A stretch of DNA of 64,000 nucleotides, taken from contig JAJDTB010000009.1 in NCBI GenBank assembly GCA_022827345.1, forward strand, positions 1-64,000. The letters are read 5' to 3'. The translations under genes and the position numbers were made by a program. Of the stretch, positions 1 through 64,000 are shown in pieces; the stretch's first letter is position 1; each line of letters starts with the position of its first letter. The notes beneath the pieces were generated by a model, which did no database searches, had not been told where the DNA came from, and saw nothing but the letters and a program-made list of their open reading frames with translations. The DNA comes from Gemmatimonadota bacterium. GTDB taxonomy: Bacteria; Gemmatimonadota; Gemmatimonadetes; Longimicrobiales; Gaopeijiaceae.

Positions 1-99
1 GCCTTCGTCGAGCGCTACAACAACGGCTGGCTTCTCCAGCGGCACGGGTACATGACCCCGGCCCGCGCCCGCGAGAAGCTCAGCCGAAAGGCGGCCTGA
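1..99 (+). mobile_element. IS3-family transposase, C-terminal fragment (cut by window edge)
   Basis: The window opens inside a reading frame that ends with TGA at 97-99. The 32 visible residues contain FVERYNNGWLLQRHGY and then TPARAR, which is the usual C-terminus of the DDE integrase (OrfB) of IS3-family insertion sequences, where the final helix follows the catalytic glutamate. The rest of the element lies to the left. The adjacent beta-propeller gene lacks its 5' end, which suggests this element inserted into it. The family call rests on the motif alone. Confidence 0.75.
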
Positions 100-121
100 T
101 GTTTAGGCCGTCCACTTGTCC
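100..121 (+). mobile_element. Putative right terminus of the IS3-type element
   Basis: Only about 20 bases separate the transposase stop from the point where beta-propeller-like coding begins. This stretch ends in CCACTTGTCCA, and a 3' CA is the usual tip of IS3-family ends. The left end is outside the window, so the matching inverted repeat and the target duplication cannot be checked here. The exact boundary is an inference. Confidence 0.4.
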
Positions 122-1231
122 AGGAAACCGGAACCGGTACAGTTTAACTTCGGTGACGATCCAGACAATAGGGTATTGCTATCACAGGTGCCGTACCTGC
201 GTGCCGCGCCCAGCGGTCAGCGTGTGTTCGTGATAGACCTGGTGGACGTACCGGTGAGCGTCTGGACTCCCGAGGGTGCGTTGGTATTCGCCGCGAAACG
301 CGGGCAGGGACCCGGTGAGTTTGCCTATCCAACGCGCATATACGTTGACGATGATGACGGCTTTGTCGTCCGCGAGGGCACCGGGTCACGGTTCACATAC
401 TACTCGGAGGATGCAAGCCTCATCGAGGCGGCGGCTACGCCGCTCGGTTCGATAATGCACCAGCAGTTTCAGCTCGAACTGGAGGCTCCGACAATTGGAG
501 GCGGTTATCTCGGCACCGCGAACATCCCGTTGCGCGTCGTGACGGGCACAGCGGGTGCTCCACCAGTCGAGCGATCTCCCCTGCTCTTACTGCAGCCATC
601 GGAAGATGGCGAATGGGCTAATCGCCCAGAGGTCGTCTTCTGGCTTGATAATCGAAATCGCTTCATGGCGGTCCCGATGGGTGAGCAATTCAGAAACGGG
701 TTCGTGTTTGGTGGACAGCCTTTCAACGCCGCGGACCAAGTGGAATTCGAACCCGGGCGTATGGTTGTGATGAGAACAGATCCGGCTGCGGGGGAGGTTG
801 AGTTCATCGAGCTCAACGAGGTCGGCGACACGGTGTGGAAGGGTGCTTTGCACCTCGAACCGATGAGGGTCACGGATCGGATGGTGGAAGCAGCATGGGA
901 AGCAGAGCCGCGTAGTCCGGCCATTCCCGAAGCCGCTTACCGCCGCGCCTGGAACACGGCTCTCCACCGACCTGACTACGTTCCCGCTGTCCGTAGTTTC
1001 TTCCTGGCGGCATCCGGTGAGATCTGGGTGAGGACTCGCGAGGAGATTGACACACTCCGGGTGTACTACGCCATGTCAAGGAAAAAAAACCCCGAAACGC
1101 CACGTCAGGTCCTGGTGCCTGAGTGGCTTACTGTGCACGATGCGACGGATTCTCACGTATGGGGAATACGGCGAGATGCTCTGGGTACGCCGCGGGTCGT
1201 CGGGAGGAAGTTGGTTCCGCCCACCCAATAG
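116..1231 (+). CDS. Six-bladed beta-propeller protein, N-terminally truncated
   Basis: The frame codes for 371 residues, with TTG at 116 as the only available early start; a stop at 104 closes the frame upstream. Near residues 60-66 it has GQGPGEF, the hallmark of the 6-bladed beta-propeller lipoproteins common in Gemmatimonadota and Bacteroidota. Those proteins normally begin with a signal peptide or lipobox, and this one starts directly at the first propeller blade. The apparent start codon falls inside the presumed IS terminus, so the natural 5' end was probably removed or separated by the insertion. The remaining frame is open with no internal stop, so the event may be recent. Without a signal peptide it is unlikely to be functional. 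The ligand of these propellers is unknown. Confidence 0.6.
   Translation: MSRKPEPVQFNFGDDPDNRVLLSQVPYLRAAPSGQRVFVIDLVDVPVSVWTPEGALVFAAKRGQGPGEFAYPTRIYVDDDDGFVVREGTGSRFTYYSEDASLIEAAATPLGSIMHQQFQLELEAPTIGGGYLGTANIPLRVVTGTAGAPPVERSPLLLLQPSEDGEWANRPEVVFWLDNRNRFMAVPMGEQFRNGFVFGGQPFNAADQVEFEPGRMVVMRTDPAAGEVEFIELNEVGDTVWKGALHLEPMRVTDRMVEAAWEAEPRSPAIPEAAYRRAWNTALHRPDYVPAVRSFFLAASGEIWVRTREEIDTLRVYYAMSRKKNPETPRQVLVPEWLTVHDATDSHVWGIRRDALGTPRVVGRKLVPPTQ
126..140 (+). repeat. 15-bp direct repeat, copy 1
   Basis: ACCGGAACCGGTACA occurs here and again, identically, at 1263-1277. The two copies bracket the truncated beta-propeller gene. The bases on either side of the copies do not match. This copy lies just inside the presumed IS junction. 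Confidence 0.6.
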
Positions 1232-1262
1232 AGAGGGCGGGGATCGGCCCGCTGGAGGGGTG

Positions 1263-1277
1263 ACCGGAACCGGTACA
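1263..1277 (+). repeat. 15-bp direct repeat, copy 2
   Basis: Identical to 126-140. It lies in the 99-bp gap between the end of the beta-propeller frame and the end of the convergent leucine-rich-repeat lipoprotein gene. It contains the short palindrome ACCGGT. Confidence 0.6.
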
Positions 1278-1330
1278 CCAGGCGCGAACGCCGGAGACGG
1301 CCGAGGACGGCGCAGCCGCCCGCAGGCCAA

Positions 1331-4213
1331 TCACCGTCTCGTCTCTCTCAGTCCGCGGTAGGTCACCGCATCCGCGTGACCGGGCGTCTCCGGAATGTCG
1401 TCGTTCCAGTCGTGCAGCAACCCGCGGATCAGACCGGACTGGCTGCGGAGGATGGTGACCGTCCGTGAATCGCGCTCGTCCACGACCACCTCACCCTCGG
1501 GTCCGCTGAGAACGACGCGGTCGACGTCACCATGTTCCACGGGAAGTGCGAAGAGGAAGTAGCGGTTGCCGTGCTTGTCCCAGGACGGGGTGAAGCGGAA
1601 CGAGAACAGCAGATCCGTGCCGGAGAACCCCTCGATCATGTAGGGGCCTTGGCCTGTCGGGGTGCTTGGTGCCATCCGCAGCCAGTAGGGCGGTTCAAGT
1701 GTCAGCTTGCCTTCGATCACGCCGCCGCCCAGGACGAGCTGCGGGGATCGCGGGATGCTCCTGCTGGTCAGCTGGGGAGTGTGGCGGTGCACCAGCACCT
1801 TGCGGTAGGAGAAGTCGCTGATCCAGGCGGGGTGGCAGTATCCCATCAGGTCTGCCGCCCCGCGGTTGACCACGGTGCCATCGCGGAAGTCGTAACCCCA
1901 CACGCCGACCGACCCGCCCGGATACGGAAAGTCCGGGTCAGGGCTGCCTGCATCGCCACACGGTGCGTGACGCAGGCTCAGCGAATGTCCCACCTCGTGG
2001 GCGAGCTCGGTTACCAGCGGCTTGCCCATGGAAACCCATCCGTCCAGCCTGGCGATCCCGCGCACCACACCGGTCTTGCTCAACGCAGCCCCGTAATAAT
2101 ATCCGGTTCCGTTCTCCGCGCTGCGCACGGCCTCCAGATCCAGCACAAGTCCCCACTGGCCATCGGACGTCGTCAAGTCGCGCGAGGTCGTATACGTCTC
2201 CCGCGTCCGCGCCGAGAACTCCGAGAACGGGAACGCCCACCGGAGCAGGCTGACAACGTGCGAGTCCTTCGTGATGTCCGTAACCGAGTGGAAGATCGAT
2301 GAATCCGGCGCGGTCGCGTTCAGCACGGGGACCACGGTGAGTTCCATCGGCGGGGCATTCACCACATTGATCCGGACGGCACCCTCAGCCGGATAGTGGC
2401 TCTCCGCGTCGTCGGCCAGGACGAGAAAGCCGTCCGGGTCGGCCTCGATTCGGAGCTCGAGCCCCGGCTGAACGTGCTCCCCCGGGATCACGACGTTGTA
2501 CGAGCCGTCGAGGTCAACCTGCAGCGGACGGGTAGGGAGCTGGGTATAGGGTGCATCGATGCGCACCTGGTAGACCTGCGTACCATTGCGGCTGAGGGTC
2601 GCCAGTATCGGAGGAGCAACGAAGTCGTGCAGCGTGGGTGCCGTCAGGAACACGCGCAGCAGCGCATCCCGATTCGCAATCATCGGCACAGGGTCGGACG
2701 GGTTCTGAACCGACTGGACCGTATACGCCATCGGGAACTGCAAGGTGACTCCCGGCAAATCCTCGCAAACCGGGCCCTCGTGGATATCGAGGCCAAGCAC
2801 CCACGCCTCGAAACCGCGCGTCGGGGGGATGCAGAGGCCGGTCCCGTCATATTGCAGAGCCGTCAGCTCCGCCAACCCCACCATGGTGAACGGCAGCAAC
2901 CCGTCGAGGCCGGCATTGCCAGCGATGTCGAAGGTCGTCAGCGACGACATGTGCCCGATGTCCGCGGGCAGCTTGCCAGCGAGGGCGTTGGCGCTCAGGT
3001 CGAGCTCTTGCAGCTCAGCCAGCGTGACGAGGGATGTAGGAAAGGGGCCCGTCAGGCCATTGTCAGGAAGCTCGAGGGAGCGCACGCGGCCATCCCTTAC
3101 CGTGACGCCGTACCACGAGCCCAAATCCGCGGCCGTGTTCCATCCCGCCGCATTCGTCCATCCGTCTCCAGCCGTCGAATTGAAGAGATCCTCCAGAGCC
3201 AACCGTTCGACGGTGTCTACTTCGCACACGTTTATCGCGGCCCCGAGCCGGTCCAGCCACGCGGCGAACGTGGGGTCCAGCGGCGCGCACAACCCGGTGC
3301 CGTCCGTGCGGAAATAGACCAGCTCCCGCAGCTTCAGAAGGCTGCGAGGCATCAGTCCCGAGAGGTTGGGATTCGATAAGAGCATTAGCTCATTGAGCCG
3401 CGTGAGACCGCCCAACGCCGCAGGGAGCCCGCCCGTCAAGTCATTGATGGAGAGGTCGAGGCTCTCCAGCACAGAGAGGTGTCCCAATTCAGGGGGTATC
3501 GGGCCCGTCAGTCCGTTCTGGCTCAGGATCAGCCTCTCCAGGCGGGAGAGCTGTCCGAGTTCCGACGGAATCGGGCCGGTGAGCAAGTTGTCACTGACGT
3601 TCAGATCGACCAGGCGGGAGAGCTGCCCGAGTTCTGGCGGAATCAGGCCGGTCAACATGTTGGCATTGAGGTCCAGACTCTTCAGCCGGGATAGCCTGCC
3701 CAGCTCCATGGGGATCGATCCCGTGAGTCGATTGTCGAGGAGGCGGATCGACACCAGCGGCAGGTTGCCCAAGGGCGGGATCGTGCCGGTCAGTCCGTTG
3801 CTGCCCAGGTCCAGGTATTCCAGCCGGGAAAGTCGACCGATCTCTGCGGGGATGGAGCCGGTCAACGCGTTGTCGTTGAGGTACAGCCCCACCATATCCT
3901 CGAGTTTCTCGATGTCGGGCGGGATGGACCCGGTCAGTCCGTTATCGCGAAGATCGACACTGTGGACACGGCCGTTCGGGCTGGTTGCCACACCGTACCA
4001 GTCACCGACGGGAGCGCCCGTGAGCCAGTTGTCGCGCCTTGTCCACGAGTCTCCGCGCGTCGCGTTGTACAGCGCCTCGAGCGCATCGCGTTCCACCTCG
4101 AGCGGGGTCGGCGGAGGTGGCGTTGGCGGAGTCGTCGGCGTCGTGATCTTCGGCTCGTCGCCGCTGCACGCCAGCGCCACCAGCGGTGGGAGCAGCATCC
4201 ATGCTTTTTTCAT
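1331..4213 (-). CDS. Lipoprotein with plant-type leucine-rich repeats and a metzincin metalloprotease domain
   Basis: 960 residues from ATG at 4213; a GGCGAG ribosome-binding site precedes it, and the frame upstream has no conserved coding. Residues 1-16 form a lipoprotein signal (MKKAW, hydrophobic core, cysteine at 16 in VALAC). A proline-threonine linker follows. Leucine-rich repeats of the plant-type consensus (L-x-x-N-x-L-T-G-x-I-P-x-x-L-G) occupy roughly residues 85-300, with a second short block at about 375-460. The C-terminal half holds HEVGHSLSLRH at about 739-749, the zinc motif HExxHxxxxxH, and DLMGYC near 787, the methionine turn of metzincins. It is predicted to be surface-anchored, with the repeats binding a partner and the protease domain cutting protein. 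The target is unknown. A good promoter sits at 4257-4285. Confidence 0.8.
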   Translation of the reverse strand: MKKAWMLLPPLVALACSGDEPKITTPTTPPTPPPPTPLEVERDALEALYNATRGDSWTRRDNWLTGAPVGDWYGVATSPNGRVHSVDLRDNGLTGSIPPDIEKLEDMVGLYLNDNALTGSIPAEIGRLSRLEYLDLGSNGLTGTIPPLGNLPLVSIRLLDNRLTGSIPMELGRLSRLKSLDLNANMLTGLIPPELGQLSRLVDLNVSDNLLTGPIPSELGQLSRLERLILSQNGLTGPIPPELGHLSVLESLDLSINDLTGGLPAALGGLTRLNELMLLSNPNLSGLMPRSLLKLRELVYFRTDGTGLCAPLDPTFAAWLDRLGAAINVCEVDTVERLALEDLFNSTAGDGWTNAAGWNTAADLGSWYGVTVRDGRVRSLELPDNGLTGPFPTSLVTLAELQELDLSANALAGKLPADIGHMSSLTTFDIAGNAGLDGLLPFTMVGLAELTALQYDGTGLCIPPTRGFEAWVLGLDIHEGPVCEDLPGVTLQFPMAYTVQSVQNPSDPVPMIANRDALLRVFLTAPTLHDFVAPPILATLSRNGTQVYQVRIDAPYTQLPTRPLQVDLDGSYNVVIPGEHVQPGLELRIEADPDGFLVLADDAESHYPAEGAVRINVVNAPPMELTVVPVLNATAPDSSIFHSVTDITKDSHVVSLLRWAFPFSEFSARTRETYTTSRDLTTSDGQWGLVLDLEAVRSAENGTGYYYGAALSKTGVVRGIARLDGWVSMGKPLVTELAHEVGHSLSLRHAPCGDAGSPDPDFPYPGGSVGVWGYDFRDGTVVNRGAADLMGYCHPAWISDFSYRKVLVHRHTPQLTSRSIPRSPQLVLGGGVIEGKLTLEPPYWLRMAPSTPTGQGPYMIEGFSGTDLLFSFRFTPSWDKHGNRYFLFALPVEHGDVDRVVLSGPEGEVVVDERDSRTVTILRSQSGLIRGLLHDWNDDIPETPGHADAVTYRGLRETRR

Positions 4214-4256
4214 TGACTCGCCGAGCGTGTAGGCATGATAAAAATCTACAATAGTG

Positions 4257-4285
4257 ACCATATGTGCTGCGCAATCATGTGTCAA
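4257..4285 (-). promoter_or_regulatory. Sigma-70-type promoter of the LRR-metzincin gene
   Basis: Reading the minus strand, a perfect -35 box TTGACA (4285-4280) is followed after 17 bases by TATGGT (4262-4257) as the -10 box. Transcription would start near 4250, giving a leader of about 37 nt before the ATG at 4213. The AT-rich run just downstream stands out in GC-rich surroundings. Confidence 0.6.
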
Positions 4286-4560
4286 TTAAACCGCACGAGT
4301 CAGAGCTGCGGCGGCAGCTGCATCCCGACCGTGAAACTGGCCACGCTGACCGCCGTGCCCGGGATGGGTCGCCCCTCGAAGGCCGCGCGGGTTTCCTCCG
4401 CGGGCTTGCTGAGAGCTTTCTTGCTTTCCGGCCACCCGGTCCGGATGCGATATTGTCCTCTCGCCGCTGGCAGGCGATTGACCCCGGCAACAATCCGGCA
4501 CAGCCAGGATTCCGGCCGGACCGCCGCCCCGAACGGAGAGAACTTTCCCTGGAGGAACGC
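4286..4560. other. Divergent intergenic region, no gene called
   Basis: The 347-bp gap between the starts at 4213 (minus) and 4561 (plus) holds the promoter at 4257-4285 and a GGAGG ribosome-binding site for the acylase at about 4550. I find no convincing promoter for the plus-strand gene. The minus-strand translation just above 4300 ends in GMQLPPQL and faintly resembles an outer-membrane-barrel C-terminus, but it is too short to call a gene remnant. Confidence 0.4.
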
Positions 4561-6864
4561 ATGCACCCGCTTCGCGCCCCTGGATCCGTCCATGGCCCCA
4601 CCGCCCCCGTCACCACCCTGGCCCTCCTCACCCTCATCTCCGCCTGCGCCGAACCCCCCGCCTCGACCTTCGACGACCTCGCCTCCGCCCACCTCCCGCA
4701 AATCGAAGGCAGCATCCAGGTCGCCGGACTGACAGCCGAAGTCGAGGTACTCCGCGATCCCTGGGGCGTTCCCCATATCTACGCCTCGAACCTCGACGAC
4801 CTCTTCCTTGCCCAGGGCTTCGTACAGGCCCAGGATCGTCTCTGGCAGATGGAGATGTACAGAAGAGCCGGCGAGGGGCGGCTCTCGGAAGTGCTCGGGC
4901 CCGACGCGCTCCAACATGACCGTGTCGCCCGTCTGCTCAAGTTCCGCGGCCCGTTCGACGACGACGAGTACACCAGCTACCACCCCGAGGGCCGACGCAT
5001 CCTGGAGGCCTTCGCGGCCGGGGTCAACGCCTACATCGACCACGCCACGGCGGCCGGCGAACTGCCCGTCGAGTTCATGCTTACGGGGGTCGAGCCCGAG
5101 CCCTGGACCGCCGAGACACCGCTGCTGCGCATGCAGACCGCGATGCCTGTGGCGGACGTGCGCCGCGAGCTGAGGCTGGCCGAGCAGGTGGCCGAGCTGG
5201 GAGCGGCGGAAGCCAACCGCCAGGCGAACCCCACTCCCTGGCGCGAACTCGTGATGCCCGCGGGCGTCGACCTGTCGCTGATTTCGGCCGAGGTGCTGGG
5301 CGGGGTGACGGGCTTCCGCAACGCGATGAGCAGCCCGCCCCTGGTCGCCCCCTACGATAGCTGGACGGGGTCGGAGATGGCGATGAACATGGGTGCGCGC
5401 GAGACATCCCCCGGGAGCAACAACTGGGCGATCCACGGCAGCCGCACCGCGAGCGGACACGCGATCGTGGCCAACGACCCGCACCGCGGGGTCACGAACC
5501 CGTCGCTCCGCTATGTCGTGCACCTCGACGCACCCGGCTGGACCGCCATCGGCTCGACCGAGCCGGTGCTCCCCGGCGTGGCCATCGGGCACAACGGACG
5601 CATCGCCTGGGGGCTCACCATCGTGGGCACCGACCAGTCGGACGTGTACGTCGAGCAGGTGAACCCGGACGACCCCAAACAGGTGCGCTGGGGCGACGGC
5701 TGGGAGGAGGTGCGGACCATCACCGAGACCGTCCAGGTGAAGGACGGCGCGCCCGTGACCATGGAACTGGAGTTCTCGCGCCACGGCCCGATCTTCCACC
5801 GGGACCCGGACAACAACCTCGCCTACGCCATGCGCTCGACCATGCACGAGCCCGGGACCACGGGGTATCTCTCCGGGCTCCGGCTCAACGTGGTCTCCGA
5901 CTGCGCCGCCTTCATCGAGGAGTTGCGCTACTGGCTGGCCCCCACCGAGAACATGATCTGCGGGGACGCCGACGGGAATATCGCATGGCAGGCCGCCGCC
6001 CTCTCCCCGAGCCGCCCCAATTGGCACGGACGGCTGCCGGTGCCGGGGACCGGCGAATACGAGTGGGACGGCTTCCGCGACGACCTTCCCACCGAGTTCA
6101 ATCCGGAGCGCGGCTGGGTGGGCACGGCCAACCACGACATCCATCCGCCCGGATACGATCCGCCGCTCTTCTTCAAGACCGCAGGTCCCTTCGCCCGCTT
6201 CGCCCGGGTCGAGGAGGTGCTGAACGCGGGTAGCGACTACACGCTGGACGACTCGCGGCTGCTCCAGCAGGACGCGTACTCGGCTTCCGGCGCGCGCCAC
6301 GCAGCGCTCTTCCGCGGATGGACGGCGAACGACGCGGGGCTGGAGACCTACCGGGCCGAACTGGCCGCCTGGGACGGCGTTTTCGACCGGGAGAGCCGGG
6401 CGGCCGCGATCTACCGCCGGCTCGACACGGAGGCCCTGGACTCCTACCGAAACAGCCCAGGTGAATCCGGGCCGGCTGATTATGAATCGGTCCTGGCCGC
6501 CGCCATCGCACGGATCACGGCCGACCAGGGCGACGATGCGGCCCAGTGGCGCTGGGGACGCGACCACCGCAACGAGTTCCCGCACGCGCTCGTGACCGCA
6601 TACGACCTGCCTGCGGCGGAGCGGTCGGGAGGCGCGGGCACGGTTGCCGCAACAGGGGCCACCTACCGTCACATCGTCGACTTCGCCGACCTGGACGGGT
6701 CGCTGTTCACCAACGCGCCCGGACAGTCGGGACGCCCCGGAAGCCCCTACTACGGCAATCTCACCGAGGACTGGGCCAACCGGGACTACTTCCCGATGCT
6801 TTTCTCCCGGGAGGCGGTAGAGGCTCGCGCGGAATACCGGCTCGTGTTGGCGCCCGGAGGTTGA
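4561..6864 (+). CDS. Penicillin acylase family (Ntn-hydrolase) lipoprotein
   Basis: 767 residues. ATG at 4561 is chosen because GGAGGAACGC lies directly before it and it starts a lipoprotein signal with cysteine 29 in LISAC. The family cleaves amide bonds (beta-lactam side chains, acyl-homoserine lactones, related N-acyl compounds) in the periplasm. After the alpha-subunit region (about 40-270, with DPWGVPHIYA and QDRLWQMEMYRR) a spacer leads to GSNNW at 285-289. Ser286 would be exposed as the N-terminal nucleophile after autoprocessing. The beta-subunit has NDPH just after it and runs to the C-terminus, and the length matches the family. The substrate cannot be read from sequence; quorum-signal acylases belong to the same family. 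It is transcribed divergently from the LRR-metzincin gene. Confidence 0.88.
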   Translation: MHPLRAPGSVHGPTAPVTTLALLTLISACAEPPASTFDDLASAHLPQIEGSIQVAGLTAEVEVLRDPWGVPHIYASNLDDLFLAQGFVQAQDRLWQMEMYRRAGEGRLSEVLGPDALQHDRVARLLKFRGPFDDDEYTSYHPEGRRILEAFAAGVNAYIDHATAAGELPVEFMLTGVEPEPWTAETPLLRMQTAMPVADVRRELRLAEQVAELGAAEANRQANPTPWRELVMPAGVDLSLISAEVLGGVTGFRNAMSSPPLVAPYDSWTGSEMAMNMGARETSPGSNNWAIHGSRTASGHAIVANDPHRGVTNPSLRYVVHLDAPGWTAIGSTEPVLPGVAIGHNGRIAWGLTIVGTDQSDVYVEQVNPDDPKQVRWGDGWEEVRTITETVQVKDGAPVTMELEFSRHGPIFHRDPDNNLAYAMRSTMHEPGTTGYLSGLRLNVVSDCAAFIEELRYWLAPTENMICGDADGNIAWQAAALSPSRPNWHGRLPVPGTGEYEWDGFRDDLPTEFNPERGWVGTANHDIHPPGYDPPLFFKTAGPFARFARVEEVLNAGSDYTLDDSRLLQQDAYSASGARHAALFRGWTANDAGLETYRAELAAWDGVFDRESRAAAIYRRLDTEALDSYRNSPGESGPADYESVLAAAIARITADQGDDAAQWRWGRDHRNEFPHALVTAYDLPAAERSGGAGTVAATGATYRHIVDFADLDGSLFTNAPGQSGRPGSPYYGNLTEDWANRDYFPMLFSREAVEARAEYRLVLAPGG

Positions 6865-6894
6865 CGGATTGCAAGTGCGGCCAAATGCCGGAGT

Positions 6895-6928
6895 TTGTCC
6901 GCCAATTCTGCCCCGAATTGGCGGACAA
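6895..6928. promoter_or_regulatory. Palindromic operator-like element, copy 1
   Basis: Perfect 14-bp inverted repeat: left arm TTGTCCGCCAATTC (6895-6908), six-base spacer, right arm its exact reverse complement (6915-6928). It ends 20 bp before the DoxX-like ATG. A second copy of the same 34-bp length, differing at 5 positions, lies before proC at 7817-7850. Fixed length, conserved outer arms and position just ahead of two starts suggest a repressor or activator site. As RNA it would also form a strong hairpin over the leader, and there is no T-tract to make it a simple terminator. Confidence 0.6.
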
Positions 6929-6948
6929 GGCACCAAGTTCAACTCAAG

Positions 6949-7734
6949 ATGAACAAGAGCACGCAGATCGCGAGATGGCTTGCCGCGGTGATCATGATCA
7001 CCTATGGCTTTGCGAAGCTGAACGGATCCCAGTTCACGGTGCTCGACTCCGAGGTCACGAAGCCCATGGGCGAGGTCAGCGGATTCTGGCTGACCTGGTA
7101 CTACTACGGGTTCTCCGGCGTCTACGGGACGATCGTTGCACTGGTCGAAATCGGTGGCGGCCTGCTGCTGATCCGGCCACGGACGGCGCTGGTCGGCGCC
7201 CTTGTTCTCCTGCCGGTGGTGGGCAACGTCATCCTCATCGACATCTTCTTCGGGATCGCCAACGCCCTGCCGGCCTCCGTTCTGGTTCTGATCTGTCTGA
7301 TCATCATAGTCCGGCCCCACGCCCAACGGCTTGCCGAGGCCGTGCTCCTCGACATCGACTCATCCCGCAGGGCCGTGGCCGTCCGCGCGGCCGGTGCCGT
7401 GGCCGTGCTCGCGGGCGCCTGGGGCTTCACCTACTGGGCCGCCAACTACAACAATCGCCAGCCCACGCCAATCGATGGCGTCTGGACGGTCGAGGAAAAC
7501 GGAGGGCCGCTCGAGCGCGTGTTCTTCGAATACAACCGCTCCCATATGGCCGTGTTCCGCTTTGATGACGGAGACGCCGTGCACCACTTCGAGGTCGACT
7601 CGGATCAAGTGCGGGTTTGGGAACAGTGGCAACTGAAAGGCCCGCTGATCTACGAGGGCGAAATCGTCAATGACCACCGAATCGAACTGCAGCCGTCCGG
7701 AAGTGACGCTGGCATCATCCTGGTGAGGGACTAA
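6949..7734 (+). CDS. DoxX-like membrane protein with C-terminal extracytoplasmic domain
   Basis: 261 residues from ATG at 6949; longer frames start inside the upstream palindrome. About five hydrophobic segments fall in residues 8-165, including an early ITYGFAKL stretch and runs such as LVGALVLLPVVGNVILI, in the four-helix DoxX-type fold. A further helix at about 140-165 leads to a soluble tail of roughly 100 residues (GVWTVEENGG onward) that is not part of the core DoxX domain. DoxX proteins are associated with respiratory and redox membranes, but their biochemical role is poorly defined. The tail may be periplasmic. The palindrome 20 bp upstream suggests regulation shared with proC. Confidence 0.6.
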   Translation: MNKSTQIARWLAAVIMITYGFAKLNGSQFTVLDSEVTKPMGEVSGFWLTWYYYGFSGVYGTIVALVEIGGGLLLIRPRTALVGALVLLPVVGNVILIDIFFGIANALPASVLVLICLIIIVRPHAQRLAEAVLLDIDSSRRAVAVRAAGAVAVLAGAWGFTYWAANYNNRQPTPIDGVWTVEENGGPLERVFFEYNRSHMAVFRFDDGDAVHHFEVDSDQVRVWEQWQLKGPLIYEGEIVNDHRIELQPSGSDAGIILVRD

Positions 7735-7816
7735 GTCAGCCCACGCGCGGGGTGGCCGAAGTCGGCCGGTCCAATACCGGAACGAGGGTGAACGGTGGGC
7801 GGTAGATTCCGACAGG

Positions 7817-7850
7817 TTGTCCGCCAATTCCGGCCCACAATGGCGGACAA
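7817..7850. promoter_or_regulatory. Palindromic operator-like element, copy 2
   Basis: Left arm TTGTCCGCCA (7817-7826) and right arm TGGCGGACAA (7841-7850) are exact complements with 14 bases between. The first 14 bases equal those of copy 1 at 6895-6908. It ends 33 bp before the proC ATG. The interior is less symmetric than in copy 1, so what is conserved is the outer arms and total length. That fits a DNA-binding dyad better than a terminator. Confidence 0.6.
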
Positions 7851-7883
7851 AGTCATTCCAAACTCCGAAAAGCCGAAATCAGG

Positions 7884-8750
7884 ATGAACACCATGTCGTC
7901 AGGATCCGCTGGACCACAAAGCGAATCACCACGCACTGTCGTAGAGGGCGGAATCGCCATACTCGGCGCCGGCAACATCGGCCGCGCCATCGTCGAGGGA
8001 CTCGTAGCCGCCGGCTCGCACGCCCCGGTGGACATCCACGTCACCCGCAGGCGCGCCGACCGGCTGGCGGACCTCGCAGCCCGAGGCTTCCGCGTATCCT
8101 CCGACAACCAGGCCGCCATAGCGGCGAGCAGCACCGTGGTGATCGCGGTCCAGCCGCAGCACCTCGACGATATCCTTCTCGAGATCGCCCCGAGCCTCGT
8201 GGCCGACCAGCACCTGCTCATATCCGTCGTCTCCGGCGCCGAGATCGCCGCCATCCGCCGCAGCGTCGGCCCCGACGTGGCGGTCGTGCGGGCCATGCCG
8301 AACACCGCGATCGCGCTCCGCGAATCCATGACGTGCCTGGCGGCCGAGCCCGGGCACACCGACGCACTGGATCAGGCGGCGAAGCTCTTCCGCGCCGTGG
8401 GCGCCACCCTCGTCGTCGACGAAGAGCACATGATCCCCGCCACTGCCCTCTGCGCATGCGGCGTGGCCTTCTTCCTGCGCGCCGTCAGGGCCGCCTGCCA
8501 GGGCGGCATCGAGATCGGCTTCCATCCTGAAGAAGCCCTGCAGATGGCGGCCCAGACCGCCTTGGGCGCCGCGGCCCTCGTGCGGGACCAGGGCCGGCAC
8601 CCCGAGCGCGAAATCGACAGCGTCACGACCCCGCGCGGCTGCACGATCGCCGGCCTCAACGAGATGGAGCACCGCGGCTTCTCGTCGGCCTTCATCAAGG
8701 GCATCACGACCTCGGCCGTGAAGGCGCAGTCGCTCTACGCGGGCGACTGA
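7884..8750 (+). CDS. proC: Pyrroline-5-carboxylate reductase
   Basis: 288 residues. It catalyses the last step of proline synthesis, reducing 1-pyrroline-5-carboxylate with NAD(P)H in the cytoplasm. A Rossmann motif GAGNIGRAIVEGL lies at about residues 28-40. VVRAMPNTA sits in the middle and TPRGCTIAGL near residue 252 in the C-terminal dimerisation domain, both typical of ProC. The first 20 residues are a poorly conserved extension, so translation could start slightly later, but ATG 7884 has AGG upstream. A palindrome at 7817-7850 lies directly before it. Confidence 0.9.
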   Translation: MNTMSSGSAGPQSESPRTVVEGGIAILGAGNIGRAIVEGLVAAGSHAPVDIHVTRRRADRLADLAARGFRVSSDNQAAIAASSTVVIAVQPQHLDDILLEIAPSLVADQHLLISVVSGAEIAAIRRSVGPDVAVVRAMPNTAIALRESMTCLAAEPGHTDALDQAAKLFRAVGATLVVDEEHMIPATALCACGVAFFLRAVRAACQGGIEIGFHPEEALQMAAQTALGAAALVRDQGRHPEREIDSVTTPRGCTIAGLNEMEHRGFSSAFIKGITTSAVKAQSLYAGD

Positions 8751-8819
8751 CGGCGCGCGCTACGGTAAGCGGCGCCGGCGCTGGGAGCTGCCGCCGATCC
8801 CACCCTCAGCCGCGCAACC

Positions 8820-9473
8820 CTACCCCATCCCGTCCAGCACCGCCAGCAACTCCCCCGGCTCGGGCCGCCGCGTGTAGTCCACATCCACGCCTGCCCACGC
8901 CACAACCCCGTCCCGGCCGACCACATAGGTCGCGGCAATCGGCAGCTCCCAGGTCAGATCGCCGTTGAACCGGGCGAGGTCGATGCGCAACTCGTCACGG
9001 TAGATGTCCTGCAGCACCTCGGTCATCCGGAAGGTCAGCCCGTAAGAGCGCGCAACGCCGTTACCGCTGTCCACGAGAACATCGAACTCGATCCCGTCCT
9101 TGCGGGCCCACGCCGCCGCGAAGTCGCGCAGCTGCGGCGACACCGTCAGAACCGTCGCACCCCGCGCGCGGAACTCGGGAAGAAGTGCCTGGAGAGCAGC
9201 CTGCTCCGCACGGCAGTAGGGTCACCAGCGTCCGCGGAAGAAGCTGAGGACCGCCGGGCCGTCCCGCAGAACCCGCGCGAGCCGAACCGTCTCGTGGTTC
9301 AGGTTGGGCCGGGCGAAGAGGGGTGCCGGGTCGCCGGCCTTGACGACGCCGTCAAGAATCCCTGACGCCTCGAGGTCCGCGACGCCGCATCGGAGCTGAT
9401 GTGTGATTGAAGGGTCGCGCTTGGCAGCTCCGGCTTCCCTGATGCGGTCCAGGGTCGGTGCGAGTCTGGGCAT
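8820..9473 (-). CDS. Peroxiredoxin-like (AhpC/TSA) protein, probable selenoprotein with Sec84 at an in-frame UGA
   Basis: Reading through one in-frame TGA (9224-9222), the gene codes for 217 residues from ATG 9473. The frame before the stop ends FFRGRW and after it resumes PYCRAEQAALQ, so the TGA takes the place of the first cysteine of the family motif F-[FY]-R-G-x-W-C-P-Y-C. That cysteine is the peroxidatic residue of this AhpC/TSA branch; the second is Cys87. The 133 codons after the TGA are intact and family-like (GATVLTVSPQ; later AATYVVGRDGVVAW). A hairpin at 9185-9211 fits a bacterial SECIS. The stop is UGA-C, a leaky context. Expected role: reduction of peroxides in the cytoplasm. The alternative is a single nonsense mutation or base error. 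No SelA, SelB or tRNA-Sec gene is in the window. Confidence 0.75.
9185..9211 (-). promoter_or_regulatory. Putative bacterial SECIS hairpin
   Basis: Counting the U of the UGA (9224) as 1, the mRNA folds as an upper stem GAGCA (19-23) pairing with UGCUC (27-31) around a GGC loop. A lower stem GUGC (14-17) pairs with GCAC (37-40), with small bulges between. Bacterial SECIS elements are short stem-loops just after the UGA with a guanosine in the apical loop. The E. coli fdhF element, as I recall it, has its GGUC loop flanked by GCA and UGC at nearly the same distance. Here GCA-GGC-UGC is almost the same apex. The fold was done by eye. Confidence 0.6.
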
Positions 9474-9972
9474 GGTGAGCCTGCGGGAGTGGGGGATCTG
9501 GGCGCGTCTGGCGTGTTCGGTCAGGAGACTCAACGTAACTGGAACGGAACGAAGATGATCCACTCCCCGTCCTCTGCTCGAGCCAGCAGGAGACGAGGCA
9601 TAGCGCGAAATCCGGTAGCCATAGCGCGGCGGCAGGCCACCGGCTCAGACCGGGGCGCGAGGCTTCAACCAGCCAGCGTATCTCTGCGCCCGCGGCCGCG
9701 TTCAATACGGCCACCCCGTCCGGGGCGGTAACCCGAAACTGCAGCACCCTGGGCCCATCCGTCGTTTCCCTGGCTTCGAGCGCCCATCCGGGTGGCTCGT
9801 CCGGAGCTGGAATCTGGACCGCCCGCCGCGTCTTGAGTGCCAACCGGAGCAGTGGTCGATATACGCTCATCACGTAACTGTCGATACCCGCTGCCCGCGA
9901 CAGTTCCCATGTGGGAGTTGCCGCGAGCGCTCCCGGTCGCGACGATGACACTGCTTCGCGCTGGTACTCCAT
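9352..9972 (-). CDS. Hypothetical protein, doubtful
   Basis: A minus-strand frame from ATG 9972, with GAGAAACGGG before it, stays open for 206 residues. The first 140 residues have a plausible composition (for example VYRPLLRLALKTRR, then VLQFRVTAPDG). The last 40 overlap the start of the peroxiredoxin gene in another frame and look like a shadow (QTRPDPPLPQAHHAQTR). I recognise no family. Either a real small gene has lost its stop through a frameshift near 9540, or the frame is chance. It is listed because the region has no other candidate. Confidence 0.3.
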   Translation of the reverse strand: MEYQREAVSSSRPGALAATPTWELSRAAGIDSYVMSVYRPLLRLALKTRRAVQIPAPDEPPGWALEARETTDGPRVLQFRVTAPDGVAVLNAAAGAEIRWLVEASRPGLSRWPAAALWLPDFALCLVSCWLEQRTGSGSSSFRSSYVESPDRTRQTRPDPPLPQAHHAQTRTDPGPHQGSRSCQARPFNHTSAPMRRRGPRGVRDS

Positions 9973-10173
9973 CCCGTTTCTCCCGTTGCCTGGAATCCCC
10001 CGTGTGTCGTACACGGCCAAAAGAACACTGTACAATCATGGCATTTGCGATCTGCACATCATCAGCACGACCCCCTGTTGCCGATCAGCAACATTGAATC
10101 CGCGTCTGATCGGTGGCCGTCAGGATCGTGTCGGACGCGACGGTTCCTGATGATCGGAACGAGAGGACACACT
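9973..10173. other. Non-coding stretch between doubtful ORF and small exported peptide
   Basis: Together with 9474-9972 this makes about 700 bp without a confident gene. The plus strand around 10020-10045 is comparatively AT-rich (TGTACAATCATGGC), which could hold promoter sequence in either orientation, but no -35/-10 pair with correct spacing is clear. No tRNA-like or repeat structure is seen. Confidence 0.35.
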
Positions 10174-10290
10174 GTGAAATCACTCAGGAACGCGTTGTTG
10201 GCCCTGCTCGCCCTGCCAGCAGGACTGGCGGCGCACGCCGTGATCCAGGCAGACACCGTGGTGGACAGGGAGAGCCTGCGGACCTGGTAG
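10174..10290 (+). CDS. Small exported peptide (38 aa)
   Basis: GTG at 10174 with GAGAGGA seven bases upstream opens a 38-residue frame ending at TAG 10288-10290. The peptide begins VKSLRN, continues with a hydrophobic ALLALLALPAGLAAHA core that looks like a signal peptide with an A-x-A cleavage site, and leaves about 16 mature residues. It lies 112 bp before the beta-solenoid gene and reads the same way. It could be a genuine micro-protein or the decayed start of a longer exported protein. No family is recognised. Confidence 0.4.
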   Translation: MKSLRNALLALLALPAGLAAHAVIQADTVVDRESLRTW

Positions 10291-10402
10291 TCGGGAAACC
10301 CGGGCTCTGCCGGCCTCGTCATGAGTGCCCATACCCCATCGGACGCCGCCGGATGGCTCGCCGGGGTCTCATTCAGTTTCGACCAGGATAAAGGACACGA
10401 CG

Positions 10403-11173
10403 ATGACAAAGAGAATGATCGGAATAGTCGCGATGGCGAGTTTGCTCCCGGCAGGCGTGTCGGCCCAGCGGCAATGCGAGTTCCGCGACGATGTGGAACT
10501 CCGCGGCACCGCGGAAGGGAGCCTGCGGGTCGAAGCCGGGGCGGGACGGCTGACCATTGCCAGCGCCGAGGCGACCGGCGTCATCCGGGTCTCGGCCACA
10601 CTCTGCGCGTCCGACCGGGAGCGCCTGGAAGGCCTCGAGGTGTCTCTGGACGGTGACCAAATCCGCACCGACTACCCGAACCGGCGCTCGGTATGGGGCA
10701 ACAACTACGCCCGCATCGATCTGGCGATCGAGGTTCCGGCGGGCACCAATGTCCACGTCGAGGACAGTTCAGGCAGCCTGACGATCTACGGCGTTGGCGA
10801 CGTGGAACTGAAGGACGGCTCCGGCAGCGCGCACATCGAGAACGTGGGCTCGGTGCTCGTCGAGGACGGTTCGGGAAGTCTCAGGATCCAGGACGCCAGC
10901 GGCGATGTGGAGGTCCGGGACGGGTCGGGCAGCATGACCATCCAGCGCGTGGGCGGCGGCGTTATGATTGAGGACGGTTCCGGCAGCATCACGGTCGAGG
11001 CGGTCGGAGGCAGCGTCAGAATCGACGAGGTCGGCGCGGGTGGCGTTCGCGTCCGGGATGTGGACGGCGATCTCGTCGTCACCGATGGCCGGCGCGAACG
11101 GATCCGGTACTCGGACATCCGGGGCGTCGTCGACCTGCCGCAGGCGAAGCGGCGCGGACAGGACAACAACTGA
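10403..11173 (+). CDS. Exported DUF4097-like beta-solenoid protein with DGSGS repeats
   Basis: 256 residues from ATG 10403, preceded by AAGGA. Residues 1-21 are a signal peptide ending PAGVSAQ. From about residue 120 to 220 the sequence repeats every 17-19 residues around the core [ED]DGSGS-[LMIA]-[TRH]-[IV], five or six times, separated by V-G or A-S-G turns. Such strand-turn repeats form a parallel beta-helix and resemble DUF4097-type proteins. The protein should sit in the periplasm or on the outer surface. A functional assignment is not possible; adhesion or cell-envelope stress roles are known for parts of this fold class. A second exported small protein follows 21 bp downstream. Confidence 0.65.
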   Translation: MTKRMIGIVAMASLLPAGVSAQRQCEFRDDVELRGTAEGSLRVEAGAGRLTIASAEATGVIRVSATLCASDRERLEGLEVSLDGDQIRTDYPNRRSVWGNNYARIDLAIEVPAGTNVHVEDSSGSLTIYGVGDVELKDGSGSAHIENVGSVLVEDGSGSLRIQDASGDVEVRDGSGSMTIQRVGGGVMIEDGSGSITVEAVGGSVRIDEVGAGGVRVRDVDGDLVVTDGRRERIRYSDIRGVVDLPQAKRRGQDNN

Positions 11174-11194
11174 CCTGTGTGAGCATATGAGTAT

Positions 11195-11671
11195 ATGAGT
11201 AGTCGACCGCGCCGTGCGGCGGCGCTTGCAGGCCGGACGGCAGCAGTCATTGCGTTCGCGCTTGCGGTTTTCCCCCAGTCCGCACAAGGCCAGATCTTCG
11301 AACTGATGCGAATCGTCAGCGAGGGGGGAAGCTGGTTGGGGCTGACGGTTACGGAGGGGCGCGCGTCGCTCGCGGGGCCGGTGGTTCCGGTGGCCGGTCT
11401 GTCGCTGGACGGGTGCCTTCAGGTGTGGGACGGTCACTCGGGCGAGTGGACGATACGGGCCGAAGACAAGCTCGGCGCCAGCAGGCTCGACGTTACGGTG
11501 ACGCCGGGCGAGCCGGTGAGGTTCCAATTCAGAGGCGGGATCCAGGCCCAGGTCGAGGCTTCGGTCGAGTGGAGTGAAGCGCGCGATACCACGCTGCATG
11601 TGTGGGTCGGCGTGGGCCCGCCGTCGGCACGGGGCGGAGAACGCGACATCTGCCAACCGCCGCCGGGATAG
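11195..11671 (+). CDS. Hypothetical exported protein
   Basis: 158 residues starting at ATG 11195. An N-terminal signal peptide (Arg-rich start, then AVIAFALAVFPQSAQG) is followed by about 125 mature residues with many beta-strand-like alternations, such as GLTVTEGRASLAG and RFQFRGGIQ, and two cysteines (CLQVWDG and DICQPPPG) that could form a disulfide. I recognise no family. It lies 21 bp after the beta-solenoid gene on the same strand, so the two are probably cotranscribed. Confidence 0.6.
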   Translation: MSSRPRRAAALAGRTAAVIAFALAVFPQSAQGQIFELMRIVSEGGSWLGLTVTEGRASLAGPVVPVAGLSLDGCLQVWDGHSGEWTIRAEDKLGASRLDVTVTPGEPVRFQFRGGIQAQVEASVEWSEARDTTLHVWVGVGPPSARGGERDICQPPPG

Positions 11672-11809
11672 ATGCGGTAGCGGTACGGGATCGATGTCCC
11701 GGACGGCGTGGCCAACGCCGCTCTCTTTCATCCTCGTGCGAATCCGAAGTGGCGCGATTAGGTTGCCCCCGAGCCGACATTTCGCCCTGACCCCACGAGA
11801 GGAACCGCT

Positions 11810-13045
11810 ATGTCCACCACCCGCCGGCAGTTCTTCGGCACCGTAGCCGCGACCTCGGGCGCCCTCGCCCTTGGGTCGACCGTTTCTCCCGGCCCGGCTC
11901 GCGCACGAACGGTCTCGGCCAGTCGCCACGACATTGGCCCGGCCCCCCAGCCCCTGCGCGTCCTGATCCTGGGCGGCACCGGCTTCATCGGCCCGCACAT
12001 GGTCCAGTACGCGCTGGAGCGGGGGCACTCGGTCACGATCTTCAATCGCGGCCGCACCAATCCCCACCTGTTTCCGGAGGTCGAGAAGCTCGTCGGCGAC
12101 CGCGACGGCCAGCTCGGGGCGCTGGAGGGACGAAACTGGGACGTCGTGCTCGACAACTCCGGCTACGTCCCGCGGCATGTGCGCGATTCGGCGCAGCTGC
12201 TCGCGGACGCGACGGACCACTACCTCTTCACGTCCACCGTCGGCGTCTACGCCAGCTGGTACGACGCGAGCGGCGGTATGAAGTCGGCTCCCGGTGCGCC
12301 CGACTGGCCCGAAGGAGGCACGACCGAGGATCATCCGACCGTGGTCCTGCCCGAGCCGGAATCGGAAGATGCGGGAAGGTTCTACGGGCACCTCAAGGTC
12401 CTCTGCGAGGACGCGGTGCGCGAAGCCTACGGCGACGACCGCTGCGTGATTACGCGGCCGGGGCTGATCGTGGGGCCGGGCGACACGACCGACCGTTTCA
12501 CCTACTACCCGGTGCGCATCGACCGCGGCGGCGAGATCCTGGCCTTCGGCGCCCCCGACGACCCGTGCCAGTACATCGACGCGCGCGACCTGGCGGGGTG
12601 GTCGGTCCGGCTCTGCGAGGATCGGGTGAGCGGTACCTACAACGCGGTCGCGCCGCTGGGGGGGCTGCGCATGGCGGAGCTGCTGTACGGAATCCGCGCG
12701 ATCACCTCGACCCCGATGCGTTTCACCTGGGTGCCGGGCTCGTTCCTCGCCGAGCAGGGCGTGCCCGAGTTCTCGCTGCCGCCGTGGACGAGCCAGAATG
12801 GCCCCCTCGCCGGGGCGACCAGCTTCCGGGCGGACCGGGCGTTCGCCGCGGGGCTGACCTCGCGTCCGCTCGCGGAAACCGCCCTCGACACGCTGCAGTG
12901 GTGGAACTCGCTGCCGCCCGAGCGCCAGGAGCAGATGGGTGCGGGGCTGCGCGGCGGCGATCTGGAGCTCGGCCCGGCGTCAATGGATGCGCAGATGGAG
13001 TTCGAGGCGCAGGTCCTCGCGGCGTGGAGGGCCGCCCAGGGGTAG
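11810..13045 (+). CDS. Tat-exported NAD-dependent epimerase/dehydratase-like protein
   Basis: 411 residues. The N-terminus TTRRQFFGTVAATSG is a twin-arginine signal, so the protein is folded with its cofactor before export. After about residue 50 an extended-SDR Rossmann fold begins with LILGGTGFIG. FNRGRTNP follows, where a typical extended SDR binds the NAD(P) ribose. Later LFTSTVGVYA, VITRPGLIVGPGD and QYIDARDLAGW match the NAD-dependent epimerase/dehydratase family, including its isoflavone-reductase-like branch. The substrate is unknown. Export of such an enzyme is seen repeatedly in Gemmatimonadota-like and planctomycete genomes. It converges with the beta-propeller gene that ends at 13046. 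Confidence 0.8.
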   Translation: MSTTRRQFFGTVAATSGALALGSTVSPGPARARTVSASRHDIGPAPQPLRVLILGGTGFIGPHMVQYALERGHSVTIFNRGRTNPHLFPEVEKLVGDRDGQLGALEGRNWDVVLDNSGYVPRHVRDSAQLLADATDHYLFTSTVGVYASWYDASGGMKSAPGAPDWPEGGTTEDHPTVVLPEPESEDAGRFYGHLKVLCEDAVREAYGDDRCVITRPGLIVGPGDTTDRFTYYPVRIDRGGEILAFGAPDDPCQYIDARDLAGWSVRLCEDRVSGTYNAVAPLGGLRMAELLYGIRAITSTPMRFTWVPGSFLAEQGVPEFSLPPWTSQNGPLAGATSFRADRAFAAGLTSRPLAETALDTLQWWNSLPPERQEQMGAGLRGGDLELGPASMDAQMEFEAQVLAAWRAAQG

Positions 13046-14227
13046 CTACCGGCTGATCAGCTCGTAGACCACCACGCTCTCCACGTCCATCTCATCCTTG
13101 ATCACGCCGAGGACCCGGTCGTGGGCGACATCGAGGATGCGGAGGCCGGGCGGGGCGTCGACTTTGCCGAGCCAGCTGCCGTCAGAGGAGATGACGGAGT
13201 AAGGCGGTGACCCTTCGCGCGGGCCTGCCGGCACGTAGGTTGGCAGCCAGACCCGACCCTCGGCGTCACCGAACGGGGGTCTGAAGAGTGGCAGCGGCCT
13301 GCCGAGATCGGCCCGGTACTCGACCATGGTCTCTCTCGTCAACCGCTCGACAACCGTGGCCGGGGCGTCACGGTTGGCGAAACGGAGTCTGGCGCGAAGA
13401 TCTGCTTCGAGCGGCACCAGGTGCTCTTCGGTCAGGCGCTCCGGCTCCGCCTGCCAGCGCACGATCTGCTCGACCGTGCCGTCCGTCGCACGCCACGTGG
13501 CCTCTGGCCTGTCCGATCGCGTGTAGATGAAATGCCCGTCGGCCACGGCTATGGAGCCGAAACCCTGCGAAGGATTCCCGGCGCCCGGCACGAAGTCGTA
13601 GGAGGCGACGGTGTCGACCGCACCCGTACCCGGGTTGAAACGCGCCATGTGGCCCTGAAGCCACTCCTCTTCGAACCCGGACCGGAACGAACTGGTGGCT
13701 GCCAGGAAGCTGCCGCCAGCGTCGATGCCTTGCGGCCAGAGTGAAGTGTAGCGCTGGAGGTCGGCGAGCGACTCGGTGAGGACGAGCGAGCCGTCCACAA
13801 AGAGACTGAAGCTGGAATTGCGTCTGTCGAGGACCATTAGGCTGTCCTGTCCCCGGGTGAACATCCCCAGGACATAGCCGACTTCACCCGGTCCTTCGCC
13901 CGCCGTTGCCGCGACCGAGTACTCGGCCCCGTCGGGGGTCACGAGCACGATCTCGGAGTTGGCGTCATCCGACAGGGCGGCGCTGCCGTCGGAGAAGAGT
14001 CGGCCCAAACCAACGAGTCCGAATGCGTAGTCACCGGCGCGGCCTCCATGCCGATACTGCGGCTGCGGCGCGAGGGCAAAAGGAGGCTCTACATCCGGCA
14101 CCCCCGCGTACTCGACGACCCGCACCCCGGCGCTGTCCCGCACCATCGGCTCCACCGAGTTCGCGCCGTCGACGCCACAACCGGCCAGCGACAGAAGCGC
14201 CGCTGTGAGCATCGACCGCCGCCGCAT
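13046..14227 (-). CDS. Six-bladed beta-propeller lipoprotein
   Basis: 393 residues from ATG 14227, which shares its A with the stop of the upstream DUF5777 gene (TGATG), so the two are translationally coupled. A lipoprotein signal ends LSLAGC at residues 12-17. The mature part has GEGPGEVGYV at about residue 99, the blade signature of the 6-bladed beta-propeller family. Strand-rich blades run to the end, finishing with GLRILDVAHDRVLGV. These proteins sit at the outer membrane or periplasm and have no proven biochemical function. A truncated relative lies at 116-1231. The partner barrel gene suggests they act together at the outer membrane. Confidence 0.8.
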   Translation of the reverse strand: MRRRSMLTAALLSLAGCGVDGANSVEPMVRDSAGVRVVEYAGVPDVEPPFALAPQPQYRHGGRAGDYAFGLVGLGRLFSDGSAALSDDANSEIVLVTPDGAEYSVAATAGEGPGEVGYVLGMFTRGQDSLMVLDRRNSSFSLFVDGSLVLTESLADLQRYTSLWPQGIDAGGSFLAATSSFRSGFEEEWLQGHMARFNPGTGAVDTVASYDFVPGAGNPSQGFGSIAVADGHFIYTRSDRPEATWRATDGTVEQIVRWQAEPERLTEEHLVPLEADLRARLRFANRDAPATVVERLTRETMVEYRADLGRPLPLFRPPFGDAEGRVWLPTYVPAGPREGSPPYSVISSDGSWLGKVDAPPGLRILDVAHDRVLGVIKDEMDVESVVVYELISR

Positions 14228-15114
14228 CAGAACCGCACCGTTCGCTGGATGTTGAAGCCGAGGCGCCACGAGTCCGGGTCGAGGAAGTCGTCGGCCGCGC
14301 CGGCAAGGGTGTGGGTCGGGTTCATCTGGTGCTGATTGGTGACCACGAGCTTGAAGAAATGCCCCCGCGTGCGGATTTCGACGCCGAAGGAGCCGGAGTC
14401 GTACTCCTGATCCCTGCGGGCCTGGCTGATGATCCATTCACCGAAGAGGCTCCACCTCTGGTCGAGGTACAACTGGCCGTTCAGGCCGACTGAAACGGTG
14501 GTCGCGGGGTCGTGGTCCTGGATCCGGGGGTTCCACAGGAGCGTGGGCACGACGCCCAGCGCGAGGCGGTCGGCGAGCATCGCGTTGGCGATCACCTGGG
14601 CGTAGGCCTGCATCTCGTTCGCGTCGGCTGCGTCGTCGTCGCGGCTGTCGGTGTTGTCGCCGATGTCGCCCGCGACCTGATGCTGATGACCCTCGTGATC
14701 GTCTCCCGCTTCGTCCTGCAGGTTCCACGCCACTCCCGACTGCACCGCGAACTCGACGGGAACCGTCGCGGCGGTGAGGGCAAGCCCGGCGAAACGCGCG
14801 TTCAACTCCAGGTTGTCCATGCTGTTGGAACGGAGGATCCCGAGGGCGAAGTGGTCGTGGGGCGCGAAGGCGAGGCCGAGGCGGTTCAGCACGAATCCGT
14901 CCAGTCCCCACAGGTCGCTCGCACCGTCCGAAAGGTGGCCGAAGCGGTGGGAAATTTCGATGAGGATGTCGCCCGCATCCATTCCGGCCGCGGTCGGCAG
15001 CGTAGCCGACTGCGTGGAGGCGAAGACGTACTGCGCCGATGCCGTGGACGGGGCCGCCGCGCAGAATAGGGCGGCGCAGAGGCTCAGCGAAGCCTGCTTG
15101 AAGAGGGTCTTCAT
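14227..15114 (-). CDS. DUF5777-type outer-membrane beta-barrel protein
   Basis: 295 residues from ATG 15114. The signal peptide ends STASAQ. The mature chain starts YVFASTQSATLPTA and shows alternating amphipathic strands ending in FNIQRTVRF, with the terminal phenylalanine usual for outer-membrane barrels. The pattern (ISHRFGHLSDGASDLWGLDG, then ALGILRSNSM) matches the DUF5777 barrel family known from Bacteroidota. A loop at about 140-175 is strikingly rich in histidine and aspartate (DDHEGHQHQ, then DSRDDDAADANE), which could bind metal ions. It overlaps the downstream beta-propeller lipoprotein start by one base. Confidence 0.7.
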   Translation of the reverse strand: MKTLFKQASLSLCAALFCAAAPSTASAQYVFASTQSATLPTAAGMDAGDILIEISHRFGHLSDGASDLWGLDGFVLNRLGLAFAPHDHFALGILRSNSMDNLELNARFAGLALTAATVPVEFAVQSGVAWNLQDEAGDDHEGHQHQVAGDIGDNTDSRDDDAADANEMQAYAQVIANAMLADRLALGVVPTLLWNPRIQDHDPATTVSVGLNGQLYLDQRWSLFGEWIISQARRDQEYDSGSFGVEIRTRGHFFKLVVTNQHQMNPTHTLAGAADDFLDPDSWRLGFNIQRTVRF

Positions 15115-15293
15115 GGGTGCAAAGTACTGCTGCGAGAACGCCGCGGCTACGTTCCGCCGCCGGTGTGCTCGCGCCCGGCAACCGTTCCCCGCCACCCGTC
15201 ATCCATTAAAATTGTCTGCGAAACAGATCCGGGGTCTTCGGGCCACACGGCGCCAAGCACATCCTGGCAAACAACCATTCACAACAAGGTGGC

Positions 15294-16283
<990 letters not shown>

Positions 16284-16300
16284 GGGCAGGTCGATAGTAT

Positions 16301-16340
16301 GGTAAACATTACAAAATGTAAAGTGGGCATTACATTGTTG
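16301..16340. promoter_or_regulatory. AT-rich dyad between moxR and the DUF58 gene
   Basis: In otherwise GC-rich DNA this stretch reads GGTAAACATTACAAAATGTA and continues with CATTACATTG. TTACA-AAA-TGTAA is a perfect short palindrome, and CATTACA occurs twice. The 12-mer CAAAATGTAAAG (16312-16323) recurs at 58788-58799 inside the aryl-CoA ligase gene. It may be an operator or a promoter for the downstream bat genes; the function is unknown. Confidence 0.4.
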
Positions 16341-16405
16341 CCGGTTGAGCGCCGAGCGCCGACCGGGCGCGAAGGGCTGGACAGGCGCGCGGAGTGTGCC
16401 CGGCC

Positions 16406-17284
16406 ATGATCCCGCGCGAGATCCTGAAGCAGGTCAGGCTGCTCGAAATCTCGACGCGCGGGCTCGTGAACGAGGTGTTCTCGGGCGAGTACCATTCCGT
16501 CTTCAAGGGGCGGGGGATGAGCTTCGCCGAGGTGCGCGAGTACGGCTACGGCGACGACATCCGCGGGATCGACTGGAACGTGACGGCGCGGACGGGCTCG
16601 CCGCATGTGAAGGTGTTCGAGGAGGAACGCGAGCTGACGCTGATGCTGGTCGTGGATGTGAGCGCGTCCGCGCACTTCGGGACGCGGGCGCGGATGAAGT
16701 CGGAGCTGGCTGCCGAGCTCTGCGGCGTGTTGGCGTTCAGCGCGATCAAGAACAACGACAAGGTGGGGCTGATTCTGTTTTCGGACCGGATCGAGCGGTT
16801 CGTGCCGCCGCGGAAGGGGCGACGGCATGCGCTGCGGGTGCTGCGCGAGCTGCTGTATCATCCGGCCGAGGGGAAGGGCACGGACATCGCGGGCGCGCTC
16901 GAATACCTGGCGCGGGTGACGCGGCGGCGCGCGGTGGTGTTTCTCGTGTCGGACTTCCTGGCCGAGGGGTACGAGCGGGCGCTGTCGGTGGCGGCGAGGC
17001 GGCACGACCTGGTGGCGGTGCGGGTGGGCGATGTGCGCGAGGAGGAGGTGCCGCCCATGGGCTTCGTCGAGTTCGAGGACCCGGAGACGGGCGAGCGGGT
17101 GGTGGTGAATACGTCGGCGCGCGCGTTCCAGGAGCGGTTCGGGATGGGGCGGGCGGCGGCGCGGCGGCGGGTGGAGGAGCTGTTCCGGCGCAGCAAGGTG
17201 GACGCGATCGACGTGACGACGGGCGTGCCGTACGAGAAGGCGCTGAGGCGGTTCTTCGAGGAGCGGGGGCGGAGGGTGCGGTGA
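16406..17284 (+). CDS. DUF58 domain protein of the bat operon
   Basis: 292 residues from ATG 16406, with GGAG 11-14 bases upstream. DUF58 proteins accompany MoxR and have a VWA-like fold. The hallmark block GEYHSVFKGRGMSFAEVREY is followed by GDDIRGIDWNVTAR near residues 55-70. A MIDAS-like VVDVSASAHF lies near 87. It probably acts as the cytoplasmic MoxR partner that receives the chaperone activity. The stop TGA at 17282-17284 shares its A with the next ATG, so the two are coupled. An earlier in-frame GTG (16394) is possible. Confidence 0.9.
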   Translation: MIPREILKQVRLLEISTRGLVNEVFSGEYHSVFKGRGMSFAEVREYGYGDDIRGIDWNVTARTGSPHVKVFEEERELTLMLVVDVSASAHFGTRARMKSELAAELCGVLAFSAIKNNDKVGLILFSDRIERFVPPRKGRRHALRVLRELLYHPAEGKGTDIAGALEYLARVTRRRAVVFLVSDFLAEGYERALSVAARRHDLVAVRVGDVREEEVPPMGFVEFEDPETGERVVVNTSARAFQERFGMGRAAARRRVEELFRRSKVDAIDVTTGVPYEKALRRFFEERGRRVR

Positions 17285-18309
17285 TGGTGGGGGCGAAGGC
17301 GGCGCTGGCCGGGGTGTGGGTGGGTGTCGCGGCTCTGGTCGCGGACCCGGGGCCCGCAGCCGCGCAGGATGCCCCCGGCCTGCATCTGGCGATGGAGGTG
17401 GACACAACGATGATCCACCTGGGCGACCCGGTCAGGGTGGGCCTGGCGGTGGATCATCCGGCGGACTGGGTGGTCCACTGGGCCGATTCGCTCGATATCG
17501 CGCCGTTTGAGGTGCTGGAATACGTGGTGTCGGCGCCCGGGGCCTCGCCGGTGGGTGGCGCGGGCGGGGACGGCAGTGCGGCTGGGGCCGGCGGGGCGCG
17601 CTCGGTCGCGGCGCTGACCCTTACCAGCTTCGAGCTGGGTGAGGTGGAGATCCCGCCGATCGAGGTTGCCGTGGCCGCGCCGGACGGGACGGTGCAGACG
17701 CTGCTGACCGATCCGTTCCGCATCGGCGTCGAGAGCGTCGGGCTGGATGAGTCCGGCGACATCCGCGAGATCAAGGCGCCGCTGTCGATTGCGCGGAACT
17801 GGTGGGCGCTGCTGCCCTGGCTGCTCCTCGTCGCGGCGCTGGGGGCGGGCGCCCTCTACCTTCACCGCCGCATGCAGGCGCGGCCCGCCGCCGAGATCCC
17901 GCAGCCGCGGACCCCGCCGCGTCCGCACCACCTGGTCGCGCTGGAGGCGCTCGCCGAACTGGAGCGGTCGTCGCTGCTCGAGCGCGGGCAGGTGAAGCGG
18001 TGGCATGTGCGCGTTTCCGAGATCATCCGCGCCTATGTGGAGGGCCAGCTCGAGGTCCCCGCCCTAGAGATGACCACGGGCGAGGTGGTGTCGGGGCTGC
18101 GCACAGCCGCCCTCGGCGAACGGATCACACACGCCTTCCACGGCTTCCTCTCCCACTGCGACCTGGTGAAGTTCGCGAAGCTGCGGCCTGACGCGGACAG
18201 CTCGCGCGAACTGCTGGGAACGGCGCGCTCGCTGGTGGAGATGACGAGCGGACCGGGGCCGGAGGCCGCGGATGAGGCTGCGGATGAGGGCGCAGGAGAA
18301 CCCCGATGA
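17284..18309 (+). CDS. DUF4381-like membrane protein of the bat operon
   Basis: 341 residues, ATG overlapping the upstream stop (TGATG). A signal peptide (to PAAAQD, about residue 25) precedes a periplasmic beta-sandwich-like region. A glycine-alanine-rich loop (about 85-105) interrupts it. A single transmembrane helix (WWALLPWLLLVAALGAGALY) lies at about 173-195, and a cytoplasmic helical domain follows (ALAELERSSLLERGQVK to the end). This layout is the one seen for the DUF4381-type subunit found between DUF58 and BatA genes. It presumably links the cytoplasmic MoxR/DUF58 pair to the membrane VWA proteins. Its stop overlaps the batA start (ATGA). Confidence 0.75.
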   Translation: MVGAKAALAGVWVGVAALVADPGPAAAQDAPGLHLAMEVDTTMIHLGDPVRVGLAVDHPADWVVHWADSLDIAPFEVLEYVVSAPGASPVGGAGGDGSAAGAGGARSVAALTLTSFELGEVEIPPIEVAVAAPDGTVQTLLTDPFRIGVESVGLDESGDIREIKAPLSIARNWWALLPWLLLVAALGAGALYLHRRMQARPAAEIPQPRTPPRPHHLVALEALAELERSSLLERGQVKRWHVRVSEIIRAYVEGQLEVPALEMTTGEVVSGLRTAALGERITHAFHGFLSHCDLVKFAKLRPDADSSRELLGTARSLVEMTSGPGPEAADEAADEGAGEPR

Positions 18310-19298
18310 TCTTCCGTTTCGAGGATCCCTGGATGCTGCTCCTGCTCGGGGTCGTGCCGTTGCTCGCGTGGTGGCACCTGAAGGCGGGCGGGCGGCAGCG
18401 GGGGTCGCTGACGCACCCGGAAGCGGGAGGGCTGGGACGGGCCGGAGGAGGCAGCGGGCGCTGGCTGCGCCACCTGCCGGCGGCGCTCCGCGGACTCGCC
18501 CTGGTCTGTCTCATCGTCGCATTCGGGCGTCCGCAAACGGGCGTCACGGGCGAGAACGTGGTGTCGGAGGGGATCGACATCGTGCTTGCGCTCGACGTCT
18601 CCAGCTCGATGCTCGCCGAGGATCTGGCGCCCAACCGGCTCGAGGCGGCCAAGGCGGTGGCCGCGGACTTCGTCGAGGGTCGCGGCAACGACCGGATCGG
18701 GCTCGTCATCTTCGCGGGCAAGGCCTTCACGCAGGCGCCGCTGACGCTCGACCACTCGGTGGTCGCGTCGCTCATGGCCGAGCTCGACGTGGGCATCATC
18801 GAGGACGGCACTGCGGTCGGGATGGGGCTTGCCACCGCGGTCAAGCGGCTGCAGGCAAGCGAAGCCGAGTCGAAGGTGGTGATCCTGCTGACCGACGGAC
18901 GCAACAACCGCGGGGAAATCGACCCGATCACGGCGGCGCAGGCAGCGCAGGCGCTGGGGGTGCGCGTCTATACGATTGGCGCGGGCGCGCGCGGCATGGC
19001 CCGGGTCCCGGTGACGGACCGCTTCGGCGGCCGGCGCTACGTTACGACCCGCGTCGACGTGGACGAGCCGGTCCTGCGGGAGACGGCCGAGACCACCGGA
19101 GGCCGCTACTACCGCGCGACGGATCGCGAGAGCCTCGAAGCCATCTGGGCGGAGATCGACGAGTTGGAGACGACGGAGATCCTTGTGAACAACTTCACAA
19201 GCTACGGCGAGCGCTTCCCGGCGCCGCTTGCGGCGGGGCTGATCCTGCTGCTGGCGGAGGTCGTGCTGGCTCGCACCTGGTTGAGGACGCTGCCCTGA
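18306..19298 (+). CDS. batA: VWA-domain membrane protein BatA
   Basis: 330 residues. Two N-terminal transmembrane segments (WMLLLLGVVPLLAWW, and AALRGLALVCLIVAFG at about 60-75) are followed by a von Willebrand A domain. It has the MIDAS motif DVSSS at 97-101, TDGRNNRG near 198, and a C-terminal helix (FPAPLAAGLILLLAEVVLA). Bat proteins were linked to aerotolerance in Bacteroides, hence the name; their molecular activity is not settled. ATG overlaps the previous stop by four bases, and the stop shares a base with batB. Confidence 0.88.
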   Translation: MIFRFEDPWMLLLLGVVPLLAWWHLKAGGRQRGSLTHPEAGGLGRAGGGSGRWLRHLPAALRGLALVCLIVAFGRPQTGVTGENVVSEGIDIVLALDVSSSMLAEDLAPNRLEAAKAVAADFVEGRGNDRIGLVIFAGKAFTQAPLTLDHSVVASLMAELDVGIIEDGTAVGMGLATAVKRLQASEAESKVVILLTDGRNNRGEIDPITAAQAAQALGVRVYTIGAGARGMARVPVTDRFGGRRYVTTRVDVDEPVLRETAETTGGRYYRATDRESLEAIWAEIDELETTEILVNNFTSYGERFPAPLAAGLILLLAEVVLARTWLRTLP

Positions 19299-20326
19299 TG
19301 TTTCGCTTCGGAGCCGGCCTCGCGCTGTGGACGCTGATCCTCGTCCCTCTCCTGGGCGTCCTGTACTGGTACGCCGGCCGCCGCGGCCGCGCGCTGCTCG
19401 ACCGCTTCGGCGAACACGACCTGGTGCGCCGCCTGCGCGCCTCCGTAAACGTCACGGCCGTGCGCTGGAAGGGTGCGCTGGTTCTCGCGGCGGTGGCGCT
19501 CCTCGCGCTCGCGCTCGCCCGCCCCCAGTTCGGCACGCGCGTCGAGACCCTGCGGCAACAGGGCCAGGACGTGATGGTCGCACTGGACGTCTCCCGCTCC
19601 ATGTACGCCGAGGATGTCGCGCCCAACCGTCTCGAACGCGCGAAGATCGAGATCGGCCGCATCATCCAGCGTCTCGACGGGGACCGGATCGGCCTGGTGG
19701 CGTTCGCCGGCGATGCCTTCGTGCAGAGCCCGCTCACGGCCGACTACGGCGCCGCGATGATGTTTCTCACCGCGATGGATCCCACGCTCATGTCCACGCA
19801 GGGCACGGATCTCGCCAGGGCGGTGGTGGTGGCGGTGGAAGCCCTCGAGGAAACGCCGCCCGAGAACAGGATCGTGGTCATCGTGACCGACGGGGAGGAC
19901 CACGAGGGGGGTCTCGCGGAAGCGATCGTCGCGGCGGTCGACGCCCAGGTGACGATCCACACGGTGGGCGTAGGGTCGCCGGAGGGGGTGCCGCTTCCCG
20001 ACGTAGAGGGGATCGAGGCGAGCGGCAGATTCCGGCGCGACGATCAGGGCAATGTCATCACCACCCGCCTGAACGAGACCGCGCTGCAGGACATCGCGCT
20101 CCAGACGGATGGCGAGTACCACCGGATCGGTCAGGGCGCCGGGGGCCTCGGCCGCCTGGTCGAGCGGATCGAGGGCGGGGGCCGCGAGGTTGAATCGCGT
20201 GAAGTCACCCAATTCGAAGAGCAGTATCAGATCTTTCTCGGTGCGGCGTTGCTTCTGCTGATCGTGGAGGTCATCGTACCCGGCAGGCGGAGGCGCAGGA
20301 CCGCGGGTCTGGAGGACACAGCATGA
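19298..20326 (+). CDS. batB: VWA-domain membrane protein BatB
   Basis: 342 residues from ATG 19298, sharing its A with the batA stop. It has the same architecture as BatA: two N-terminal membrane helices (LWTLILVPLLGVLYWYAG and ALVLAAVALLALALARP), a VWA domain with MIDAS DVSRS at 97-101, TDGEDHEGG near 196, and a last helix (IFLGAALLLLIVEVIV). BatA and BatB probably form a complex, and the near-identical spacing of their motifs points to an old duplication. The frame is open further upstream, but that part is the shadow of batA. Confidence 0.88.
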   Translation: MFRFGAGLALWTLILVPLLGVLYWYAGRRGRALLDRFGEHDLVRRLRASVNVTAVRWKGALVLAAVALLALALARPQFGTRVETLRQQGQDVMVALDVSRSMYAEDVAPNRLERAKIEIGRIIQRLDGDRIGLVAFAGDAFVQSPLTADYGAAMMFLTAMDPTLMSTQGTDLARAVVVAVEALEETPPENRIVVIVTDGEDHEGGLAEAIVAAVDAQVTIHTVGVGSPEGVPLPDVEGIEASGRFRRDDQGNVITTRLNETALQDIALQTDGEYHRIGQGAGGLGRLVERIEGGGREVESREVTQFEEQYQIFLGAALLLLIVEVIVPGRRRRRTAGLEDTA

Positions 20327-21111
20327 GATCGGTTGTTTGCGCTGCAGCGGCGACGTTGACGGCGCTGGCTCTGGCCGGGCTCGCCACGGGCCAGGAGGGC
20401 CGCCGCGAAGTCGAAGTCGGCAACCGGCTCTACGACGAGGGCCGCTACCAGGAGGCTCACGCCCGCTACCTGGAGGCACTGGAAAAGGTGCCGGGGCTGC
20501 CGCTCGTGCGCTTCAATGAGGGCAACGCGCTCTACCAGAGCCAGGAATTCCAGCGCGCGATGGAAGCCTTTCTCGAGGCGGCGGAGGGGGCCGATCCCGA
20601 GTGGCAGTCACAGGCCTGGTACAACCTCGGCAACGCGCTGCTCAGGCAGCAGCAGGCGGGGCCCGCCGCCGAGGCGTACAAGCAGGCATTGCGCAGCGAT
20701 CCGCAGGACGTCGACGCGAAGCACAACCTCGAACTCGCGCTCCAGCAGCTCGAGCAGCAGGAGCAGCAGCAGGGCGGCGAGAACCAGGAGGGCGACGAGC
20801 AGAACGAGGACCAGCAGGGAGAAGGCGGGGGACAGGGTCAGCAACCCGAGGGCGGCGAGGAGGGCGAGCAGGAGAACGACCCCTCCCAGGGAGAGGACGG
20901 GCAGCAACAGCAGCCCCGGCCGCAGGACGGCGAGGGTGAGGGCGAGTCGCAGCCGCAGGAGCAGGATGGCGAGGGACAGGCGCAGCAGCCCCCTCCCCGG
21001 ATGACGCCGGAGCAGGCCGAGCGTCTGCTGCAGGCGATCACCGAAGACCCGGGCGAGGTGAACCGGCAGGCGGCTCAGGCGCGTGGGCGCCGGCCGCGGA
21101 AGGACTGGTAG
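20323..21111 (+). CDS. batC: TPR protein BatC with acidic, glutamine-rich tail
   Basis: 262 residues. A signal peptide ends LAGLATGQ. About three tetratricopeptide repeats lie at 25-140 (GNRLYDEGRYQEAHARYLEA; WYNLGNALLRQQQAGPAAEA). Residues 140-225 are a low-complexity stretch almost wholly of Gln, Glu, Gly and Asp, and the end has MTPEQAERLLQAI, the short C-terminal helix seen in BatC. TPRs mediate protein contacts, so it is likely a periplasmic scaffold for BatA/BatB. Its ATG overlaps the batB stop by four bases. Confidence 0.85.
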   Translation: MRSVVCAAAATLTALALAGLATGQEGRREVEVGNRLYDEGRYQEAHARYLEALEKVPGLPLVRFNEGNALYQSQEFQRAMEAFLEAAEGADPEWQSQAWYNLGNALLRQQQAGPAAEAYKQALRSDPQDVDAKHNLELALQQLEQQEQQQGGENQEGDEQNEDQQGEGGGQGQQPEGGEEGEQENDPSQGEDGQQQQPRPQDGEGEGESQPQEQDGEGQAQQPPPRMTPEQAERLLQAITEDPGEVNRQAAQARGRRPRKDW

Positions 21112-21121
21112 GGCCGGCGGA

Positions 21122-22957
21122 ATGACGGGAGTGATTCGATTCGCGGGAGCCCGCGTCGCATTTGCGGGCCTGGTTGCAGCCGCGAGCGTTGCAACAACGC
21201 CCGCCCACGCCCAGGACATCTCCGCCCGCGCCTTCCTCAGCGCGCCCCAGGTCGGCGTCGGCCGCCAGTTCGTGCTCAACGTCGAGGTCTCGGGCACGCA
21301 GCAGCTGGAGCAGGACCCCGTCCTCCCCGACATGGAGGACTTCGCCCGCTTCCTCAGCGCGGGCACGTCCACCTCGATCCAGATCGTGAACGGGCGCACG
21401 AGCATGGCGATCACCTACCAGTACCGCTTCCAGGCCCTCACGGAGGGGACCTTCGAGATCGGGGCCGTCACCGTCACGGCCGGCGACCGGACAGTGACCA
21501 CGGAACCGGTGTCGCTCACGGTATCGGATGCCCCGCCTCCCCCGGCCGCCGGCGCGGAGGCGGTCGATCCCGGCGCCGCGATCACCCCCGAAGACCTCTT
21601 CATCGAGACCCGCGTCTCCAGGACCCGGGCGTTCGAGAACGAACCCGTCGCGGTCGAGTACCAGATCTTCACCCGGGTCCCCGTCCAGTCCTACACCATC
21701 ACGACGCTGCCGCAGGCGACGGGGTTCTGGTCGGAGGAGCTGGAACAGCCCACGTCGCCGCAGGCCGAGCGCGTCGTACGGGACGGCAGCGAATACCTGA
21801 CGGCGACCGTCCGCCGCATGATGCTGTTCCCGACCGGGCCGGGCCCCAAGACGCTGGACCCCCTGAGCGTCGAGGCGCAGGTGCGGGTGCGCGACCGGAG
21901 CGCCTTCGACCCCTTCGGCGACATCTTCGGCCGGTCGAGCCTCTTCGACCGGAGCGTGCCCGTGGTGGTGGCCTCGCGCCCGGTGACGATCGAGGTCGAT
22001 CCCCTTCCGGCGGATGCGCGGCCCGAATCCTTCACCGGGCACGTGGGCAGCCTGGCCGTTTCGGCTTCGGTGGACCGCTCGGCCGTCGAGACCAACGAGG
22101 CGGTGACCCTCCGCGTCGAGTACTCCGGCACCGGCAACCTTCGCACCCTCCCCGCGCCCGACATCGAGTTCCCGGTGGAGTTCGAGGCGTTCCCGCCCGA
22201 GACCAGCGAGCGGATCGCGGAGGGCGGCCGCAGTCTGCAGGGGACCCGAACGCATGAGTACGTACTCATCCCGCGTGTTCCCGGCGAGCTGACCATCCCC
22301 GCGATCGAAGTTGCGTACTTCGACCCCGCGACGGGGCGCTACGGGACATCGCGGTCGCAGCCCCTGGAGGTCACCGTGGCCGGCGACGCGGCGGCGACCG
22401 AGGGCCCCGGCGCCGTTCCGTCGGCCGTCGAGACCATTCGCGAGGAGATCCGCTTCATCCACATCGGGACGCCTCGTTTCGTGCGCACCGACCTCCCGCT
22501 CTACGCAACGGGCGTGTTCTGGGTGATTCTGTTGCTGCCGCTCGTGGTGGCGGGCGGGGCGCTGGCGCTGCGGCGGCACCGCGACCGCCTCGAGGGCGAT
22601 GTCGCCTATGCGCGGGTGCGGCGGGCCAGCCGGATGGCGAAGAAGCGGCTCGCCCGGGCGCGCGGCCTGGCCGGCGGCGACCCGCGCGAGTTCTACGCCG
22701 AGGTCGCGGGTTCGCTGCAGGGACTGCTCGCGGACAAACTGAACATCGCCGAGGCGGGACTGGTGCGCGAAGAAGCCGGGCGGATCGCAGCGCGACGCGG
22801 CGCATCCCCGGAAACGCTGGAACGCCTCTTCGCGTGCCTCGACGACTGCGACCGTCAGCGATTCGCTCCGGCCGGCGCGGAAAGAGAGCCGCCCGAACGG
22901 GTCCTGGAGCGCGCGGCGGCCATCATGGGCGACCTGGCGCGGGAGCTTTCGCGATGA
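21122..22957 (+). CDS. batD: BatD oxygen-tolerance protein
   Basis: 611 residues from ATG 21122, with GGCGG just upstream. The signal peptide ends TTPAHAQ. The mature protein has repeated Ig-like beta domains (QFVLNVEVSGTQQLEQDPVL; TNEAVTLRVEYSGTGNLRTL). A transmembrane helix lies at about 461-485 (GVFWVILLLPLVVAGGALAL), and a basic helical cytoplasmic tail ends the chain. Length and layout agree with the BatD family. It is the longest subunit of the aerotolerance complex and probably spans the periplasm. Its stop overlaps the batE ATG. Confidence 0.88.
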   Translation: MTGVIRFAGARVAFAGLVAAASVATTPAHAQDISARAFLSAPQVGVGRQFVLNVEVSGTQQLEQDPVLPDMEDFARFLSAGTSTSIQIVNGRTSMAITYQYRFQALTEGTFEIGAVTVTAGDRTVTTEPVSLTVSDAPPPPAAGAEAVDPGAAITPEDLFIETRVSRTRAFENEPVAVEYQIFTRVPVQSYTITTLPQATGFWSEELEQPTSPQAERVVRDGSEYLTATVRRMMLFPTGPGPKTLDPLSVEAQVRVRDRSAFDPFGDIFGRSSLFDRSVPVVVASRPVTIEVDPLPADARPESFTGHVGSLAVSASVDRSAVETNEAVTLRVEYSGTGNLRTLPAPDIEFPVEFEAFPPETSERIAEGGRSLQGTRTHEYVLIPRVPGELTIPAIEVAYFDPATGRYGTSRSQPLEVTVAGDAAATEGPGAVPSAVETIREEIRFIHIGTPRFVRTDLPLYATGVFWVILLLPLVVAGGALALRRHRDRLEGDVAYARVRRASRMAKKRLARARGLAGGDPREFYAEVAGSLQGLLADKLNIAEAGLVREEAGRIAARRGASPETLERLFACLDDCDRQRFAPAGAEREPPERVLERAAAIMGDLARELSR

Positions 22958-23817
22958 GGGGCGGCCGCTTACCCGCGGACCGGCGACCCACGGCGGCCGC
23001 TCCGGCGCGGCCGGCTCGCATGCTGCGCGCGGCAGGCGTCATCGGCGCCGCCGTCCTTGCGGCCGCGGCCTTCGCTCCATCCGCCCTCGCCCCCACGCCG
23101 GCCGCAGCCCTCTCCACCCCTCAGGACGCCCTCTTCGACGAGGGCAACCGCCTCTACCAGGATGGCGATTTCGGCGGCGCGGCCGCGAGCTACGAGGCCA
23201 TCCTCGCGGGCGGCTTCGAGTCGGCCGAGGTCTACTACAACCTGGGCAACGCGCACTTCCGCCTCGGCTCGGTGGGTCTGGCCGTCCTCAACTACGAGCG
23301 TGCCGCGCGCCTCGACCCCCGCAGCGGGGACATCCAGGCGAACCTGGAACTGGTCGGCCAGATGCTGCAGGACCGGATCGAGCCCCTGCCGCGCTTCTGG
23401 GTGCTTTCCGTCATCGACTGGTGGATGACGCTGATTCCGCGGGAACGGCTCGGGCCGCTCGTCGCCCTCTGCTACCTCGCACTCGGGGTGGCCACGGTGC
23501 TCCTGGTGCTGGGACGGCCGCGCGGCTGGCACTCGGCGCTCCGGCGAGCGGTGTATGCGTCGCTCGCCGCGACTGTCCTGCTCGGCGGCACCCTTCTCGC
23601 GCGCGAAACGGGGCTGGGCCAGCCTGAGGAAGCCGTGGTGATGGCCTCCGAGGCGCGGGTCCTGAGCGCTCCCTCCGAAGAAGGCGGACTGACGGTGTTC
23701 ACCGTCCACGAGGGCACCAGGGTGCGGATCGACCGCCGCGCCGAGGACTGGGCCGAAATCGTCCTGGCGGACGGAAAGGTGGGCTGGCTGCCGCTGGCGG
23801 CGATAGAGATCATCTGA
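22954..23817 (+). CDS. batE: BatE-like TPR and SH3-domain protein
   Basis: 287 residues; ATG 22954 overlaps the batD stop (ATGA). A long N-terminal region with a hydrophobic signal or anchor (about 25-50) leads into TPRs (EGNRLYQDGDFGGAAASYEA; VYYNLGNAHFRLGS) at about 58-130. Two membrane helices follow (LGPLVALCYLALGVATVLLV; AVYASLAATVLLGGTLL). The end is a bacterial SH3-like domain (VMASEARVLSAPSEEGGL to GKVGWLPLAAIEII). This order is typical of BatE. It is the last operon gene and converges with the TonB receptor gene across a 6-bp gap, with no terminator hairpin apparent between. Confidence 0.85.
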   Translation: MRGGRLPADRRPTAAAPARPARMLRAAGVIGAAVLAAAAFAPSALAPTPAAALSTPQDALFDEGNRLYQDGDFGGAAASYEAILAGGFESAEVYYNLGNAHFRLGSVGLAVLNYERAARLDPRSGDIQANLELVGQMLQDRIEPLPRFWVLSVIDWWMTLIPRERLGPLVALCYLALGVATVLLVLGRPRGWHSALRRAVYASLAATVLLGGTLLARETGLGQPEEAVVMASEARVLSAPSEEGGLTVFTVHEGTRVRIDRRAEDWAEIVLADGKVGWLPLAAIEII

Positions 23818-23823
23818 AGATCA

Positions 23824-25914
23824 TCAGCGGATGTTGAACTGGATCCGTAGCGTCCGTCCCGGCTGAGGTAGGCCACACTGATCCAGCACCGTCGAGTCGG
23901 TGAGGTTGGCGACTCCGATGGTCCCCGCAATCCGCCGGCCGGCCCCGGGCCCTCCGACGGAGAATACCCGTCCCGCTTCGAGGTCGACGGTGGCGCTGGA
24001 GTCCATCCTGTCGAGGCCGGCGACTTCGACGTTCTCGCAGTACTGGACGCCCCGGTAGCGCACGAAGCTCGTGACGTTCACGTCCCTGGGGGCGAGCAGG
24101 CCCAGATTCAGCGTGCCCGACACGGCCGGCTCGTACTCCGCGCGCTCGTCCCCGCCCGGAAGGGACGGGTCCTTGATCCGGACCTGCTTCAGCGTCAGGT
24201 CCCCGCCGAACCTGAAGCGCCCGCGAGTCCCCGCGGCAAGAAGCTCCAGGCCGGTGGATCGCACTTCGTCCCTGTTGACGCGCTTGAACCGCGTGCCTTC
24301 CGGTGTGACGGCGCTGGTCCGCACGATGCCGTCGCCCAGGCGCTGGTGGAAGGCGACCACCTGAAACCGGTCCGCCCCCGCGGTCACGGTGACTCCCGCT
24401 TCGCCGGCCTTCAGGCTCTCTGGCATCAGCTCCGGATTCGGCTCGAAGCGGCCCAGGGCCCCCGAGTACAGCTCGCGCAGCGACGGAAAGCGGGTGCGGC
24501 GGCTGTACCCGGCGTGATAGAGGACGTTTCCGCCCGACCCCAGCACGGTAAAGCCCGTCCGCATCCCCCAGTCCCAGATCGAAGCCAGGGCGGGTTTGTC
24601 GCCCGACAGCGGCGTGTCCGACCCGTCCAGCGAGGCTCCCAGGGTCCACATGGCGCTGCCGCCCCGCGTGCCGGGAAGGTCCCAGTTCCCGAGCTCGAAC
24701 TCGCTCCCCAGACTCCACAGGCGCTGCTGGTAGTCGAAGGCCTGGCCGTCCGCGAAGGCTTCGGCGTGACTGACGCTGGCGATGGTCAGGGCGCTTCGCA
24801 GATCGGCGCTCGGACTGAAGCGGTGATCGCCGACCAGGCGCCCGGTCACCGTGGTCGTGGTCCCGGTCTCGCCGTCCACGATGTCGCGGAAGGCACTCGA
24901 TCCGTATTCCTCGATCTCGATCGAGGTGCGATCGATGCCCAGGGTGGCTTCCAGGTCGCCGCTTCCGGAGCCGGTCTGCCATTGGCCCGTACCTCCGGAC
25001 ATCGCGATCAGCAGCCGGCTCTGGTCGGGATAGCGCCATAGCCGCGGATCGGTGACATGCGCCTCGGGGGGAACGCCGCGCTCGCCGTCGGAGGCGGTGA
25101 GCAGGGTGGAAAACCACGACCCGCGATCCCCGTCGTACCGCATGGCGAGAAAACCGTCCGCCAATCGTCGGTCGGAGTTCAGCCGCAGCCCGTTATCGCC
25201 GGTCAGGAGATCGGGACTCAGCCGCGGGTGGGACAGCGCGCTGTTCGGCAGCTGGACACCGGGATTGTTGCGGTACCCCGCACCGGCCTTGAGGACCCAG
25301 CTGGCCGACTGGCCCGCGATCGACGTCCCGACCGTGGCGTTCATGCTGCTTCCGCCCTGCTGGTCGATCGAAAAGGCACCGGTAAACGGCTGGACCGCCG
25401 ATTGCTGCCAGGGCTCGCGGGCGACGTTGAACTCGAGCGCGCCGCCCAGGACGTTGGGCCCGTGCGTCATCGACGAGAGGCCGCGCAGCAGGGTGACCGA
25501 CCGAACGGCCGTAAGGGGGATGACCGACAGGTCGGTGCGGTGGTCCCAGCCGAGCGTAATCGGTACGCCGTCGACGAGGATCGCGATCTGACGGTCGTCG
25601 GCGCCGCGAAAGTCCGGCTGTACTTCGCCGCGCGAATTGGCGCGCACCTGGATGAGGGGCATGCGGCGCAGGAACTCCTCGGCCGTGGGCGCAGCCACCA
25701 CGCTCAGGGAGTCGGTGGCGATCTCGACGGCGCTGGTGCCGCCGGTGGTGGTGGATGGGCGGGGAACCTCCACGCGCAGTCCGCGCAGCCGCATGACGGA
25801 GGTCGTATCCTGCGCGCGCACCGGGAGGACGGGGGAGCCGGCCACGAGCAGAACCGGGAGCAGCAGCGAACGGGTCGCCCTGCTCCCAAACACCTTCGCC
25901 CAAGCGCCGATCAT
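23824..25914 (-). CDS. TonB-dependent receptor
   Basis: 696 residues from ATG 25914. A signal peptide ends VLPVRAQ. A short TonB-box region precedes the plug domain (EFLRRMPLIQVR, then RQIAILVDGVPITLGWDHRT and GPNVLGGALEFNV, about 70-175). The remaining 500 residues form the 22-stranded barrel and end LRIQFNIR. These outer-membrane channels import siderophores, cobalamin, nickel or large nutrients using TonB energy. The substrate is not evident: no transporter or carrier gene is adjacent. The reading frame stays open far upstream through the transketolase gene, but the signal peptide fixes the start. Confidence 0.9.
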   Translation of the reverse strand: MIGAWAKVFGSRATRSLLLPVLLVAGSPVLPVRAQDTTSVMRLRGLRVEVPRPSTTTGGTSAVEIATDSLSVVAAPTAEEFLRRMPLIQVRANSRGEVQPDFRGADDRQIAILVDGVPITLGWDHRTDLSVIPLTAVRSVTLLRGLSSMTHGPNVLGGALEFNVAREPWQQSAVQPFTGAFSIDQQGGSSMNATVGTSIAGQSASWVLKAGAGYRNNPGVQLPNSALSHPRLSPDLLTGDNGLRLNSDRRLADGFLAMRYDGDRGSWFSTLLTASDGERGVPPEAHVTDPRLWRYPDQSRLLIAMSGGTGQWQTGSGSGDLEATLGIDRTSIEIEEYGSSAFRDIVDGETGTTTTVTGRLVGDHRFSPSADLRSALTIASVSHAEAFADGQAFDYQQRLWSLGSEFELGNWDLPGTRGGSAMWTLGASLDGSDTPLSGDKPALASIWDWGMRTGFTVLGSGGNVLYHAGYSRRTRFPSLRELYSGALGRFEPNPELMPESLKAGEAGVTVTAGADRFQVVAFHQRLGDGIVRTSAVTPEGTRFKRVNRDEVRSTGLELLAAGTRGRFRFGGDLTLKQVRIKDPSLPGGDERAEYEPAVSGTLNLGLLAPRDVNVTSFVRYRGVQYCENVEVAGLDRMDSSATVDLEAGRVFSVGGPGAGRRIAGTIGVANLTDSTVLDQCGLPQPGRTLRIQFNIR

Positions 25915-26027
25915 ATTCCGTTGGCCGTTCCTGTTCGCAGTGTCGTCACACAATGCCTCGCGCCCCTTTGGACCCCCGAGCCGCGCAAAACGTTCGGGAC
26001 GATCCAGCAGGGTTTCGGGGGGCAAGG

Positions 26028-28049
26028 TCAGTGCAAGACTCTCTCGCGCACGGCCTTGCGCACTGCCTCGGCCGTCACGCCATAGCGGCGGTAGACCTCC
26101 TGGAACGGGGCCGACGCGCCGAAGTGGTCGATCCCGACCGAGATGCCGCGGGGGCCGACCCAGCGGTCCCACCCCATGGTGCTGCCGGCCTCGATCGAGA
26201 CTTTCAGTACGCCGTCCGGCAGGACCGCGTTTCGGTAGGCGGCGGGCTGCTCCGCGAACAAACGCCAACTCGGCATGCTCACCACGCGCGCGTCGATCCC
26301 GTCTGCCCGCAGACCAGCGCGCGCTTCGAGTGCCGCGCCGATCTCCGAACCGGAGGCGATGACGACGGCGTCGGGGCTGCCCGAACGGGCCTCGCGCAGG
26401 ATGTAGGCGCCCTTGTGGAGGCCGTCGGCCGAGGGGTGGCCGGGGCCGCGGTCGATGACCGGGACGGTCTGGCGGGTGAGGGCCAGGAAGGACGGGCCCG
26501 CGCGGTAGCTGAGCGCCGCACGCCACGCTTCGGCGGTCTCGGGGCCGTCGGCGGGGCGCAGGTCGAGGAGGCCGGGGATGGCGCGCAGGGCGGCCAGATG
26601 CTCGATGGGCTGATGGGTGGGGCCGTCTTCGCCGAGGCCGATGCTGTCGTGGGTGAAGACGTAGGTGACCGGGAGCTTCATCAGGGCGGCGAGGCGGATC
26701 GCCGGGCGCATGTAGTCCGAGAAGACCAGGAAGGTGCCGCCGAAGGGGTGGACGCCGCCGTGCAGCGCCATCCCGTTCATGATCGCTCCCATGGCGTGCT
26801 CGCGAACCCCGAAGTGGACGATGCGCCCGCCCGGGTTGTCGGCCAGGTGGTCGCCGCTGCCGGCGATGTCGGTCTTGTTGGAGCCGCCCAGATCCGCCGA
26901 GCCGCCGATCATGGCGGGGATGGCCGTGGCGGCGCTCTGCAGCACCTTGCCCGAGTGGTTGCGGGTCGCGGTGGCCGGGGCGTGTGCGAGGTCGGGCAGG
27001 CTGTCCTCCCACCCGGCGGGCAGCTCGCCCGCGGCGGTCCGTTCGAGGTCGGCGGCGAGTGCGGGGTGGTCGGCGCGGTAGGCCTCGAAACGGCGCTGCC
27101 ACGCCGCCTGGGTCACCGCGCCGCCGGCGCACCGTTCGCGCCAGTGCCGCAGCGCCGCCGGCTCCACATGGAAGGGCTCGAGCGAGGGGTAGCCGATGTT
27201 GAGCTTGGTGGCGGCGATCTCGTCCGCGCCGAGCGGGGCGCCGTGGGTCGACGCCAGGCCGGCCATGTTCGGGCTTCCCTCCGCGATCGTCGTGCTGAGG
27301 ACGATCAGCGAGGGGCGGCCGGTTTCGGCGCGGGCCGCGGCGAGGGCGGTGTCGATGGCGCCGAGGTCGGTGCCGTCGTCGACGGTGAGGGTGTGCCAGC
27401 CGTAGCCCTCGAACCGCCGCGCCTGATCGGTGCAGGTTGCCAGGTCGGTGGAGCCCTCGATGGTGATGCGGTTGTCGTCGAAGATCCAGATCAGCTTGCC
27501 AAGGCGCTGGTGACCCGCGATCTCGGCCGCTTCGTGGGAGATCCCCTCCATGAGGTCGCCGTCGGAGCAGAGCGCATAGGTGTGATGATCGACGATCTCG
27601 TGGCCGGGCCGGTTGTAGCGGTGCGCCATCCAGCGCTCGGCCAGCGCCATCCCGACGGTGTTGGCGACGCCCTGTCCCAGCGGGCCCGTGGTGGTCTCGA
27701 CGCCGGGCGTGTGCCCGTACTCGGGGTGGCCGGGCGTCCTGCTGTCCCACTGGCGGAACTGCCGGATGTCGTCGAGCGAGAGATCGTAGCCCGCCAGGTA
27801 GAGCAGACTGTACAGGAACATCGAGGCGTGGCCGGCCGACAGGACGAAGCGGTCGCGGTTGATCCAGCCGGGGTCGGCCGGGTTGTGCCGCAGGTGGCGT
27901 GTCCAGAGGACGTAGCCGAACGGCGCCAGCGCCATGGGGGTGCCCGGGTGACCGGAGTTGGCCTCCTGGACCGCGTCCATGGCCAGGGCCTTGATGGTGT
28001 CGATTGCCAGCTTTTCGGCGCCTATGGTCACGCCCACGGCCTGGGACAT
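26028..28049 (-). CDS. tkt: Transketolase
   Basis: 673 residues. It transfers two-carbon ketol units between sugar phosphates with thiamine diphosphate, in the non-oxidative pentose phosphate and Calvin-type pathways. The N-terminus has [14 protein letters not shown] and [19 protein letters not shown]; the ThDP site follows with CSDGDLMEG near 155 and [10 protein letters not shown]. The pyrimidine domain has [19 protein letters not shown], and [20 protein letters not shown] is a substrate-binding block. Full length for the family. It is encoded 28 bp downstream of leuS and may share its transcript. Confidence 0.95.
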
Positions 28050-28077
28050 CGCGTCAGCCTCGTTTCTCGTCTGGATT

Positions 28078-30561
28078 TCAACCTCCGACCGCGGCGGCCT
28101 GCGCCACCACGAGATTCAGCAGCCGGTCCGGTATGTGAATGACCCGCCGCACGTCCATTCCTTCCAGGTGACGGGCGACGTTGGGCTCGTTCATGGCTTC
28201 GGCGACCACCGTGTCGCGATCCGCGCCGACGGGCACCGACACCGTGCCCCGCACGCGGCCGTTGACCTGCACGGCGACCCGGGCCTGTTGCTCGACGCAC
28301 TTGGCCGGGTCGTACGCAGGCCAGTTGGCGCCGTCGAAGATGCTCCCTTCGTGGCCCAGGCGCTGCCAGAGCTCCTCGGCCATGTGGGGCGCGAAGGGCG
28401 CCACCAGGCACACGAGCGGCTCGACCTCGGAGCGGGTGGGTATGCGGCCGCCGGCCCGCGCCGCGTTGAGATACTCCATCATCGCCGCGATGGCGGTGTT
28501 GTACCGGAGCGCGGGGACCTGCTCGGTGACGCGCTTGATGGTCTGGTGCAGCTTGCGCTCGACCGCGGGATCGGCGGCCGTCTCCGGGAGATCCCCGTCT
28601 TCGGGAACCACCGACTCCCACAGGCGGTGCAGGAACCCGTGCGGACCTGCGATGCCGCGGTCCTGGTAGTCGCCGCCCTCCGCGAACGGGCCCAGGAACA
28701 TGAGATACAGGCGGAAGGTGTCGGCCCCGTACCGCTCGATGATCGGGTCCGGGACGATCACGTTCCCCTTGCTCTTGGACATCTTGGCGCCTTCCCGGAT
28801 GATCAGCCCGTGGGCGCGGAACTGGTCGTACGGCTCCTCGAAGTGCAGCCATCCCATGTCGTGCAGCGCCATGACGATGAACCGGGAGTACAGCAGGTGC
28901 AGGACCGCGTGCTCGTTGCCGCCGATATAGGTATCGACCGGGAGCCAGCGCCGGGTGATTTCGGCGTCGAAGGGCTGGTCGTCGAAGTCGGTCGACGGAT
29001 AGCGGAGGAAATACCACGAGCTGTCCAGGAAGGTGTCCGAGACGTCGGTCTCGCGGGTGGCGTCGCGGCCGCATTCGGGGCACGGCACCTCGTACCAGTC
29101 ACGCACGCGCGCGAGGGGGCTGATGCCGGACTCGTCGGGGCGGAAATCCTCGACAAAGGGCAGCACCACGGGGAGATCTTCATCGGGGACGGGCACGGCG
29201 CCGCAGTGATCGCAGTGGATGATCGGGATCGGGGGGCCCCAGTACCTCTGGCGCGAGATGCACCAGTCGTGCAGGCGGTAGGTGACTTTGGCCTCTGCGC
29301 GGCGATTGGCGGCCAGGTCGGCCACGATGGCCTCCTTGGCTTCGTCGACCTGCAGCCCGTCGTACCTGCCGGAGTTCACGAGCGTCCCCGTCGGATACTC
29401 GTAGGCGATGGTCAGCGGAGTGGACGCATCCTCGCCCGCTTGCGCGACGACCCGCGTGATCGGCAGGTCGAAGGCCTGCGCGAAGTCGAAGTCCCGCTCG
29501 TCGTGCCCGGGCACGGCCATGATCGCGCCCGTGCCGTACCCCATGAGGACGTAGTCGGCGATCCACACCGGAACGCGCTTCCCCGTAGCCGGGTTGATGC
29601 AGTAGCCGCCGGTGAAGACGCCGGTCTTGTGCTTTTCGACCTTCTTGCGGGCGACGAGGTCCAGCGCCTGCGTCCGCTCCCGATAGGCCTCGACTTCGTC
29701 GCGGCGGGCGTCGCTGGTGACCGCATCGACCAGCGGGTGCTCCGGCGCGAGCACGACGTACGTGGCCCCGAACACCGTATCGGGGCGCGTGGTGAAGACG
29801 GCGACCTCGGTCTGATCCGCGCCGTCATCCGCGACGGGGAAGCGAAGCTCCGCCCCCACGGACCTCCCGATCCAGTTCCACTGCGCCTTTCGCGTCGTGT
29901 CCGACCAGTCGATGTGCCTGAGGTTTTCGAGGAGCCGGTCGGCGTAGTCGGTAATCTTGAAGAACCACTGCCGGATGAAGCGCTGTTCGACCCCCGCCCC
30001 ACACCGCTCGCACGCCCCGACGATAACCTGTTCGTTGGCCAGCACGGTCATGCACGACGGACACCAGTTGACGGGCGCCTCCTTCTGCTCGGCCAGCCCG
30101 CTTTTGAAGAACTGGACGAAGAGCCACTGGGTCCACTTGTAGTAGGCGGGGTCGGTCGTATCGACCGTGTGATCCCAGTCGAACATGCCCCCGATTCGCC
30201 GCAGCTGACGGGTGAAGTTCTGGACATTCGCGGGGATCAGGCGCATTGGGTGCGCCCCGATCTTCAGCGCGAAGTTCTCGGAGTGGATCCCGAAGGCGTC
30301 GAAACCGATGGGCTCGAAGACGTCGTACCCCTGCAGGCGCTTGAAGCGGCCGTGCACGTCGGCCCCGGTGAAGGCATAGATGTTACCCACATGCAGCCCC
30401 TCCGCGGAGGGGTAGGGGAACATCATGAGGTTGAAGAAGGGACGGGCTGCGGTGCGCAGCTCGTTCAGTGTGAAGCTGTTGGTCCCTTCGTTATCCCACC
30501 GCGCCTGCCACCGGTGTTCGATGGCGGCGGCGTCGTAGGCCTTGTCAGCATTTGAGGGCAT
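28078..30561 (-). CDS. leuS: Leucyl-tRNA synthetase
   Basis: 827 residues from ATG 30561; the open frame continues upstream, but conserved sequence begins here. It charges tRNA-Leu. Class I signatures are present: HVGN at 57-60 in place of HIGH, and KMSKS at 593-597. The CP1 editing domain lies between ([20 protein letters not shown] with the conserved editing threonines). [15 protein letters not shown] and [19 protein letters not shown] are further LeuRS blocks, and a C-terminal anticodon-binding and small tail domain ends the chain. Zinc-type cysteines occur at CPSC and CERC near 165-185. Confidence 0.96.
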
Positions 30562-30649
30562 GGAGGGGTGGGTTGGTGCGGCGGTGCGTCCCCGCTTGTC
30601 CGCGCGCGTAATCGGCCAAACCTCAAAGCTAAAAAAGGGCGGTGCCGAT

Positions 30650-31786
30650 TTACAGCCCGGAAGGGGTCGGCCGGTGGCCGGAGAGCGGCTCGCGCGGTGC
30701 CTCCGGCGACACGTCACGGCCCTCCGGGAGGAGGCTGAAGGGGTCCTCGACGTCGGGCAGACCGGCCAGCAGGGCGGCGACGGCTTTCCGGAGCGAGCCG
30801 CCGTTCTCCTCCAGCAGGCCGCCGAAATCGGGCAGCCGGTGATAGTACCGCATCCGGCTGAGGAGGGTCGCGTTGTTGAGCGGCAGGGCTTCGAAGCCCC
30901 CGAAGGTCAGGGACGCGAGCCGGGGTCGGACTTCGGTGCGGAAGCGGTCGAGGTGGAGATCGAAGATCCGCTCCCGGCGCTCGACCTTGTCCCCGCTGGC
31001 CAGGGTCGAGTCCCCGTAGACCGACTCGAGGTCGTCCACCAGGCCATCGATGAAGCGCGAGAAGATCTGCGTGTCCCGCCATCGGTCGCGCGCGCGGTTG
31101 CACCACACGGTGTCCGGGCCGCCGCCGGGCCGGGTGCAGAAGAACTCGATGGCTCCCGCGCGTCCCACCCAGGTGGCGAAGCTCTCGTTGAAGCGCACCT
31201 GGCCGGGGACGAAGAGGTGGTTGTGGGAGAGCTCGTGGATGATGGTCGTGATCAGCTCGACTTCGTCGTACCGCAGGATGGTGGAGAGCAGCGGGTCGGA
31301 GAACCACCCCAGGGTGCTGAAGGCGGACGTGGGGCGGAGGTAGGTGTCGAAACCCTCGGCCTCGAGCTTGCGCTGCTCGTCGAGCGCATCGTCGAGGTCG
31401 AAGAAACCGCGGTAGGGGACCCGGCCGACGACGGGGAACCACCACGTCCGCGACGCGAGGCGGTCGCGGTGGGCGGCCGAGAGCACCATCGCCAGCGTGT
31501 CCCGCTCGAGCTCGGTGTAGGTGGTGTAGCTGTCGCCGACGTCGAGCTCCAGCGCGCTCATGGCGAACTCGCGCGCCTCGCGCGCCAGAGTGAGCTTGGC
31601 GCGGGTGCGCTCGTCGGTATCGGGCGCGAGAATCACGTCGGGGATCGGCTGGCGCCCCCGCAGGATCCTGGCCTCCGCCCACCCGGCCTTGATCACATAA
31701 ATGGGCGAGCAGCCCGTAGCGGGCCCGAGGGCCGCCGCGACCAGAACGACGATCGCGGCGACTCCCAGCTTCCTGCTCCGCCGCAT
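30650..31786 (-). CDS. Putative aminopeptidase (PF10023-type) lipoprotein
   Basis: 378 residues. A hydrophobic signal ends ALGPATGC, a lipobox with cysteine 26. The rest matches the putative aminopeptidase family: SPIYVIKAGWAEARILRGRQ follows the cysteine, TWWFPVVGRVPYRGFFD lies mid-chain, and the gluzincin zinc site HELSH is at 184-188 with the third ligand expected in FNESFATWVG about 15 residues later. It should be anchored in the envelope and cut peptides there. The gene sits between leuS and an SPFH protein, all on the minus strand, with only 7 bp to the SPFH gene. Confidence 0.85.
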   Translation of the reverse strand: MRRSRKLGVAAIVVLVAAALGPATGCSPIYVIKAGWAEARILRGRQPIPDVILAPDTDERTRAKLTLAREAREFAMSALELDVGDSYTTYTELERDTLAMVLSAAHRDRLASRTWWFPVVGRVPYRGFFDLDDALDEQRKLEAEGFDTYLRPTSAFSTLGWFSDPLLSTILRYDEVELITTIIHELSHNHLFVPGQVRFNESFATWVGRAGAIEFFCTRPGGGPDTVWCNRARDRWRDTQIFSRFIDGLVDDLESVYGDSTLASGDKVERRERIFDLHLDRFRTEVRPRLASLTFGGFEALPLNNATLLSRMRYYHRLPDFGGLLEENGGSLRKAVAALLAGLPDVEDPFSLLPEGRDVSPEAPREPLSGHRPTPSGL

Positions 31787-31793
31787 CGGGGGT

Positions 31794-32681
31794 CTACCGG
31801 CCTCCGCCCAGGTTCCTGATCAGGGGAATGCCTCCCTCGGTCGGAACGTAGACCAGGGACCCTTCCGGCATCTGCGACAACTGCTGGATATAGAAGAAAG
31901 TCAGGTACTCCTGGCTCAACCCTTCGGAGATGATGCGCTGGGCCTCGGCGATCCCCTTGGCTTCCTCGGCCTGCTGGCGCGCCTGCTCCTGGATGATCTG
32001 GGTCTGGAACTCCTCCGCGGCGACCTGCTGCTCACGCTCCAGCTTCTGCTCGATCGCCTCGCGGACCCGCGAGGGTGCCTGAATGTCGCGCACGAACACG
32101 TCCCTGACCTCGATGCGATCGCCGGCCTTGGCCTGGATCTCGGTCAGCATGCTGTTGGCCACGTCGCGCCGATTGGGCGAGAAGATCTCGTTGATCGACT
32201 TGGTGGCGACCGCGTCGCGCACCCCGTTGCGGACCGCATTGAGGACGATCTGGCGCTTGATGTCGTTCTCCGATCCGATCCGCTGGTAGAGGCTGGGCGC
32301 GTTGCTACCGTTGATCTGGAAGATGATCGACACCTCCAGCGTCACGTTCAGCTGCTCGGAGGTCTGCGCCTCGATCTGCTCCACGCTGCCCTGCGCGGGG
32401 AAGGACTGCTCCCGGATCGACATCCGCTCGATGCTGGCGAGGGGATTGACCACTCGCACGCCCTGATCGAGCGCCCGCGCGGAGACGCGCCCGAGGAAGT
32501 GCTCGACACCGACCTCGCCCACGCGAATGATCACGAAGGTATTGAGGAGGATGACGGCGACGCCCACGAACATGACGACGTAGCCGGCCAGCCTGTTGGG
32601 GATCTTGCTCTTGCCGGCGGGGATGGAGCGGACGATCGCGCCGATGACGATCAGGACCGCGGCGATTGCTACCAGACTCAT
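31794..32681 (-). CDS. Prohibitin/SPFH-domain membrane protein
   Basis: 295 residues. Two N-terminal membrane helices (VAIAAVLIVIGAIVRSI; LAGYVVMFVGVAVILLNTFVII) precede an SPFH domain (GEVGVEHFLGRVSARALDQG through LNAVRNGVRDAVATKSINEI). A long coiled coil rich in Glu, Gln and Ala follows (REAIEQKLEREQQVAAEEFQ onward to residue 255). Proteins of this family form large ring or microdomain assemblies in the inner membrane and often modulate proteases. It is encoded just upstream of the aminopeptidase lipoprotein in the same direction, so the two may be functionally linked. Confidence 0.88.
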   Translation of the reverse strand: MSLVAIAAVLIVIGAIVRSIPAGKSKIPNRLAGYVVMFVGVAVILLNTFVIIRVGEVGVEHFLGRVSARALDQGVRVVNPLASIERMSIREQSFPAQGSVEQIEAQTSEQLNVTLEVSIIFQINGSNAPSLYQRIGSENDIKRQIVLNAVRNGVRDAVATKSINEIFSPNRRDVANSMLTEIQAKAGDRIEVRDVFVRDIQAPSRVREAIEQKLEREQQVAAEEFQTQIIQEQARQQAEEAKGIAEAQRIISEGLSQEYLTFFYIQQLSQMPEGSLVYVPTEGGIPLIRNLGGGR

Positions 32682-32774
32682 GACTGCTTCCTTTCAATAC
32701 GATTGCTACAGTGCCCGGAGATGGAACTTACGACGAATGGTACTACGATGGGCACCGCAAGGTTCGTCACCCGG

Positions 32775-34136
32775 TTACTTCCGCAGGCCGATGGCCGGCC
32801 GGTAGTGCAGGGCACGCCCTTTTCCATTTGCCTTCAGGAACCCCTTTTCGGAGAGGTAGTCGAGTTCTCGCTTTGCCGTCGCATACGGGGTCTCGAACAG
32901 CGTCCGATAGTCGGAGTTGCGCAGTTGCGAGCCTCCGCGAAAGTGCTCGCGAAGAGCGGGAATCCGGTCCTCCAGGAACCAGCGCTGGTCGTCGAGATCG
33001 GCTGTCAGATAGTAGGTCGGCCCGCTGCCGTCGTCCGCCGGTTCAGGAGTAACGACACCGCTGTCGACCAGTTCGCACACCTGTGCACTCGCTTCGCTCC
33101 GGGTCACGGAATTTAGTAGTCCGTATTCCCGTTCGGTAAAACCGTCCGGCCTGGCGAGGAGAATGTGCTTCTGATTGGGGTTGATTTTCAGCTTTTGCAC
33201 AAGCCGCTTCCAGCCTGGCCCGGCCGTAGGCAGCTGCGGTTCATTGCGCAATACAACGGTAAACCGGCCGTCCCCGGCTTTCAATGCAGGTTCATTGAGA
33301 AAACACCCTTCCATTTCCTTCACGATCCGTTCAAGGCCGGATGCTATGGCATGCATACGTCCTGAATCTGCAAGTACCCTTGTCAACAATGGGTTGCGGG
33401 TCGCATGCACAACATTGTCATCCCTTACATCTGCAAGAGACAATGGTTCCACAGGCAGGCCCGGACTTGTAACCTCCATCCGATCATCATAGAACACCAC
33501 TTCCGTCTCCGCGCTTGCCTCATAGTCACGATGCGCAATCGCATTGATGATCAATTCGCGCCACGCCGCCTCGGGGTATTCGGGCATGTGCCGCAGAAAG
33601 ATGTGGCGAAGCGGCTCGGAGAACTCGATCTGCTCGCGTGCGAGGCGAATGCTCTGGTCGATCGCGGCGGCGAGGGGAGGACCGGCGTATGCGGACCGGA
33701 CCACGCTGTCACGGTGTCCAAGGATGCGGGCCGTACCCGCCACGCGAATGATGCGCACCCCTGCACCGGGATTCCAGTGGCGTGCGGGCGCCCTGGCAAA
33801 GAGCAGCAGCGCCGCATTGGTGATCTTCCACTCCGGATCATCGCCGAGAATCAGCCCGTAGTCGCGAAGCGAGTCGAGCAGGGACTTTCCGTCGGGGAGC
33901 GCGTCGCCGAGAAACGACCGCGCCAGGTCCAGGTCGAGATCCGGGAGAGCCGCTCCCTTTCTGACCCGCCGCTCGTAGTCGACTCGCCTGCTCTCTGGCC
34001 GGCGCCCTCCCGGGCGGCGTCGGCTGCGTCGGGGACCGCGCGGCGACAGGTGCGTCAGATTGTGCTTGTCCAATGGACGATCGGCTTCAGATTTGTGATT
34101 GCGGCGGCTATCGTTTTCCTGACAGGTCAGGCGCAT
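32775..34136 (-). CDS. ATP-binding protein of the AlbA/Schlafen group, N-terminal domain missing
   Basis: 453 residues from ATG 34136. From about residue 75 it matches the COG2865-type transcriptional-regulator family: ITNAALLLFARAP, then RELIINAIAHRDYE and MEVTSPGLPVEP (a GHKL-type ATPase segment), and a winged-helix C-terminus with FETPYATAKRELDYLSEKGF. Members normally begin with a 120-residue AlbA_2 (Schlafen-like) domain. Here it is replaced by about 70 residues of Arg-rich, unconserved sequence (RGPRRSRRRPGGRRPESRR). The gene therefore looks N-terminally decayed or rearranged. Base composition is less GC-rich than that of its neighbours, which suggests acquisition by transfer. Whether the remainder is expressed is uncertain. 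Confidence 0.65.
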   Translation of the reverse strand: MRLTCQENDSRRNHKSEADRPLDKHNLTHLSPRGPRRSRRRPGGRRPESRRVDYERRVRKGAALPDLDLDLARSFLGDALPDGKSLLDSLRDYGLILGDDPEWKITNAALLLFARAPARHWNPGAGVRIIRVAGTARILGHRDSVVRSAYAGPPLAAAIDQSIRLAREQIEFSEPLRHIFLRHMPEYPEAAWRELIINAIAHRDYEASAETEVVFYDDRMEVTSPGLPVEPLSLADVRDDNVVHATRNPLLTRVLADSGRMHAIASGLERIVKEMEGCFLNEPALKAGDGRFTVVLRNEPQLPTAGPGWKRLVQKLKINPNQKHILLARPDGFTEREYGLLNSVTRSEASAQVCELVDSGVVTPEPADDGSGPTYYLTADLDDQRWFLEDRIPALREHFRGGSQLRNSDYRTLFETPYATAKRELDYLSEKGFLKANGKGRALHYRPAIGLRK

Positions 34137-34232
34137 GATGCTAGACTCCGCGGTCATCCAGCGATCATCGCGGAGTGCGAAAGCCGTCATCAAATGGCGA
34201 TTACAGGGGAATAATACAGCGCGAAAGCGGGA

Positions 34233-35003
34233 ATGCCAGTGGAAACGACAGTGAACAACCGACTTGCAGGCAGAGTAGCGATCATCACGGGCGCGTCGTC
34301 GGGGATCGGGCTTGCGGTGACTCGCGCGCTCGCGGGCGAGGGTGCCGCGGTCGTCCTGGCCGCGCGCCGGGCCGAACGGATCAATGCGGAGGCGCGGGCG
34401 CTGCAGGGGAAGGGGAGCAGGGCTCTCGCAGTGCGCACCGACGTCACGAGCCTCGAAGACATGCAGGCGCTGGCGAAGGCGGCGCTCGATGCCTTCGGGC
34501 GAGTGGACATCCTGGTGAACAACGCCGGAATCATGCCGATTTCGCCGTTGAAGGAAGGGCGGATCGACGACTGGACCCGTATGGTGGACGTGAACGTCAA
34601 CGGTGTCCTGCACGGGATCGGAGTGGTGCTGCCGCACATGCTGGCCCGGGGCGGCGGGCACATCGTCAACGTCGGGTCCATCGCGGGGCGGCGGCCCTTC
34701 CCGGGCGGCACCGTGTATGCGGCGACGAAGTTCGCGGTGAGGGCGATCACCTGGGGCATGCATCTCGAGCTGGGGGCCGAGCACCGCATCCGCGCCACCG
34801 ACATCCAGCCCGGGGTCGTCGACACCGAGCTCTTCGACACGGTCCCCGATCCGGAGGCGCGCGCGGAGTGGGCCGAGCGCTGGGCCGGCAAGCAGCCGCT
34901 GCACGCCGACGATGTCGCTCGCGCGGTGGTCTACGCCGTGACGGCTCCGCCCCACGTCTCCGTCAACGAGATCCTGGTCAGGCCACTGGACCAGCCGGCG
35001 TAG
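34233..35003 (+). CDS. Short-chain dehydrogenase/reductase
   Basis: 256 residues from ATG 34233. The classical SDR features are in order: cofactor loop GASSGIG near residue 20, ILVNNAGIMPISPL near 90, the catalytic YAATK near 160, and SIAGRRPFPGG carrying the catalytic serine before it. DIQPGVVDTELFD in the substrate region fits NADP-dependent serine or hydroxy acid oxidoreductases such as the YdfG type. The exact substrate is unknown. It is convergent with the ABC exporter gene that ends at 35007, and it opens divergently from the AlbA-type gene across a 96-bp gap. Confidence 0.85.
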   Translation: MPVETTVNNRLAGRVAIITGASSGIGLAVTRALAGEGAAVVLAARRAERINAEARALQGKGSRALAVRTDVTSLEDMQALAKAALDAFGRVDILVNNAGIMPISPLKEGRIDDWTRMVDVNVNGVLHGIGVVLPHMLARGGGHIVNVGSIAGRRPFPGGTVYAATKFAVRAITWGMHLELGAEHRIRATDIQPGVVDTELFDTVPDPEARAEWAERWAGKQPLHADDVARAVVYAVTAPPHVSVNEILVRPLDQPA

Positions 35004-35006
35004 GCG

Positions 35007-36878
35007 CTACGCAGCCGCCCCGGCGAACTGCAGCTCGTGCAGGCGGCGGTACAGTCCCTCGGTGGCGAGGAGTTCGCTGTGGCTCCCCTCCTCGACAAGC
35101 TGCCCGCGGTGCATGACCAGGATCCGATCCGCACCCTGCACGGTGGACAGGCGATGGGCGATGACGAGCGACGTGCGCCCCCGCATCAACCGGTCGGTGG
35201 CCGCCTCGATGCGCGCCTCGATCTCGGAGTCGACGGAGCTGGTGGCTTCGTCCAGAACCAGGATGGCGGGATCGAAGGCCAGCGCGCGGGCGAAGGAAAG
35301 CAGCTGCCGCTCACCGACAGACAGGCTGGCGCCGCGCTCGCAGAGCGGCTGTTCCGCCTGTTCGGGAAGCCGCTCCACGAAGGGGGTCGCGCCCACTGCG
35401 TCGAGCGCCGAGGCCACGGCCGTGTCGTCGATCTCGCCGTCGCCGAGGCGCACGTTGTACTCCACCGACTGGCTGAAGAGGAAGATGTCCTGCAGCACGA
35501 GGCCGATCCGGTCGCGCAGCTCCTGCAGGGAGTGGTCGCCGACGGGGATCCCGTCGACGAGGATCCTCCCGCGCTGCGGCTCGTAGAAGCGCATCAGCAG
35601 ATTGATGAGGGTGGTCTTCCCGGCCCCCGTATGCCCCACGATCGCCAGCTTTTCGCCGGGAGCGATCGTGAAGGAGACGTCGCGGATCACCCAGTCGGGC
35701 TCCGAGGCGCCCGCAGCGCCGCCCGCGGCCGGGCCATGTGAGTCCTCTCCGCGGCCCGGCTCGCGGGACCTGTCCCGGCGCCCCGCCTCCCGGCCGCCAT
35801 ACGCGAACCAGACATTCTCGAACCGGATCTCGCCCGGCGTGACGGCTTGCGGCGCGACGGTCGGCGCCGCGTCCCGGATCGCCGGCTCGCGGTCGAGGAG
35901 GCGGAAGATCCGTTCGGACGACGCCATCGCACCCTGCAGCAGGTTGTACTTCTCCGAGAGGTCCTGGATCGGCCGGAAGAAACGCCGCGCATAGTCGAGG
36001 AAGGCCGCCAGGACCCCGATCGTCACCGCGCCCTGGATCATCGCCCCTCCTCCATACCAGATGATCAGCGCCAGCGCCACGGCGGTGAAGAGCTGGATGA
36101 CCGGAAAGAAGAGGGCGTAGTAGGTGATCGAGCGAAGGTGCGCGCCGAGGTAGTCGTCGTCGAGCACCTTGAAGCGCTGAAGGGCCGTGCTTTCGCGGTT
36201 GAAGAGCTGCAGCACGCGGATCCCCGTGAAGCTCTCCTGAAGGTAGGCGTTCAACCGGGCCAGGCGGACGCGGATGTCGCGGTAGGCGCCGCGGATGCGC
36301 GACCGGAAGAGGAATGCCGCGTAGGCCACCAGGGGGAGCACGCTGAAGGTGACCAGCGCGAGTTCGACGTCCATCTGCAGCATCGCCGCCACGATGAAGA
36401 ACAGGATGAAGAGGTCGCCGAAGACGGTCACGACGCCGGAGCTGAACAGCTCGTTCAGCGTCTCCACGTCCGAGGTGATCCTCGTCATGAGACGGCCGAC
36501 CGGGTTGCGGTCGTAGAAGGCGAGATCGAGCTGCTGGAGCTTGCCGAAGATCTGCGTGCGCAGGTCGTACATCACCTTCTGGCCCAGCCAGGTGGTGACG
36601 AGCGCCTGAACGTACTGGAAGACGAAGATCAGCACCGTCGCCACGAGGAAGAGAATCGCGAGGAAGGCGAGCTGGCCGCCGTCGCCGTTGGGGATCGCTT
36701 CGTCGAGCGCGATCTTGGTCAGATACGGCCCGACCACGCCCAGCAGCGAGGCCAGCATGAGGAGGACGAGCGCACCCGCGACCTGCAGCTTGTAGGGGCG
36801 CATGTAGCGCAGCAGCCGGGCCATGAGGCGCGAGTCGTACGCCTTGCCGAGGACCTCCTCTTCGTATCCGGTGCTCAT
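35007..36878 (-). CDS. ABC exporter (fused permease and ATPase)
   Basis: 623 residues from ATG 36878. Six membrane helices occupy about 25-310, in the MsbA/MdlB type I exporter fold. The nucleotide-binding domain has Walker A GHTGAGKTT near 415, the signature LSVGERQLLSFARAL and Walker B ILVLDEATSSVD. Between the aromatic A-loop (WFAYGG, about 352) and the first strand of the NBD (WVIRDVSF, about 397) there is an extra 40 or so residues of charged, glycine-rich sequence. I do not know that insert from typical members. It probably acts as a dimer exporting lipid or drug-like substrates. It lies 26 bp downstream of the aminotransferase gene. Confidence 0.92.
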   Translation of the reverse strand: MSTGYEEEVLGKAYDSRLMARLLRYMRPYKLQVAGALVLLMLASLLGVVGPYLTKIALDEAIPNGDGGQLAFLAILFLVATVLIFVFQYVQALVTTWLGQKVMYDLRTQIFGKLQQLDLAFYDRNPVGRLMTRITSDVETLNELFSSGVVTVFGDLFILFFIVAAMLQMDVELALVTFSVLPLVAYAAFLFRSRIRGAYRDIRVRLARLNAYLQESFTGIRVLQLFNRESTALQRFKVLDDDYLGAHLRSITYYALFFPVIQLFTAVALALIIWYGGGAMIQGAVTIGVLAAFLDYARRFFRPIQDLSEKYNLLQGAMASSERIFRLLDREPAIRDAAPTVAPQAVTPGEIRFENVWFAYGGREAGRRDRSREPGRGEDSHGPAAGGAAGASEPDWVIRDVSFTIAPGEKLAIVGHTGAGKTTLINLLMRFYEPQRGRILVDGIPVGDHSLQELRDRIGLVLQDIFLFSQSVEYNVRLGDGEIDDTAVASALDAVGATPFVERLPEQAEQPLCERGASLSVGERQLLSFARALAFDPAILVLDEATSSVDSEIEARIEAATDRLMRGRTSLVIAHRLSTVQGADRILVMHRGQLVEEGSHSELLATEGLYRRLHELQFAGAAA

Positions 36879-36904
36879 GGGGGCTTGCCGCGCGCCACCG
36901 GCCG

Positions 36905-37972
36905 CTACACCGCGCCCGAGGCGACCAGGTCGAGCCCGTCCAGCAGCCGCTGCATCTGGTCCCAGGGAGCCACGGTGGCCCGCAGGCCGTTGGCCAGCTT
37001 CGTGGGACCGGCGAAGGGGCGAACGCGCACGCCGACGCGCTCGAGCCGCGCCGCCATGTCGTCCAACTCTTCCCGGGGGCGCAAAATGAAGACGAAGTTG
37101 GCCGCCGATTCGGGAACTTCGTAGCCGCGGTGGAGCAGGCTGTCCCGCACGCGGTCGCGGTTGATCCGCGTCTCCGCGATGGTGTGAGCCAGCCAGGGCG
37201 ACGGGCTCGAGATGGCTGCGGCCGCCGCCGCGGAGGTGACGCTCGAGACCACAAACGGCCCGCGTCCCTTGTCCACCTCCAGGACCAGGGAGGGGCTCGC
37301 CACTCCGTACCCGGCGCGCAGCCCCGCGAGACCGTACGCCTTGGAGAGCGTCTTCACGCAGATCGTGCGCTCCCCGGCGAGGGCCATCTCGAAGGGCGTG
37401 AGGTCGGACAGGCCGCGGTTGTACTCGCCGTACGCCTCGTCGATGATCAGGATGCTGCCGACCGCCTCGGTGTGCTCGTAGACCGCGCGGACCCATTCCT
37501 CCGGTATGGGTTGCCCCGTGGGATTGCCCGGATTCGGGACGAACACGATCGCCGGTTCCGGGCCCGCGAAGGCAACGGGATCGTCCATCCCGGCGTACCA
37601 CTCCACAGGCACCGGCTCGTGCCCGTTCATTCGCGCGAGCATCCCGGCGGCCGGCCAGCCCGGGTCGAGAAAGCGCATGGTGGTGGGCGCGACCGCCCGC
37701 ATGAGCGCGTCGAGCACGCCCGTGCCGCCGGCTCCGGTGGTGACGTTGTCCGCCGTGGTGCCAAGCATCGTGGCGACGGCGTCCACGAGCCGCTCGGCGT
37801 AGCTGCCGGGGTACTCGGAGGCGGTGTCGCTTCCCGCGCCGGCGAGCACCTCGAGCGCGGCGGGGTGGGCGCCCCAGAGATTCCGGTTGTCGCTGAGATC
37901 CGCGCTGATGGGGGAGCGGTCGGGGAGATACCGGCCGAGGACGGTGTAGTCGGAACGGGGGTAGATGTCCAT
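36905..37972 (-). CDS. Class I/II aminotransferase, histidinol-phosphate aminotransferase-like
   Basis: 355 residues from ATG 37972. It uses pyridoxal phosphate to move amino groups. FVPNPGNPTGQPIP, IIDEAYGEY and KTLSKAYGLAGLRAGYG, with Lys211 as the Schiff-base residue, place it in the HisC/CobD-like branch. It has the shortened N-terminus usual for HisC-like proteins (SDNRNLWGAHPAALEVLAGA). No his genes are adjacent, so the substrate could be histidinol phosphate, an aromatic amino acid or another amine. It is divergent from uvrA across 140 bp. Confidence 0.8.
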   Translation of the reverse strand: MDIYPRSDYTVLGRYLPDRSPISADLSDNRNLWGAHPAALEVLAGAGSDTASEYPGSYAERLVDAVATMLGTTADNVTTGAGGTGVLDALMRAVAPTTMRFLDPGWPAAGMLARMNGHEPVPVEWYAGMDDPVAFAGPEPAIVFVPNPGNPTGQPIPEEWVRAVYEHTEAVGSILIIDEAYGEYNRGLSDLTPFEMALAGERTICVKTLSKAYGLAGLRAGYGVASPSLVLEVDKGRGPFVVSSVTSAAAAAAISSPSPWLAHTIAETRINRDRVRDSLLHRGYEVPESAANFVFILRPREELDDMAARLERVGVRVRPFAGPTKLANGLRATVAPWDQMQRLLDGLDLVASGAV

Positions 37973-38112
37973 TGTCGCGGGGTGCGTGTTGGTAGATTGG
38001 TGGGGAACGGGGGCGGCCCGCCTGTCAAGGGGGCCGTTCCACGGTCGGGGAAACCGCGCCGTTAGGCAACGGTTGGCTCGGCAACGGGGGTCACCGGGAG
38101 ACGCAGGCGTCA

Positions 38113-41046
38113 ATGGATCAGCCGATTCGAATACGGGGCGCGCGCCAGCACAACCTGAAGGGAATCGACCTCGATCTGCCGCGCCGGGCGCTGACCGTAA
38201 TCACCGGTCCGTCGGGTTCGGGCAAGTCCTCGCTGGCCCTCGACACCCTCTTCGCGGCCGGCCAGCGGCGCTACGTGGAGGCGCTTTCCACCTACGCGAA
38301 GCAGTTCCTCGACCGCCTCGAGAAGCCGGATGTGGACCGCATCGAGGGACTGTCCCCGTCGGTGGCGATCGAGCAGCGGAACCCCACGACGTCGAGCAGG
38401 TCGACCGTGGGCACCGCGACCGAGGTGCATGACTTCCTGCGCCTTCTGTATGCCCGCGTGGGACGCACCCACTGTCCCGTCTGCGGCGACGAGGTCCGGC
38501 CCGACACGGTGAGCGGGGCAGCGGACAGGGTCGCCGCGCTGCCCCCCGGCACCCGGATCATGGTCGCCTTTCCGCTCGCGCGCAGCGGCCAGGTGTCCCA
38601 TCGGCTGGTCGCCGAGAACCTCCGCTCGTTGGGGTTCGTGCGCGTGCTCGCGGACGGCGTGGCCGCCGAGCTGTCGGATCTGCTGGACCCGCGGGGCGAA
38701 CCGGAGGGGGCGGCACCCGATCTCGCAGAGAAGCGGGAGGACCCACGCGGCCGCGCGCTGGAGCCGGAGGGCATGCCCGATCTTGCGCGGGCCCGGGAGG
38801 TGATGGTGGTGGTGGACCGCCTGAAGGTGATGGCGGACCCGGACCCGAGCTGGACCGAGCGCGTCGCGGATTCCCTGGCGACGTGTTTTCGCGAGGGGGA
38901 AGGGGAGGCGGTGGTGGTGCCGGTGGACGGCGGGTACGAAGAGCCGCTTCGCTTCTCCGAAGCCTTCCGCTGTCCGCGTCACCCCGACGAGACCTTTCTC
39001 GAGCCCGAACCGAAGCTGTTCTCCTTCAACAATCCCTACGGGAGCTGCCCCACCTGCACCGGCTTCGGCGCGACGCTCGAATACGACCCGGAGCTGGTGG
39101 TCCCCAATCCGGAGCTGTCGCTGGACCAGGGCGCGGTCGACCCGTGGGCCAAGCCGCGCTATGTGCGCGAACGCGATGCCCTGCGTCGGTTCGCGGGGCG
39201 CGAAGGAGTTTCGACCTACCTGCCGTGGAGCGAACTCCCGCGCGGCTTCCGCGATGCCGTCCTGTATGGCAAGGGTTCGTTCGGCGGCGTCATGGGCTTT
39301 CTGGGATCGAAGGAGCGCAAGCGGTACAAGCAGTACATCAGGATCTTCCTGCGCCGATACCAGCGGCCGCTGGCCTGCCGTGACTGCGGCGGTTCCCGGC
39401 TGCGTCCCGAGGCGGGACGCGTGACCGTCGGCGGGCGCGACATCGGCAGCGTCTGCGACCTCCCGATCGAGGCGCTGCCGGGTTGGCTCGACGGTCTGGA
39501 ACTGCGTCCCATGGAGGCCCGGATCGCGGCGTCGCTCCTCCGGGAACTCTCCGCGCGGGTGCGATTCCTGGTGGATGTGGGGCTCGGCTACCTCACCCTG
39601 AGCCGGCAGATGCGGACTCTCTCGGGCGGCGAGGCGCAGCGGATCTCCCTCGCGAACTCCCTGGGGACACGCCTGGTCGACACGCTCTACGTCCTCGACG
39701 AGCCTTCGATCGGGCTTCATCCGCAGGACATCGACGCCCTCCTCGCGCTGCTGCGGCGCCTGCGCGACGGGGGAAACACGGTGGTCGTGGTCGAGCACAA
39801 CGCTGCCGCGATCCGGAGCGCGGACCACGTGGTCGAACTGGGTCCGGGGTCGGGAGACCGGGGCGGCGAGGTCGTTTTCGAGGGCGTGCCGACCGCGCTG
39901 GCCGGTTCCATGACAAATACCGGCCAGTATCTGTCACGGATCGTCTCCGGGGAGGCGTTCGACGAGTGGCCGCCGGCGTCGAGGCGTCCGGTGGATGGCG
40001 CGCGGATTCGGCTTCAAGGCGCGGTGCTCCACAACCTGCGCGGGGTGGAAGCAGAGTTCCCCGTCGCCGCCATGACGGTCGTCACCGGCGTGTCGGGCTC
40101 CGGCAAGTCGACGCTGGTGCACGACATCCTCTACCGCGCGCTCGAACGCGAACTGGGCGACGGGCGCACATCGGCCAAGGAGCACCTGGGCGAGATCGTG
40201 GGCGCGTACGGTGCGCTCACCGGGCTGGAGCACGTGGACGGCGTCGTGCTCATCGACCAGACTCCGATCGGGCGCACCCCCCGCTCCAACCCGGTGACCT
40301 ACGTGAAGGCATGGGGCGAGATCCGGCGCATCTTCGCGAGCCAGCCCGCCGCGAGGAGCGCCCGCCTCGATCCGCGCAGCTTCTCCTTCAACGTGAAGGG
40401 CGGCCGCTGCGAGGAGTGCGCGGGCGCCGGGTTCGTGCGCGTGGAGATGGTGTTCATGGCGGACATCCACGTGCCGTGCGAGGTCTGCGGCGGCAAGCGC
40501 TACCGCCCCGAGGTGCTCGAAGTGAAGGTGCGCGGCCACAACGTGACCGACGTGCTGGACTTCACCGTCGACCGCGCCATGCGCTTCTTCCTGCGCGAGC
40601 CGCGGCTGGGCCAGGCGCTGTGGCACCTGCAGCAGGTCGGGCTGGGGTACCTGCGGCTGGGCCAGCCGGCCACGCATCTGTCCGGCGGCGAGGCCCAGCG
40701 CCTCAAGATCGCGCGCGAACTGATCGGGGCCGCGGCCAGGAAGGGCAGCAGCAAGCTGTACATCCTCGACGAGCCGACCACGGGTCTGTCGGGCGAGGAC
40801 GTGGCCCAACTCGTCTCCGTGCTCCGCAAGCTGGTCGGGGCGGGCAACACGCTGGTGGTGGTCGAGCATGACCTGGATGTCATTCGGGAGGCGGACTGGG
40901 TGGTCGACATGGGGCCCGGTGCGGGGGCGCGGGGCGGCGAGGTGGTGGCGATGGGCCGGCCGGAGGACGTGGCGACGGTGCCCGAGAGCGTGACGGGGCG
41001 GTTTCTGCGGGAGGTGGTGGGTGCGGGCGCGCGGAGCGGGGCATGA
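38113..41046 (+). CDS. uvrA: Excinuclease ABC subunit UvrA
   Basis: 977 residues. UvrA is the damage-sensing ATPase of nucleotide excision repair, working with UvrB and UvrC. Two ABC ATPase halves are seen. The first has [16 protein letters not shown] near residue 33, the UvrB-binding [20 protein letters not shown] region, [20 protein letters not shown], and signature [13 protein letters not shown]. The second has [16 protein letters not shown] near 660 and [14 protein letters not shown]. Zinc modules are [13 protein letters not shown] and CEECAGAGF to CEVCGGKRY. The usual length is about 940 residues. Whether it is the main UvrA or the UvrA2-type paralogue cannot be settled from this window. 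Confidence 0.93.
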
Positions 41047-41137
41047 GGGGTGGGCGGTGCACGGTGGGCGTGATGCGCGGTGGGGGTGATGCGCGAGCAT
41101 CATGATGCGGTGATGATCGCGGCGTGCGGTGTGTGCG
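41047..41137. other. GGTG-rich low-complexity gap
   Basis: The gap between uvrA and the glycosyltransferase is built from imperfect repeats of GGTGGGCGGTG and GTGATGCGCG, running on into the first codons of the next gene. No promoter is evident. The repetition makes the glycosyltransferase start hard to place. Confidence 0.5.
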
Positions 41138-42232
41138 ATGGGTCGTGCGGTGGGCGGTGAACCCGTCGTGACGGTCGTGCTGCCGGTCCGGGACGGGGCG
41201 GCCACCCTGGGTGCGGCGCTGGAGTCGCTCCGCGCGCAGACGTTCACCCGTTTCGAGGTGGTGGTGGTCGATGACGGGTCCCGCGATTCCAGCGCGCGGA
41301 TCGCGCGGGAGTGCGGGCAGCGGGATGAGCGGTTTCGGTTGCTGGGAGGGGACGGCACCGGCGCCAGCCTGTCGGGGATCGGCCCGGACACGGCCGCCGC
41401 TCCCGCACGGCGCGGCGGCAACGCCGGTGGAATCGTAGCGGCCCTGCAGCGGGGCCTCGCCGCCGCCCGCGGCCGGTACATCGCGCGCATGGACGCCGAC
41501 GACCGCTGCCACCCCGAACGCCTTGCCGCCCAACTCGACCTGCTGGAACGCTCGCCCGGCCTCGCCGGCTGCGGCACCGGCGTCCGCTACGTCCCCGAAT
41601 CGAGCGTCACGCCGCGTGCGGCCGAATACGCCGCCTGGCTCAACTCCATGACCGACCGGGACACCGTCGCGGCCAACATTTTCGTCGAATGCCCCCTTGC
41701 CCACCCGACCTTCATGTTCCGGGCGGGCGCGCTGGCCGACGTGGGCGGCTACCGCGACCGCGGCTGGCCGGAGGACTACGACCTGCTCCTCCGGCTGTGG
41801 CGGCGCGGCCACTGCTTCGCCGCCGTGCCGCGCGTCCTCCTCGACTGGGGCAACGACCCCGGCCGCCTGAGCCGCAATCATCCCGCGTACTCGCTGGCCG
41901 CGTTCCGGTCGTGCCGGGTGCACCACCTGCGGCGCAGCGTGCTCGGTGCCCGCAGCGGGGTGGTGGTCTGGGGCGCGGGCCCCACGGGCAAGAGCCTCGC
42001 CCGCGAGTTTGCGGCGCAGGGGGTCGAGGTGCGGGCCTTCGTCGAGGTCGACCCGCGCAAGATCGGGCAGCAGATCCACGGTGCGCCGGTGTGTGAGGCG
42101 GAAGCCGCGCGGGGGTTCGCGGACGCGCTCCACGTGGGGGCCGTCGCGCGGTCGGCGGGCCGCGAGGCGGTGCGGGGGGCGGCGGTGGGGGTGGGGCTGG
42201 TGGAGGGGGTGGACTTCGTGGCGATGGCGTAA
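41138..42232 (+). CDS. Family 2 glycosyltransferase with C-terminal Rossmann-like extension
   Basis: 364 residues if ATG 41138 is used; GTG 41129 would add three. The N-terminal GT-A fold has VVLPVRDGAATLGAALESL, VVVVDDGSRDSS (nucleotide sugar site) and YIARMDADDR, the DxD metal motif near residue 125. After ECPLAHPTFMFR and the GWPEDYDLLLRLWRRG acceptor helix, the typical GT2 catalytic domain ends near 250. An extra 100 residues follow with VVWGAGPTGKSLAREFA, a glycine-rich nucleotide-binding-like turn, and VDPRKIGQQIHGAPV. This tail is not usual for GT2 enzymes. The product is likely a cell-surface glycan. Confidence 0.8.
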   Translation: MGRAVGGEPVVTVVLPVRDGAATLGAALESLRAQTFTRFEVVVVDDGSRDSSARIARECGQRDERFRLLGGDGTGASLSGIGPDTAAAPARRGGNAGGIVAALQRGLAAARGRYIARMDADDRCHPERLAAQLDLLERSPGLAGCGTGVRYVPESSVTPRAAEYAAWLNSMTDRDTVAANIFVECPLAHPTFMFRAGALADVGGYRDRGWPEDYDLLLRLWRRGHCFAAVPRVLLDWGNDPGRLSRNHPAYSLAAFRSCRVHHLRRSVLGARSGVVVWGAGPTGKSLAREFAAQGVEVRAFVEVDPRKIGQQIHGAPVCEAEAARGFADALHVGAVARSAGREAVRGAAVGVGLVEGVDFVAMA

Positions 42233-42337
42233 TGGGCTGGCCTCGGCACGCGTAGATGCGAGTCAACTGTCCGTCTTCTATCATTTACCGCCATCGGGCC
42301 AAATGCCCGCCCGGTCTTTGGAGCGAAGGGAGACAGG

Positions 42338-43300
42338 ATGAATCGATGCATACTCGCATGCGCAACTGCAGTCCTCACGGTTGGCGTCGTGGCCGATGCA
42401 GCCTCGGCCCAACCGCGCCGGCAACGCACCGAAGCGGAAGCGCGCGCGGCCGCTGAGCGCAATCGTGCGGAACGAATGCGGCAGGAGGCCGAGACGGGCC
42501 TGCCCGCCGCGCTGATTCACGATTACGTGGGGGTGACGGTCGGACCCGTGCCGGAATCGCTCGACGTCGATCCCTTCTACCAGAAGTACGCCGACGCCGG
42601 GGGCATCCCGGTGCTCGCCTCGACCAAGGTTCCCGACATCGCGCTCCTGGTCGTGCGCGATATCATCAACACGATGCTTGCGGCGCGCTCCGATCTGCGC
42701 GCGTCGATGATCGCCCGAAACTGGCGCACAGGCGTCATCGCCGAAGTCGAAATGACGATGGACATCCCGGAATACGCGTCGATGAAACGCCCCGGGGCCC
42801 CGCCTGACGAACCGGTCATGCAGGCCGACCGGGATTACCACGCAAACCGGTCCCGGGGCCTGGGCGGCAATCCGACAACCGGGGCCGAGGAGAACGTGCT
42901 TGGGTATCCCGACACCCGGTACTACGGCGAGCACATCTTCGTTCACGAGTTCGCCCACGCAATCCACAGCGCGATCCGCGACGTCGATCCCGGCATGAGC
43001 CAGGAGATCCGTGACGCCTACGCCGCCGCAATGGCCGCGGGCAAGTACGAGCATGAGGATGGAAGCAGGCACTACGCTACCACCAATGCGAACGAGTACT
43101 GGGCCGAAGGAGTGCAGTGGTGGTTCTTCTCGAACTACGGCGAGTGCTTTGCCGGCGGCGTGAAGGTGGAATCGCCGGAGGAATTCGAGGCCTACGATCC
43201 CGTCTTGAGCGATCTGATCGGCCGGGTTTTCGACACTCACCACATCCCCATGGACATCTTCCACGGGAGGCGCATCAGACCGGTGAACTGCGGTCCGTAA
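42338..43300 (+). CDS. Exported zinc metallopeptidase-like protein
   Basis: 320 residues from ATG 42338, with GGGAGACAGG directly before it. The signal peptide ends ASAQP. A charged Arg-Glu helix (RQRTEAEARAAAERNRAE) follows. The zinc motif HEFAHAIH is at 203-210, and NEYWAEGVQWWF near 252-263 supplies the probable third ligand (Glu253 or Glu256). This resembles gluzincin peptidases of the lethal-factor-like type, which have HExxH and then a distant Glu in a W-x-E-x-x-Q helix. Its conserved NRSRGLGGNPTTGAEENVLG insert is of unknown meaning. It is likely periplasmic or secreted; the substrate is unknown. Confidence 0.7.
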   Translation: MNRCILACATAVLTVGVVADAASAQPRRQRTEAEARAAAERNRAERMRQEAETGLPAALIHDYVGVTVGPVPESLDVDPFYQKYADAGGIPVLASTKVPDIALLVVRDIINTMLAARSDLRASMIARNWRTGVIAEVEMTMDIPEYASMKRPGAPPDEPVMQADRDYHANRSRGLGGNPTTGAEENVLGYPDTRYYGEHIFVHEFAHAIHSAIRDVDPGMSQEIRDAYAAAMAAGKYEHEDGSRHYATTNANEYWAEGVQWWFFSNYGECFAGGVKVESPEEFEAYDPVLSDLIGRVFDTHHIPMDIFHGRRIRPVNCGP

Positions 43301-43305
43301 CCGGG

Positions 43306-43334
43306 TTGAGTGATACACCCTAAACCGTTATCTT
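43306..43334 (+). promoter_or_regulatory. Sigma-70-type promoter of gyrA
   Basis: TTGAGT at 43306-43311 and TATCTT at 43329-43334 are separated by 17 bases, the optimal distance. The transcript would start near 43341 and leave a leader of about 77 nt before the gyrA ATG at 43418. It is one of only two clear -35/-10 pairs I can find in the window. Confidence 0.6.
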
Positions 43335-43417
43335 AAAAGGCTATCCGGGGCGTCTGGGAGCGCCCTTGAGTCCATCCGCGGCCAATCGGTCCACGGTCCA
43401 TTCCACTTCCGGGTTCC

Positions 43418-45871
43418 ATGTCCGAAAACGACCCCACGAGCACCGGCGAACGGATCCTCGAACGGATCCTCGAACAGGAGATGCGCGAGTCGTTCATCGA
43501 TTACTCGATGAGCGTCAATGTTCAGCGCGCCCTGCCCGATGTGCGGGACGGTCTCAAACCGGTCCACCGGCGCATCCTCTTCGCCATGTCGGAACTCGGA
43601 CTGTCGCCCGGCCGGGCCTACAAGAAGTGCGCGACCGTGGTCGGCGAAGTGCTCGGCAAGTACCACCCGCACGGCGACTCCGCCGTCTACGATGCCCTTG
43701 TCCGCATGGTGCAGGACTTCTCCCTGCGTTACCCGCTCGTCGACGGCCAGGGCAACTTCGGGTCGATCGACGGCGACTCGGCGGCGGCCTACCGGTACAC
43801 CGAGGCGCGGCTCCAGCGCCTGTCGATGGAACTGCTCGCCGACATCGACAAGGACACTGTCCGCTTCGACGAGAATTTCGACGGACGGCTGAAGGAGCCC
43901 TCGGTCCTGCCGTGCAGGGCGCCGAACCTGCTCATCAACGGCTCGTCCGGCATCGCCGTGGGGATGGCGACCAACATCCCGCCCCACAACCTGCGCGAAG
44001 TCGTCTCCGGGCTGCTGGCGCTGATCGACGATCCCAACCTGCCGCAGGAAGCGCTCGAAGAGCATATCGCCGGCCCCGATTTCCCGACCGGCGGCCAGAT
44101 CTGCGGCACCGAGGGGATCGAGGAGGCCTACCGGACCGGCCGCGGGCGCATTGTCATTCGGGCCCGTGCCGAGGTGGTGGATGGGGACGACGGGCCGGCC
44201 CGAATCATCATCCACGAGATCCCCTTCATGGTGAACAAGGCCCGCCTGATCGAACAGATCGCGGGTCTGGTTCGGGACAAGAAGATCACCTCGATCCGGG
44301 ATCTGCGCGACGAGTCCGACCGGGACGGCCTGCGCGTCGTCATCGACCTGAAGCGCGATGCGGTGCCCCACGTCGTCCTCAACCGGCTATTCAAGCACAC
44401 GCCGATGCAGTCCACCTTCGGGGTGATTCTGCTGGCGCTGGTCGACGGCGTCCCCAGGATCATGCCGCTGCGCGACATGCTCACGCACTTCATCGATCAC
44501 CGCCACACGGTGGTCGTCCGCCGCAGCGAGTTCGACCTCGCCGCCGCCCGCGAGCGGGAACACGTCCTCGATGGGCTGCGCGTCGCCGTCGACAACATCG
44601 ACGAGGTCGTCAGGATTATCCGCGGCTCGCGCGACGCCAGTGAGGCGGCCGTGGGGCTCCGGGGGACTTTCGACCTGTCGGAAAGGCAGGCCCGGGCCAT
44701 TCTGGACATGCGGCTGGCGCGTTTGACCGGTCTCGAGAAGGAGAAACTCGACACCGAACTTGCCCAGGTGCAGGCGAGGATCGCCGAACTGGTGCATATC
44801 CTGGGCGACCGTGCCGTGCGCATGGAGATCATCAAGGATGAACTGCGCGAGCTGGCCAAGCGCTACGGCGACGACCGCCGGACCGAAATCCGCGGCAGCG
44901 TCACGTCCTTCGAGGTCGAGGACCTGATCGCCGACGAGGAAGTGGTGCTGACCATGTCGCGCCAGGGCTACGTCAAGCGCATCCCGATGGACACCTACCG
45001 CTCGCAGCGGCGCGGCGGCCGCGGACTGCGCGGGATGGACACCAAGGCCGAAGACTGGGTCGAACACCTGTTCCTGGCCTCCACCCACGACTACCTCATG
45101 GCCTTCACCGACCAGGGCCGCTGTCACTGGGTCAAGGTCTGGGGAATCCCCCACGGCAGCCGCTACTCGAAGGGCAAGCCCATCGTCAACTTCCTCGACC
45201 TGGCGCGGGGCGAGAAGGTCGCTTCGGTGCTCCCCGTGCGGGAGTTCAGCGGCGACCGCTTCCTGCTCTTCTGCACCAGGAACGGAGTGGTCAAGAAGAC
45301 TCCGTTGTCGGCATACGGCAATGTGCGCGCAATCGGGATCTACGCGATCAAGTTCCGCGAGGGAGACGAGTTGATCGACGTTCGCATCACCGACGGCAGC
45401 AACGAGGTGGTCCTGGCGACGCGGCTGGGCAAGGCCATCCGCTTCCACGAGTCGGACGTGCGGCCGATGGGGCGCTTCACCGAGGGCGTGATGGGCATCC
45501 GCCTGGGCAAGAACGACCAGGTCGTGGGGATGGTAGTGGTTCGCCGGCCGGAGGAGACGCTGCTCAGCGCGACCGAGCACGGAATGGGAAAGCGCAGCCA
45601 GATCAGCCACTACCGCCTGCAGCAACGGGGCGGACAGGGCGTGATCAACCTCAAGCTGTCGAAGAAAACGGGACCGGTGGTCGCCGTCAGAGCCGTCACC
45701 TGTGACGACCAGCTCATGGTCATCACCCGCAACGGGGTGGTGAACCGCCAGCCGGTGTCGGACATGCGGGTCATCGGTCGCGCTGCCCAGGGTGTGCGGC
45801 TGGTCAACCTGGACGACGGTGACGAGGTGGTCGATGTCGCGCGGGTCGTGGGCGATGACGAAGACGAATAG
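43418..45871 (+). CDS. gyrA: DNA gyrase subunit A
   Basis: 817 residues. The subunit cuts and rejoins DNA to introduce negative supercoils, with GyrB supplying ATP. The winged-helix domain has the catalytic tyrosine at 127 in [10 protein letters not shown]. The quinolone-resistance region reads [12 protein letters not shown], with Ser88 and Asp92 at the positions of E. coli Ser83 and Asp87, so the sequence is of the quinolone-sensitive type. The C-terminal six-bladed wrapping domain contains the GyrA box QRRGGRG at about 529-535. An acidic tail (VVGDDEDE) ends the protein. GyrB is not in the window. The next gene starts inside its last codons. Confidence 0.97.
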
Positions 45872-46862
45872 CGCACCTGGCCGGACCCGCAGCGACCTGG
45901 TTGGCCTGGCGGAGATCGAAGCCGCCGCCGAGCGGATTCGCGGAACCGTGGTGCGGACTCCGCTGATCCCGGATGCGGATCTGTCCGAAGCGACAGGGGG
46001 GCAGGTTCGCCTCAAGTGCGAGTCGTTGCAGAAGGCTGGGGCATTCAAGGCGCGCGGAGCCTGCAACTTCATGGCGCGGCTGACCGCCGAGGAGCTGGCC
46101 CGGGGCGTGATTACCTACTCTTCCGGGAACCACGCCCAGGCGGTCGCCTTTGCGGCCGGCCTGAAGGGCGTGCGAGCCGTTGTGGTGATGCCCACCACCG
46201 CGCCAAAGGTGAAGAGCGACGGGGCCCGGCGTCTGGGCGCGCGCGTCGAGTTCGCGGGGACGACCTCCGAACATCGCCGGGTTCGCGCCGAGGAGATCGC
46301 AGCGGCCGAGGGTCTGGTGATGGTGCCGCCCTTCGATCACCCATGGATCATCGCCGGGGCGGGAACGGTGGGGCTGGAGATCTACGAGGACTGGCCCGAA
46401 GTCGACACCCTGCTGGTCCCCATCGGGGGCGGCGGGCAGATGGCGGGCTGTACGGCCGCGCTCCGCCGCCTCAGGCCGGAAGCCACGCTGATCGGCGTGG
46501 AGCCCGTGGGAGCGCCCACCATGCGCCGTGCGCTCGACGCCGGGGGCCCGTCGACCCTGCCCGGCATCGACACCATCGCCGACGGCCTTGCCCCCACCCG
46601 CGCCGGCGACCTCACCTTCGCCCATGCCTCCGCCTTCCTGGACGACGTCATCCTCGTCGAGGACGACGACATCCGGCGCGCCGCCGCCCACCTCATCACC
46701 CGGCGCAAGCTCGTGGTCGAGTACTCGGGTGCGGCCACCGTGGCCGCGCTGCTGTCGGGACGCGTCGCTGCGCGTGACCGCGAGGTCTGTGCGGTGATCT
46801 CCGGCGGCAACCTCGACACGTCCCTGCTGGGTGAGATCCTGGCAGTCGACCCGGCGGCCTGA
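45855..46862 (+). CDS. PLP-dependent threonine/serine dehydratase
   Basis: 335 residues from ATG 45855, overlapping gyrA by 17 bp. It deaminates threonine or serine to the 2-oxo acid. The fold-type II PLP lysine is in [15 protein letters not shown] near residue 59. [26 protein letters not shown] (phosphate loop) and SGGN near the end are typical of IlvA/TdcB and serine racemase relatives. It lacks the regulatory ACT-type C-terminal domain of biosynthetic IlvA, so it is probably the catabolic or racemase-like type. The overlap with gyrA implies cotranscription, with no evident functional link. Confidence 0.85.
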
Positions 46863-46888
46863 GCGGCTCGTCACCAGGACACCTGCCG

Positions 46889-47590
46889 GTGCTCCTCCTC
46901 TTCGACATCGACGGAACCCTTACCCGCGGCGGGCCGGCCGTCACCGCCTTTCGCATCGCGCTGGAGCACACCTACGGCACGGCGGGTCCCGTCGGCGAGT
47001 ACGACTTCGCAGGCAAGACCGACCCGCGCATCCTGCGGGACCTGCTGGGTGCGGCCGGCCTCGCCCCGGACGAGATCGACCGCGGCCTGCCCCGCTTCTG
47101 GGTTCGCTACCTGGGAGAGCTGGAGGCGCGCATCGGTGCAGATCCCGTAACCGTGCTTCCCGGCGTCCACACTCTGATCGCCGAGCTGGCCGCGCGGAAC
47201 GACGTCTTTCTGGGCCTGGTCACCGGCAACGTTGCGGACGGCGCCAGGCTCAAGCTCGGCTCCGCGGGCCTCTGGCACCACTTTCCGGTCGGTGGCTTCG
47301 GCTCGGACCACGAGGTGCGCAACGAACTGCCGCAGGTCGCGCTGGACCGGGCGTCGAGGCACTGGGGCCGCGCGTTCAACGGACGGGAAAGCGTGATCAT
47401 CGGCGACACGCCCCGCGATGTGAAGTGTGGCCGCGCCGTCGGGGCTGCCACCGTAGCGGTAACCACGGGCCGGTTCTCCGGCGCCGAACTGCGGGCGGCC
47501 GGGGCGGACAGGATCCTGCGGGACCTTTCGGACACCGCTGCCGTCGTTGAAGCCCTGACTGTCTGGAAAATACTTAACAATAAGATTTAG
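46889..47590 (+). CDS. HAD-superfamily phosphatase
   Basis: 233 residues starting at GTG 46889, 26 bp after the dehydratase stop. The start is a GTG with only a weak ribosome-binding site (GAGGACACC, about 10 bases upstream). Motif I is FDIDGTLTRGG at residues 5-15, motif II TGNVADG near 112, and motif IV GDTPRDVKCGRAVGA near 171. The helical cap falls between motifs I and II. Members of this branch include phosphoglycolate phosphatases and haloacid dehalogenase-like enzymes. The substrate is unknown. Confidence 0.85.
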   Translation: MLLLFDIDGTLTRGGPAVTAFRIALEHTYGTAGPVGEYDFAGKTDPRILRDLLGAAGLAPDEIDRGLPRFWVRYLGELEARIGADPVTVLPGVHTLIAELAARNDVFLGLVTGNVADGARLKLGSAGLWHHFPVGGFGSDHEVRNELPQVALDRASRHWGRAFNGRESVIIGDTPRDVKCGRAVGAATVAVTTGRFSGAELRAAGADRILRDLSDTAAVVEALTVWKILNNKI

Positions 47591-47712
47591 TGTTGTCTGG
47601 TCGCCGCAAACGGCCCATTTTGCAATGTCTCATCCCGACCTTCATGGCTGCTGGAGGACGAGTGACGCACAAGGGTAACGCGGCCGCACACTGAAGACAG
47701 GCGAAGGAAAGC

Positions 47713-48390
47713 ATGAAGAAATTCTACTTGATCATCGCAATCGTAGCCGTGGGGGGGATCGCGGTCGTGGGCTTCGCCCTGCGAGGCGGTGGTTCGGCTG
47801 CAAGCGAACCGGTCGACCTGGGTGACATTGCCAACGAGGACCTGGTGGCACTGGCCCAGGGGATGGTATACGGGGACCCGGACGCGCCCGTAACCATCAT
47901 GGAATTCGGCAACTATCAATGCAACGCGTGCCGGGACTTCGCTCTCCAGATCAAGCCACAGATCGATCTGGCCTACATCGAGACCGGACAGGCCAAGTTC
48001 GTGTACTATGACTATCCGCACCCGGGGTTTCCCCATTCTTTCCTGGCAGCTCGCGCTGCGCGGTGCGCAGGCGACCAGGACCGGTATTTCGAGTACCACG
48101 ACGCAATCTACAGCACCTTCAACAGTTGGTCGCGCCCGGAGAGTCCATACGGGCACTTCAACGACCTCGCCGAGGATGTAGGCCTGGACACGGAAGCGTT
48201 CGAGAGCTGCCTGGATAGCGACAGGCACGCCGACGTGGTCACGGCGAACCTGACGCTCGGGCAAATGCTGGGCGTGCCCGGAACGCCGGGCATCTTCATT
48301 CACCGCGAAGGTGAAGGTGGAGCGAACCGCCTCGGCGGCTTCCGGTTCATCGACATCCAGCAGGCCATGGAAGCCGGCGAGGCGAATTGA
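47713..48390 (+). CDS. DsbA-family thiol-disulfide oxidoreductase
   Basis: 225 residues. A single N-terminal membrane anchor or signal (FYLIIAIVAVGGIAVVGFAL) puts the thioredoxin-fold domain in the periplasm. The active site is CNAC at 70-73 in FGNYQCNACRDF, and the cis-proline loop is VPGTPGIFIHR near 195. The insertion between them is helical, as in DsbA/DsbG relatives. GAAGGAAAGC is a good ribosome-binding site. Its stop overlaps the start of the VKOR gene, so the pair should work as oxidant and re-oxidase of disulfide formation. Confidence 0.88.
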   Translation: MKKFYLIIAIVAVGGIAVVGFALRGGGSAASEPVDLGDIANEDLVALAQGMVYGDPDAPVTIMEFGNYQCNACRDFALQIKPQIDLAYIETGQAKFVYYDYPHPGFPHSFLAARAARCAGDQDRYFEYHDAIYSTFNSWSRPESPYGHFNDLAEDVGLDTEAFESCLDSDRHADVVTANLTLGQMLGVPGTPGIFIHREGEGGANRLGGFRFIDIQQAMEAGEAN

Positions 48391-48908
48391 CGGCGCACCC
48401 GCCACAATCCCGCACCAGCGCTGGGGCGCTGTCGGGCACGGACGCGTCCATGCAGCCTGAATCCGCCCCGGCCACCTCTGGACCGGTCAACCGCATGGTG
48501 GTGGCCGTCCTCGCCCTCGTCGGGGTGTTCCTCACCTTCTACCTGGTGGCCTACAACCTCGGATGGACGCCGCCGATCGCATGTGGAGCCGGTGACTGCG
48601 GGGTCGTACAGTCGTCTCAGTACGCGTGGGTGGGGCCAATACCGGTCTCCGTCATCGGGCTCGGCGGCTATCTGGCCCTCCTGGTCCTGGCGATCATGGG
48701 GCTGCAGCCGTCGGCCGCTCGCTCCCGTGCGATTCCCTTCCTGCTCTTCGCGGGAGCACTCTTCGGCGTCCTCTTCAGTGCCTACCTGACGTATCTCGAG
48801 GCCATGGTCATCCAGGCCTGGTGCCGCTATTGCGTGGCGTCGGCCATCCTGATCACCCTGGTGTTCGTCGCGACCCTGCCGGAGTTGAAGCGTCTGCGGG
48901 GTAGCTGA
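48387..48908 (+). CDS. Vitamin K epoxide reductase (VKOR) homologue
   Basis: 173 residues if the TTG at 48387, which overlaps the DsbA-like stop (TTGA), is used; ATG 48450 is an alternative. VKOR homologues re-oxidise DsbA-like proteins using membrane quinone, replacing DsbB. Four hydrophobic helices (VVAVLALVGVFLTFYLVAY; VSVIGLGGYLALLVLAIMG; IPFLLFAGALFGVLFSAYL; the last after AWCRYC) and two cysteine pairs, Cys66/Cys71 on the loop and Cys146/Cys149 (CRYC) at the quinone side, are as expected for the family. The N-terminal 35 residues are poorly conserved. Confidence 0.9.
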   Translation: MTAHPPQSRTSAGALSGTDASMQPESAPATSGPVNRMVVAVLALVGVFLTFYLVAYNLGWTPPIACGAGDCGVVQSSQYAWVGPIPVSVIGLGGYLALLVLAIMGLQPSAARSRAIPFLLFAGALFGVLFSAYLTYLEAMVIQAWCRYCVASAILITLVFVATLPELKRLRGS

Positions 48909-48914
48909 AGCGTC

Positions 48915-49478
48915 TCAGGGCGAACGCACGGATTCTTCGGATCGAGCCCGCGCCCTCTCGAGCGACCACTCGCCGACGATGCGCGGCGGCCAGGTGCCGG
49001 CGCGGTGGCCGCGACACAGATCAGCCGCTTCCTTCCGAGCCCGCGCAACCAGCGCCCCGTCGATCAGCGAGGCCTCCTCCGCGTGGGCGAGGTCGGCCTC
49101 ATCCAGCACCACGGCATCTCCACCGGGCGGCACCCAGACATCCAGGCACAAGTCCGTCGTCGTCCATGAGCGGGGGCCGTCGAACTCGACCGGCGTGAGG
49201 ACGTTGGCGTAGAGCCCGGTACAGGTGCCGTCGGCGAGGTGAAAAAGGCCGATGTCGTGCCACAGCCCCGGAAAGGTGAACCAGATCGCCGGGGCGCCGG
49301 GCTCGAGGATGGTGACGCCGCCGACGGTCAGGGGTGCCCGGATCGGCGTATCGGGCTGGAAGGTGACGATCCCCGCCGCGCCGCTCTCGAGCACCCGCTG
49401 CCGATAGACCTCCGTCGGTCGGCCGAGGCGCCTGTAGTGGATGTCCACCCACGCGCCGACGCGGGGCAGGGCGCTCAA
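48915..49478 (-). CDS. DUF402 domain protein (FomD-like)
   Basis: 187 residues from TTG 49478, which overlaps the stop of the XdhC-type gene; the upstream frame is a shadow of that gene. DUF402 proteins are small metal-dependent hydrolases. FomD, the characterised member in fosfomycin synthesis, hydrolyses a CMP-phosphonate anhydride, and others act as nucleoside diphosphatases. The core reads WFTFPGLWHDIGLFHL, then GLYANVLTPVEFDG and DLCLDVWVPPGGDAVVLDEADL, the conserved Asp/Asn-rich metal site. It is the last gene of a five-gene coupled operon with an XdhC pair and a MocA-like transferase, which hints at a nucleotide-linked cofactor substrate. That is inference. Confidence 0.75.
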   Translation of the reverse strand: MSALPRVGAWVDIHYRRLGRPTEVYRQRVLESGAAGIVTFQPDTPIRAPLTVGGVTILEPGAPAIWFTFPGLWHDIGLFHLADGTCTGLYANVLTPVEFDGPRSWTTTDLCLDVWVPPGGDAVVLDEADLAHAEEASLIDGALVARARKEAADLCRGHRAGTWPPRIVGEWSLERARARSEESVRSP

Positions 49479-49804
49479 CCGCCCCCGAAGCGTTCCGGGT
49501 TGGCGCGCTCGATGAACACGTTCATGATGCCGCCGCAGACGGCCGGGCTCCACGTGGTGAAGTCGTCGGTAAGGTCGACGCGCACGGTTGTGGGCGGCGC
49601 CCCCTCGAAGAGATCCTGAGCGGCCGCGATCACCTCGCCCTCGCCGCAGCCGCCGCCGACAGTGCCCGCAAGCACCCCCTCCCTACCGATCAGCATCCGC
49701 GCCCCCGTCTTGCGCGGCGTCGACCCCTTCGCCGATACGATTGTGGCCAGCACGGCGGGCTCCTCCAGCCCCGCCAACTGGGCCATCAACTCCTTTTCGT
49801 CCAT
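49475..49804 (-). CDS. XdhC/CoxI-domain small protein
   Basis: 109 residues from ATG 49804. The whole protein is the XdhC_CoxI N-terminal domain: ATIVSAKGSTPRKTGARMLI, GTVGGGCGEGEVI near residue 48 with the conserved cysteine, and AVCGG near 92 with a second. XdhC proteins bind molybdenum cofactor and insert its sulfurated form into xanthine dehydrogenase-type enzymes. The C-terminal Rossmann domain usually fused to it is supplied by the adjacent gene 49806-50711, which begins 1 bp upstream of this start. Stop and DUF402 start overlap. Confidence 0.85.
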   Translation of the reverse strand: MDEKELMAQLAGLEEPAVLATIVSAKGSTPRKTGARMLIGREGVLAGTVGGGCGEGEVIAAAQDLFEGAPPTTVRVDLTDDFTTWSPAVCGGIMNVFIERANPERFGGG

Positions 49805-49805
49805 G

Positions 49806-50711
49806 TCAGTCCCCGTTTGTCTGCGTGTCAGTGCCCCGCACGTCGGCCGACCGTCCGCCACCCGCCGGCACTGCCCGCCGCCCCGTCGCGCCGCCGAAAA
49901 ACCGTTCCACCACCCGCTCCTTCTCCACCAGCGGCGCCCCCGTCCCACCCGCATGGAACAGGATGATCTCCGCCACCACCGACACCGCGATCTCGGCAGG
50001 CGTCTGACCACCCAGGTCCAGCCCGACCGGCGCCCGCACGCGCTTCATATCGGCCGTCGTGAAGCCCTCGCGGGCAAGCTGCTCGTGGGTCGCCCGCACG
50101 CGCCGCCGGCTCCCGATCATGCCAACGTAGCCGGGCGGCGCCTCCATGCGCAGCAGGCGCACCAGGCATTCATAGTCGAAGCTGTGCCCGCGCGTCACCA
50201 GAATCACATGGTCCGACGGGCCGAGCGGGGTCGCCGCGAAGGGATCGCGAAAATCGATCACGCGCACCGCCGCCGCATCGGGGAAGCGGTGGGCCGCGGC
50301 AAATTCCGGCCGGTCGTCGAGCACCTCGACCCGCATCCCCAGCATCGCGCCCATCCGCGCCAGCGGGATCGCGATGTGCCCCGCGCCGACGATCACCATC
50401 CGCGCCGGCGGGCCGTGCAACTCCAGATAGACCCGCGCCGTGACGGTGCTGCCGCCCTCGCTGTACTCGAAGTCCCGGCTGAGCGCTCCGCGGGATTCCC
50501 TGGGGGGGAAGAGCGACGGCACCGCTGCAGCCACCGCCTCGTCCAGGGCCGGGCTTCCGAGTGTGCCGCGGGTGCGCCTGCCGGAGAGCCACCATCGCCG
50601 CCCGATCAGCGATCGGTCCGGCGAATCGACGACGACCGCGGTATGGATGCGCTCTCCCTTCTCCAGCGCCTCCAGCACCCGGGCGGCTACCTGCGCGGCG
50701 GAGATCCTCAT
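49806..50711 (-). CDS. XdhC-family molybdoenzyme maturation protein
   Basis: 301 residues. The first 110 residues are a divergent XdhC_CoxI-like domain lacking the G-G-G-C motif. The C-terminal two thirds are the XdhC Rossmann domain: MVIVGAGHIAIPLARMGAML at about 110-130, then VTRGHSFDYE, GYVGMIGSRRRVRA and APVGLDLGGQTPAEIAVSVVAEI. This protein plus the 109-residue neighbour together equal one full XdhC with an extra N-domain. No molybdenum hydroxylase subunit is in the window, so the client is elsewhere. The start ATG overlaps the stop of the MocA-like gene. Confidence 0.85.
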   Translation of the reverse strand: MRISAAQVAARVLEALEKGERIHTAVVVDSPDRSLIGRRWWLSGRRTRGTLGSPALDEAVAAAVPSLFPPRESRGALSRDFEYSEGGSTVTARVYLELHGPPARMVIVGAGHIAIPLARMGAMLGMRVEVLDDRPEFAAAHRFPDAAAVRVIDFRDPFAATPLGPSDHVILVTRGHSFDYECLVRLLRMEAPPGYVGMIGSRRRVRATHEQLAREGFTTADMKRVRAPVGLDLGGQTPAEIAVSVVAEIILFHAGGTGAPLVEKERVVERFFGGATGRRAVPAGGGRSADVRGTDTQTNGD

Positions 50712-51421
50712 CCCTGGCGCGGCTCCGCACGGGGGGCCGCGGCCCGGCGCGACTCGCGCCCATCCGGCCCCAATCCACCCGGCCCGGGCTGCCCCGCCGC
50801 CTGATCATGCCGCCCCGGGGGTCCGCCGCCCCCGAAACGCTCGCGATAACGGCGCGGCGTGTCGATGTCGTCGACGACCCCCGCGTCCGCGACCGGCACC
50901 TCCAGCACCCGCCCCGGGTCGCGCCGCACCACGCCGCGGGCCCCCTCCTCGAGGTCCCGCGCCTGGAACTCGCTCGCGATCGTCATGTCGGCCAGCACGG
51001 GATGTCCGCGCTCCTCCTCATATCTGGGCATCACGATGGGGGCGCCCGGGTCCCGCCACCCCGCGATCAGCCGCCGGACCGTCTCCGGGGTCACGGCGGG
51101 GTTGTCGACAGGCGAAAAGACGAACGCGGGCGGGGGGTCGTCAAGGCCGCGAAGGTATTCCAGGGCGGCACGCAGCGACCCGATCTGGCCGCCCGCGCCG
51201 CCAGGGTTCACCACCAGCCGGGCACCGCAGCGGCCGGCCTCGGCCGCAACCTCGCCCACATCCGTGGCCGCGACGACGACGACGGGCCCGCACCCGCCCT
51301 CGCGCAGTGTCGTCACCAGGCGGGCCGTGAAGGTGGTGCCGCCGGCGTCCAGCAGCGCCTTCGGGCCGCCCATCCGCGAGGACGCGCCGGCCGCGAGCAC
51401 GATCCCGGCCGGCCGCGTCAC
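50708..51421 (-). CDS. MocA/MobA-like nucleotidyltransferase
   Basis: 237 residues from GTG 51421, chosen because GIVLAAGASSRMGGPKALL begins five residues later and the codon overlaps the stop of the upstream gene. The motif LAAGxSxRMGxxK is the nucleotide-binding loop of the MobA/MocA family. VVNPGGAGGQIGSLRAAL, FSPVDNPAVTPETV and GHPVLAD follow in the expected order. Next to two XdhC proteins it is best read as a CTP:molybdopterin cytidylyltransferase (MocA type), which makes the MCD cofactor. The last 35 residues are Pro, Gly and Arg-rich and unconserved. Confidence 0.8.
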   Translation of the reverse strand: MTRPAGIVLAAGASSRMGGPKALLDAGGTTFTARLVTTLREGGCGPVVVVAATDVGEVAAEAGRCGARLVVNPGGAGGQIGSLRAALEYLRGLDDPPPAFVFSPVDNPAVTPETVRRLIAGWRDPGAPIVMPRYEEERGHPVLADMTIASEFQARDLEEGARGVVRRDPGRVLEVPVADAGVVDDIDTPRRYRERFGGGGPPGRHDQAAGQPGPGGLGPDGRESRRAAAPRAEPRQG

Positions 51422-53583
51422 CGCGCGCCCGCGCCGCCCGGGAACGCTCCGTGGAAGGTCTCGCCGGCTTCGCCCAGCTCGGTCAGCAGGGCGCAGGGCC
51501 GGTAGCGGTCGCCGTGGGACTCGTGTAGGGTCGTGATCGCGCCCAGCACGTCGCCCAGCCCCCGGTCGTCCGCGTACTTGAGGAGGCCGCCGCGGAACGG
51601 TGGAAAGCCCGTCCCCATGACCATGCCGAGGTCGACGTCGGCGGCCGCCGCCACGATCTTCGCCTGCAGCACGCGGGCCGCCTCGTTGATCATCGCGAGC
51701 ACGAGCCGGTCGACGACCAGCGCCGCATCCGGCGTCGAACGCCGCGCCGAGACCTGCATGTCCCCGTACACCGACGGATCGATGCCCGTCTCCCTGCCCT
51801 TCGAGTACCGATAGAACCCCTTGCCGCCCTTGCGGCCGAGTCTGCCCGATCCGGCAAGGGCCGCAAGCGAAGCCGCCGGGGCCATACGCTCGCCGAACGC
51901 CTTGGCCATGGTCCTGCCGGCGTGGGTCACGATATCGATACCGACCTCGTCCATCAGCCGGTACGGCCCCATCGGCACCCCGAACCGGTACCAGGCGCGG
52001 TCGACCGCCGCCGCGTCCCACCCTTCGTCCAGCAGGTGGCCGGCCTCGATCAGGTACGGCCCGAGGATCCGGTTGACGAGGAATCCAGGCGCGTCGCGCG
52101 TCACGACAGGCACCTTGCCCAGCCGCACCGCAAGCGCCGCCAGCGTCTCGACCGTGTCCGGGTCGGTCGCGGCCCCCTGGACGATTTCGACCAGCGGCAT
52201 CCGATGCACCGGGTTGAAGAAGTGCATCCCGGCGAACCGTCCGGGCCGCTCCAGCACGGCCGCCATCTCGTCGACGGACAGCGACGACGTGTTCGTGGCG
52301 ATGATCGCGTCCGGCCGCACCTTCCCCTCGACCTCCTGCAGCACGGCGCGCTTCACCGCCATGTTCTCGATCACGGCCTCGACCACCACGTCGGCGGACC
52401 CCGTGCCCGCGTAGTCGATCCCACCCGAGATGAGTCCCATCCGCCGGGCCGCTTCGCGCTTCCGCAGCGACCTGCGCTTCACCGCCCCGTCGAAGATGGA
52501 CCGCGCATGCGCGAACCCCCCCGCCACCGCCTCGTGGCGGATATCCTTCATCCGCACCGGGATGCCGTTGTAGGCCGCCACCTGGGCGATGCCGCCCCCC
52601 ATCGGCCCGGCCCCGATCACCGCCATCCGCCCAACCCCACCGGCCCGGCCGCCAACCCCCCACGGCCCCTTCCGCGCCGCCTCGCGCAGGTTGAACAGGA
52701 AGAGCAGGTTCTTGCACACCGGCGAGACCAACAGCTCCCCCACCGCGCGCGCTTCCAGCTCCAGCCCCCTGGCCAGGCTCTTCCCCATGCTGCCGCGGAT
52801 CACGTCGAGGACCTTGAACGGAGCCGGGTAGTGGCCTCCCGTGCGCTTGCGAACACGCGTGCGCGCGCCACGCAGAACCAGCGCGCGCCCCGGCGGTGTT
52901 CCGTCGAGCAGCCGCGTCGCCAACCCGCGCCGCCGCCGCTTCCGGCCCGGCGGCAGGGCATCTCCCCGCGCCAGGATCCGCATCATTTCCAGGCTGCGCT
53001 CATCGAACTGCTGGTGCGGGAGCAAACGGTGCACCAGACCGATCCGCCGGGCCCTGAAGGTGCTCAGCGGCTTCCCGGTCAGGATGACGCCCAACGCCGC
53101 GGACAGCCCCAGCAGCCGTGGCAGGCGGGTCGTGCCGCCCCAGGCCGGGAGGATCCCCAGCTGCACCTCCGGCAGCCCGATGCGGGTGCGGTCGTCGTCC
53201 GCGGCCACGCGGTAGTCGCAGGAAAGCGCCAGCTCGGTGCCCCCGCCCAGACAGGTCCCCTGAATGGCGGCCATCGTCGGCACCGGGAGCGCCGCGATCC
53301 GCCCGAACAGCGCCTGCCCCTGCCTTGCGGCCTCGACCCCCGCACGGCCGTCCTCGACCGCCGCGATCGCCTTCACATCGGCGCCCGCGATAAAGGACCC
53401 CGGTTTGGCGGAGCGGAACAGGATCGCGCGGAGAACTCCGCTCGCAGCAGCCTCCTGCGCCTCATCGACGATCGACTGCAGGACCTCCATGACCTCCAGC
53501 GTGAGGACGTTCTGGCCCCGGTCGGGGTCGTGGAACGTCACCACCCCCACGCCGCCCGAATCGATGTCGAGGCGCGGGTTCAC
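51418..53583 (-). CDS. Bifunctional enoyl-CoA hydratase/3-hydroxyacyl-CoA dehydrogenase
   Basis: 721 residues in the FadB/FadJ arrangement. The N-terminal crotonase part keeps both acid residues: GGGTELALSCDY near 105 and GLPEVQLGILPAWGG near 128. The 3-hydroxyacyl-CoA dehydrogenase part begins VIGAGPMGGGIAQVAAYNG near 325. NTSSLSVDEMA, GMHFFNPVHRMPLVEIV and DAPGFLVNRILGPYLIEAG follow, with the catalytic His in HFFNP. It performs two steps of fatty acid beta-oxidation. It is encoded first in the operon containing MocA-like and XdhC genes, and its stop overlaps the MocA-like GTG. It may also serve the aryl-CoA cluster at the right end, but it is not next to it. Confidence 0.93.
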   Translation of the reverse strand: MNPRLDIDSGGVGVVTFHDPDRGQNVLTLEVMEVLQSIVDEAQEAAASGVLRAILFRSAKPGSFIAGADVKAIAAVEDGRAGVEAARQGQALFGRIAALPVPTMAAIQGTCLGGGTELALSCDYRVAADDDRTRIGLPEVQLGILPAWGGTTRLPRLLGLSAALGVILTGKPLSTFRARRIGLVHRLLPHQQFDERSLEMMRILARGDALPPGRKRRRRGLATRLLDGTPPGRALVLRGARTRVRKRTGGHYPAPFKVLDVIRGSMGKSLARGLELEARAVGELLVSPVCKNLLFLFNLREAARKGPWGVGGRAGGVGRMAVIGAGPMGGGIAQVAAYNGIPVRMKDIRHEAVAGGFAHARSIFDGAVKRRSLRKREAARRMGLISGGIDYAGTGSADVVVEAVIENMAVKRAVLQEVEGKVRPDAIIATNTSSLSVDEMAAVLERPGRFAGMHFFNPVHRMPLVEIVQGAATDPDTVETLAALAVRLGKVPVVTRDAPGFLVNRILGPYLIEAGHLLDEGWDAAAVDRAWYRFGVPMGPYRLMDEVGIDIVTHAGRTMAKAFGERMAPAASLAALAGSGRLGRKGGKGFYRYSKGRETGIDPSVYGDMQVSARRSTPDAALVVDRLVLAMINEAARVLQAKIVAAAADVDLGMVMGTGFPPFRGGLLKYADDRGLGDVLGAITTLHESHGDRYRPCALLTELGEAGETFHGAFPGGAGAR

Positions 53584-53611
53584 GGTCGAGGACGGGCGAT
53601 CCGGCCCGGGA

Positions 53612-54385
53612 TCAGAAGATCGGCCGGACCTCCGCGTTGTCGCGGCTCAGACGCAGGACCAGCGGCTCTTCCCGCGAAATGGTGATCGGAACGTTCCAGT
53701 ACAGTTCGTCATACGGCAGTTCGTGACGGGCGTGCACCCAGTACATGCCCGGTGCGACGCCGTCCTGGAAGTCGGCGATCCCGCTGGCGTCGGTCGTATC
53801 CATCACGATGTCGAGGCCGGCCGCTTCCACCTTCGCCATGATCACCAGGGACACGTCCGCGAACGCCTGGTCGCCCCAGTCGGCCTGGACGATCCTCATG
53901 CTGTCCATCCGCTCGATGGATGCTTGTTGCAGGCCGTCGAAAGTGTCGAAGAGCGCACCGACTTGGCGCTCCGTCCGCTGGTATTCGGCGTCCAGATCCT
54001 CGTATTCGGCGAAAAGCTGGCGATAGAGGCTCTCGCCCCGATTCAGCCCTTCCAGGCGATCGTTGAGCGTCTGGAGCCTGTCGCGCAGCTCGTTCCATCG
54101 CGTCTCCGCTTCGAGCCAGGCTCGCTGTGCCTGCACGATCTCGGCCTGTGCCGCCAGCAGGTCCGCCGGGATCTCCGGCTCCGGCGTCGGTGCCGCCGAC
54201 TCCATGGAGTCGAAGACCTGGTCGCGGTCGTACGGAAGGATCTGGACCTCCACGCCGTCGAGCGGGGTGGATCCCGTGTCGTCGCCGAGGGCGACCACGA
54301 CACTCACATCCGCCGCGCCACAGGCTGCAAGCGAGAGCGAGGCGAGAATTGCCACCACACCGATTCCGTAGTTACATCGCGTCAT
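53612..54385 (-). CDS. Lipoprotein with central coiled coil, function unknown
   Basis: 257 residues from ATG 54385. A lipobox LSLAAC places the lipidated cysteine at residue 22. A small strand-rich domain (VVVALGDDTGSTPLDGVEVQ) is followed by a Glu/Arg/Leu-rich coiled coil at about 75-150 (AQAEIVQAQRAWLEAETRW; LQTLNDRLEGLNRGE). A C-terminal beta-domain (DASGIADFQDGVAPGMYWVH) resembles the carboxypeptidase-regulatory or SpaA-like sandwich. I know no named family with this order. It is located between the beta-oxidation gene and an M23 peptidase gene on the same strand. Confidence 0.65.
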   Translation of the reverse strand: MTRCNYGIGVVAILASLSLAACGAADVSVVVALGDDTGSTPLDGVEVQILPYDRDQVFDSMESAAPTPEPEIPADLLAAQAEIVQAQRAWLEAETRWNELRDRLQTLNDRLEGLNRGESLYRQLFAEYEDLDAEYQRTERQVGALFDTFDGLQQASIERMDSMRIVQADWGDQAFADVSLVIMAKVEAAGLDIVMDTTDASGIADFQDGVAPGMYWVHARHELPYDELYWNVPITISREEPLVLRLSRDNAEVRPIF

Positions 54386-54531
54386 ACCTTACTCCCCGAT
54401 AAGCTGGCCCGAGAGATGGAAACTGGCCGAAGTCAGAATTACTGTCCGCCCCAAGGTAAGGACGTACATGGGTCACATCAAGGCAGAAACGAAGCGGCGC
54501 CTGGTCAGCGGTGGCCGGCAACAACGGACCG

Positions 54532-55461
54532 TTACGGCGAGGTGCTCCGGAGCACGTAATTCCGAGGGTTCACCGGCCGGCCGTTGACGTGCACTTCGTA
54601 ATGGACGTGCGGCCCCGTGCACGCGCCGGTGCACCCGACCTGGCCGATTACCTGTTCGCGCCGGATGCGCTCGCCGGCCCGGACAAGCAGCGTCGACGCG
54701 TGCGCGTAGAGGGTGGTAATCCCGGAGCCGTGATCGATCTCGATCGTGTTGCCGAATCCAGGCTTCCAACCGGCGAATGTCACCACGCCTTCGGCGGTCG
54801 CCACGAATGGGGCACCGGTCGACGCGTTCTGGTCGATTCCCTCGTGGGGCATATGGACCTTGTAGACCGGGTGGAGCCGGCTCACGCTGAATTCGCTCGC
54901 AATCGGCCCCCGGACGGGAAGAATGGAAGGAATGAACCTCAGACGCTCGCGGCGGGTCACAAGGTTCTCCTCGCTCTCGGCGAAACTGCTTTCCAACAGA
55001 TCCGCCTTGCGGAGCAGAACCGCCAGGTCATAACGCATCGCGTAGGCGGCTTCCGAAACCTCGGGGTCGAGCGACCATAGTTCGTTCTCGTCGGGGGATT
55101 CGAGCCCGGGTCCGCCGACGCCGACCTCGAAGACCTCTTCGTCGATCTCCAGCAGCCCCGCGACTACCCTGACCCTGCGGTCGTTCTCGGCCAGGGTGGC
55201 AACCCTGCCATCGAGATCGGCGACCGACGAACGGATCCGCTCCATTTCGTCCTTGAGCAGCCGGTTTTCCCTGGCCAGATGGGCCGCGCGGGCGCGGGCA
55301 CCGGAATCGTAGACCAGAAAGGCCGTGGCGCCCGCCAGAAATACGAGGAAGGTGCAAACCGCCACGATTCCGCGGCGCACGGTCTTCGGCGGCAGAGAGA
55401 ACTGCCGCATCGCTTCCGCCCCTTCTCGTACGAGGAGGACGTTCCATTTTTCGTTGGTCAT
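54532..55461 (-). CDS. M23 family peptidase (LytM-type), membrane-anchored
   Basis: 309 residues. A membrane segment at about 30-50 (VAVCTFLVFLAGATAFLVY) is followed by a coiled coil (ARENRLLKDEMERIRSSVAD) and the M23 domain. Metal ligands are visible: HEGID at 206-210 (His and Asp) and HVHYEV near 295 for the last histidine. GWKPGFGNTIEIDHGSG and YAHASTLLVRAGERI are typical of LytM domains. These enzymes or pseudo-enzymes cut, or activate cutters of, peptidoglycan cross-links in the periplasm. Both zinc-binding motifs are kept, so it is probably active. Confidence 0.88.
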   Translation of the reverse strand: MTNEKWNVLLVREGAEAMRQFSLPPKTVRRGIVAVCTFLVFLAGATAFLVYDSGARARAAHLARENRLLKDEMERIRSSVADLDGRVATLAENDRRVRVVAGLLEIDEEVFEVGVGGPGLESPDENELWSLDPEVSEAAYAMRYDLAVLLRKADLLESSFAESEENLVTRRERLRFIPSILPVRGPIASEFSVSRLHPVYKVHMPHEGIDQNASTGAPFVATAEGVVTFAGWKPGFGNTIEIDHGSGITTLYAHASTLLVRAGERIRREQVIGQVGCTGACTGPHVHYEVHVNGRPVNPRNYVLRSTSP

Positions 55462-55552
55462 AGAGCCGTCAACGCTATGCTATGCTCGTTATTCGGTCAA
55501 GCGCCGCCGCCGAATCGGCGGGACATGGTGGTTCCCCGGCGCCGCCCAGGGG

Positions 55553-57088
55553 TCAATCGAGGTCGACTCGCGGGAAGAGTGGAGTGCCCACACGAACGGC
55601 GCGTCCCGTAACATCCTGATCCTCCAACCCCTCAAAAAGCGGGATGTTCCCGAGCCCCAGCCGGCGGCCCAACTCCACGGCCCTGGCGGGCATGACCGGC
55701 TCGAAGAGGCAGGCGAGCACCACGAGCGTTCGGGCGAGTGTGGCGAGTGTGCGGTCCAGTTCGTCCGCGCCTTCCGGCTCGCGGGCCAGCGCCCAGGGCT
55801 CCTGCGTCTCCACGAATCCGTTGGCGGCCCGCGCAAGGTCCATGGCAGCGGCGAAGCCTTCGTGCAGGCGGTAGCCGTCCAGAGCGCGCCGGTAGGCCGC
55901 GACCGCCGCCGCCGTTTCATCCGCCAGGCCGTCGGACGGTGCCGCGGGGACGGTGCCGCCGCGGTAGCGCCTGATCATCGACAGCGTGCGGTGGGCCAGG
56001 TTGCCGAAGATGTTGCGCAGCTCGTCGTAGCGGGTCAGGAAGCGCTCGGGCGTGTACGACGCGTCCTGCCCGGTGACCATCTCGCGCATCAGGTACCAGC
56101 GCACGGCGTCCGTGCCGAACCGGTCGCGCAGCGCGAGGGGGTCCACGACGTTGCCCAGCGACTTGGACATCTTCGTGTCGCCGACCACCCACCAGCCGTG
56201 TGCCAGGATCTTCCGGGGCAGCGCCAGGTCGGCCCCCATCAGCAGCGTGGGCCAGTACACGGCGTGCGTGGTGATGATGTCCTTGCCCATCAGATGCACG
56301 TCGCAGGGCCAGCGCGACGGGAGCGGATCGCCGAAACCGCGCCGGTCCTTCGTCGCCTCCGGATCGATCGCCCCGGAGGCGGTCACGTAGTTGGTCAGCG
56401 CATCGACCCATACGTAGGTCACCTGGTCGGGGTCCCACGGGATCGGAATGCCCCAGTGGATCCGCGACCGCGGCCTCGAAATCGACAGATCCTCCAACGG
56501 CTTGCTCAGAAACCCGAGCACCTCGTTGCGGCGCGTGGCCGGCACGATCCACTCCGGGTTCTTCTCGATCTGCTCGATGAGCCGGTCCTGAAAGAGGCTC
56601 ATTTTGAAGAAATAGTTCTTCTCGCGGATCTTCGTGACCGGCCCCCCGGCGATCGGATCCACCCGGTCCGGCCCGATCTCCTTCTCGGTGAAGTAGCGCT
56701 CCTGGCCGACGGAGTACCATCCCACATACTCGGACTCGTAGACGAAGCCGTTGTCGTACAGGCGCTCGAGAAGCGCGCTCACGACGGCCTTGTGTTCCGG
56801 CTCCGTGGTGCGGATGAAGCGGTCGTTGGAGATGCCCAGGTCGTCCCAGGCCGCCTGGAAGCGCTCGGCCATCCGGTCGCAGAGTTCGAGCGGCGTCAGC
56901 CCCTGCTCCTCGGCGACCTCCTGGATCTTCTGTCCGTGGTCGTCGGTTCCGGTCAGGAAGAGCACATCGTCGCCGGCGCGACGGTGGTAGCGCGCAAGGA
57001 CATCGGCCAGGATCGTGGTATAGGCGTGCCCCAGATGGGGCTCGCCCGAGGCGTAGTAGATCGGCGTGGACAGGTAGAAGGATCCCAT
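55553..57088 (-). CDS. metG: Methionyl-tRNA synthetase, lacking the zinc-knuckle cysteines
   Basis: 511 residues. Class I motifs are HLGH at 18-21 and KMSKS at 306-310. YVWVDALTNYVTASG and the NIFGNLAHRTL anticodon domain fit MetRS. In the connective-peptide region, where many MetRS carry four zinc cysteines, this protein reads GWYSVGQERYFTEKE and then GGPVTKIREKNYFFKMS, with no cysteine, so it is a zinc-free type. The C-terminal dimerisation domain is absent and the protein ends after the helical domain (PLFPRVD). It lies 3 bp after the FMN reductase gene and probably shares the transcript that starts at the aryl-CoA ligase. Confidence 0.94.
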   Translation of the reverse strand: MGSFYLSTPIYYASGEPHLGHAYTTILADVLARYHRRAGDDVLFLTGTDDHGQKIQEVAEEQGLTPLELCDRMAERFQAAWDDLGISNDRFIRTTEPEHKAVVSALLERLYDNGFVYESEYVGWYSVGQERYFTEKEIGPDRVDPIAGGPVTKIREKNYFFKMSLFQDRLIEQIEKNPEWIVPATRRNEVLGFLSKPLEDLSISRPRSRIHWGIPIPWDPDQVTYVWVDALTNYVTASGAIDPEATKDRRGFGDPLPSRWPCDVHLMGKDIITTHAVYWPTLLMGADLALPRKILAHGWWVVGDTKMSKSLGNVVDPLALRDRFGTDAVRWYLMREMVTGQDASYTPERFLTRYDELRNIFGNLAHRTLSMIRRYRGGTVPAAPSDGLADETAAAVAAYRRALDGYRLHEGFAAAMDLARAANGFVETQEPWALAREPEGADELDRTLATLARTLVVLACLFEPVMPARAVELGRRLGLGNIPLFEGLEDQDVTGRAVRVGTPLFPRVDLD

Positions 57089-57091
57089 CTC

Positions 57092-57667
57092 TCAGCCCTC
57101 CTCCGCGTCCACGGCTGCATTGATCGCCCTCGTGTACCACTCGAGGGTCTCGATGAAGCCGGCGAAGTTCTTCTCGTATTTCTCTTCCATGGGCTCGCCG
57201 TCCTCGCTGAAGCTCCGCGACACGTTGGAAACCGGCATCCCCGCCACGGGAAGCGCCTTGAGCCGCAGAAAGAGGAGCTGCAGGAAGTAGTGCACCTGGA
57301 CTCCGCCGAACCCTCCGGCCGACACGGTGACGATCCCGACGGGTTTGCGGAACCACTCTCCATGAATGTAGTCGAGCGCGTTCTTGAGGACGCCCGGCAT
57401 GGACCCGTTGTACTCGGGGCTGACGACCACCACCGCGTCGGCTTCCCGAATTGCGGTGGAGAAGCGGACCAGCCCCGGCGGAGGGTCGTCGCGCATGTGC
57501 AGCCGCTCCTCCATGATCGGGAGGTTGAAGTCGGCCAGGTCGAGGAGGGGAGCGTCGGCCCCGGCCTGCCGCAGGCGGCCGCAGGCGAAGCGGGCCACGC
57601 GGAGTGACTGGCGGCCGCGGCGGACGGAGCCGAGGAGGACGGGGATGCGGAGGGGGGAACCGCTCAT
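57092..57667 (-). CDS. NAD(P)H-dependent FMN reductase
   Basis: 191 residues from ATG 57667, overlapping the stop of the ligase (ATGA). A flavodoxin-like fold with LGSVRRGRQS near residue 12 (phosphate loop) and VVSPEYNGSMPGVLKNALDY near 80 belongs to the SsuE/ArsH-like NADPH-dependent FMN reductase family. GIVTVSAGGFGGVQVH completes the flavin site. It could supply reduced flavin to an oxygenase. It is coupled to the aryl-CoA ligase gene and faces the monooxygenase cluster, but the monooxygenase at the right end binds FAD itself, so a direct link is only a possibility. Confidence 0.85.
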   Translation of the reverse strand: MSGSPLRIPVLLGSVRRGRQSLRVARFACGRLRQAGADAPLLDLADFNLPIMEERLHMRDDPPPGLVRFSTAIREADAVVVVSPEYNGSMPGVLKNALDYIHGEWFRKPVGIVTVSAGGFGGVQVHYFLQLLFLRLKALPVAGMPVSNVSRSFSEDGEPMEEKYEKNFAGFIETLEWYTRAINAAVDAEEG

Positions 57668-59226
57668 GACCGGCCCTCGTTCAGGCGCTTGAGCGCGCCC
57701 CGGTCGACCTTGCCGAGGTGGGTGCGCGGAAAGTCGTCGAGGATGTGGAACTCGCGGGGGACCTTGTAGGACTCGAGCCGGTCGCGGGCGTGGACTTGAA
57801 GGAGCGACTGGATGGCGGGGGCTGCGCCGGGGACGGTGTCCCGGACCGGGGTGTCCGCCCCGGCCGGCGCGCTGCGCGCTGTCATCACCACGAACGCCAC
57901 CGGGACCACCAGCCCGTCCTCGTCTTCGACACCGACGACCGCGGCCTCCGCCACATCGGGGTGCGCCAGCAGGCACTCCTCGGCCTCCCGCGGCGAGAAC
58001 CACTTGCCGGAGACCTTGAGGAGGTCGTCGGCGCGGCCCTGGTAGGTGAAGTAGCCGTCCTCGTCACGGGTCATCATGTCGCCGGAGACGTACCAGTCGT
58101 GGGCGAAGGCGCGCCGGGTCTCGTCGGGGTGCTGCCAGTAGCCGTGGGCGCGGGATCCGCCCCGCACCCGCATGCGCCCCACCTCGCCGTGCGGCACCTC
58201 GCGGCCGTCGTCGTCGCAGAGCCGCACCTCGAAGCCGGGGACGGCGGTGCCGAGGGTTCCGGGCCGTGCCGCGCCGGGGCGGTTCGAGATGAAGACGTGC
58301 CACATCTCGGCGGTGCCCAGGCCATCGAGCAGTTCGACGCCGAAGGTCTCGGTCCAGCGGCGGTGCAGCGACGGGGGCAGGGCCTCGCCCGCCGATGTGG
58401 CCAGGCGCAGGCAGCTCAGGTCCTGGCCGGCCGCGCCGGGGTGCGAGACCATGTGGTTCACCATGGTGGGGACGTTGATCAGGATCGTGGGGCGGTGACG
58501 GGCGATCTGGGCGAAGAGCTCGTCGGCGGTACAGCGCTCCGGAAAGAGGATCGCCGCCGCGCCCGCCGCGAGGGGGAAGAAGAGGTTGGACCCGGTAGCA
58601 TAACCGAAATACAGCTTGGGCACGGAGAGGGTGATGTCGGTCGCGGCGTAGCCGAGCACGCCCTTCGCGTAGCGCTCGGTCGAATTCACGAACGAGGCGT
58701 GGCTCTGGACGACGCCCTTGGGAAGCCCGGTGGTCCCGCCGGAGAAGAGCCAGATCGCCGGATCGTCGGAATGTGAAGTGAAGTTGTCAAAATGTAAAGC
58801 AGAGTTGTCAATTCGGGCGTCGTCTTCGTCCTTTCCGAGGATGAAGAGGCGAGGGTGGCATTGCGCCGCCGACACCGCGCGCTCGAACACCTCACCCCGT
58901 TGCGCCTGCACGATGATCGCCGTCGCCCGTGTGTAGTCGCAGATGTCGCGGATGCGGCGCTCGTCCAGGTAGCAGTTCACCATCACCGCCACGGCGCCCA
59001 TCTTGATCGCGCCGAAGAGGGCGGCCGCGAAGTCCGGCACGTCGGGCAGCGCGATCAGCACCCGCTCCTCGGGTCGCACGCGCGCCGCCTGCAAGGCGTT
59101 CGCGAACTGGTTGGCGCGTGCCTGGAGCGCCGCGTAGGTCGTCGTCCCGTCCGCGGTCACCAGCGCGATCCGGTCGCCCAGCCCCTCGCGGATGCGGTCG
59201 TCGAGGAAGTAGTCGGCGATGTTCAT
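57664..59226 (-). CDS. Benzoate-type aryl-CoA ligase (probably 2-aminobenzoate-CoA ligase)
   Basis: 520 residues from ATG 59226. It forms an aryl-adenylate and then the CoA thioester in the cytoplasm. The P-loop LFSGGTTGLPKG lies at about 160-171, DGLGTAEMWHVFISN near 310, SGDMMTRDEDGYFTYQGRADDLLKVSGKW near the C-domain hinge (quoted in parts by function), and the catalytic lysine is Lys506 in THLGKVDRG. This arrangement and length are those of the benzoate-CoA ligase family. An in-frame 2 x 21-bp AT-rich repeat adds a two-heptad loop (about 139-153, DNSALHF then DNFTSHS) just before the P-loop. The substrate is inferred from the divergent monooxygenase cluster. Confidence 0.85.
   Translation of the reverse strand: MNIADYFLDDRIREGLGDRIALVTADGTTTYAALQARANQFANALQAARVRPEERVLIALPDVPDFAAALFGAIKMGAVAVMVNCYLDERRIRDICDYTRATAIIVQAQRGEVFERAVSAAQCHPRLFILGKDEDDARIDNSALHFDNFTSHSDDPAIWLFSGGTTGLPKGVVQSHASFVNSTERYAKGVLGYAATDITLSVPKLYFGYATGSNLFFPLAAGAAAILFPERCTADELFAQIARHRPTILINVPTMVNHMVSHPGAAGQDLSCLRLATSAGEALPPSLHRRWTETFGVELLDGLGTAEMWHVFISNRPGAARPGTLGTAVPGFEVRLCDDDGREVPHGEVGRMRVRGGSRAHGYWQHPDETRRAFAHDWYVSGDMMTRDEDGYFTYQGRADDLLKVSGKWFSPREAEECLLAHPDVAEAAVVGVEDEDGLVVPVAFVVMTARSAPAGADTPVRDTVPGAAPAIQSLLQVHARDRLESYKVPREFHILDDFPRTHLGKVDRGALKRLNEGRS
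58769..58810. repeat. Two tandem 21-bp AT-rich repeats inside the ligase gene
   Basis: Units 58769-58789 and 58790-58810 agree at 16 of 21 positions and end alike in GTTGTCA. Being multiples of three they keep the frame and code for DNSALHF and DNFTSHS. They are AT-rich within GC-rich coding sequence. The 12-mer CAAAATGTAAAG spanning the junction (58788-58799) also occurs at 16312-16323 between moxR and the DUF58 gene. Confidence 0.6.
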
Positions 59227-59353
59227 CCGGGTGGGGACACTCCAGGTGGTCGATGGCGCCGGGGAGGCTGGCAGGCCGGTCCGGCGGGTCGCCGTCGGCG
59301 GCCGGGCCCGCACATGTCCCCGGACTGCCGGGTGAGGACTATGTTTAGGAACT
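59227..59353. other. Divergent intergenic region of the aryl-CoA cluster
   Basis: 127 bp between the ligase start (minus) and the creatininase-like start (plus). AACTATGG close to 59350 and GACTATG at 59338 form a short near-direct repeat, and the rest is GC-rich. It should hold the control region for both arms. I cannot identify a specific operator. Confidence 0.35.
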
Positions 59354-60177
59354 ATGGAGTCAGGGTCAATGGACAGCCGCCAGTGGGGTCACGCGACGTG
59401 GACCGAACTTGAAGAACTCGGTCTCGGGCGCGGACGCGCGGGCGAAAGCGCCCCCACCCCACACGGCTCCCCGGTCCTCGCCCTGCTGCCCGTCGGCGCC
59501 GTCGAGGCGCACGGCCCCCACCTCCCCCTGGAGACCGACGTCGTCATCGCGGCGGCCGCCGCGAAGGCCGCCCTGCCGCCTCTGCGCGCCCTGGACTGCC
59601 ACCCCGTCATCCTGCCGCCGCTGGCCTACAGCGCCGCTCCCTTCGCGGCCGGCTTCCCGGGCACGATTTCGCTGCGCCCGGCCACCTTCACCGCACTGCT
59701 GGCCGATATCGCGGCCTCCCTGCAGCGTCAGGGCGTGGCCGCGCTGGTCGTGGTGAACGCGCACCTCGACCCGGCCCACCTGGCCGCGATCCGCGAGGCC
59801 GCCAGCGCGCACGAAGGCCCCATGCCGGTGGCCTTCCCCGACCTGACCACGCGGCGATGGGCGTCGCGCCTGACCGCCGAGTTCAAGAGCGGCGCCTGCC
59901 ACGCCGGCTGCTACGAAACATCGATTGTCATGGCGGCCGCGCCCGAGCTGGTGCGGGACGGTGTGCGGCGCGGGCTGCCGGAAAACCCGGCGTCGCTGTC
60001 GGTCGCGATCAGGGCCGGCGCGGCCACCTTCGAGGAGTCGGGCGCGGGCGACGCGTACTGCGGGGACCCCGCCGCGGCCACCGCGGACGAGGGGCGCGCG
60101 ACCATCGAGGTGTTGGCGGGGATCGTGGCGGACGCGGTGGCGGATGTGCTTGCAGACGGCCCAACGGAGGCGACCAG

Positions 60178-60181
<4 letters not shown>
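59354..60181 (+). CDS. Creatininase-family amidohydrolase-like protein, altered active-site motif
   Basis: 275 residues; ATG 59354 and ATG 59369 are both possible. Creatininase-family enzymes bind two metals and hydrolyse cyclic amides or small peptides. The first ligand block GAVEAHGPHLPLETD (about 48-62) is complete. The second, normally N-G-H-G-G-N, reads NAHLDPAH near 135. The later HAGCYETSIVMAA keeps the Glu of the usual H-A-G-x-x-E-T-S block. Its position inside an aryl-CoA cluster suggests hydrolysis of a cyclic or amide intermediate, but no such step is established. It overlaps the next gene (ATGATG). Confidence 0.75.
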
Positions 60182-61026
<845 letters not shown>

Positions 61027-61084
61027 GGCGGGCCGGCGGGCGGACGGACGGCGATGGCGGCCGGGGCCGGGCCGAGGCCGCGCG

Positions 61085-61516
61085 ATGACCTTCGAGATCC
61101 GGAACCCGGAGGCGCTGGGGCGTCCGCGCGGGTGGAACAACGGGATGCTCGCGCCGGCGGGGGGGCGGGTGCTCTTCGTGGCCGGGCAGATCGGGGTGGG
61201 GCCGGACGCGGACGGGACCGGGGCCACCCTCGCCGCCCAGTTCGGGGCCGCGCTGGCCAACGTGCTCTGCGTGGTTGAGGAGGCCGGGGGGACGGTGGCC
61301 GACATCGGCCGGCTCACCATCTACGTGACCGACATGGACGCCTATCGGGGGTCGCTGGCCGAGGTGGGAGCCGCGTACAGGACGGTGTTCGGGAAGCACT
61401 TTCCGGCCATGGCGCTCGTCGCGGTTACCGAACTGGTCGATCCGCGTGCGGTGGTCGAGGTCGAGGCCACGGCGGTGATCCCGCAGGCTCGATCGGGTGA
61501 GGGGCAGGCCACGTGA
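61085..61516 (+). CDS. RidA-family protein without the catalytic arginine
   Basis: 143 residues. RidA enzymes hydrolyse reactive enamines and imines. The N-terminal NNGMLAPAGGRVLFVAGQIG block and the C-terminal VVEVEATAVIP strand fix the family. The arginine that binds the substrate carboxylate in E. coli RidA (Arg105, in F-P-A-R) is methionine here (HFPAMALV), as in other Rid subgroups that lack 2-aminoacrylate activity. In a 2-aminobenzoyl-CoA pathway a ring enamine arises, and its substrate is a CoA thioester rather than a free acid, which would fit the loss of that arginine. This is inference. Confidence 0.85.
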   Translation: MTFEIRNPEALGRPRGWNNGMLAPAGGRVLFVAGQIGVGPDADGTGATLAAQFGAALANVLCVVEEAGGTVADIGRLTIYVTDMDAYRGSLAEVGAAYRTVFGKHFPAMALVAVTELVDPRAVVEVEATAVIPQARSGEGQAT

Positions 61517-61538
61517 CGCTCACAGCGAAGGGACAGCC

Positions 61539-62360
61539 ATGACCGACCTCAAATCCCCTCACCTCGGGGACCCCCGCTCGTTCCTCCTCGACTGCGACAC
61601 GGAGAGCGGCGTGGCGCGGATCACGCTCAATCGGCCGGAGCGGCTCAATGCGCTGACCTTCGAGGTGTATGACGAGTTGCGGAATACCTTTCGGGCGCTC
61701 GATACCGAGCCCGAGGTGCGCGCGATCGTGATTACCGGGGCGGGACGCGGATTCTGTACCGGCGGCGACGTCGAGGACATCATCGGGGCGCTTTTCGAGC
61801 GGGACTTCGAGGGGCTGCTGGAGTTCACGCGGATGACCTGCGACCTGATTGCGGCGATCCGGCAGTGCCGGCAGCCGGTGATCGGGGCTCTGAACGGGAC
61901 GGTGGCGGGCGCGGGCGCGGTGATTGCCACGGCGTGTGATGTGCGGATCGCCGCGGAGTCGGCGCGGATCGCGTATCTCTTCACGCGCGTGGGGCTGTCG
62001 GGGGCGGACATGGGGGCGGCCTGGCTGCTGCCGCGGATCGTCGGGATGGGGCGTGCGACGGAGCTGCTCATGACCGGCGCGTTCATCGACGCCGCGGAGG
62101 CGCACCGGATCGGACTGTACAACCGGGTGGTGCCGGACGGCGAGGTGGTGAACGCGGCGACGGAGTTGGCCGGGAAGCTGGCGCGGGGGCCATCGTTCGC
62201 GCTGCAGGTGACGAAGAAGGCGCTGAACGGCGAGGCGCACATGGGGCTGGAGGAGGCGCTGGAGGCCGAGGCGCGGGCGCAGGCGGTGTGCATGCTGAAC
62301 CCGAACTTCCGCGAGGCCTACGATGCGTTCGTGGAGAAGCGGAGGCCGCGCTTTGTTTGA
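61539..62360 (+). CDS. Crotonase-fold enoyl-CoA hydratase-like protein, noncanonical active site
   Basis: 273 residues from ATG 61539 (AAGGGACAG before it). GAGRGFCTGGDVED near 65 and GTVAGAGAVIATACD near 120 form the CoA and oxyanion-hole frame. VGLSGADMGAAWLLPRIVG follows. By alignment from memory, the two catalytic glutamates of enoyl-CoA hydratase are not present (Val in GAGAVIA and Phe in YLFTRVG); an Asp in SGAD may act instead, as in isomerase or hydrolase crotonases. It could hydrate, isomerise or open the ring of a nonaromatic CoA intermediate. Its last codons overlap the acyl-CoA dehydrogenase start. Confidence 0.85.
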   Translation: MTDLKSPHLGDPRSFLLDCDTESGVARITLNRPERLNALTFEVYDELRNTFRALDTEPEVRAIVITGAGRGFCTGGDVEDIIGALFERDFEGLLEFTRMTCDLIAAIRQCRQPVIGALNGTVAGAGAVIATACDVRIAAESARIAYLFTRVGLSGADMGAAWLLPRIVGMGRATELLMTGAFIDAAEAHRIGLYNRVVPDGEVVNAATELAGKLARGPSFALQVTKKALNGEAHMGLEEALEAEARAQAVCMLNPNFREAYDAFVEKRRPRFV

Positions 62361-63576
62361 CGCGGGCGGGCTGTCGCTGGATGCGGTGGCGGCGTTCGTG
62401 GAGGCGTCGCATCGGGAGTATCGGGAGCGGGTGGTGGCGTTCTGCCGGGAGGAGATCGGCGAGCGGCACGACCCGGATAGCGACGGCGCGGCGCGGGTGC
62501 GGGCGCGGGAGCTGGTGGGGCTGATGGGGCGGGCGGGGCTGTTCCGGCCGATCGCGGAGGGGGACGTGCGCGGCTGCCTGGTGGCGCGCGAGGTGCTGGG
62601 ATGGTGGTCGCCGCTGGCGGATGCGGTGTTCGCGCTGCAGGGGCTGAGTTCGACGCCGGGGCTGATTCGGGGGGAGGATCCGGGGGGATGGGTGGCGCGC
62701 GCGATGGCGGGCGAGGCGATGGGCGCCTTTGCGATGACGGAGTGGGAGGCGGGGTCGGATGTGGCGGCGATGGCGACGGCGGCGGTGGCGGAGGGGGTGG
62801 CGACGGACGAGGGGGCGTCGGGCGATGGCGGGTCGACGGGAGCGGGAGCGGGTGCGGGCGGCCCCGCTCACTACCTGCTGAACGGCGGCAAGACATTCAT
62901 CTCGAATGCGGGCGTCGCTGACTTCTACGTGGTTTTTGCGACGACCGATCCCGGTGCCGGCACCCGCGGGATTTCCTGCTTTGTGGTGCCGGCCGATGCG
63001 GACGGACTGGAGTTCGCGGGCGCGCAGGTGATGAGCGCGCCGCATCCGCTGGGGGAGATCCGGTTCGACGGCTGCCGCGTGCCTGCGGCGGCCATGCTGG
63101 GCGCGCCCGGGACCGGATTCAAGACCGGGATGGCGGCGCTGGACCGCCTGCGGCCCACAGTGGCGGCCGCGGCCTGCGGGATGGCCGGGCGGGCGCTGTG
63201 GGAGGCGGTCGAGCATGCGCGCGAGCGGCGGCAGTTCGGCAGGGCGCTGGGGTCCTTCCAGCTTGTTCAGGAGAAGCTCGCCACCTCGGCCACGGAGCTG
63301 ACGGCCGGGCGGCTGCTCGCCTACCGCGCGGGGTGGGAGAAGGACCGGGGGGCGTCGCGCATCACGCAGGAGGCGGCCATGGCGAAGGCGTTCTGCACGG
63401 AGGCCGCGCAGCGGATCGTGGACCGGGCGGTGCAGGTGCTGGGAGGGCGCGGCGTCATCGCGTCGCACCCCGTCGACCACCTCTACCGCAGTGTGCGGGC
63501 GCTGCGGATCTACGAGGGGACGACCGAGATCCAGCACCTGATCATCGGGGGAACGCTGGTCCGAGGCGACGGGTGA
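62353..63576 (+). CDS. Acyl-CoA dehydrogenase
   Basis: 407 residues from TTG 62353, inside the last codons of the crotonase gene; the alternative upstream start is a shadow. It is an FAD enzyme that desaturates acyl-Co[16 protein letters not shown] near 132 binds flavin and substrate. A glycine- and alanine-rich insert (about 145-175) precedes [15 protein letters not shown]. The C-terminal block ends [17 protein letters not shown], with the glutamate of YEGT as catalytic base. In aryl-CoA clusters such enzymes remove hydrogen from the ring-opened or cyclohexenyl acyl-CoA. It is followed after 43 bp by the monooxygenase. Confidence 0.88.
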
Positions 63577-63619
63577 TGCGCGGGCCGGCGCGCCGGAGGC
63601 CGGCACGGAGCCCGGCGCC

Positions 63620-64000
63620 GTGAAGGTCAACGTCATGGGCGGCGGGCCCGGCGGACTCTTCGCCGCACTCCTCCTCAGGAAGGACGACCCGGGCCGGTCG
63701 GTCGAGGTGTTCGAGCGCAACCGCCCGGACGACACCTTCGGCTTCGGTGTCGTGTTCTCGGACGCGACGCTGGAGGAGGTTGCCGAAGCCGACCCCCCCA
63801 CGTTTCGCGCCATCGAGGAGCGCTTCTACCACTGGGACGACATCCACATCCACTACCAGGGCCGCCGCATGGAGTCGACCGGCCACGGCTTTGCGGGGCT
63901 GTCGCGGCGCGAGTTGCTCCTTCTGCTGCACCGGCGCTGCCGCGAGGTGGGGGTCGGGCTCCACTTCGAGGCCGATGTCGCCGATGTCGCGCCGTATCTG
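63620..64000 (+). CDS. Flavin aryl-CoA monooxygenase (2-aminobenzoyl-CoA or salicyloyl-CoA type), 5' part only
   Basis: The 127 residues from GTG 63620 to the window end show VNVMGGGPGGLFAALLLRK (FAD Rossmann motif), then VEVFERNRPDDTFGFGVVFS and FYHWDDIHIHYQGRR. These match the N-terminal flavin domain shared by 2-aminobenzoyl-CoA monooxygenase/reductase and salicyloyl-CoA 5-hydroxylase. The full enzyme is about 770 residues, with a second old-yellow-enzyme-type reductase half in the first group; this half lies outside. Which of the two it is decides the pathway. The gene is truncated by the window edge, not mutated. Confidence 0.8.
   Translation, partial: MKVNVMGGGPGGLFAALLLRKDDPGRSVEVFERNRPDDTFGFGVVFSDATLEEVAEADPPTFRAIEERFYHWDDIHIHYQGRRMESTGHGFAGLSRRELLLLLHRRCREVGVGLHFEADVADVAPYL

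Follow-up and report, generated by a model that had tools for sequence, protein, structure and literature searches.

The window, a 64,000-nucleotide stretch of a Gemmatimonadota genome, carries on its minus strand a reading frame of the AhpC/TSA family that extends from an ATG at position 9473 to a TAG at 8822-8820, and whose sole internal stop is a TGA at codon 84 (Table 1). The peptide context of this codon is FFRGRW-TGA-PYCRAEQ. The readthrough protein matched PF00578 (AhpC-TSA) with 92.6 bits, compared to a cut-off of 26, and since the match covers residues 47-193, one domain spans the TGA. These results confirm the structure proposed in the first-pass annotation, namely a single in-frame TGA (9224-9222) within an otherwise intact gene of 217 codons.

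We scanned the whole window for in-frame TGA codons flanked on either side by sequence of coding-like composition and accompanied by a redox-like motif. The TGA at codon 84 was the sole convincing case; 2 other candidates were rejected, one because it resembles an ordinary gene boundary and the other because it is a weak frame. The gene is flanked by a convergent proC-like gene on one side and a divergent conserved ORF on the other. No redox partner or operon was found at its flanks, and the gene stands alone.

Table 1. Coordinates of the features at the locus, numbered from the first nucleotide of the window.
Feature	Position	Strand	Remarks
Predicted Prx-like selenoprotein gene	8820..9473	minus	AhpC/TSA family, Trx-like UxxC site; 217 codons plus TAG
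In-frame TGA, codon 84, predicted to be read as selenocysteine	9222..9224	minus	Same position in relatives
Cys87 codon, second residue of UxxC	9213..9215	minus	Opposite the peroxidatic Cys in peroxiredoxin alignments
Core of predicted bacterial SECIS hairpin, GGAGCA-GGC-UGCUCU	9193..9207	minus	Loop 20 nt after the UGA
Residues 1-42 of the protein			N-terminal helical extension

Fold and active site

An AlphaFold2 model of the protein (mean pLDDT 90.7) displayed a peroxiredoxin fold, and the best matches among solved structures were Bcp4, AhpE and BcpB, with Z scores near 21 and rmsd values of 1.5-1.9 across some 150 residues. This fold and the membership in the AhpC-TSA family both favor the view taken in the first-pass annotation, that the gene encodes a canonical peroxiredoxin with Sec in place of the peroxidatic Cys. 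The details of the active site, which bears the motif WUPYC (UxxC), argue against it. In sequence alignments to solved peroxiredoxins, Sec84 falls opposite the Thr/Ser of the TxxC motif, while it is Cys87 that holds the peroxidatic position, and the assignment of Sec to the peroxidatic cysteine was thus not borne out. In place of the canonical PxxxTxxC the protein bears RGRWUPYC, in which Pro is replaced by Arg80 and Thr by Sec84, with the Cys kept as Cys87. Likewise, most relatives have Pro in the column opposite the catalytic Arg of 2ywn, where the window's protein has Ala180, as read from a weak alignment of the second domain. Thus, although the protein shares its fold and the position of Cys87 with AhpE, Bcp4 and BcpB, the Thr, Pro and Arg of their catalytic set are replaced. 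PrxU (NF040737) also combines a peroxiredoxin fold with Sec, but has it at another position of the motif (TxxU), and the window's protein scored 13.2 bits with its model, below the cut-off of 270. We therefore regard a canonical peroxiredoxin as an unlikely identity for this protein.

In alignments with thioredoxin/ResA-type proteins, Sec84 corresponds to the first Cys of CxxC and the pair Sec84/Cys87 to the whole motif. We infer that the active site is thioredoxin-like and is built on a peroxiredoxin scaffold. A thioredoxin-like catalytic order, with Sec84 serving as nucleophile and Cys87 as resolver, is likely. The likeness to ResA-type thiol-disulfide oxidoreductases has limits, as their family model returned only 35.7 bits versus a cut-off of 170, and no signal peptide or anchor was apparent in the window's protein. 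Residue 180 is Ala in this protein and in its closest orthologue (L021), and Pro in all other aligned homologues, in a loop preceding TYVV; this column is possibly the thioredoxin-type cis-Pro position.

Conservation of the in-frame TGA

A genus-level search of the window's genome and 39 relatives recovered full-length orthologues in 9 genomes, that of the window included, with the other eight being 74-95% identical. All 9 orthologues contained exactly one stop, a TGA, at residue 84. We also surveyed 395 genomes across the phylum, counting a family member at E <= 1e-20. Such a member was present in 43 genomes, with a TGA in 42 of these and none in G255. When the position was read directly in 32 more distant Gemmatimonadota relatives, 31 displayed TGA at residue 84, including one (L114, from G130) that the tree placed outside the clade of the gene, while G255 displayed TGC (Cys). 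Cys also occupies the equivalent position in three Sphingomonadales homologues. Relatives with identities as low as about 40% keep the TGA at this codon, and no further stops or frame breaks were found in any full-length relative. An in-frame UGA at a site that is Cys in homologues is the pattern expected of a selenoprotein. The first-pass annotation had suggested examining residue 84 in homologues, together with disruption at other positions in close relatives, and both comparisons came out in favor of its Sec reading.

Pairwise dN/dS between orthologues was 0.05-0.31 before the TGA and 0.11-0.15 after it. The gene is under purifying selection on both sides of the TGA, and the low ratio past this codon indicates that the downstream part is translated and selected.

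Predicted SECIS element and selenocysteine machinery

The hairpin predicted downstream of codon 84 consists of a GGC loop and a 6-bp stem (GGAGCA/UGCUCU). It agrees with the bacterial SECIS model, which calls for a loop of 3-9 nt with a G in the first two loop positions, located 16-37 nt after the UGA (PMC13188914). Taken as a single sequence the hairpin was not significant: in an energy test the region did not exceed shuffled versions of itself in stability, and a stem as long arose in 31% of synonymous redraws. The weight of the argument for a putative SECIS lies instead on conservation. The GAGC/GCUC pairs were kept in 34 of 34 distinct sequences, whose proteins range down to 39% identity, with a G-U pair in one of them, and codon +9 was GCT in all 40 of 40 genes, where GCT makes up only 15% of Ala codons. 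Synonymous change at the hairpin of the window's gene was 0.29 of expectation, the second lowest value in the gene. Covariation was slight because the core hardly varies; a change from A-U to U-A in L110 was the single case.

The source genome (4.79 Mb in 75 contigs, completeness 97%) contains selA (508 bits), selB (321 bits, within an 847-codon frame), selD (378 bits) and tRNA-Sec (76.5 bits), the last with the anticodon tca (UCA) as assigned by ARAGORN. Thus, the four components for which the first-pass annotation had recommended a search of the same genome were all present. In the phylum survey selA was detected in 282 of the 395 genomes, and the Sec machinery, and with it selenocysteine use, looks widespread in Gemmatimonadota. 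Among genomes bearing a member of the family the proportion was 42 of 43, compared to 282/395 overall (Fisher p 8e-6, ignoring kinship). The exception was G338, a 290-contig draft in which the family gene was present and selA gave no match at the cut used. The selD gene of the source genome (C61:28808-29728, minus strand; L010) is a selenoprotein gene too, with an in-frame TGA in SHGAG-U-ACK and a strong hairpin 3' of that codon.

These findings bear on whether, with no involvement of Sec, the UGA might be decoded as a different amino acid such as Trp or Cys, through reassignment or misreading. A UGA followed by C, as found here, is a leaky termination context and would favor misreading. However, several orthologues of the gene terminate in TGA, indicating that UGA is still a stop codon in this genus, and both the presence of tRNA-Sec, SelA, SelB and SelD and the conservation of the hairpin speak against a reading that bypasses Sec; we consider it very improbable. 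A pseudogene is practically negligible as an explanation, for although a recent nonsense mutation would leave just such a lone stop in an intact frame, this reading is refuted by the conservation of the codon, the purifying selection past it and the intact frames of full-length relatives, and a sequencing error is ruled out by the independent genomes that carry TGA at the same codon.

Taken together, a TGA conserved at one site, a frame selected on both sides of it, a conserved hairpin and a full set of Sec machinery argue that UGA at codon 84 is almost certainly read as Sec, as judged from sequence. We place at roughly 93% the probability of the more complete reading, that the gene encodes a selenoprotein with a peroxiredoxin fold and a thioredoxin-like site, in which UGA-84 is read as Sec by means of SelB, tRNA-Sec and the SECIS. 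According to this model, the ribosome would insert Sec at UGA-84 using SelB, tRNA-Sec and the downstream SECIS hairpin. The selenolate of Sec84 would then attack an oxidized substrate, either a peroxide or a disulfide, and Cys87 would resolve the resulting intermediate as a selenenylsulfide, following which a cellular thiol reductant would recycle the enzyme. Reduction of peroxide is a possible activity. Of the Sec-containing peroxide reductase that had been proposed, the Sec part is thus supported by the machinery and the conserved TGA, whereas canonical peroxide enzymology is disfavored, as the protein lacks both the Pro of the motif and the catalytic Arg.

A paralogue and other selenocysteine genes

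A second Prx-like UxxC Sec gene was observed (L071, 2710-3372, minus strand; match in the source genome on C68 at 56718-57191). It was present in 23 of 23 searched genomes of the genus, that of the window included, in each case with the motif WUP[YFW]C, one TGA and an identity of about 31-35%. A tree that includes few Cys sequences and has several long branches separates the two Sec paralogues. The copy in the source genome begins with a stretch that, judged by eye, resembles a signal peptide. The hairpin of the paralogue is CAGCUC-GNN-GAGCUG, and synonymous change over the nine codons at this hairpin fell to 0.02 of expectation, a lower value than anywhere else in the gene.

Three further observations concern related sequences. 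An extra copy of the paralogue (L083, G012:C308) bears WUPFS, in which the second Cys is changed to Ser and the TGA is kept. A distant Prx-like gene from another family of the same order (L082, G026:C37) bears WUSHC, and its TGA is followed by a SECIS-like hairpin that differs in sequence. Finally, JAPPNF010000025.1 (L027), labelled Deltaproteobacteria, shares 87-89% DNA identity with Gemmatimonadetes contigs of the genus, and its label is probably a binning or naming error.

Relation to known selenoprotein families

The Cys relatives bear the motifs FYRGAWCPYCN (G255) and FxRGGWCPYCRAE (Sphingomonadales). They resemble cd02970, a family whose second Cys is the counterpart of the peroxidatic Cys. 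A cd02970 peroxiredoxin-like family protein with UxxS is described in a 2026 review (PMC13188914); the window's protein differs from it in bearing UxxC. The SelL-related redox proteins (NF040769) also have a Prx-like redox domain, but matched only weakly, with 33.2 bits where the cut-off is 120.

Prx-like selenoproteins that combine UxxC with a pfam00578 or related domain were reported as 'Prx-like protein' in the Sargasso Sea set (PMC1088965), as 'Prx-like 1' (pfam00578, UxxC) in the GOS set (PMC2398784) and as 'Prx-like thiol:disulfide oxidoreductase' in the 2026 review (PMC13188914); this kind of protein has thus been known since at least 2005. The window's gene has both the pfam00578 domain and UxxC, and is by that definition a Prx-like UxxC selenoprotein. 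It shares with this kind the PF00578 domain, a Trx-like UxxC that begins with Sec, and a predicted bacterial SECIS just downstream. Compared with the published sets by domain and motif, the clade of the window's gene differs in its origin from Gemmatimonadota and in its conserved N-terminal helical extension. The string 'Gemmatimonad-' is absent from the 2026 review (PMC13188914), the GOS paper (PMC2398784) and a 2016 survey of 5200 bacteria, and the phylum is likewise absent as a name from the Sargasso Sea paper (PMC1088965). A literature search by title and abstract returned nothing relevant on selenoproteins of Gemmatimonadota or of sponge symbionts.

Significance

The evidence that the gene belongs to a known kind of selenoprotein is solid, and the gene itself is probably unannotated. 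Because standard gene callers truncate genes of this type at the UGA, databases probably lack the orthologous group or contain it in shortened form. Gemmatimonadota are, moreover, a phylum unnamed in the selenoproteome papers searched, despite Sec machinery that looks common among them. We raise tentatively, as a proposal that we consider somewhat doubtful, that Gemmatimonadota may hold an old and distinct clade of the peroxiredoxin fold, in which Sec would be essentially fixed as the Trx-type nucleophile (in 42 of the 43 genomes that passed the threshold, with Cys in the other), the SECIS core would be nearly frozen and Sec would not be readily swapped for Cys, accompanied by a second Sec paralogue of exported type in every searched genome of one genus. 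A clade with so few replacements of Sec by Cys offers a good setting in which to ask what advantage Sec has over Cys.
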